Shown here piece by piece: positions 1-20,371 of a stretch of 20,371 nucleotides of DNA. Position numbers and translations under genes: made by a program. Location of the stretch: positions 1 through 20,371 of IMG/VR virus record IMGVR_UViG_3300046804_001432; one strand, 5' to 3'. This DNA is from a virus. The notes below the pieces were generated by a model that did not search any database, was not told where the DNA came from, and saw only the letters and a program-made list of their open reading frames with translations. Numbering within the stretch: position 1 is the first letter of the stretch; each line of letters starts with the position of its first letter.

Positions 1-134
1 CGAACGTCTTTGTCAGCCGCAACGTCGAGGGTCTGGTCGTCGTCAAAGAGTGGACAGCCGAAGACCTCGACCGTGGCTGGAAGATGTTCATGAACCTGCT
101 TTCATTTTGGCAACTGAAGAACCAACACCAGTGA
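1..134 (+). CDS. C-terminal end of an unidentified protein (partial)
   Basis: An open frame enters from the left edge (first full codon at base 3) and stops at TGA 132-134, giving the last 43 residues of a protein, from NVFVSRNVEG to NQHQ. The visible tail has a short beta-like stretch (GLVVVKEW) followed by a likely helix (DLDRGWKMFMNLLSFW). I do not recognise the family. It is followed after 7 bases by the next plus-strand ORF, so it is probably the upstream member of a small plus-strand cluster converging on the late operon. The start and most of the gene lie outside the window. The call rests on the open frame, the spacing to the next gene and the shared strand, and no function can be given. 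Confidence 0.5.
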   Translation, partial: NVFVSRNVEGLVVVKEWTAEDLDRGWKMFMNLLSFWQLKNQHQ

Positions 135-141
135 GAACACC

Positions 142-363
142 ATGTTGAGCGAAGAACTGATCAAACAAATCTTTTTTCAAAGCGACCGCCCCCGCAAGGA
201 TGCCCTGTTGGCCGACGAGGTGGACATCGTCCAGTTCGCGGAGAACTTGATTGCTGTGGCGCGACTTGAAATAATCAAGCAAGAGCACGCCCGCTGTGTC
301 ACCATCGTCAAGGACATGAACCGGGCGGTCGGTGAGGCGCTGGAGAATCAACGACCACGATAA
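142..363 (+). CDS. Small hypothetical phage protein (73 aa)
   Basis: This is a 73-residue soluble, mostly helical protein starting MLSEELIKQI and ending QRPR. The middle (FAENLIAVARLEIIKQEHARC) looks like the helical segment seen in many short phage proteins of unknown role that end with a Cys/Lys/Arg-rich helix. That resemblance is from memory and is weak. The ATG at 142 lies 7 bases after the preceding stop, with only a poor purine stretch (GTGAGAA) as ribosome site. The next gene starts 10 bases after its TAA. An overlapping minus-strand ORF (88-375) is less likely because it would run past the late-operon terminator. Function is unknown. Confidence 0.55.
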   Translation: MLSEELIKQIFFQSDRPRKDALLADEVDIVQFAENLIAVARLEIIKQEHARCVTIVKDMNRAVGEALENQRPR

Positions 364-373
364 GGAAACCATC

Positions 374-559
374 ATGGATATTCACCTCATCAGACACCTT
401 GCAAAGCAGTACGAAGACGGCAGACGCGACCCAGAGGCATTGATGGCCGTGGCCTGTCTTGAGGCTTACGAGCAGGGGTTTGATGACGGTGTCGAAGAGG
501 CAGAGGAGCGGATGCACCAGACTCAACTGCTGATGATGTTTACGGCTGGGAACGCATAA
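374..559 (+). CDS. Small acidic hypothetical protein (61 aa)
   Basis: This is a 61-residue acidic protein, MDIHLIRHLA to FTAGNA, with an Asp/Glu-rich centre (EQGFDDGVEEAEERM). I chose the ATG at 374 because AAGGAAA sits 5-10 bases upstream at 363-368. The frame is open back to an ATG at 332, but that start lies inside the preceding gene and lacks a good ribosome site. No membrane segment or recognisable domain is visible. It is the last gene of the plus-strand cluster. Its stop codon (557-559) touches the T-tract of the terminator that ends the convergent late operon. Function is unknown. Confidence 0.55.
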   Translation: MDIHLIRHLAKQYEDGRRDPEALMAVACLEAYEQGFDDGVEEAEERMHQTQLLMMFTAGNA

Positions 560-583
560 AAAAAGCCCCCGGTGAGGGGGGCT
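557..583 (-). terminator. Rho-independent terminator of the late operon
   Basis: Read on the minus strand, AGCCCCC (583-577) pairs with GGGGGCT (570-564) across a 6-base loop and is followed by a run of seven T (564-558). This is a classic intrinsic terminator, placed 32 bases after the stop of the last minus-strand gene (615). In the plus direction the hairpin is followed by GAAAAGG rather than a T run, so it should act mainly on minus-strand transcription. It overlaps the stop codon of the convergent plus-strand gene. Confidence 0.85.
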
Positions 584-607
584 GAAAAGGAGAGTGGCAA
601 CTGCTCC
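584..607 (-). terminator. Secondary hairpin before the main terminator
   Basis: On the minus strand, GGAG (607-604) and AGT (602-600) pair with ACT (595-593) and CTCC (592-589), leaving one bulged base and a 4-base loop. TTTTC follows. It lies between the last late gene and the strong terminator. It could be a weak first terminator or a 3'-end-stabilising hairpin. The short stem and only four T make a terminator role uncertain. Confidence 0.35.
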
Positions 608-614
608 TGAAAAC

Positions 615-2438
615 TTACTGGGGTGGCTCGGGTTCCGTCAGGAACTTATAAGCCTGATACGCGCCCAGCCCCAAAGTACCTGCTGTTCCCAGCCCTTTTA
701 CTCTTGCTGTCTTTGGCCCCATCGCGGGCAACATCGCGCCAGCACCAAATACCGTCTGACCCGTGGCCTGCGTGGCCTGCGCAAGCGCCTGCATCAGTTC
801 TGGACTGCGGTCGCCAGCCATGTAGCGTTTGACCAAGTCATCCACCCGCAGGCGGGCCAGTTCGTTGATGCCCGTGCCCATCTGATACCCGCCCAGCCCA
901 CCGATGGTGGTGCGGCCCACGGGATTCCAAATTGCCGTCTTGCCCGTCGCCACCCCGGTGTTTTCGAGGGCGCGTGCCACAGGGCCGGGGGCTTTCTTTG
1001 CCGCCTGCTGTCCTGCGGTGAGCCGTTCCTGAGCCAGCACCGCACGCTCTTCTGCCGTGTCGGCGGCTGTCTGGGCGCGGGTGACCCCCTGAGTTTTGAC
1101 TCGCTGGGCCTGCGTGAGGGCTGACTTGGCCTCTGCTTGGCGCTGGGCGGCAAGAGCACGCTCGTTTTTGAGGCGATCAATCTCCTGCTGTTGGGCCAAC
1201 CGCTCCTGCGCGGCCTTGTCGTCGGCAATCTTCTGTTCGAGTTCGGCCTGTTGCTTTAAGGGGGCGGCAACATCGGGCTGAACAATAATGCCCGAAGGAG
1301 TCGCGTCAGGCATACCAAAGGCAAGTCGTGCCCGCTGGCCTGCATCTGGCACAACGCCAGCCCTAGCCGCTTGCTCAAGGGCTTTTTGCTGTTCTGCGGC
1401 TTGCAAGGCGCGGAATGAGGTCACCTCGTTGTAGTTCTGACGCTGACGACCAGTTGTCCCAGTTTCTGGATCAATAGTCCCCTGCATCATTTGCTCCGTT
1501 GGCGTGCGCACGACGGGGGCGTTTGGATCAGTGATGATCTGTGGGGTCGCCGAGGCCATAGAACCAGCCTGTGGCGCATTTTGAGCGGCGGGCGCTACCT
1601 TGGCCTTGCTGGCGGCTACACGGGCCTGCAATTCGCGTTCTACGGCCTGCAAGTTGGACTGAGCCGCCCTAAATTCCTGCTCAAGGGTGGCAAGGTCTGC
1701 GCCCCCGGCAATTGGGGTGGGGTTGTTGACGCGCTGGGCCAGACGACGTTGGGCAATGTCCATGCGGCGCTGGGCATCGCCGTGAGCCTCTTCCAGTTTG
1801 GTCAGGTCAGGCGGCGCGGCGGCGTAATCCGGGCGGAAGGGCACTTGCCCCGGCCCGGACGTGAGCGCACCAGTTGCGGCGGTTGCCAACGGGTCAAGAA
1901 CCTCTTTGGGTTCTGGGGGCGGTTCGCCCGTGTACCCGCCCTCTTCGCGCTCTCGCTGAATCTGCTCGGCCTGAGTGGGCGGCTTGACCGTGTCGATCTT
2001 CTCGGGATCGGTGTAGAACTGCGTGGTGACCCCGTGCGCACCTTTGATGGCATCGCCGTAACTGCCCGCTTCCGCATAGGAGCCTTTGATGCCGTTGCTC
2101 AAGCCTTGGGCATACTTGTCGATGTCCGTGCCCGTGTTGAGCGTTTCAGGGTACAGGCGGCGCATCAGGTGTGCGTAGTAGTCCCCGAAAGCCTCGGGAC
2201 TCTCGAAGTTGACGTACTTGTCCTTGGTCTTGGTCTGGCGGTCTCGGGCCTCAGTGCCCGCGCCGCTGAAGTCTTTGATGTTGCCAAGATTGAAGTGGCC
2301 GGGAACCTTGCGACCGTAGTCGGTCTCCATGCCCCACTGCGCCAAGAGCACGGACGGAGCGATGCCCGTCTGCTTGCTCACTTGCACAGCGACGGGGCCA
2401 TACTCCTCGACAAACATCTTGACGTGTTCGTTTGCCAT
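615..2438 (-). CDS. Virion-associated peptidoglycan hydrolase / ejection protein (607 aa)
   Basis: The N-terminal ~145 residues resemble the FlgJ/GH73 glucosaminidase-muramidase fold: a helix (VSKQTGIAPSVLLAQWGMET) carrying the likely catalytic Glu38, then FNLGNIK at 49-55, YVNFESPEAF at 75-84, and a Tyr/Gly-rich closing helix (SYAEAGSYGDAIKG). The middle (about 240-480) is Gln/Ala/Arg-rich and likely coiled coil. The C-terminal ~125 residues are Gly/Ala-rich and could be membrane-active. In phages this arrangement is typical of an internal virion protein that opens the cell wall during DNA ejection; that role is inferred from family and position. It is the last gene of the late operon, starting 1 base after the previous stop (TGATATG) with AAGGGGAG upstream. 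No signal peptide is seen. Confidence 0.78.
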   Translation of the reverse strand: MANEHVKMFVEEYGPVAVQVSKQTGIAPSVLLAQWGMETDYGRKVPGHFNLGNIKDFSGAGTEARDRQTKTKDKYVNFESPEAFGDYYAHLMRRLYPETLNTGTDIDKYAQGLSNGIKGSYAEAGSYGDAIKGAHGVTTQFYTDPEKIDTVKPPTQAEQIQREREEGGYTGEPPPEPKEVLDPLATAATGALTSGPGQVPFRPDYAAAPPDLTKLEEAHGDAQRRMDIAQRRLAQRVNNPTPIAGGADLATLEQEFRAAQSNLQAVERELQARVAASKAKVAPAAQNAPQAGSMASATPQIITDPNAPVVRTPTEQMMQGTIDPETGTTGRQRQNYNEVTSFRALQAAEQQKALEQAARAGVVPDAGQRARLAFGMPDATPSGIIVQPDVAAPLKQQAELEQKIADDKAAQERLAQQQEIDRLKNERALAAQRQAEAKSALTQAQRVKTQGVTRAQTAADTAEERAVLAQERLTAGQQAAKKAPGPVARALENTGVATGKTAIWNPVGRTTIGGLGGYQMGTGINELARLRVDDLVKRYMAGDRSPELMQALAQATQATGQTVFGAGAMLPAMGPKTARVKGLGTAGTLGLGAYQAYKFLTEPEPPQ

Positions 2439-2439
2439 A

Positions 2440-4149
2440 TCACTCCCCTTCGCGCTTCTTGCGAATCACACCAGTTTGAGGGTCTCGGATGTAGCCGGGG
2501 GGCACAGACGAATCGGTCGATGGCAACGGCTTGGCAGGCGCGGCGCTTTGCTTTGCTGGCGCAGAAGACTCGGCAGATGCTCTGGGCTTCTTCTTGAGCA
2601 AATCAGCGTTGGCCTCGCGAATGTTCTTGAGGGTCTCGGAGTATTCAGACTTGAGGTCTTTGTACTCGTTGGAGTGCAGGAACTCGTCGTAAGACTTGCC
2701 AGTCTTGCGGTATTCGAGCCACGCGCCATATGCCTTGTCGTCGAACTTGGAACGCTCGATGAGCAACTCGGACTTGAGGCGAATGACCACATCGCTGTCG
2801 GTCGGCATCGCGCCCAACTCTGCGGCCAACTGGCTTTCTTTCTCGGTGATCTGGCCCTGACCCTGCATAGTCTTGCGGAACTGGATGTTGAGTTGCGCGG
2901 CAGACTGAGCAAACATTTGCAAGGTGTCGATCTGCTCGTTGGTGAGACCTTGTTGCTTGAGCACGTTGATCGGCAAATTGATGGAGCCGCCGGGTGTCTG
3001 GATGCCAGCACCAAGAGCCTTCATCACCACGTCGCGTGTCCTGCCTGTATTGAGCAAGCGGAACACCTCGGGGTTGTTCTTTGCGTAGGAGATCATGTCA
3101 TTGGCAGTCTGCTGGTTGTCAAACGCAACAGACGCACGATTCTTCAGCGCCTCGGCAGACTTCTCCGACGACTCTGCGCGAGTCTTTTCGGTTTGTGTGA
3201 GGCGCTCTTTTTCCTGCGCGGCTTCTGCCTCGCTCTTGGGGCGCTCATACTCAATCTGGCCTTGCGCATTCTTGCGGCCAGTGGGCGTGATCATGCCGTT
3301 CTCGGCCATAAAGCGAATCAGAATCTGCTCGTCACCAGTTTGTGCGGCACGGCGTGCGGCATCAAAAAAGCCATCGGCCACCTCGGTGCGCACCTTGACC
3401 TTCTTGTCGCTGTACGGGATCGTGACCTCGGTGAAGCCAGCGTCCGCCGCCTTCTTGGCCTCGACTTCGGCCTTCTGAAGGTTGAACAGAAACTTCTCGG
3501 TCTCAGGATCACCAATCTGCTGACCAGCGATCAACTCACGCCGACCGATAGGCTGGAAGCCTGTTACCGTCGTTGGAGAACCCAAACGGTTTGTGATCGG
3601 TGCGCCACCAACGGGCGCGGTGATGCCGCCGGGGACACCAGCGGGAGCCTGTGAAGGCATCGGTGTTTGTGGGCCTGCAAGGCTTTGCAACATGGCAGAG
3701 CCAGCCAACTTCTGACGCAAGGCTTGTTGCTTCATCAACAGGTCGAGGTTCTGGGTGTCCATCTCCTGCTGGCGCTGGTTCTCGCCCAGCGTGGCCTCGT
3801 GGAATTTGCCCATGCCTTGGCCCAGCGACTCGACAAAACTGCCAGTCTTGGTGGGCTGTGCAAGGCCAACGCCCAGCGCCATGAAGCGCGGGTCGTAGGG
3901 CAGTTGCTGGCGCTTTGCCAACGACTCTTGCATTCGCTGAATCTGCGCGTCGAGTTGCATCCGACCCTTGTTCAGGTTCGTGATTTCTCGGTTGACATCA
4001 AACGGCTCATCTTGCGCGGTCACCTGCTCGGCGGCAATGCGATCAGCCTCAGCAGACTGATCCACCTTGCCGGGAGGAGGAGCCTTTGGCTGAGGCGGCT
4101 GGGAGACTTGGTTCAAACCGCCCTGAACTGGAGGTTGTTGTGCATTCAT
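2440..4149 (-). CDS. Internal virion / ejection-type protein, coiled coil (569 aa)
   Basis: This is a large hydrophilic protein. It has a Pro/Gln-rich N terminus (residues 1-30), a helical stretch with GRMQLDAQIQRMQESLAKRQ, a second Gln-rich helix around LGENQRQQEMDTQNLDLLMK, a Pro/Gly-rich linker near 165-195, and a long Lys/Glu/Ala-rich helical zone at about 300-345. The C-terminal tail is basic and Pro/Ser/Ala-rich. No enzyme motif is visible. Composition and position, between two other ejection-type proteins and before the GH73 protein, suggest a component of the internal core or ejectosome. The start is ATG 4149, 3 bases after the preceding stop, with GGTGGGG upstream. Specific family membership is not established. 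Confidence 0.65.
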   Translation of the reverse strand: MNAQQPPVQGGLNQVSQPPQPKAPPPGKVDQSAEADRIAAEQVTAQDEPFDVNREITNLNKGRMQLDAQIQRMQESLAKRQQLPYDPRFMALGVGLAQPTKTGSFVESLGQGMGKFHEATLGENQRQQEMDTQNLDLLMKQQALRQKLAGSAMLQSLAGPQTPMPSQAPAGVPGGITAPVGGAPITNRLGSPTTVTGFQPIGRRELIAGQQIGDPETEKFLFNLQKAEVEAKKAADAGFTEVTIPYSDKKVKVRTEVADGFFDAARRAAQTGDEQILIRFMAENGMITPTGRKNAQGQIEYERPKSEAEAAQEKERLTQTEKTRAESSEKSAEALKNRASVAFDNQQTANDMISYAKNNPEVFRLLNTGRTRDVVMKALGAGIQTPGGSINLPINVLKQQGLTNEQIDTLQMFAQSAAQLNIQFRKTMQGQGQITEKESQLAAELGAMPTDSDVVIRLKSELLIERSKFDDKAYGAWLEYRKTGKSYDEFLHSNEYKDLKSEYSETLKNIREANADLLKKKPRASAESSAPAKQSAAPAKPLPSTDSSVPPGYIRDPQTGVIRKKREGE

Positions 4150-4152
4150 TTT

Positions 4153-5163
4153 TTACCCCACCAAGTAGCCATGTTCGTCGTAGTAGTTCCCTTGGCCGTC
4201 GTGATATGCGGCGTTTTTCGGCATCACATCTTCTACGTCGCCACCATCGGCCATCCACACAGCACCACCATCTGCCTTTGTCGCAGGCTTGCCTGCTTGC
4301 ATTGCGGTGTTTGCGGCGTTTTGAACCGAGGTTGGATCGCCAGAGTAGAGCGAGTACAGGATCGAGCCAAGCGAACCAATTTGCGCCAACGGACTGATGC
4401 CATACTGGCCCTGCTGTCCCGGCCCCGTGGTTTGCTGAATCGAACCAGTGGGCACGCTTTGACCAGAAAGCAACTTGGCAAAGTTCTGCGCGGCCACCAT
4501 TGGGTAGTCGAGCGCCTTCTGGCCGAGTTCCTGCTCCTTCGCGCCAAGGTTGTAGAGGGCATTCAAGCCGCCAGTCCCGGTTTGGAACTGCTCTTGGCCC
4601 AATTGGGTCAGGGCTTGGCCTGCCGACAACTGACGGCCCAGATCGGTCTGAGCGGCTTTGGTGGCCGTGTCGTAGCCAGACTGGAGGGCTTGGTACTGCT
4701 TGCCCAGCAAATCGGCTTGGATGTCGCGCAAGGTGTTGCCAGTGATCTGTTGTTGGCGACGTGAGCCATACTGGCCCGTGCCAATCGCGGCCCCGCCCAG
4801 CGCGGGCAGGATGTTCTCCTGCACGTTGCGGTTGACCAATCGACCCATCTCGTCGACCACGGCGCTTTGATAGGGGTTCATGTAGCCCCCGACGATTGCC
4901 GGGGCGGGTGTTCCGCCTGCGCCAGTGATCATCTGGCTGGCCTGACCCAGTGAGCCAGAGCCAGAGAATGCCAAGTTGGGAGCCATCTGAAACGCCTGCT
5001 CTTGAAGCGGCGAAAAGCCAGCCACGCCACCCTGCTGGACGGCGCTCTGGCCCAAGTTGGCAATGTCTTGGAGGTAGTTGGTGTAGAACTCGGGCGCGGT
5101 TTCCTGCTTCTGAACCGTGGTGGTTACATCAGGTAGCGCCGCTCCTTGAAAGAGATCAGCCAT
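4153..5163 (-). CDS. Internal virion / DNA-ejection-type protein (336 aa)
   Basis: This Gln/Gly/Ala-rich protein has features seen in phage internal virion proteins: a YMNPYQSAVVDEM segment (94-106), a GTGQYGSRRQQQ segment (128-139), and alternating amphipathic helices (150-230). The last ~40 residues carry KADGGAVWMADGGDVEDV and HDGQGNYYDEHGYLVG, short Gly-rich motifs that recur in the upstream 868-aa protein. No catalytic site is visible. The ATG at 5163 overlaps the previous stop by 8 bases and has a perfect AAGGAGG at 5176-5170 with 6-base spacing, which fixes the start. It probably works with its neighbours in the ejection complex; this is inferred from context. Confidence 0.68.
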   Translation of the reverse strand: MADLFQGAALPDVTTTVQKQETAPEFYTNYLQDIANLGQSAVQQGGVAGFSPLQEQAFQMAPNLAFSGSGSLGQASQMITGAGGTPAPAIVGGYMNPYQSAVVDEMGRLVNRNVQENILPALGGAAIGTGQYGSRRQQQITGNTLRDIQADLLGKQYQALQSGYDTATKAAQTDLGRQLSAGQALTQLGQEQFQTGTGGLNALYNLGAKEQELGQKALDYPMVAAQNFAKLLSGQSVPTGSIQQTTGPGQQGQYGISPLAQIGSLGSILYSLYSGDPTSVQNAANTAMQAGKPATKADGGAVWMADGGDVEDVMPKNAAYHDGQGNYYDEHGYLVG

Positions 5164-7762
5164 TCATAGCCTCCTTGAGATAGTTCAAAGGTGATTTAGC
5201 CTTTGGGGGTATTTTATTGAGAGGGGCGCTTCGCTTGTGTGAGCGCACAGCCTCCCGGAAATCGTCGAGCACTTTGGCCCCGGCCTTGTTGGAGCCGTTA
5301 CCCAGCATGGAGACCAACTCAGCGTCGATCACATACTCGCCATCAGCCAGCCAAGCGGGGATGTCGTCGGACTGGCCGTCGCCCGCGCCGTTGACTGCCG
5401 AGCCTTTGCGGAAATCGATGCGATCATCGATCACCGGGTTGGTGTGGTGGCTGTGGACGGTGTGAGCCTGCGACAAGCCACCCTTCTTCATGCCTTGACC
5501 GATGCCAAGGTTCTGGGCTGGGTCGATCACGCGCCCGAAGGTGTAGTGGGTCGTGGGGCCACCCGAGGCCATCGTCGGCTCCTCAGCGGGTTCTGCGGCG
5601 TTTTCCTGCGGGGTCTCAGCCTCCAGCGCGTTGCCATACTGATCGACCGGGTTGCCGTTCTGGTCAACGTAGTCGGTCATGTTGGGTTCGTTGAGCCAGC
5701 CAGAAATGCCCAGATCGGCGTATAGGCGCTCGTCAGGAACGTCAGCACCATACCCTTGGGAATAGTCTTGATACGACACGATGGGGCTACCAGTGCCCGT
5801 GCGGCCACCAGTCATGCCGGGGCCAAAGTCGGTGGTGCGCGGGGCAAAGCCAGCCAACTGGGAGATGTCCACAGGAGCGTGGCCTGACGAACCGCTGTCG
5901 CCAGACGAACTCATCATGGAGGCCAGCAACGCGCCGATTGCGCCGCCAGCAAGGCCGGGGTTCTGCGTGATGTAACCCTTGAGGGCATCGAGCACGCCAG
6001 ACTGGTTTTGACCACCTTGACCAGTGACGGCATTTGCCACCTGCGACAAGAAACTTGGCTTGTTGCCACTGCCAGCAGAAGTCACTGCGGCGCGGCCACC
6101 GCCAACTGGGATCACGTTGCCTTGAGAATCAAACACGGTGACGCGCCCATTTGCGTCAGTGATGGTGGTGTTGCCCTCATCATCTGTCGTCACGCTAATT
6201 GCGCTGTCGGTTTGAACTGGTTCGGCCTCGGACATATTTGAGCGAGACAATTCAGCGCCCGTGTTGTTGTCAACGGTAACGTAGTCGTTGCCATCCCAAT
6301 AACTTGAAGTGCCGTCGCCGTTGTCAATCACATCTGGCGCAGAACTGCTGGCAGGGCTGGCGGTAAGGTCGGTGTACGTCGGGTTGTAAGAAGTCCCGCT
6401 GTACAAAGAATTGTCGCCAGTCAGCGTGTTGTCGCTGTAGTTGTAATCCACGTTTTGCCAAGGCTGAACCTCTTCGGTCGTATCAGAGTAAACCGAGTCG
6501 CCTGCGGCATAGCCTTTGATTTTTCCGCCAGTTGCCATACCAATATAGCCTCCATCTTTTGCATTTTCTTCGGGCACATCGACGTAGTCGGTGTAGTCGG
6601 TGTTGTCGGAAACAGTGATGTCAGGACTGCCAACATCTTCAGTTGTCCAGTTGCCGTCTGCGCCGAGAGTCCATGTTTGATTTGTTTCTGGATCAGTCCA
6701 AGTTTCCTCGGCGACAACCGTGTCAGAACCAGTGTCTGCGTTCGGGTCATAAATCAAGTCGCCGTTGACATCAAAATACTCTCCATTGCTTCCAAGAGAA
6801 TAAAGCAAGTTGCCTTGGCCGTCATAGATGTTGCCATCAGCATCTTGGTAGTAACCTACATCGCCACCACTGAGCAAGGTGTCTTGAGTTTCATCAACAC
6901 CAGTTTTACCACCAACCAAACTACGAGCGCCGCCACCAGAAGGCTCTTCGGCTTTGGTTTCAATCAAAGTGCCGTTTGCGTCATAGATGCTCACAATCCC
7001 GTTGTTGGTGACTGTGTATGTGCCGTCTTCATTGGCAACAGCGCCATCAGGCATGATTGGCTCTTCAGATGCTTTGACCTTGTCCAACTCTGCTTGAATT
7101 TGCTCTTCGGTCAAAGGTTTGTCACCAGTTGTAGTGCCCAACCCTCTGCTTGGCGTGCCGCCAGTTGTTGGTTTTGTGACGGGTGTAGTCCCGCCAGTGG
7201 TTGGCTTGATCACAGGCGAAGAACCGCCAGTCGTTGTTTTTGTTCCGCCAGTTGTGGGAGAGCCAAAAATTTTGCCAGCCAACGCGCCAGCACCAGCACC
7301 GATCAGCGTCTTGGCAATCGGGTTGTTCAACATACTGGTGATGCCACTGCTACTCGAACCAGACGGTCTTGTGGCGGCGGGTGAGTTGGTCTTGCTGGTG
7401 ATTGGATTCACCGCAGGCTTGGTGGTCGTGCTCGTGATCGGCTTGGTTGCCGCCGGGGTCTTGGTGGTCGCAGGGGTCGAGCCAGACGACTTCACAGCAG
7501 GCGACGCAGGGCGAATGGTCGTGGCAGTCTTGGCCGCAACGGGAGCCTTGGTCGTGCTGGTAATGGGGGCGACAGGCCGAGAGGTAGCACCCTTGGACGG
7601 CGCAACAGTGGAAGACACCGCTTGACTGATTGGGGTCTTGCGGTTCACACTGCGGTCAATTCGTTGAGGCGAAAACACTTGGCGCGGCGAATTGAGCATC
7701 ACCGAACTGATGGTTTGGACGGGAGTCCTTTTTTCCATTGGGTTGCGAATTGCTCGTGCCAT
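5156..7762 (-). CDS. Large repeat-rich virion-associated protein (868 aa)
   Basis: Residues 41-141 are a Thr/Ser/Pro/Ala/Lys-rich, mucin-like stretch. A Gly-zipper-like segment follows (AKTLIGAGAGALAGKIFGS, 150-168), then PTTGG-type repeats (169-213). Residues 240-550 hold many short Asp/Asn-Gly hairpin motifs such as DADGNIYDGQGNLLY and VFDSQGNVI. A second Gly-rich hydrophobic patch lies at 603-616. The C terminus has a compact module (about 757-842) containing GDGQSDDIPAWLADGEYV and LGNGSNKAGAKVLDDF, which I recall from other phage structural proteins. No enzyme motif is visible. Two hydrophobic patches and a position among ejection proteins suggest an internal virion or membrane-channel component; this is inferred. 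The start follows the upstream TAA by 3 bases, with AGGA nearby. Confidence 0.65.
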   Translation of the reverse strand: MARAIRNPMEKRTPVQTISSVMLNSPRQVFSPQRIDRSVNRKTPISQAVSSTVAPSKGATSRPVAPITSTTKAPVAAKTATTIRPASPAVKSSGSTPATTKTPAATKPITSTTTKPAVNPITSKTNSPAATRPSGSSSSGITSMLNNPIAKTLIGAGAGALAGKIFGSPTTGGTKTTTGGSSPVIKPTTGGTTPVTKPTTGGTPSRGLGTTTGDKPLTEEQIQAELDKVKASEEPIMPDGAVANEDGTYTVTNNGIVSIYDANGTLIETKAEEPSGGGARSLVGGKTGVDETQDTLLSGGDVGYYQDADGNIYDGQGNLLYSLGSNGEYFDVNGDLIYDPNADTGSDTVVAEETWTDPETNQTWTLGADGNWTTEDVGSPDITVSDNTDYTDYVDVPEENAKDGGYIGMATGGKIKGYAAGDSVYSDTTEEVQPWQNVDYNYSDNTLTGDNSLYSGTSYNPTYTDLTASPASSSAPDVIDNGDGTSSYWDGNDYVTVDNNTGAELSRSNMSEAEPVQTDSAISVTTDDEGNTTITDANGRVTVFDSQGNVIPVGGGRAAVTSAGSGNKPSFLSQVANAVTGQGGQNQSGVLDALKGYITQNPGLAGGAIGALLASMMSSSGDSGSSGHAPVDISQLAGFAPRTTDFGPGMTGGRTGTGSPIVSYQDYSQGYGADVPDERLYADLGISGWLNEPNMTDYVDQNGNPVDQYGNALEAETPQENAAEPAEEPTMASGGPTTHYTFGRVIDPAQNLGIGQGMKKGGLSQAHTVHSHHTNPVIDDRIDFRKGSAVNGAGDGQSDDIPAWLADGEYVIDAELVSMLGNGSNKAGAKVLDDFREAVRSHKRSAPLNKIPPKAKSPLNYLKEAMNG
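5170..5176 (-). promoter_or_regulatory. Strong Shine-Dalgarno inside the preceding gene
   Basis: AAGGAGG on the minus strand lies 6 bases before the ATG at 5163 and inside the last codons of the upstream 868-aa gene. It is the best ribosome site I see in the window. It selects ATG 5163 over the out-of-phase ATG at 5168. It suggests strong independent initiation for the 336-aa protein. Confidence 0.7.
7126..7258 (-). repeat. In-gene PTTGG repeats
   Basis: Tandem degenerate units encoding PTTGG(T/S) and (I/T)KPTTGG occur at residues 169-213 of the 868-aa protein, with GCCAGTnGTnGG-like repeats visible in the DNA on the plus strand. They form a flexible Thr/Gly linker after the first Gly-zipper. 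Copy number could vary by slippage or recombination. Confidence 0.6.
7342..7642 (-). repeat. Thr/Ser/Pro/Ala-rich low-complexity coding segment
   Basis: Residues 41-141 of the 868-aa protein are built from near-repeats of ITSTT, TTKPA, TKTPA and KPITS. The composition is mucin-like, with regularly spaced Lys/Arg and very few hydrophobic residues, so the segment is probably disordered. Confidence 0.55.
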
Positions 7763-7765
7763 GTT

Positions 7766-9466
7766 TTATCCTGATTTTTTGATGTTCTTCAAAATCGATG
7801 TCAGGCTTGAACTTCCAGAAACTGGGGTGAGCGTGCTGACATTGACCTTTCTCGGCGCGGCCATCGGGGCCGAACTTGTTCTGCTGACTGGCATGAGTTT
7901 GGACACATCCATCTGAATCGGTGGCCTTGTGGGCTTGGTTGCCGCAACTCTCATTGCCGCCATCTGCTGAGGGCTTAGTTGCTGACGAGCCGCTGGCTTT
8001 GTCGGGATCAACGACTTGGTGATTGCGTTGGTCAACTGAGGCTTGAGCACCGAGGTCAACTTGCCCGCCAAAGCACCAGAAACAGCGCCAGCGCCTACGG
8101 TTTGCGCGGCAGAAGGCTTTTCCTCTTCCACCTTGGTTGGGATGTTAGCGGCCTTTTGTTCTTCGGTCGGGTTCACCTGAGCAACGCTGGCGGCAACGTC
8201 CGTTGGCGCAGGCTGTTCCGGGGCTTGGGGCGCTTCGGTAACTTGACTCAACCCGCCAACCGGGGTCGTCGCGTCAGCCGCAGGAGCCGCAGGCTGAACA
8301 GTTGAGTCGGCGACGTTGATCGTGTCATCAACGCTGGCCGATTTCGGGGCAATTGAAGGCTCTTGAGTGTCTTCCGCGCCAGTGATAAGTTGATTCAACC
8401 CGCCAGCATTTTTTGCGTCATTCCCGGCAACAGCATTCAGGCCATCTTCCTCACTTCCAGTCTTGGTGACATCTGGCTGATCTTCCCCGGTAATGGAGTC
8501 GTCAATGCCAGAGGACTTGGCGTACTTGAATGCGGCATCGACACCCTCGTTCACAAGAGCGCCAACGCCAGTGTTGATGAGGCCCAAGGTCGGATCGCGG
8601 CCCTGAACTACGCTGTTGGCAACACTGCCAGCCAATTTGCCAGCCAGCGCCGAATCGGTCTGATCGGCCACCTCACTGCCAACGAGACGACCCAATTCGT
8701 TGCCAGCCATGCTTGTCAGGTTCACGTCACCCGTGGTGACCAATTGCTTGGTGGCGTTCGCGGCGACTCGACCAGCAAGATCAGAGCCAGTGGCTTGAGC
8801 AATCTCTCCGCCCAAAGCGCCAGTGCCCAAGGACAGCGCGGTGTTCTCAAGCGCCTTACCAAAGTCACCGCCATTCGTCGCAGTATTGACTGCAACCTGA
8901 CCAGCCAGTTTTTGGAACATTGGATCAGCATCGGGGATCAGGTTTTCGCCGATCAACTTGGTGATGTTCTGTGCGCCGTTCGACAAAGTCTCCCATGCGC
9001 TTGCCATTGTGTTGCTTGCGGTGCTGGCAACCTCGGTCATTGCGCTGGTCTCCACAGCACCAGCAGTGGCAGAAGACACAGCCTCGGCGACCGTTGCACC
9101 TTCGCTGACCAAAGATGCGGCAGTGGTTGCCTCGGCGACCGTAGCACCAGCCTGAACAACGGTGGTGGCGGCGGCGGTCTCAGCGGAGGCCACGGCCACG
9201 GCAGACTCAGTCGCCTCAAGAACAGCCGCACCAGTGCTGACAGCCTCAGCCGTGGAGGCAATTTCCAGCGCCCCAACGGTAGCGGTCTCAGCCGCCAATG
9301 CGCTCAGGGCATATGGAGCCGCCACTGCGGCCACAATCAAAATTGGGTTCTCGGCGACGGTTTCGACAACCTGCTCGGCAACGTCGACAACCGTCTCGAC
9401 CACATCGCCGACTGTCTCGACGACGGAAGAAACCACATTGGAGACTGCCTCAACAACTGCACTCAT
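7766..9466 (-). CDS. Ala/Val-rich internal virion protein with hydrophobic segment (566 aa)
   Basis: The N terminus (4-40) is a Val/Glu helix with repeated VVETV units. A hydrophobic segment follows (PILIVAAVAAPYALSALAAE, 41-60) that could insert in a membrane. Residues 100-140 are Ala/Thr/Val repeats with two GATVAEA copies. Residues 187-315 hold three ~44-residue repeats, each starting LAG(Q/R/K) followed by a Val/Ala-rich helix. The C-terminal third is Pro/Ala/Gln-rich and ends with two copies of a VSxLxPVSxxSS motif. I recognise the style of phage ejection proteins but no named family. It starts by ATGA overlap with the 150-aa gene and precedes four further ejection-type genes, like the order of T7 internal core genes. 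Function is inferred. Confidence 0.63.
   Translation of the reverse strand: MSAVVEAVSNVVSSVVETVGDVVETVVDVAEQVVETVAENPILIVAAVAAPYALSALAAETATVGALEIASTAEAVSTGAAVLEATESAVAVASAETAAATTVVQAGATVAEATTAASLVSEGATVAEAVSSATAGAVETSAMTEVASTASNTMASAWETLSNGAQNITKLIGENLIPDADPMFQKLAGQVAVNTATNGGDFGKALENTALSLGTGALGGEIAQATGSDLAGRVAANATKQLVTTGDVNLTSMAGNELGRLVGSEVADQTDSALAGKLAGSVANSVVQGRDPTLGLINTGVGALVNEGVDAAFKYAKSSGIDDSITGEDQPDVTKTGSEEDGLNAVAGNDAKNAGGLNQLITGAEDTQEPSIAPKSASVDDTINVADSTVQPAAPAADATTPVGGLSQVTEAPQAPEQPAPTDVAASVAQVNPTEEQKAANIPTKVEEEKPSAAQTVGAGAVSGALAGKLTSVLKPQLTNAITKSLIPTKPAARQQLSPQQMAAMRVAATKPTRPPIQMDVSKLMPVSRTSSAPMAAPRKVNVSTLTPVSGSSSLTSILKNIKKSG
8522..8908 (-). repeat. Triplicated ~44-residue coding repeat
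   Basis: Within the 566-aa protein, three units begin at residues 187 (LAGQVAVN), 230 (LAGRVAAN) and 275 (LAGKLAGS). Each is followed by a Gly-Asp or Gly-Arg-Asp turn about 14 residues later and then a second Gly/Leu-rich helix. The 43-45 residue spacing suggests an array of helical hairpins from internal duplication. Confidence 0.55.
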
Positions 9467-9915
9467 TCTTCGCTCCCACGAGCCGCGCCAAGTTTCAACG
9501 TGACTTGGTAGCCGCCATCATCGGTTTTTTGAACTGCGTACCCCATCCCCTCGCGCACGGGGTTGCGTGAGATGACCTTGAAAATGCCAATCAGGCTGGA
9601 GTCGGTGAACTGGGTGACCACCACGTCAAAGCCAACCTTGTAGGCGGCATCAGCAAAAATGCGACCGTTCTCGACAAAGTTGCGCGGGGTGTCTGCGTTG
9701 AGAGCGCGGAAGTAGCCGTAGGCGGGGTATTTGGTCTTGTGGACGATGAAGATGGTGTTGCCCTCTTGCATCTTCCAGACGTTGGGCATACTGAACTCGA
9801 TGGTCAGCATCTCCTTCACCTGCTTCATCGGGCGACCGACCTTGGTGTTGGCGGCGGCGATCTCAATGACCTGCTCACTCGTCAACTTCCGCTGTTTGCT
9901 GTCCACCATGTCCAT
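9463..9915 (-). CDS. Putative GNAT-like protein (150 aa)
   Basis: A small helical N terminus (KLTSEQVIEIAAANTKVG) is followed by an alpha/beta region: EGNTIFIVHKTKYPAYGYFR, a helix (FVENGRIFADAAYKVGF), a strand (DVVVTQF), DSSLIGIFKVIS and a final strand (GGYQVTLKLG). This strand-helix-strand order resembles GNAT acyltransferase folds, including the GNAT-like T7 gp13 internal core protein that also precedes the internal virion genes. This is a fold-level impression; no clear acyl-CoA P-loop is visible. It begins directly after the KS stop (TAA-ATG) with AAGGGA upstream, and overlaps the 566-aa gene by ATGA. It could be a virion protein, an acyltransferase paired with the ACP/KS, or neither. 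Confidence 0.4.
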   Translation of the reverse strand: MDMVDSKQRKLTSEQVIEIAAANTKVGRPMKQVKEMLTIEFSMPNVWKMQEGNTIFIVHKTKYPAYGYFRALNADTPRNFVENGRIFADAAYKVGFDVVVTQFTDSSLIGIFKVISRNPVREGMGYAVQKTDDGGYQVTLKLGAARGSEE

Positions 9916-11025
9916 TTACATTCCCTTCAGTATTGATGCGGAGTAGATGTTTCCCATACCCGCCGCCAAACTGAGAATCAGCCCCGGAGGGGGGCTTACC
10001 GATTCCGACAAGAAAACCATATCGGTTTCGGTTCGGTTTTCAATGGCAGGCACGACTCCTTTTTTTATGTCATCCAACAGCAAAAGGGTTTCCAAAAGAC
10101 CACTTGCGCCCATCGTGTGACCAATTTTTTGCTTGTACGAGGTGGCGACAAAGTCCTTCAAAGTGCCTTCCAGCGCCCGTTTTTCAGCCAAGTTGTTAGA
10201 TTGTGTCCCAGTTCCGTGTGTTTTGACAATAGAAACCTGCCCCGCAGACGCGCCAGAAACGCTCAGAGCGCCCTCGATGGCCTTGGTGAAGCCCTGACCA
10301 TCCTCGCACTGTCCAATCGCGTTTGTGGACGATTCTGACGCGCTGTATGCACCCAGCAACTCGGCATTGGGGTAGATTGACGACTTGGCAATGACTCGCT
10401 CGGAGTCAAAAACCGCAAATGCGGCCCCTTGCCCGACGTGAAAGCCGTAGTTTTTGCTGTCAAAAGCCGAGGGCAGGATGCCATCAGCCTCTTCCTTGGC
10501 GCTCAGGGTGGCCCGAGCCTCCCCAAAGAACTCCAGCACGGCGTTGGACACCCCATCTTCGACCGTCAGGACGATGACCCGGTCAAAGCCATAGAACTTG
10601 ATCAGGGTCTGCACGTCCATGAGCGCCTTCAAACTGCTGGCGCAGGCCGAGGAATCGGTCGTGATGTGGTCAGTCACCCCGCAGGCTTGGGCAATGCGCC
10701 CAGCGTAGACCTGCGTCAAGGTGAAGGGCAGGAACTTGTACTGGTAGGTCAGGCGGCTGTCGTAGGGGCGCTGGCTGATGCCTGCAAAGTGCGCATTGCC
10801 TGCGGCAAGGATGAAGGCCGTCTTGCCCACTGGGTTCTCGCGCAAGTGCTTGATCAACTCAGGGTCAAGGACTTTGTCGGCCACCTTGTGCGGGGCATAG
10901 AAAAGCCCGCTTTTGGCGCGGGCGTAGGTGTCGGGGAACCAGTTCACCCTTTGAGGGTAGACAATGTCGTCGAATAATTCGACGTTGGTTGTTGAGGCTG
11001 TTCGGTAGTGCGTCAGGTAGATCAT
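9916..11025 (-). CDS. Beta-ketoacyl-ACP synthase (KAS II/FabF-like ketosynthase)
   Basis: This 369-residue thiolase-fold enzyme has all condensing-enzyme landmarks: nucleophile Cys128 in TTDSSACASSLKAL, His270 in VKTHGTGTQSNN, Lys298 and His303 in YKQKIGHTMGASG, and a Gly-rich C-terminal AAGMGNIYSASIL in place of the usual FGG/N loop. The Cys-His-His set is that of decarboxylating, elongating KAS I/II enzymes, which condense malonyl-ACP with an acyl chain. It is somewhat shorter than bacterial FabF (~412), mostly at the N terminus. The start codon overlaps the upstream ACP stop (ATGA), with AAGGAG 8 bases upstream, so ACP and KS are translationally coupled. Malonyl transfer, reduction and ACP priming would have to come from the host. 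The product and biological role are unknown. Confidence 0.88.
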   Translation of the reverse strand: MIYLTHYRTASTTNVELFDDIVYPQRVNWFPDTYARAKSGLFYAPHKVADKVLDPELIKHLRENPVGKTAFILAAGNAHFAGISQRPYDSRLTYQYKFLPFTLTQVYAGRIAQACGVTDHITTDSSACASSLKALMDVQTLIKFYGFDRVIVLTVEDGVSNAVLEFFGEARATLSAKEEADGILPSAFDSKNYGFHVGQGAAFAVFDSERVIAKSSIYPNAELLGAYSASESSTNAIGQCEDGQGFTKAIEGALSVSGASAGQVSIVKTHGTGTQSNNLAEKRALEGTLKDFVATSYKQKIGHTMGASGLLETLLLLDDIKKGVVPAIENRTETDMVFLSESVSPPPGLILSLAAGMGNIYSASILKGM

Positions 11026-11309
11026 TTGATCTGCTCCTTCGCCTTCTCTAGCGACTCAGGCTCCTTGGTTTTGTTTGCCATCAGCAGGTCATAGACCTCT
11101 TGCACGGTCTCTGGATGCCAGCCCTTTGTCTCGTCGTTGTCTGGGATGCCATAGAGTTCACAGAGGTACATCATCATCACCAACCCGTCGAGGCTGTCCA
11201 GCCCCAAGTCTTCCATCTTTTGATCCATCGCCGAAGCGGGCGTGAAGGACATATGGATAGGCTTGGCGACATGAGCCACCATGTTGAACAGGTCGATAAA
11301 GTTGATCAT
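11022..11309 (-). CDS. Acyl carrier protein
   Basis: This 95-residue acidic protein contains the phosphopantetheine attachment motif LGLDSLDGLVMMMYLCELYGI (given here as LGLDSLDG plus helix II), with Ser39 as the predicted modified residue. A leading helix (FIDLFNMVAHVAKP) and a last helix (TVQEVYDLLMANK) match the ACP four-helix bundle. It is a little longer than E. coli AcpP (78) because of a Lys/Glu-rich C-terminal tail. It would carry the growing acyl chain for the ketosynthase encoded next, after activation by a holo-ACP synthase that I do not see here. It overlaps the 86-aa gene upstream by ATGA and the KS downstream by ATGA. ACP identity is firm; physiological role is unknown. Confidence 0.85.
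   Translation of the reverse strand: MINFIDLFNMVAHVAKPIHMSFTPASAMDQKMEDLGLDSLDGLVMMMYLCELYGIPDNDETKGWHPETVQEVYDLLMANKTKEPESLEKAKEQIK
11034..11039 (-). promoter_or_regulatory. Shine-Dalgarno for the ketosynthase
   Basis: AAGGAG on the minus strand lies inside the end of the ACP gene, 8 bases before the KS ATG at 11025. Together with the ATGA overlap it supports coupled, possibly near-equal, expression of ACP and KS. Confidence 0.6.
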
Positions 11310-11566
11310 CCGTATGACACCTCAGTTGGCTGGTTGACCGCGCCCACCACTGCGGAGGCCCAGTCTTGCCAGTTTTCAAAGTTGTACGGGCCGGGGATGG
11401 CCTCGTTCACAAAAATGTCGATTGCCTTCAGACCAGCCGCCCACTCTTTCCAGTGCTCTTCGCCAGCAGGAATCGCCAACGATTGGCCTGCATAAGCCTC
11501 GCACATCAGACTCGCCCAAGAGTCCCAAGTGTGATAGCGGGGGTCATAAACAATCGCAAGTGCCAT
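11306..11566 (-). CDS. Small Trp-repeat phage protein (86 aa)
   Basis: The protein runs MALAIVYDPR to EVSYG. It has three WxxWA motifs at residues 14-18 (WDSWA), 39-43 (WKEWA) and 66-70 (WQDWA), about 25-27 residues apart, which suggests a small helical repeat protein. I recall similar short proteins next to tail genes of podovirus-like phages, but no function. I use ATG 11566, which follows the upstream TAA by 1 base (TAATATG). The frame is open further upstream, but that part lies inside the 702-aa gene. It overlaps the ACP start by ATGA, so it is part of the coupled chain. It may be a virion component or an accessory protein for the ACP/KS. Confidence 0.62.
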   Translation of the reverse strand: MALAIVYDPRYHTWDSWASLMCEAYAGQSLAIPAGEEHWKEWAAGLKAIDIFVNEAIPGPYNFENWQDWASAVVGAVNQPTEVSYG

Positions 11567-11567
11567 A

Positions 11568-13676
11568 TTAACTTCCAAACGGACGGGTATCGCCCAACTC
11601 GGCACTGAGAAGCACCTTGCCCATCTGGTAGTCACCACCAGCCTCATTGCTGATGAAGCGCAGACGCAATTCACGGCGCTGTTCGCGCATATCAATCTTG
11701 CCTGTGCCGGGTTCAAAGTAGTAGGGGTCGGAAATCACATCGTCGCTTTGAGCAAACGGACGGCCAACGATCTGCACGGACATCGTGCCCGACTGAACAA
11801 AATCAGGCTCGACGCGCTCCAAGCGCAACCAGCGGTTTTCGCCAACGCCGCCCTGCGGAATCTGCGGAGACTGCGAGGGGCCACCGCCAACCCAGCCAAG
11901 GTCGGATGTCTCGAACATGGACTCGACGGCATCGACGATGTCTCCAATGATCATGTCTGTGCCGATCTCGTGTTGCCAGATGGTGATCTTGCCGGGGATC
12001 GTGGTGAACGTCGCCGTCACAGTACCAGTGGCTGTTGCATTGACGTTCAGGCCAGTGTCTGGCGCAAACAGCGCAACGTCGTAGTACCCAGCGGTCGCGC
12101 TTGGTGCAATCGTTTTGATGACCGCGCCCACAGGAATGCCAGTTGCGACCACTTCAAGGTAAGTCCTGATGAGGTTGGTCACTGGAACCTTGATGACGTT
12201 GGAGCCATTGGTCGTGATGATCGAGGAACTGAACAAGTCTTCTGCAACAGTCTGCTCGGAGCCAGCGTTCACCGGGAATCGGAACACCTGAGAGAAGTAG
12301 CCAGCGGTGCGCTTGCAACCATTTGCAAAACCGCCGTCATACCAGCAGTTCTCGCGCACGTTGTAAATGATGACGTTGTTGCACTCTTCCGAATCGCCTT
12401 CGGGGTAGAACCACCAAATCTCGCCAAAGCGAGGAACCTTGGTCGCCCACACCTTCTGGCGTTGCGTGTAGTTCAAGTTGTCGAAGAAGTAGTTCTGGTT
12501 GAACGAGTTCGGCACTTCCTTGACCACGCCGTTGTACATCAAGAAGCGGTCAACGCCACACCAGTAGTAGATGCCGTCATACTCGATGACACCTTGGCTT
12601 GACAGGATCGAGGACTGGCTAGAAATGATGTCGTAGCGCCAGTAGAAGGTTTGAGGCGTGCCGCCCACCGTGATGGTCGTCGGGTTGTAGGACACGCGAA
12701 TGAGAGAGTCCAGCGACCAGAACAAGCCAGACGGCGCGTTCGAGCCACCGCGAACTGGCAAGCCTTTGACTACCTTGGTCGAGGCGACGTTGGTCTCGTT
12801 GGAATCTGGGCCGTTCCAGTCGTATGGGTCGCCAGCGACGGAGTTCTTGATCAAGCCGTTGTCGCCATACACAAAAACATACGGGTGCAAAACCACAACT
12901 CCGCCAGAGACGGAGATGACATCCCCGGTTGGAGATGTGCCGTTGGTGTCCTTCAAGGGCGCAAGTACCAGACCGTTGAGCGGGCCACCAAGCACGGCGG
13001 TGCTCACGGTGCTGTCAATCTGGGTGAGGTTGTGGCCGGGGTGAGCAAGCAAGAAGTTGTTGCCAGCACCAGAAGCATCGAACATGGAGTCAAACTGCCA
13101 AAGGTGGTTTGTGCTCGGAGTGAATAAGTCATCGACAGTTGAGACCACCACAGACCAGCCAGAACCCGTTCCGCCGATTGATGTGTTGGGGCAGGTGAGC
13201 ACATCGCCTGCGCAGTAGTAGTTGCCGTTGTTGGTGATCGTGACCGTGGTCACCACGTTGCCCGCCACCACAATCGTGGCAACTGCACCAGTCCCAGTGC
13301 CGCCAGTCAGCGCCACCCCGGTGTAGGTTCCATTGGTGTAGGCTGACCCGCCAGTGATTGTGCCAAGGGTCAGGATGTCGCCACCGAACTTCATCTCGTT
13401 CGTGCCAGCGCCGATGCCGTTGTTGTCGATGTCGATGACCTCAATGCCCTCGTCGTAGCCGTTGAAAATCTTGTTGATGCCGTCCTCGGAGTTCACATAG
13501 ATGCCGCGAGACAGGCCGTCGGCTGTCGTCGTGATGGCCTTGTAGCCGCCGACCTTACGAGGGCGACCACGCTGGAAACGAACCCATTTGCCATCCGTGT
13601 AAAAGTTTTTGTCGAAGTACGTCCCGTCCCGCTGAACGCCGGGTTGGGTGTCAATCGAAAAAACCTTTTTGGTCAT
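11568..13676 (-). CDS. Tail hub / stabilisation-type structural protein (702 aa)
   Basis: A conserved-looking N terminus (FSIDTQPGVQRDGT, YTDGKWVRFQRGRPRKVGGY) leads into a long beta-rich protein with many Trp/Tyr-Gly blades such as YWRYDIISSQ, GIYYWCGVDRF and WATKVPRFGEIWWFYPEGD. This suggests a beta-propeller like P22 gp10 or T7 gp12-type tail tube proteins. The N-terminal block is one I associate with podovirus tail proteins; the exact family is not proven. Residues ~101-181 look like an inserted small beta domain (see separate entry). It lies after the adaptor and the frameshifted structural gene, consistent with tail assembly. Its start overlaps the upstream stop by ATGA. Confidence 0.68.
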   Translation of the reverse strand: MTKKVFSIDTQPGVQRDGTYFDKNFYTDGKWVRFQRGRPRKVGGYKAITTTADGLSRGIYVNSEDGINKIFNGYDEGIEVIDIDNNGIGAGTNEMKFGGDILTLGTITGGSAYTNGTYTGVALTGGTGTGAVATIVVAGNVVTTVTITNNGNYYCAGDVLTCPNTSIGGTGSGWSVVVSTVDDLFTPSTNHLWQFDSMFDASGAGNNFLLAHPGHNLTQIDSTVSTAVLGGPLNGLVLAPLKDTNGTSPTGDVISVSGGVVVLHPYVFVYGDNGLIKNSVAGDPYDWNGPDSNETNVASTKVVKGLPVRGGSNAPSGLFWSLDSLIRVSYNPTTITVGGTPQTFYWRYDIISSQSSILSSQGVIEYDGIYYWCGVDRFLMYNGVVKEVPNSFNQNYFFDNLNYTQRQKVWATKVPRFGEIWWFYPEGDSEECNNVIIYNVRENCWYDGGFANGCKRTAGYFSQVFRFPVNAGSEQTVAEDLFSSSIITTNGSNVIKVPVTNLIRTYLEVVATGIPVGAVIKTIAPSATAGYYDVALFAPDTGLNVNATATGTVTATFTTIPGKITIWQHEIGTDMIIGDIVDAVESMFETSDLGWVGGGPSQSPQIPQGGVGENRWLRLERVEPDFVQSGTMSVQIVGRPFAQSDDVISDPYYFEPGTGKIDMREQRRELRLRFISNEAGGDYQMGKVLLSAELGDTRPFGS
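13134..13376 (-). other. Inserted YTNGTY-type beta domain within the tail protein
   Basis: Residues ~101-181 of the 702-aa protein contain SAYTNGTYTGVALTGGTGTG, then AVATIVVAGNVVTTVTITNNG, YYCAGDVLTC and IGGTGSGWSVVV. I know this pattern as a small beta domain that turns up in unrelated phage tail and fibre proteins. It interrupts the flanking MKFGGD and WQFDSMF context. Boundaries are approximate. Confidence 0.5.
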
Positions 13677-14518
13677 GTGAACGTACCCCCAGAGATGCCC
13701 CCGGTGAATGTGCCAGTCCCGTTGATGGTCAGGCCAGTTGCAGACAGCGTGAATAGGTTGTTGCCCAAGATGGCGATGTTGAACTGACCAGAGGCGGCGT
13801 GGTACACGCCCGTGGTCGGCTCAGTGCCGAAGTACAGCGCGGGGCTGGAAACTGAGCCGTCAACCAAACCAATGGCGGTCGCGCCAGCCAGCACGGTGTT
13901 GGCGTTCACGAGATTGACCGAGTCGCAAATCAAGGTGGCTTGCTGGTTCGAGCCAATCGTCGCGGCAGAGCCACCCGTGTTGGTGGTCACCGTGACGGTG
14001 TAGTTCGACACCCCGCCGTTCGTGGCGTTTTGAATGTAGTACACCTGAACCGTCTGCGGCACGATGATGGTCACGTTGCCAGTGAGCACGCCCGTGTACT
14101 TCTGGATCACGTTTGCGGCCTCAGCGGCGGTCAGCGTGTAGGTTCCAGAGGTCACCGCCTTGGTCAACTGCGTGAAGTTGAACTGGGTGTTTTTGCCCAA
14201 GCCCACGGTGTAGAACACAGCGCCAGAGCAAACAATGATGCAGGAGTCAGCGGGCTGAAGCGTGAGAGTGGACGAGCCGTTGATCACGTCTCCGCCAGTG
14301 CAACCCACAGTCAGCGTGCCCGTACCACCGTTGCGCACGAACATGAACCAGTTGTCGCCGAGCGTGGTGACCGAGTCCAGAGTCATCGTGCCCGCGCCGC
14401 CAGTCCACACATAAGTGCTGGAGCGGTCGGTCGTGGTCACCGTGGCATTCGAGGAGAAGGTCGTGACAGGCTGCAAGGGTCGCCGCATCAGCGCCAGAGG
14501 AGCCAATGCCAAAAGCAA
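13673..14518 (-). CDS. Structural protein, C-terminal part after frameshift
   Basis: The frame is open from 14518 to TGA 13673-13675. Genuine-looking sequence begins about residue 15 (LQPVTTFSSNATVTTTDRSS); the preceding MLLALAPLALMRR is the out-of-phase reading of the upstream half. The protein is Thr/Asn/Gly-rich and beta-rich, with segments STYVWTGGAGTMTLDS, NTQFNFTQLTKAVTSGTYTL and a final SPALYFGTEPTTGVYHAASG block ending in GTFTGGISGG. I recall these from phage structural (fibre/appendage) proteins in which they follow the adjacent N-terminal part in one frame. It is therefore listed as the second half of a split gene at 13673-14870 (~398 aa if joined). The stop overlaps the 702-aa start (ATGA). 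Confidence 0.6.
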   Translation of the reverse strand: MLLALAPLALMRRPLQPVTTFSSNATVTTTDRSSTYVWTGGAGTMTLDSVTTLGDNWFMFVRNGGTGTLTVGCTGGDVINGSSTLTLQPADSCIIVCSGAVFYTVGLGKNTQFNFTQLTKAVTSGTYTLTAAEAANVIQKYTGVLTGNVTIIVPQTVQVYYIQNATNGGVSNYTVTVTTNTGGSAATIGSNQQATLICDSVNLVNANTVLAGATAIGLVDGSVSSPALYFGTEPTTGVYHAASGQFNIAILGNNLFTLSATGLTINGTGTFTGGISGGTFT

Positions 14519-14870
14519 TGATGCCCCATGTGCCCGAGGTGTCCGGGTTGGCGGTGATGTAGATGTAGCGGGCCTCCCCAGCGGGGATGGTCACAATCGT
14601 GTGAGCGCCAGCGTAATCCTTGACCGTGAACGGGTTGACACCGATGTTGCGGATCATCGCGTCTTGACCCACCGATGCCTGATTGGCGGGCGGCATCCAC
14701 AACTCAGCGTTGTTGGTGGCCGTCACCTCCATGATGCGGGCGGCTGAATCGTTGGTGGTCGAGCCGTTGATGGGCCACGTCAACTGCAAGGTCGACGACA
14801 GCGTGATGGAACGGTACGAAACGTCGGTTGGTTGAACGACGTTACCTGTGAAGGGGCTATTGAAACTCAT
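14247..14870 (-). CDS. Structural protein, N-terminal part before frameshift
   Basis: The sequence is good up to about residue 133 (MSFNSPFTGNVVQPTDVSYR, WPINGSTTNDSAARIMEVTA, WMPPANQASVGQDAMIRN, FGIGSSGADAATL). After that the frame turns into His/Arg/Cys-rich nonsense (CHDLLLECHGDHDRPLQ) to the stop at 14247, while the neighbouring frame continues the structural protein. The start overlaps the adaptor stop (TAATG). The beta-rich N-terminal part resembles phage virion appendage proteins whose exact job I do not know. Either the gene is broken, the sequence has an error, or a +1 shift joins the halves. A truncated 207-aa product is unlikely to be the intended protein. Confidence 0.6.
   Translation of the reverse strand: MSFNSPFTGNVVQPTDVSYRSITLSSTLQLTWPINGSTTNDSAARIMEVTATNNAELWMPPANQASVGQDAMIRNIGVNPFTVKDYAGAHTIVTIPAGEARYIYITANPDTSGTWGIIAFGIGSSGADAATLAACHDLLLECHGDHDRPLQHLCVDWRRGHDDSGLGHHARRQLVHVRAQRWYGHADCGLHWRRRDQRLVHSHASAR
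14471..14482 (-). other. Frameshift site in structural gene
   Basis: On the minus strand the sequence reads GCG ACC CTT GCA GCC TGT in the N-terminal frame. The downstream protein continues as CAG CCT GTC ACG, one base later. Removing one base of CTT would give ACC CTG CAG CCT (TLQPV) and a continuous protein. A loss of 3n+2 bases relative to relatives would have the same effect. I cannot separate mutation, assembly error and programmed +1 frameshifting by sight. Confidence 0.6.
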
Positions 14871-15505
14871 TATGAATCCACCGCAACGGCTTGACGATCA
14901 GCGAGTCGCAATTTGTCCTCAGCCATCAGCGTTTGCATGATCAAGTCATAGTTCTGTTGCCACATGGGCATCCGCTCGTCGTTCTTGAGGAACGGCATCG
15001 CCTGCAACAAAGAACCATACAGCAACGCTTGGGGGGCATAAATTGTGAACCAGTTCGTCTGGTTAGAAGAATCCAAAGGCTGGATGCGCTCGTAGTACAG
15101 AACCTCAAACGAATAGTCTGTGTCCGGGGTGGGCGCTACCAACCAGTGGGTGTAGTCGTAGTCCGCAAAGTATGCGGGCGTACCAGTCTCGGTCGCGTCG
15201 GGCCAATACTCACGAAGGTACTCATACTTGCGCAACAGCACGGGCTGGCGCTTGCCTGCGACCGTGATGTTGAACGAAACCGTTTTGTGCCAACGAGCGG
15301 GCTTGTCGATCACCGCTGAGTTGGAAACCATAGTGGATTCCTGAACGGTCAGGTTTCCGAGGAATTTGATTTGGCTGGCAATCGTTTGCTCGGCCAGCAT
15401 GATGAAGAGGGGAATCTTCTCCAGCGTCGCCGTGTCGGTGCGCTCTAGGTATGACTGGATGTTTTCGACCAGTGAGTCATAGGTCATTACCGAGGCGGTT
15501 GCCAT
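14870..15505 (-). CDS. Head-tail adaptor protein (SU10-type, 211 aa)
   Basis: The 211 residues match the pattern I know for phage SU10-type adaptors: a helical N terminus with TYDSLVENIQSYLERTD and EKIPLFIMLAEQTIASQIK, a central beta part with LLRKYEYLREYWPD, ETGTPAYFADYDYTHWLVAPTPD and EVLYYERIQPL, and a C-terminal helix pair APQALLYGSLLQAMPFLKND plus MPMWQQNYDLIMQTLM. Such proteins form a ring under the portal and connect the capsid to the tail. A portal gene is not in the window. The ATG has AAGGAG directly upstream, and the gene lies 9 bases after the endolysin stop. Its TAA overlaps the next ATG. Its place right after the lysis genes is notable. Confidence 0.8.
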   Translation of the reverse strand: MATASVMTYDSLVENIQSYLERTDTATLEKIPLFIMLAEQTIASQIKFLGNLTVQESTMVSNSAVIDKPARWHKTVSFNITVAGKRQPVLLRKYEYLREYWPDATETGTPAYFADYDYTHWLVAPTPDTDYSFEVLYYERIQPLDSSNQTNWFTIYAPQALLYGSLLQAMPFLKNDERMPMWQQNYDLIMQTLMAEDKLRLADRQAVAVDS

Positions 15506-15514
15506 TTGTTCTCC

Positions 15515-15856
15515 TTATCCGACATTGCGCTCAAAATGCGGGCAATCCACCAAGGATTTGAAGTTTCCGCCCCAACGGTTTTTGGGGTGCAAAGACTCCC
15601 AAAATGCCCCCAAAGGCGCAAGCACGCCCTTGTCCCAGATTATCTGCCCATCCTTGAAGAAGTTCAAGTCGATGGCGCACCGCTTCAGGTGGTTCGAGTT
15701 CATGGTCTTGGAGCGCCCGGTTTTGACGTAAATCGTCTGCTGTTCTACCGTCCGGGCCAGTTCTCCCCCGGTGACCACAAACCCTTGCTCGGTCGCAAAC
15801 TGGATCAGTTTGATGGCATCCAGCAAAAATTCGGCTTGCTCTTGCACCAGACTCAT
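15515..15856 (-). CDS. M15-family endolysin (113 aa)
   Basis: This is a compact zinc peptidase of the M15 (VanY / L-alanyl-D-glutamate endopeptidase-like) type. Predicted zinc ligands are His56 and Asp63 in SNHLKRCAIDLNF and His107 in DCPHFE, with Asp104 as the likely catalytic residue. WGGNFKS before the last motif is also typical. It lacks a signal peptide and a separate wall-binding domain, so it should need the adjacent holin to reach the peptidoglycan, where it would cut peptide cross-links at the end of infection. At 113 residues it is at the short end but has the complete metal site. It overlaps the holin stop by ATGA. Confidence 0.85.
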   Translation of the reverse strand: MSLVQEQAEFLLDAIKLIQFATEQGFVVTGGELARTVEQQTIYVKTGRSKTMNSNHLKRCAIDLNFFKDGQIIWDKGVLAPLGAFWESLHPKNRWGGNFKSLVDCPHFERNVG

Positions 15857-16386
15857 TGCGACCCCCCGCTGAGGTTCTTGATGGTCTCGTCCTTGTCCTT
15901 GGAGCCACGGGTCGTGCCAAACTCGAACGAGTAGATGTTGTCCAGATACCCCAAGAAACGGCCTAAAACGAGCGTCACGATGCCTTTGACGTACTCGGTG
16001 AGGGTGTCATCCTTCCAGACCAAATAAACTAGCCCAGCGACCGCCAAAGCGGCAATGAGCACCATGATGTCGGCCCGCCAGTTGTGCTGGCCCATCTTGA
16101 TGAACCAAGAATCCCGTTCGCGGGCGCTGTTTTTGTCCTGAACCTCAGTTTTGAACTCTTCGAGGTCTTGCTTGGCCTTCTCAATCCCAAGTTCAATCAG
16201 GCGCTCTTCGTGGTCATACTGGGCTTGGCGCAACTTTGCCACGTCCTCCGGGGTCGGAGCATCTGGAATCTTCACGCCAATGGCGTTCTCAACGAACTCT
16301 TTGCCCTTGGCTTCGATGGCAGATGACAAAAGGCCCAGACCATTCTGGGCCAGTGTCGCCAACAGTGTCGCAACGATTGGAATCAT
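15853..16386 (-). CDS. Phage holin, 3TM / GTA-holin-like (177 aa)
   Basis: An N-terminal amphipathic or hydrophobic stretch (MIPIVATLLATLAQNGLGLL) is followed by a charged helix with SARERDSW (an ARER-D motif typical of this holin family), a clear membrane segment (IMVLIAALAVAGLVYLVW, ~107-124), a second hydrophobic segment (YVKGIVTLVLGRFLGYL) and a C terminus YSFEFGTTRGSKDKDETI. The last block resembles the FGSS-GS-K signature of GTA_holin_3TM proteins. It would form holes in the inner membrane to release the endolysin. It lies directly upstream of the M15 endolysin (ATGA overlap), a normal lysis pair. The start, ATG 16386, is 2 bases after the upstream stop. Confidence 0.8.
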   Translation of the reverse strand: MIPIVATLLATLAQNGLGLLSSAIEAKGKEFVENAIGVKIPDAPTPEDVAKLRQAQYDHEERLIELGIEKAKQDLEEFKTEVQDKNSARERDSWFIKMGQHNWRADIMVLIAALAVAGLVYLVWKDDTLTEYVKGIVTLVLGRFLGYLDNIYSFEFGTTRGSKDKDETIKNLSGGSQ

Positions 16387-16388
16387 GG

Positions 16389-16604
16389 TCAGAGGCCAAA
16401 AATTTTCTTGACAAAGTCAGCCGCCACACCCGGCCCCATCAGCACGGCCAAGATGAGCACATAGAGCAGGTACTCGATCTTGGTCATGCGCTTGGAGCCG
16501 TCGTCAAAGCGGGCTTGGATGCCTTCGTACCGCTGGGCGCAAATGGCCTCATGGACACTCAGTCGCTTGTCGGTCTCGGTGGCAAGTTCGTGAGTGGCTT
16601 CCAT
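16389..16604 (-). CDS. Small one-TM protein, lysis-associated (71 aa)
   Basis: A soluble charged helix (residues 5-40, including ATETDKRLSVHEAICAQRYE) is followed by one hydrophobic segment (IEYLLYVLILAVLMGPGVA, ~43-61) and a short basic tail. The arrangement resembles small phage membrane proteins such as XhlA-type or antiholin-like proteins placed before a holin. The resemblance is architectural only. It starts by TGATG overlap with the upstream gene and ends 2 bases before the holin ATG, supporting a lysis role, for example modulating holin timing. Confidence 0.6.
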   Translation of the reverse strand: MEATHELATETDKRLSVHEAICAQRYEGIQARFDDGSKRMTKIEYLLYVLILAVLMGPGVAADFVKKIFGL

Positions 16605-16777
16605 CAGTCAAACCCCCGCAGTGTTTTTGCAAGGGTCTTGCGCTTTGCCATCTTGGGCGAGTCGGTTGACTTGACCGCAAGTTTGGACGCAGGAATCTTT
16701 TTGTCAGACGGAACGCCCAGCGCCTTTTTCAAGGAACCGGGCTTCTTGATGGCTTTCTGAATCCACTTCTCACTCAT
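16604..16777 (-). CDS. Small Lys-rich phage protein (57 aa)
   Basis: The protein MSEKWIQKAIKKPGSLKKAL... ends TLAKTLRGFD and has 14 lysines and 2 arginines in 57 residues. The KWIQKAIKKPG-L-ALG start is one I recall from many short phage proteins of unknown function. ATG 16777 has GGAGA upstream and overlaps the preceding stop by 8 bases; the longer open frame would run deeper into the preceding gene. The strong positive charge suggests nucleic-acid or membrane contact, but nothing specific is visible. Confidence 0.66.
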   Translation of the reverse strand: MSEKWIQKAIKKPGSLKKALGVPSDKKIPASKLAVKSTDSPKMAKRKTLAKTLRGFD

Positions 16778-16925
16778 TTTTTTGAGTCTCCACAGGTTGA
16801 GCAATCTGTGCCTTTGCTTCGTTTTGCAAGCCTTCAATCAACTGGAAAACCTCTTGGTAGGGGCGAGTGCCCAAGTAGCCCAGAACTGCGTTGACCAATT
16901 GAGTTGAAAGGGTGATCTTGTCCAT
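16770..16925 (-). CDS. Small hypothetical phage protein (51 aa)
   Basis: The sequence MDKITLSTQLVNAVLGYLGT, RPYQEVFQLIEGLQNEAKAQ and a short charged tail form two likely amphipathic helices around a Gly-Thr-Arg-Pro-Tyr turn. I chose ATG 16925 because AAAGGAAA lies just upstream and because the longer open frame would overlap the 158-aa gene. I recall similar short proteins near phage tail-fibre genes, without a function. It is coupled to the Lys-rich 57-aa gene by an 8-base overlap. Confidence 0.62.
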   Translation of the reverse strand: MDKITLSTQLVNAVLGYLGTRPYQEVFQLIEGLQNEAKAQIAQPVETQKNE

Positions 16926-16935
16926 GTTTTTTCCT

Positions 16936-17412
16936 TTAAGGGGTTGAAGTAGTTGCCGTGTCAGCAGGAACGTCTGCTGGCGCGTCAATGATAACTTCAG
17001 GCGCGGGAGCCGTCACCTCTTCAACCACAGAAGGTTCAACTTGGGCTTCAACAACAGGCTCAGGGATTGGGCGCAGTTCGCCACGATCCCATGAGGTGGT
17101 CTCTTGGTTCCAAGTGTAGAAATACTCGTCCACAGGCATGGGCACGGGCGGCTCCCACAGCCAAGTGGAAGTGTTCAGCACCCAGTTCTCAAAAGGCTTG
17201 GGCGCGATGAACACATCGTTCACCTCGTCGTAGGTGTAGCCGATGCCAGCATAGTTGCCACGCAGGGGGCGACCCTGTGGGTGCTGGTTGCCACGGGTGT
17301 TGTAACTGGTTTGAACCCAGCCATGACCCACAGCGCCGCTGTCGATGAAGTCTTGCTCGGCGACGATCACTTGAGTGACGATGCCGTTCTCGACTTTTGC
17401 AAAATGACTCAT
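16936..17412 (-). CDS. Fibre-associated phage protein of unknown role (158 aa)
   Basis: The N-terminal ~115 residues (MSHFAKVENGIVTQVIVAEQ, WVQTSYNTRGNQHPQGRPLR, GNYAGIGYTYDEVNDVFIAP, FENWVLNTSTWLWEPPVPMP, YTWNQETTSWDR) form a Trp/Tyr-rich beta protein. I recognise it as widespread in marine and freshwater phages near tail-fibre genes; its biochemical role is not known to me. The last ~40 residues are a Pro/Glu/Val/Ala/Thr-rich, probably disordered tail. The ATG has AAGGAG upstream and follows the fibre stop by 9 bases. It may be a fibre subunit or assembly factor. Confidence 0.7.
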   Translation of the reverse strand: MSHFAKVENGIVTQVIVAEQDFIDSGAVGHGWVQTSYNTRGNQHPQGRPLRGNYAGIGYTYDEVNDVFIAPKPFENWVLNTSTWLWEPPVPMPVDEYFYTWNQETTSWDRGELRPIPEPVVEAQVEPSVVEEVTAPAPEVIIDAPADVPADTATTSTP

Positions 17413-17421
17413 GTGTTCTCC

Positions 17422-18465
17422 TTATCGTGCGTTTGCGTATTTAAATGGATTTTCAGCGAAGGCGGCGTAAATATACGTTCCACCAACACCATAGTTGATG
17501 CCGTCACCTGCGGTTCTGATTTTGAATCCATTGGACAAGATGTCCATGTTATTTCCAGTTCCTTCAGAGCCAGAACTGTTTGGCAACAATGATGCGGCAG
17601 TTTGGTTGTAAGTACTTCTTCCCGTGTCATCAATCACCCATTCTTGAGCAGAATCAGTGCGCTTGATCAAAATGAATCGGGGCCGAAATCCTAGGTAAAT
17701 AAATGGGCCGTCTGCGTTTTGATTAGAGGTGTAAGACCCAAAGGCAGAGTAGCCGGGGACTGCGGCCCAGCAGTAAGCGACCATCGCGTTTGTGCTTCCG
17801 TTGCTTGACAAGTTTGTGCCAAGGCTAAAAACCGTTGAAGTCGGTGCAGTGCTATTCCAAACAGTTGGAAAACTTCCTTGAGCATTCGTGTTATCTAGAA
17901 ACAAAGAATAAGCGGCTGACGTTAAAGATGAGTGATAAACACACCAGTTGGTCGAGCCTGTGCTTCTGTTTTTCACAATGACCATGCTTGGCGCAACGCC
18001 AAGACCATGACCAACGGTGGCATTCGCTCCAGTGCCCGTGTAGGTCACCACGCTGAATCCAGCAGTCGTGTTGACGCTCACAGTAGATGTAATGGAGCCA
18101 GAAGTGTTGGAGGATGTGCTTCCCTGACCAGCCTGCCATTGCCAGCCGACATAGGTCGTGCCGTTGGCGTTGAAAGAAACTCCGGCGTCTGTGGTTAAGG
18201 AGAAGCCATTTGAGTTGAACGCAGTAAGCGATCCGTCAGTACCTTCTCCACCAGTGCTGTTAGAAATCAAATATCGATTAACGCCCCTCACGCTATCTTG
18301 AAGGACGTTGTTTGAAGATTGACTGCGACCCTTAATCCAAACCAAATCTGGCTTCATTGAAACGCCATTGACAGTGTTTGCAACCGTCTGGGTACTGCCA
18401 TTCCCTGTGTAAGTCGTCGCCGCCATCACAGTGCGACCATCAGGAATTGCGTAGGTTGTAGGCAT
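17422..18465 (-). CDS. Tail-fibre C-terminal-type protein (DUF7483-like, 347 aa)
   Basis: The sequence begins MPTTYAIPDGRTVMAATTYT and has KPDLVWIKGRS, NRYLISNSTGG, TTYVGWQWQAG, VVTYTGTGANATVGHGLGVA, PSMVIVKNRS, YCWAAVPGYSAFGSYTSN, GPFIYLGFRPRFILIKRTD and YIYAAFAENPFKYANAR. This is the pattern of the C-terminal part of LamG-type phage fibre proteins (annotated DUF7483, from memory), a beta-rich surface protein. In relatives I remember, it is fused to a preceding LamG part. Here it lies in the same frame as the upstream gene, separated by TAA and three codons, with AAGGAA before its own ATG. It probably forms part of the host-recognition fibre. Confidence 0.75.
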   Translation of the reverse strand: MPTTYAIPDGRTVMAATTYTGNGSTQTVANTVNGVSMKPDLVWIKGRSQSSNNVLQDSVRGVNRYLISNSTGGEGTDGSLTAFNSNGFSLTTDAGVSFNANGTTYVGWQWQAGQGSTSSNTSGSITSTVSVNTTAGFSVVTYTGTGANATVGHGLGVAPSMVIVKNRSTGSTNWCVYHSSLTSAAYSLFLDNTNAQGSFPTVWNSTAPTSTVFSLGTNLSSNGSTNAMVAYCWAAVPGYSAFGSYTSNQNADGPFIYLGFRPRFILIKRTDSAQEWVIDDTGRSTYNQTAASLLPNSSGSEGTGNNMDILSNGFKIRTAGDGINYGVGGTYIYAAFAENPFKYANAR

Positions 18466-18477
18466 GGGGGTTCCTTA
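18466..18477 (-). other. In-frame stop and short spacer splitting the fibre gene
   Basis: On the minus strand the fibre frame reads AAC CTG TAA GGA ACC CCC ATG CCT. The TAA at 18477-18475 is followed, without a change of frame, by three codons and the ATG of the 347-aa protein. AAGGAA around the stop can serve as ribosome site. This is either a gene split or a read-through point. Confidence 0.7.
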
Positions 18478-20371
18478 CAGGTTGAACGTGTTCAGGGCAA
18501 CGTAGCCACTGGGCGGGGTGTACTTGAACGGTTGCTGGCCGCAATTTAACGATGCCTGATATGCAACACCAGCATGGTCAAATGTTGGAGTCAAGGGCTG
18601 GTTTGCCAAGGTAAACGTGTAGACAGGGTTTGCTCCAGTAGATGGGTTTCCAGTAGAACCACCAGAAGCATCACACCATGAATTGTTTTTACCGACCCAG
18701 ACTTTCCCTGATGTTGCGTCATAAGCAAATTGCAAAATATCACCAATAGCAATTGAAGTGATGTTGCAGTTCACCTGTGTTACCAAAGACCCGTTGTTGT
18801 AAATGTTGACAGAATGTCCTGAACCGCCATCGCAATAAAGCAACGCCGTTCTTTGCGGGGCTGAATGACTTGGAGCCCCCACCAAACTTGCCCAACCATA
18901 AATGATTGGATTTGATGGATTTACAGTGGTCTGTTGCGTTATTTCAAAATAGAACTTACCTGAGTTGTCCGCAGCACCAATCGTGCTCCTGAAAACACCG
19001 CTGGCGCCGCTAGTGTAATAAAGGTTCCCTTGCGAAACGGTTCCTGAACCAACATAGTCCAAAGGATTGATGACGCAATAGTTTGCCACAGTTGCACTGG
19101 TCAACGTGGGAACGTCAGTCATGTAGTCCAGAGTCGTGCCAAACGCACCAGACACGTTGTTGGGTGTCCAGTTGTTGCCTGCTGGGCCTTGATCGTTGAA
19201 GATGCCATAGGCAAACGGGTAGGTCTGACCAGTAGACACACCGTTGTTGTTGGTGATGGAGTATGCGTTTGTGCTGTTGTCAACAATCGAACTGTTCTGC
19301 AAAGTCAAGAAAACAGTGTTTGCATCATTGCTGAATGATGATGTCGGAGCAGTTGCAGGCGAAATTGTTCGCACGACATTCGACACCCTCAAGTTGGAAA
19401 TGTACCCACCAAAGTAGGTGCTAGTCCAATCAAGACCAATCCAGAAAGGTGTTGTTTGAACTGCGGCACTCAACGTGCCAGAGCCAGCGGCCAAGCCATT
19501 CACATAAAAGGTCGCTGTTGATCCAGTCCTTGTCAGGGCGATGTAGTACCACTGGTTGTTGTTGATTGCAACAGTAGATGAAAAACTACTTGCGCCAATT
19601 TGAACACCAAGAGTTGTACCAACAACCGTTACCTCAAGGCGGCCAGCGTTACCTGTAGTTCCTTGCGAATAAATGGTTGCGTTGGTGTTGGTTTTATAAA
19701 TCATCGCCTCAACAGTGAAGTCGCCTGTTGCAGGAATGATTTGCGTGTTGGTGGTCGCAAGGTATTGATTGCTTCCATTGAATGACCCAACATAACTGGA
19801 CGTTTTGGCATTGAACGGCAGGTAGAACCCGTTCGCGCCATACGAACCACCATAGGTGATGGGTTGCCATACACCGTAGGAGTTGAATGTGCCGAAACTG
19901 CTGGGGGTCAGGGCTTGACCATCAACGAAGTTGACCTCAGTGAGATAGCCATCCCAGTAATTGCCGCCACCATTCCAGAACCGACCGATGTTGACGGTTG
20001 ACGATGCGGCGTTGAGACCGCAAGTGGTGATTGCGCTCGTCGATGCCCAAGAAACAGGAACGCCATTGATCCACGCCAGCAACTTGTTGGCTTCTGTGCT
20101 TTGAGTCGTGTCCACGGCAAGAGTCAAGTGATACCACGCCGCAGGGTCACGATAGACCGCATTACTGGAGCGGAAAGTGGAGGCGTTGCCCACCAAAAGG
20201 AACGTCCCGCTGTTGAACACAACATCAAATGTCGCGGTGTCTGATGCGGCAGTTCCACCGCTAAGAAGGCGCAAGTTTGAACCAAGCGCACCGATCTTCA
20301 TCCATGCGCTAAAAGTCCACTTGGCTTGATTGGTCGGAGTCCCAAATGTTCTGTTCAAGTAGGCTGAGTTG
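18475..20371 (-). CDS. LamG-domain tail-fibre protein (partial, N terminus missing)
   Basis: The frame is open through the right edge (NSAYLNRTFGTPTNQAKWTF); a TTG at 20358 is not a convincing start because NSAYLNRTF is the conserved beginning of such LamG domains. The first LamG/concanavalin-like domain spans ~1-180 (numbered from 20358), with WTFSAWMK, WYHLTLAVDTT, GRFWNGGGNYWDGYLTEVNF and NGFYLPF. A second LamG-like domain (~185-355) has FTVEAMIYKTNT, WYYIALTRTGSTATFYVNG and FGGYISNLRVSN. The last ~230 residues, from GNNWTPNNVSG through a SPRY-like FYFEITQQTT part, end in GQQPFKYTPPSGYVALNTFN. Such proteins bind host surface glycans. The DNA here looks more A/T-rich than the rest of the window. 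Confidence 0.75.
   Translation of the reverse strand, partial: NSAYLNRTFGTPTNQAKWTFSAWMKIGALGSNLRLLSGGTAASDTATFDVVFNSGTFLLVGNASTFRSSNAVYRDPAAWYHLTLAVDTTQSTEANKLLAWINGVPVSWASTSAITTCGLNAASSTVNIGRFWNGGGNYWDGYLTEVNFVDGQALTPSSFGTFNSYGVWQPITYGGSYGANGFYLPFNAKTSSYVGSFNGSNQYLATTNTQIIPATGDFTVEAMIYKTNTNATIYSQGTTGNAGRLEVTVVGTTLGVQIGASSFSSTVAINNNQWYYIALTRTGSTATFYVNGLAAGSGTLSAAVQTTPFWIGLDWTSTYFGGYISNLRVSNVVRTISPATAPTSSFSNDANTVFLTLQNSSIVDNSTNAYSITNNNGVSTGQTYPFAYGIFNDQGPAGNNWTPNNVSGAFGTTLDYMTDVPTLTSATVANYCVINPLDYVGSGTVSQGNLYYTSGASGVFRSTIGAADNSGKFYFEITQQTTVNPSNPIIYGWASLVGAPSHSAPQRTALLYCDGGSGHSVNIYNNGSLVTQVNCNITSIAIGDILQFAYDATSGKVWVGKNNSWCDASGGSTGNPSTGANPVYTFTLANQPLTPTFDHAGVAYQASLNCGQQPFKYTPPSGYVALNTFNL

What the first reader, a model, noticed from the sequence alone, without database searches (positions are those of the whole stretch)
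9916..11309. ACP and ketosynthase pair embedded in a phage virion operon
Seen: an ACP with the DSL serine (Ser39) and a KAS II-like synthase with Cys128, His270, Lys298 and His303 are joined by ATGA overlap and coupled to structural genes on both sides. Known: these residues are those of active elongating condensing enzymes working on ACP-bound chains. Inferred: the phage makes or extends a specific acyl chain late in infection, perhaps to modify virion proteins, alter the host membrane before lysis, or produce a signal. No reductase, dehydratase or malonyltransferase is visible, so the host would supply them. Fatty-acid genes placed among tail and ejection genes rather than with metabolic genes are unusual.
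Basis: partly seen in the sequence, partly recalled or inferred. Interest (0 to 1): 0.85.

Follow-up and report, generated by a model that had tools for sequence, protein, structure and literature searches.

The report
Phage acylation cassette for ejection protein
A widespread group of uncultured phages carries its own fatty-chain carrier, chain-building enzyme and acyltransferase-like protein as one block beside an internal virion protein, which suggests, without proof yet, that the phage attaches a lipid to the protein it uses to enter cells.

Summary
ACP (11309..11022) and ketosynthase (11025..9916) are intact, coupled by ATGA, and have the catalytic residues claimed (invariant in 28/28 relatives). 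The KS is not host FabF: 18-27% identical to cellular KSs, with invariant changes in the gating loops.

The 150-aa protein (9915..9463) has a predicted GNAT acyltransferase fold without the CoA-loop glycines. ACP, KS and GNAT form one unit: among 100 relatives with readable flanks, 62 have all three, 26 none, 12 GNAT alone, and none has ACP/KS without GNAT. The unit tracks the N-terminus of the following gene, a putative ejection protein (9466..7766): M-S/G-A-V plus a long amphipathic helix. A held-out HMM of that N-terminus finds it in 76/79 loci with the unit and 0/26 without. In relative L097 the flanks are 59-92% identical, but ACP, KS, GNAT and the first ~185 residues of that protein are replaced together.

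Best explanation (inferred): the GNAT moves an acyl chain from phage ACP, extended by the phage KS, onto the ejection protein's N-terminal region, probably the N-terminal Ser/Gly. It would work like HlyC/CdiC toxin acylation but is not a member of that family. No relative is cultured and I found no published description.

The parts
11306..11566 (-). 86-aa Trp-rich conserved protein, left border gene of the exchanged block (kept in relatives that lack ACP/KS/GNAT)
   Evidence: conserved at 49-85% (41% in L082) in 27 aligned loci; present in all 36 adaptor-anchored loci without KS
11022..11309 (-). acyl carrier protein, phosphopantetheine site Ser39 in DSLD
   Evidence: DSLD invariant in 28/28; profile matches solved ACPs 1e-4; relative L067 over PF00550 cut-off
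9916..11025 (-). ketosynthase with C128/H270/K298/H303 and phage-specific gating loops (N235, I237, M357, N359, Y361)
9463..9915 (-). 150-aa predicted GNAT-fold acyltransferase, start codon directly follows the KS stop; no CoA pyrophosphate-loop glycines (R70-A-L-N73-A-D75)
   Evidence: AlphaFold pLDDT 89, Foldseek PDB hits nearly all GNATs at prob about 1.00, TM about 0.5-0.59; BFVD hits include T7-type internal virion protein A and DUF2824
7766..9466 (-). 566-aa putative ejection (internal virion) protein, ATGA-coupled to the GNAT gene; proposed acylation substrate
   Evidence: C-terminal ~380 aa homologous to the corresponding protein of cassette-less phages, N-terminal ~185 aa not
9302..9466 (-). 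N-terminal segment M-S-A-V-V plus amphipathic helix and hydrophobic stretch of the 566-aa protein, without Lys; linked to the cassette
   Evidence: held-out HMM: 76/79 with cassette, 0/26 without GNAT; position entropies
11568..13676 (-). 702-aa tail/stabilisation-type virion protein upstream (flank); homologue named phage stabilization protein in MW202545
   Evidence: PHROG 3287 virion structural protein; MW202545 annotation
5156..7762 (-). 868-aa virion protein downstream (flank, kept in cassette-less relatives)
   Evidence: PHROG tape-measure-like C-terminus; 59% identity over residues 455-868 in L097
615..2438 (-). 607-aa glucosaminidase/transglycosylase-domain protein, last of the putative internal virion genes
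   Evidence: PF01832 1e-10
14870..15505 (-). SU10-type adaptor, used as an independent phylogenetic marker
   Evidence: PF24175 4e-25; tree

Best explanation
The ACP, KS and 150-aa GNAT-fold protein form a phage-encoded acylation cassette. Shown: three genes that travel as one unit; intact catalytic residues in ACP and KS; a GNAT fold predicted with good confidence for the third; tight linkage to the N-terminal region of the next gene product. Inferred, in order: (1) host AcpS charges the phage ACP at Ser39; (2) the phage KS condenses a host-made acyl chain with a malonyl unit on the phage ACP, giving a longer or 3-oxo acyl-ACP that host enzymes may or may not reduce; (3) the GNAT protein, which lacks the CoA-binding loop, takes the chain from ACP and transfers it to the 566-aa protein made from the overlapping next gene; (4) the acceptor is in its N-terminal region, most likely the alpha-amino group of Ser2/Gly2 after Met removal, since the conserved segment has no lysine; (5) the lipid and the amphipathic helix help this putative ejection protein insert into the host envelope during DNA entry. 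Phages that keep the GNAT and the MSAV N-terminus without ACP/KS would use a host acyl donor.
For: Intact catalytic Cys/His/Lys/His and DSL Ser, invariant. GNAT fold. Unit behaviour: 62 all / 26 none / 12 GNAT-only, never ACP or KS without GNAT, at least 3 all-to-none switches on the adaptor tree. N-terminus linkage: 76/79 vs 0/26 with a held-out HMM; 51/52 loci found by that N-terminus have the GNAT directly upstream and 49/52 the KS. Natural exchange window vs L097: flanks 59-92% identical, ACP+KS+GNAT plus about 185 N-terminal residues of the next protein replaced, its C-terminus kept. Distant relatives (KS 56-62% identical, most structural genes diverged) keep ACP-KS-GNAT and usually an MSAVV-type next protein. 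Translational coupling. Purifying selection. Precedent: acyl-ACP-dependent acyltransferases encoded beside their substrate lipidate RTX toxins and CdiA to promote membrane or LPS binding (PMC8510554); the T7 ejection protein gp14 inserts in the outer membrane (PMC8954989).
Against: No biochemistry; no acyl group or acceptor residue has been seen. The 566-aa protein is called an ejection protein from gene order, not proteomics. GNAT assignment is by predicted fold only (TM about 0.55; no Pfam, PDB-sequence or informative PHROG match), so an inactive structural GNAT is possible. Position-2 Ser/Gly/Ala is common in bacterial proteins (by eye about 8 of 12 late genes here have a small residue there), so the N-terminal site rests mainly on linkage. 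Linkage could partly reflect block exchange of neighbouring genes without biochemical dependence. GNAT-only phages show that ACP/KS are not strictly needed with the GNAT. The linkage counts reuse overlapping contigs and are not independent events.
Confidence: 0.5

Rival explanations
1. Auxiliary lipid metabolism: ACP and KS raise or alter host fatty-acid synthesis (chain length, membrane fluidity) late in infection; the GNAT and the virion protein are neighbours by chance.
For: KS and ACP are fatty-acid enzymes; fabG-acpP-fabF sets are reported in Rhodobacteraceae prophages (PMC8224337).
Against: No reductase, acyl transferase or PPTase in 16 large relatives; KS gating residues and the Lys65 ACP-docking position changed in all 28; placement fixed between tail and ejection genes in all 80 best loci; strict linkage to GNAT and to the next protein's N-terminus.
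Confidence: 0.15
2. The GNAT makes a small acylated molecule (N-acyl amino acid or homoserine-lactone-like signal) from acyl-ACP, as LuxI and FeeM enzymes do.
For: GNAT fold; the LuxI-type TofI (3p2h) and an NRPS acyltransferase are among the structural hits; an ACP donor suits LuxI-type chemistry.
Against: No reason for linkage to the N-terminal region of a virion protein and for exchange together with it; late operon position.
Confidence: 0.12
3. The proteins are assembly factors, not enzymes: GNAT-fold protein as chaperone of the ejection protein (like T7 gp13 or P22 gp14), with ACP and KS recruited as structural partners.
For: T7 gene 13 and P22 gene 14 lie in the same place, directly before the first ejection gene; viral structural hits include internal virion protein A and DUF2824, the family of P22 gp14.
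Against: Catalytic Cys/His/Lys/His and DSL Ser invariant across all relatives, not expected for purely structural roles; no sequence match to T7 gp13 or P22 gp14.
Confidence: 0.15
4. The GNAT acetylates or acylates the ejection protein with CoA donors, while ACP/KS serve another target (e.g. a lysine elsewhere in the virion, or a tail protein).
For: GNAT-only phages keep the MSAV N-terminus.
Against: ACP/KS never occur without the GNAT; the GNAT loop has Asn/Asp where CoA-binding GNATs have Gly.
Confidence: 0.08

Closest known systems
Toxin-activating acyltransferase systems (HlyC/CyaC/ApxC with RTX toxins; CdiC with class IV CdiA)
   Same: Acyltransferase encoded beside a membrane-active substrate; acyl-ACP donor (for the phage, inferred); from general knowledge ApxC is itself a GNAT-fold enzyme.
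   Different: No Pfam match to the HlyC family; the phage brings its own ACP and KS; the conserved N-terminal acceptor segment has no Lys; the substrate is a phage internal protein, not a secreted toxin.
FabF / KAS II and type II polyketide KS (actinorhodin KS)
   Same: Fold (TM about 0.8) and catalytic Cys-His-Lys-His.
   Different: 18-27% identity; shorter divergent N-terminal part; H268N, T270I, F400M, G402N, N404Y and Lys65 to Asp/Glu/Gln in all 28 phage KSs; far below the FabF equivalog cut-off.
T7 gp13-gp14 and P22 gp14-gp7 (factor gene directly before the first ejection gene)
   Same: Gene order; similar length; GNAT-like structural neighbours in the viral library.
   Different: No detectable sequence homology; no ACP or KS between the tail and ejection genes of T7 or P22.
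Rhodobacteraceae prophage fabG-acpP-fabF (PMC8224337)
   Same: ACP and KS genes in a phage context.
   Different: There the set has the E. coli fab order and includes fabG; here no fabG, a distinct KS, a GNAT, and a virion operon.
Caudoviricetes sp. ctpbd312 (MW202545, Manatee Spring)
   Same: Same cassette and order: ACP, KS (annotated 3-oxoacyl-ACP synthase), GNAT, MGGV next protein.
   Different: Annotated without context; ACP, GNAT and next protein are 'hypothetical protein'.

Membership tests
Elongating KAS I/II ketosynthase (FabB/FabF) | Catalytic Cys-His-His plus Lys at FabF positions 163, 303, 340, 335 | tested here: met
   28/28 phage KSs
Elongating KAS I/II ketosynthase (FabB/FabF) | Thiolase fold of KAS I/II type | tested here: met
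   Foldseek actinorhodin KS and E. coli FabF, E about 1e-21, TM about 0.8
Elongating KAS I/II ketosynthase (FabB/FabF) | FabF equivalog score (TIGR03150, 493.75 bits) | tested here: not met
   100.9 bits
Elongating KAS I/II ketosynthase (FabB/FabF) | Gating loop GFGG with Phe400 and Asn404; His268/Thr270 | tested here: not met
   GMGN, Tyr, Asn, Ile in 28/28
Acyl carrier protein (PF00550) | D-S-L attachment serine | tested here: met
   28/28
Acyl carrier protein (PF00550) | Family score above cut-off | tested here: inconclusive
   window 14.3 vs 20.8; L067 21.5, over cut-off; 17 of 28 members match at E<=1, best 3e-4
Acyl carrier protein (PF00550) | 4'-phosphopantetheine attached in vivo | not testable with these tools
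   needs mass spectrometry
GNAT superfamily | GNAT fold | tested here: met
   pLDDT 89; PDB hits almost all GNATs at prob about 1.00, TM 0.5-0.59
GNAT superfamily | Q/RxxGxG/A CoA pyrophosphate loop | tested here: not met
   R70-A-L-N73-A-D75 at that place; N73 and D75 invariant in 43
Toxin-activating acyltransferase (HlyC, PF02794) | Sequence match to the family | tested here: not met
   no match among 43 members at E<=1
Toxin-activating acyltransferase (HlyC, PF02794) | Acyl-ACP as donor, lysine of a membrane-active substrate as acceptor | not testable with these tools
   ACP gene linked; conserved segment without Lys argues against a Lys acceptor
T7 gp13 (PF11090) / P22 gp14 (PF11039) factors | Directly upstream of the first ejection gene | tested here: met
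   with the 566-aa gene assumed to be the first ejection gene
T7 gp13 (PF11090) / P22 gp14 (PF11039) factors | Sequence homology | tested here: not met
   hhalign probability 0.2 and 0.04 %; no Pfam match
Fatty-acid synthesis auxiliary gene set | Accompanying reductase, acyl transferase or PPTase | tested here: not met
   0 of 16 large relatives; dehydratase not searched

The most novel reading that the evidence does not exclude
Phages carry a self-contained protein-lipidation system, ACP + dedicated ketosynthase + GNAT acyltransferase, which N-terminally acylates a membrane-penetrating ejection protein. The GNAT-like factors found directly upstream of ejection genes in T7 (gp13) and P22 (gp14), and upstream of MG-, MGCC- or MC-starting proteins in other phages, would then be simpler versions of the same N-terminal modification of ejection proteins.
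Probability: 0.22. Interest if true: 0.92.

Novelty: new variant of a known kind. Interest (0 to 1): 0.8.

Why it matters
Lipidation of an ejection protein by phage enzymes would be a new step in phage entry. It would give a chemical reason why these proteins can pass from a water-soluble capsid store into host membranes, and would explain the long-unexplained GNAT-like genes beside ejection genes. It would also add a non-metabolic reading for some viral 'fatty-acid AMGs', and provide a compact ACP-KS-acyltransferase set with an apparently diverged ACP interface. The cassette is widespread (at least 220 IMG/VR stretches) but only one of 50,697 deposited phage records has it, so it has been overlooked.

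Tried and rejected
Recent host FabF capture: rejected, 18-27% identity and phage KSs on one side of a fully supported branch; the genome-collection scan found one KS relative, on a phage-like contig in a Balneolaceae MAG. Degenerate pair: rejected, dN/dS 0.06-0.12 and invariant residues. Listeria, Enterococcus, Staphylococcus and Pseudomonas 'phage' KS hits: unannotated records, 24-31% identity, probably bacterial DNA in phage preparations; not used. Sequence searches of the 150-aa protein against Pfam, PDB sequences and PHROGs: nothing informative. Homology to T7 gp13 or P22 gp14 by profile comparison: not detected; to the 127-aa lone GNAT-like protein of other phages: detected (probability 92%). 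Literature: no phage paper on an ACP-KS pair in a virion operon; vibriophage R16F has a lone ACP.

Full report
Check of the observation. The window is an IMG/VR virus record of 20,371 bases. On the minus strand the late genes run adaptor, two-frame tail gene, 702-aa stabilisation-type protein, 86-aa protein, ACP, KS, 150-aa protein, 566-aa protein, then 868-, 336-, 569- and 607-aa proteins. From the 86-aa gene to the 566-aa gene the reading frames are chained: ATGA overlaps at 11306-11309, 11022-11025 and 9463-9466, and the 150-aa start directly follows the KS stop. Against E. coli FabF, phage C128, H270, K298 and H303 match C163, H303, K335 and H340, in 28 of 28 phage KSs; the ACP DSLD is invariant in 28. 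The predicted KS structure (pLDDT 87) matches actinorhodin KS and FabF best.

What the KS is. It is a separate lineage: 18-27% identical to seven cellular KSs, all phage KSs on one side of a fully supported branch, and below 31% to anything in plasmids or in phage records other than MW202545. It has lost, in all 28 members, residues that gate the KAS I/II pocket (H268N, T270I, F400M, G402N, N404Y). The Lys65 position, which from general knowledge docks acidic host ACP, is Asp, Glu or Gln. I infer that it has its own ACP partner and possibly an unusual substrate. It is under strong purifying selection (dN/dS 0.07-0.12).

The missing gene. The 150-aa protein after KS has no sequence match, but AlphaFold with 42 relatives gives pLDDT 89. 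Foldseek then returns almost only GNAT acyltransferases: lysine acetyltransferase, RimI, SpeG, the LuxI-type TofI, and an NRPS acyltransferase. At the CoA pyrophosphate loop it has R70-A-L-N73-A-D75 instead of R/QxxGxG/A; N73 and D75 are invariant. This fits a donor other than CoA but does not show it. The viral library adds T7-type 'internal virion protein A' and a DUF2824 protein; P22 gp14 is DUF2824 and T7 gp13 is PF11090. Both lie directly upstream of the first ejection gene. Sequence homology to them was not detected.

A unit, not three neighbours. The best 80 KS loci keep one order. Distant loci with 56-62% KS identity, where most structural genes have diverged, still have ACP-KS-GNAT. 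Starting from the adaptor gene instead, 8 of 44 loci with enough sequence carry the cassette and 36 have the 86-aa gene but none of the three. Over 100 loci the states are all three 62, none 26, GNAT only 12; ACP or KS without GNAT does not occur, and the adaptor tree needs at least three switches between all and none. GNATs without KS form their own groups on the GNAT tree.

Linkage to the next protein. In 126 of 133 KS-bearing loci the following protein starts M-[SGA]-[AG]-V and continues as a long amphipathic helix. An HMM of the first 45 residues, trained on half the sequences, finds this N-terminus in 76 of 79 held-out cassette loci, in 7 of 13 GNAT-only loci, and in 0 of 26 loci with neither. 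In reverse, of 52 loci found by this N-terminus 51 have the GNAT directly upstream and 49 the KS (many are the same contigs as before, so these are not independent counts). The clearest case is window versus L097: endolysin 87%, adaptor 92%, stabilisation protein 68%, 86-aa protein 72% on one side and 59%, 74% and 70% on the other. Between them ACP, KS, GNAT and about 185 N-terminal residues of the 566-aa protein are replaced by an unrelated N-terminal region, while its C-terminal ~380 residues remain homologous (one search supports only the last 67 residues with composition adjustment). The exchanged block thus ends inside the 566-aa gene.

Mechanism proposed. Host AcpS charges the ACP; KS extends a host acyl chain on it; the GNAT passes the chain to the N-terminal region of the 566-aa protein. 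The conserved segment has no lysine, so the alpha-amino group of Ser2 or Gly2 is the most likely acceptor. Lipid plus amphipathic helix would help the protein enter the host envelope. All five steps are inference; the unit, the residues, the predicted fold and the linkage are results. No PPTase, short-chain reductase or acyl transferase was found in 16 large relatives, so the product before host processing would be a 3-oxoacyl chain. The analogy is acyl-ACP-dependent lipidation of RTX toxins and CdiA by an enzyme encoded next to the substrate (PMC8510554). The T7 ejection protein gp14 shows that such proteins insert into the outer membrane (PMC8954989).

Limits. The 566-aa protein is an ejection protein by gene order only. 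Ser/Gly/Ala at position 2 is common, so the exact site is weak. Phages with GNAT but no ACP/KS mean the pair is an addition to a simpler GNAT-substrate arrangement, or was lost. Linkage can arise from block exchange without dependence. No relative is cultured: one deposited, metagenome-derived genome (MW202545) has the cassette.

Verdict. Observation confirmed; interpretation narrowed and partly corrected. A phage ACP-KS-GNAT acylation cassette tied to a putative ejection protein is, as far as I can find, undescribed; its chemistry resembles a known kind (acyl-ACP-dependent protein acylation) without membership in it.

Noticed in passing
window 13673-14870 (-): The tail gene upstream of the 702-aa protein is split into two frames near 14470-14500; the homologue in L002 is one intact 412-aa ORF and in MW202545 one 406-aa CDS. 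Either an assembly error or a real frameshift.
   Followed up: partly
L220 3736-4378: A phage contig without ACP/KS has a 130-aa protein directly before a protein starting MGCCGG plus an amphipathic helix, a start that resembles an N-myristoylation/palmitoylation signal.
   Followed up: partly
L232-L238: A 127-aa protein homologous to the 150-aa GNAT (hhalign 92%) sits alone before proteins starting MGN, MSN or MAN in another phage group.
   Followed up: partly
L083 (JAGYJQ010000016.1): A contig binned in a Balneolaceae MAG carries the cassette among phage structural genes; possible host hint or mis-binned phage.
   Followed up: partly
window 15515-15856 (-): M15-type peptidase (endolysin) between virion genes, strongly conserved (81-91%) across the group.
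   Followed up: no
window 9916-11025 (-), NCBIfam NF058662 hit of the KS: The cispentacin acyltransferase subunit AmcF model (369 positions, same length as the phage KS) is among the better matches (94.7 bits, below cut-off); may point to a related stand-alone KS type.
   Followed up: no

Follow-up and report, generated by a model that had tools for sequence, protein, structure and literature searches.

A Stop Codon Within a Ribosome-Binding Site: The Probable Boundary Between Two Fibre Genes in a Phage with One-Gene and Two-Gene Relatives

Introduction

The tail fibre of T5-like phages is made of one or two proteins, depending on the member. T5 has a single Ltf, DT57C and DT571/2 have LtfA and LtfB instead, and deletions can fuse the genes (PMC4728585). 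LtfB has been proposed to be a branch with its own receptor; LtfA keeps one too (PMC4728585). The likeness of these fibres to the locus discussed here would be a functional one only. In lambda PaPa, stf is split into orf-401 and orf-314 by a frameshift lesion of the laboratory strain (PMC9997739). As in our locus, two open reading frames are found where relatives have one. Unlike that lesion, however, the boundary described below is common to many phages and has its own ribosome-binding site.

Pelagiphages encode pairs of a lectin/SPRY and a DUF7483-type protein in adjacent genes whose stop and start all but touch (gp42/gp43 of HTVC031P, gp36/gp37 of HTVC011P). In these two phages the second gene is not in the frame of the first. 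All eight cultured pelagiphages examined show the split and are annotated with two genes, which in five of them overlap by one base. Their first protein ends with PTGYTALSTKGLNL; their second one matches our P2 (see below) with 45–52% identity. It starts, however, with MAYTTI.K instead of MPTTYAIPDG, and the junctions are mostly one-base overlaps (TAATG) or gaps of 1 nt, as opposed to 9 nt in our case. Fused LamG/SPRY-DUF7483 proteins (phrog_19943; gp16 of Methylophilales phage MEP301, gp24 of Roseobacter phage CRP-406) have the same parts in the same order, but form one chain, and the junction contains neither a stop nor a Shine-Dalgarno sequence. Our literature search found no paper naming DUF7483 and none that combines gene fission with tail fiber.

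We here analyse a stretch of 20,371 nucleotides, positions 1–20,371 of the virus record IMGVR_UViG_3300046804_001432, henceforth called the window. A preliminary description had noticed an in-frame stop codon in what looked like a fibre gene.

The Locus and Its Junction

The first protein, P1, is encoded at 18475–20370 on the minus strand. Its 631 codons are open at the contig end, and the start codon lies just past it. P1 is a fibre or adhesion protein with LamG (concanavalin-like) domains (Pfam PF13385, E 4e-24). At the contig end it reads NSAYLNRTFG, while gp42 of HTVC031P starts with MANTYLTRTFG; judged by the latter, P1 is probably missing just its first few residues. Its C-terminal part ends with QPFKYTPPSGYVALNTFNL, that is ...VALNTFNL followed by TAA at 18475–18477. 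The three sense codons GGA ACC CCC (18466–18474) separate this stop from the ATG of P2 (18463–18465), which lies in the frame of P1, 9 nt past the TAA. The in-frame TAA between the LamG part and the next ATG is thus real; it is read directly in the window sequence.

P2 (17422–18465, minus strand) is a stand-alone DUF7483 protein of 347 residues. Its match to PF24299 (E 6e-118, 394 bits with a cut-off of 27) covers model positions 7–330 of 330, and it further matches phrog_24898 (tail fiber protein) and phrog_19943. To the latter family, 1227 positions long, P1 aligns at 458–840 and P2 at 895–1227, the order being the same. Most relatives are a single continuous chain; in the window the TAA separates the parts. 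P2 seems to contain three similar segments with the pattern YTG.G...GF.P...IK, of which the first matches the second in short local matches in relatives such as L117.

The junction TAA GGA ACC CCC ATG (18463–18477, minus strand) combines the stop of P1 with the Shine-Dalgarno sequence of P2, AAGGA, six bases before the ATG. P2 thus has a start of its own, as the second member of a bicistronic pair should have. The energy of pairing with the anti-Shine-Dalgarno sequence is −6.1 kcal/mol in the window, the median is −6.2 in split loci, and +0.4 is obtained at the matching place in fused ones. In all of 42 contigs the codon preceding GGA-N6-ATG is TAA, although the pattern had left the stop codon free. 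TAA is invariant here because TAAGGA is stop and Shine-Dalgarno sequence at once. The same in-frame layout with 9 nt recurs in the window between P2 and the next gene, g158 (17413–17421), and between g113 and g211 (15506–15514). TAAGGA-N6-ATG is a recurrent junction style of this phage. The gene g158 (16936–17412, minus strand; phrog_7759) has its TAAGGAG overlapping the stop of P2. No strong Shine-Dalgarno sequence is present in a subgroup of relatives that have TAAGACTATG or TAATCATG; initiation there must therefore work otherwise, and may rely on reinitiation.

RNA structure was not detected at the junction: the 81 nt around it fold worse than shuffled sequences (z +1.31). Scans for promoters and terminators near the junction yielded the same counts as in shuffles.

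AlphaFold2 models P2 alone with a pLDDT of 92.6; the first ten residues, a linker, are less certain. The split therefore sits at a linker that precedes a self-contained unit. Foldseek found no match of the model in the PDB at E ≤ 0.001. The best VIA-align row is gp53, the tail fibre of phage AP22, with a Z of 6.1 over 82 residues. This Z is within the range of common arrangements, and P2 was therefore given no fold. The strong matches in a viral structure library are other phage proteins, one of them named DUF7483.

Two more observations concern the surroundings. At 13673–14870 (minus strand), open reading frames of 207 and 281 residues lie in differing frames, the change being near 14510; in L055, L101, L169, L177, L178, L181 and L208 these parts share one frame. 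The frame change appears to be a 1-nt indel, due to mutation or assembly error. Among the virion genes there is a beta-ketoacyl synthase gene (9916–11309, minus strand; PF00109/PF02801), and the phage record MW202545.1 holds a synthase 65% identical to it. In the window, the synthase gene is preceded by a small one that is acyl-carrier-like and encodes a DSLD motif (PF00550, E 0.049, below the cut-off).

Fused and Split Relatives

The preliminary description had stated that fibre relatives are continuous at this point. This proved correct. P1 and P2 correspond to consecutive stretches of phrog_19943, and each of the 80 viral relatives nearest to P2 is open through the junction point, via NTFNL-PTPTI... 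or similar; for one of them, L055, the contig ends 7 codons upstream. When loci were fetched through P1, 58 of the 72 that reach its C-terminus continue and 14 stop. A search of genome contigs yielded one relative, a fused one.

Searching with the N-terminus of P2, in turn, revealed about 55 split loci. In these, the last residues of P1 are NL, NM or NI, and the N-terminus of P2 reads MPTTYAIPDG, MPTTYAIPNG, MATTFAVPDG or near variants. The gaps between stop and ATG amount to 2, 3, 4, 8, 9, 10 or 11 nt in this sample and to 2, 4, 9 or 12 nt in the split loci fetched through P1. Independent genes in differing frames had been named in the preliminary description as a finding that would refute its reading, and that is what we see: in the 44 split loci that were measured, one of them being the window, frames 0, 1 and 2 are used by 17, 18 and 9 second genes, respectively (15, 16 and 7 once near-copies are dropped). 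The relative frame of P1 and P2 is thus not kept among split relatives, as is typical of bicistronic pairs. Nor is the downstream frame kept as a continuation of the upstream one, as read-through would demand, be it in the 44 split loci or in those fetched through P1. By this comparison, the in-frame relation seen in the window is no more than chance level.

In L188, L189, L211 and L237, a P1-like protein is followed by a different C-terminal stretch of about 86 codons without a match to P2. L231 has a P1-like protein, a stop, TAAGGAACAATC and then an ATG opening a gene that equally lacks a P2 match. These five appear to carry different tips on a stem of this kind.

Which Reading Fits the Junction?

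P1 and P2 are very probably separate genes of one operon, with P2 initiated on its own and the fibre made of two chains. We observe two open frames with a Shine-Dalgarno sequence over the stop, split relatives in three frames, fused relatives and states that interleave on a tree (see below). Translation of P1 would end at the TAA, and the same bases (TAAGGA) would serve as the Shine-Dalgarno sequence of P2. Since the stop bases double in this way, P2 would be initiated on its own, probably in coupling with the end of P1 translation. The two chains, LamG and DUF7483, would be made separately; they are probably parts of the same adhesion device and may assemble together in the virion.

The preliminary description had offered a choice: the phage may make two chains from one ancestral fibre, or short fibres mixed with read-through ones, which would allow alternative tips. 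The former idea is supported in so far as two chains stand where other phages have one fibre protein: fused homologues exist and the split is at the matching point. The latter is not supported. Read-through of the TAA, be it programmed or leaky, with short P1 and long P1-P2 fibres as products, could invoke two facts: P2 shares the frame of P1, both in the window and throughout the TAAGGA-N6-ATG subgroup, and a long chain is viable, as the fused homologues show. Yet the second gene of split relatives is in the other two frames as often as not. Read-through could therefore not fuse the chains in most of them, and a boundary found in all three frames makes read-through into one long protein very unlikely. 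Moreover, the TAA is never replaced by another stop or a sense codon in the 42 contigs, as is expected of a part of a Shine-Dalgarno sequence, the junction is devoid of RNA structure, and the same layout is seen at two unrelated junctions of the window. On account of the frames, the invariant TAA inside the Shine-Dalgarno sequence and the absent RNA structure we reject read-through as highly improbable, although at a low level it may occur in in-frame split members. Still less credible, if anything, is that the TAA arose by recent mutation, or by an error of assembly, within a gene that is otherwise fused. The nearest P2 body is indeed a fused one (L001, 72% identity), and the window seems to carry a 1-nt indel elsewhere, near 14510. 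But the layout of stop, Shine-Dalgarno sequence and ATG and the start MPTTYAIPDG are common to dozens of independent contigs, and cultured pelagiphages are annotated with the split arrangement. A junction common to so many contigs led us to reject this possibility, too.

A further alternative is historical and compatible with a boundary between two genes: the fused phages might have joined two ancestral genes, instead of one gene having been split. The tree has no outgroup root and the states interleave, which leaves room for this direction; deletion of a short spacer would join the genes, as with ltfA/ltfB in phage DT530(1) (PMC4728585). However, most of the deepest rows of the midpoint-rooted tree are fused (Synechococcus phages, CRP-406, C72C1, SS120-1, MEP301), and the split genes L172–L174 start with MTTPTIPAGNLY or MSTPTIPAGNLY, in agreement with NLPTPTI.NGN.YM, the linker of the fused forms. 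We therefore regard fusion as the less likely direction.

Apparent Mosaicism Around the Junction

A tree was built from the DUF7483 body, the first 14 residues being excluded; it is a quick tree with many weak branches. Split and fused rows interleave in it, and the well-supported branches force at least four changes of state for the main split group. The split of the pelagiphages is one group (support 96). The P2 body of the window pairs with the fused L001 (72% identity, support 96). The first 48 nt of window P2, in contrast, reach an identity of 92% with split loci the bodies of which are 54–60% identical. The sites shared with split loci cluster between about −39 and +54 relative to the ATG, and in some comparisons extend beyond this range, whereas those shared with L001 dominate the body; in a permutation test this clustering reaches the test floor (p 0.0005). 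The junction block so defined (18412–18504, minus strand) comprises about 39 nt of P1, the spacer and the first 54 nt of P2.

Third-base identity in shared four-fold codons of split genes is 0.87 in codons 1–8, 0.73 in codons 9–16 and about 0.4 in the body. Protein conservation of the 5′ block is partly ascertained, since N-terminal peptides served to find the main sample of split loci. The synonymous conservation, though weaker, persists in the sample found through P1, where the corresponding values are 0.65, 0.50 and about 0.38. A constraint from translation initiation may explain part of it. Together with the mosaic look of P2 in the window, the synonymous conservation suggests a module boundary at which bodies are exchanged. 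Going one step further, the block of about 90 nt might be the exchange site itself, where DUF7483 tips are swapped by recombination and the fibre moves between one chain and two; we offer this tentatively, as a possibility that falls somewhat short of an even chance.

Phages with similar structural genes may differ in the state of the fibre: judged by g211, L055 and L145 are about equally close to the window (82% and 83% identity), yet the former appears fused and the latter is split. The gene g158 lies downstream of a split P2 in 20 of 44 loci, as compared to 3 of 69 for a fused P2. One contig, L124, holds a DUF7483 gene of either kind, one split and one fused; the two forms can therefore coexist in one phage.

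Taken at face value, these comparisons indicate that the group has switched between one gene and two several times, probably by recombination around the conserved junction. The one-gene and two-gene arrangements would then be interchangeable states of a modular fibre.

Conclusions

The junction in the window appears to be an ordinary boundary of a two-gene operon, placed at an interdomain linker. Its role as a module boundary is interesting but unproven. The in-frame stop is settled as a gene boundary and is not a case of recoding. One and the same adhesion module is encoded by one gene or by two among related phages, which calls for caution in the automatic annotation of fibres. Phages with one gene and those with two offer a natural comparison for the role of the covalent linkage between fibre and tip, and thanks to the conserved junction block module exchange can be put to the test.
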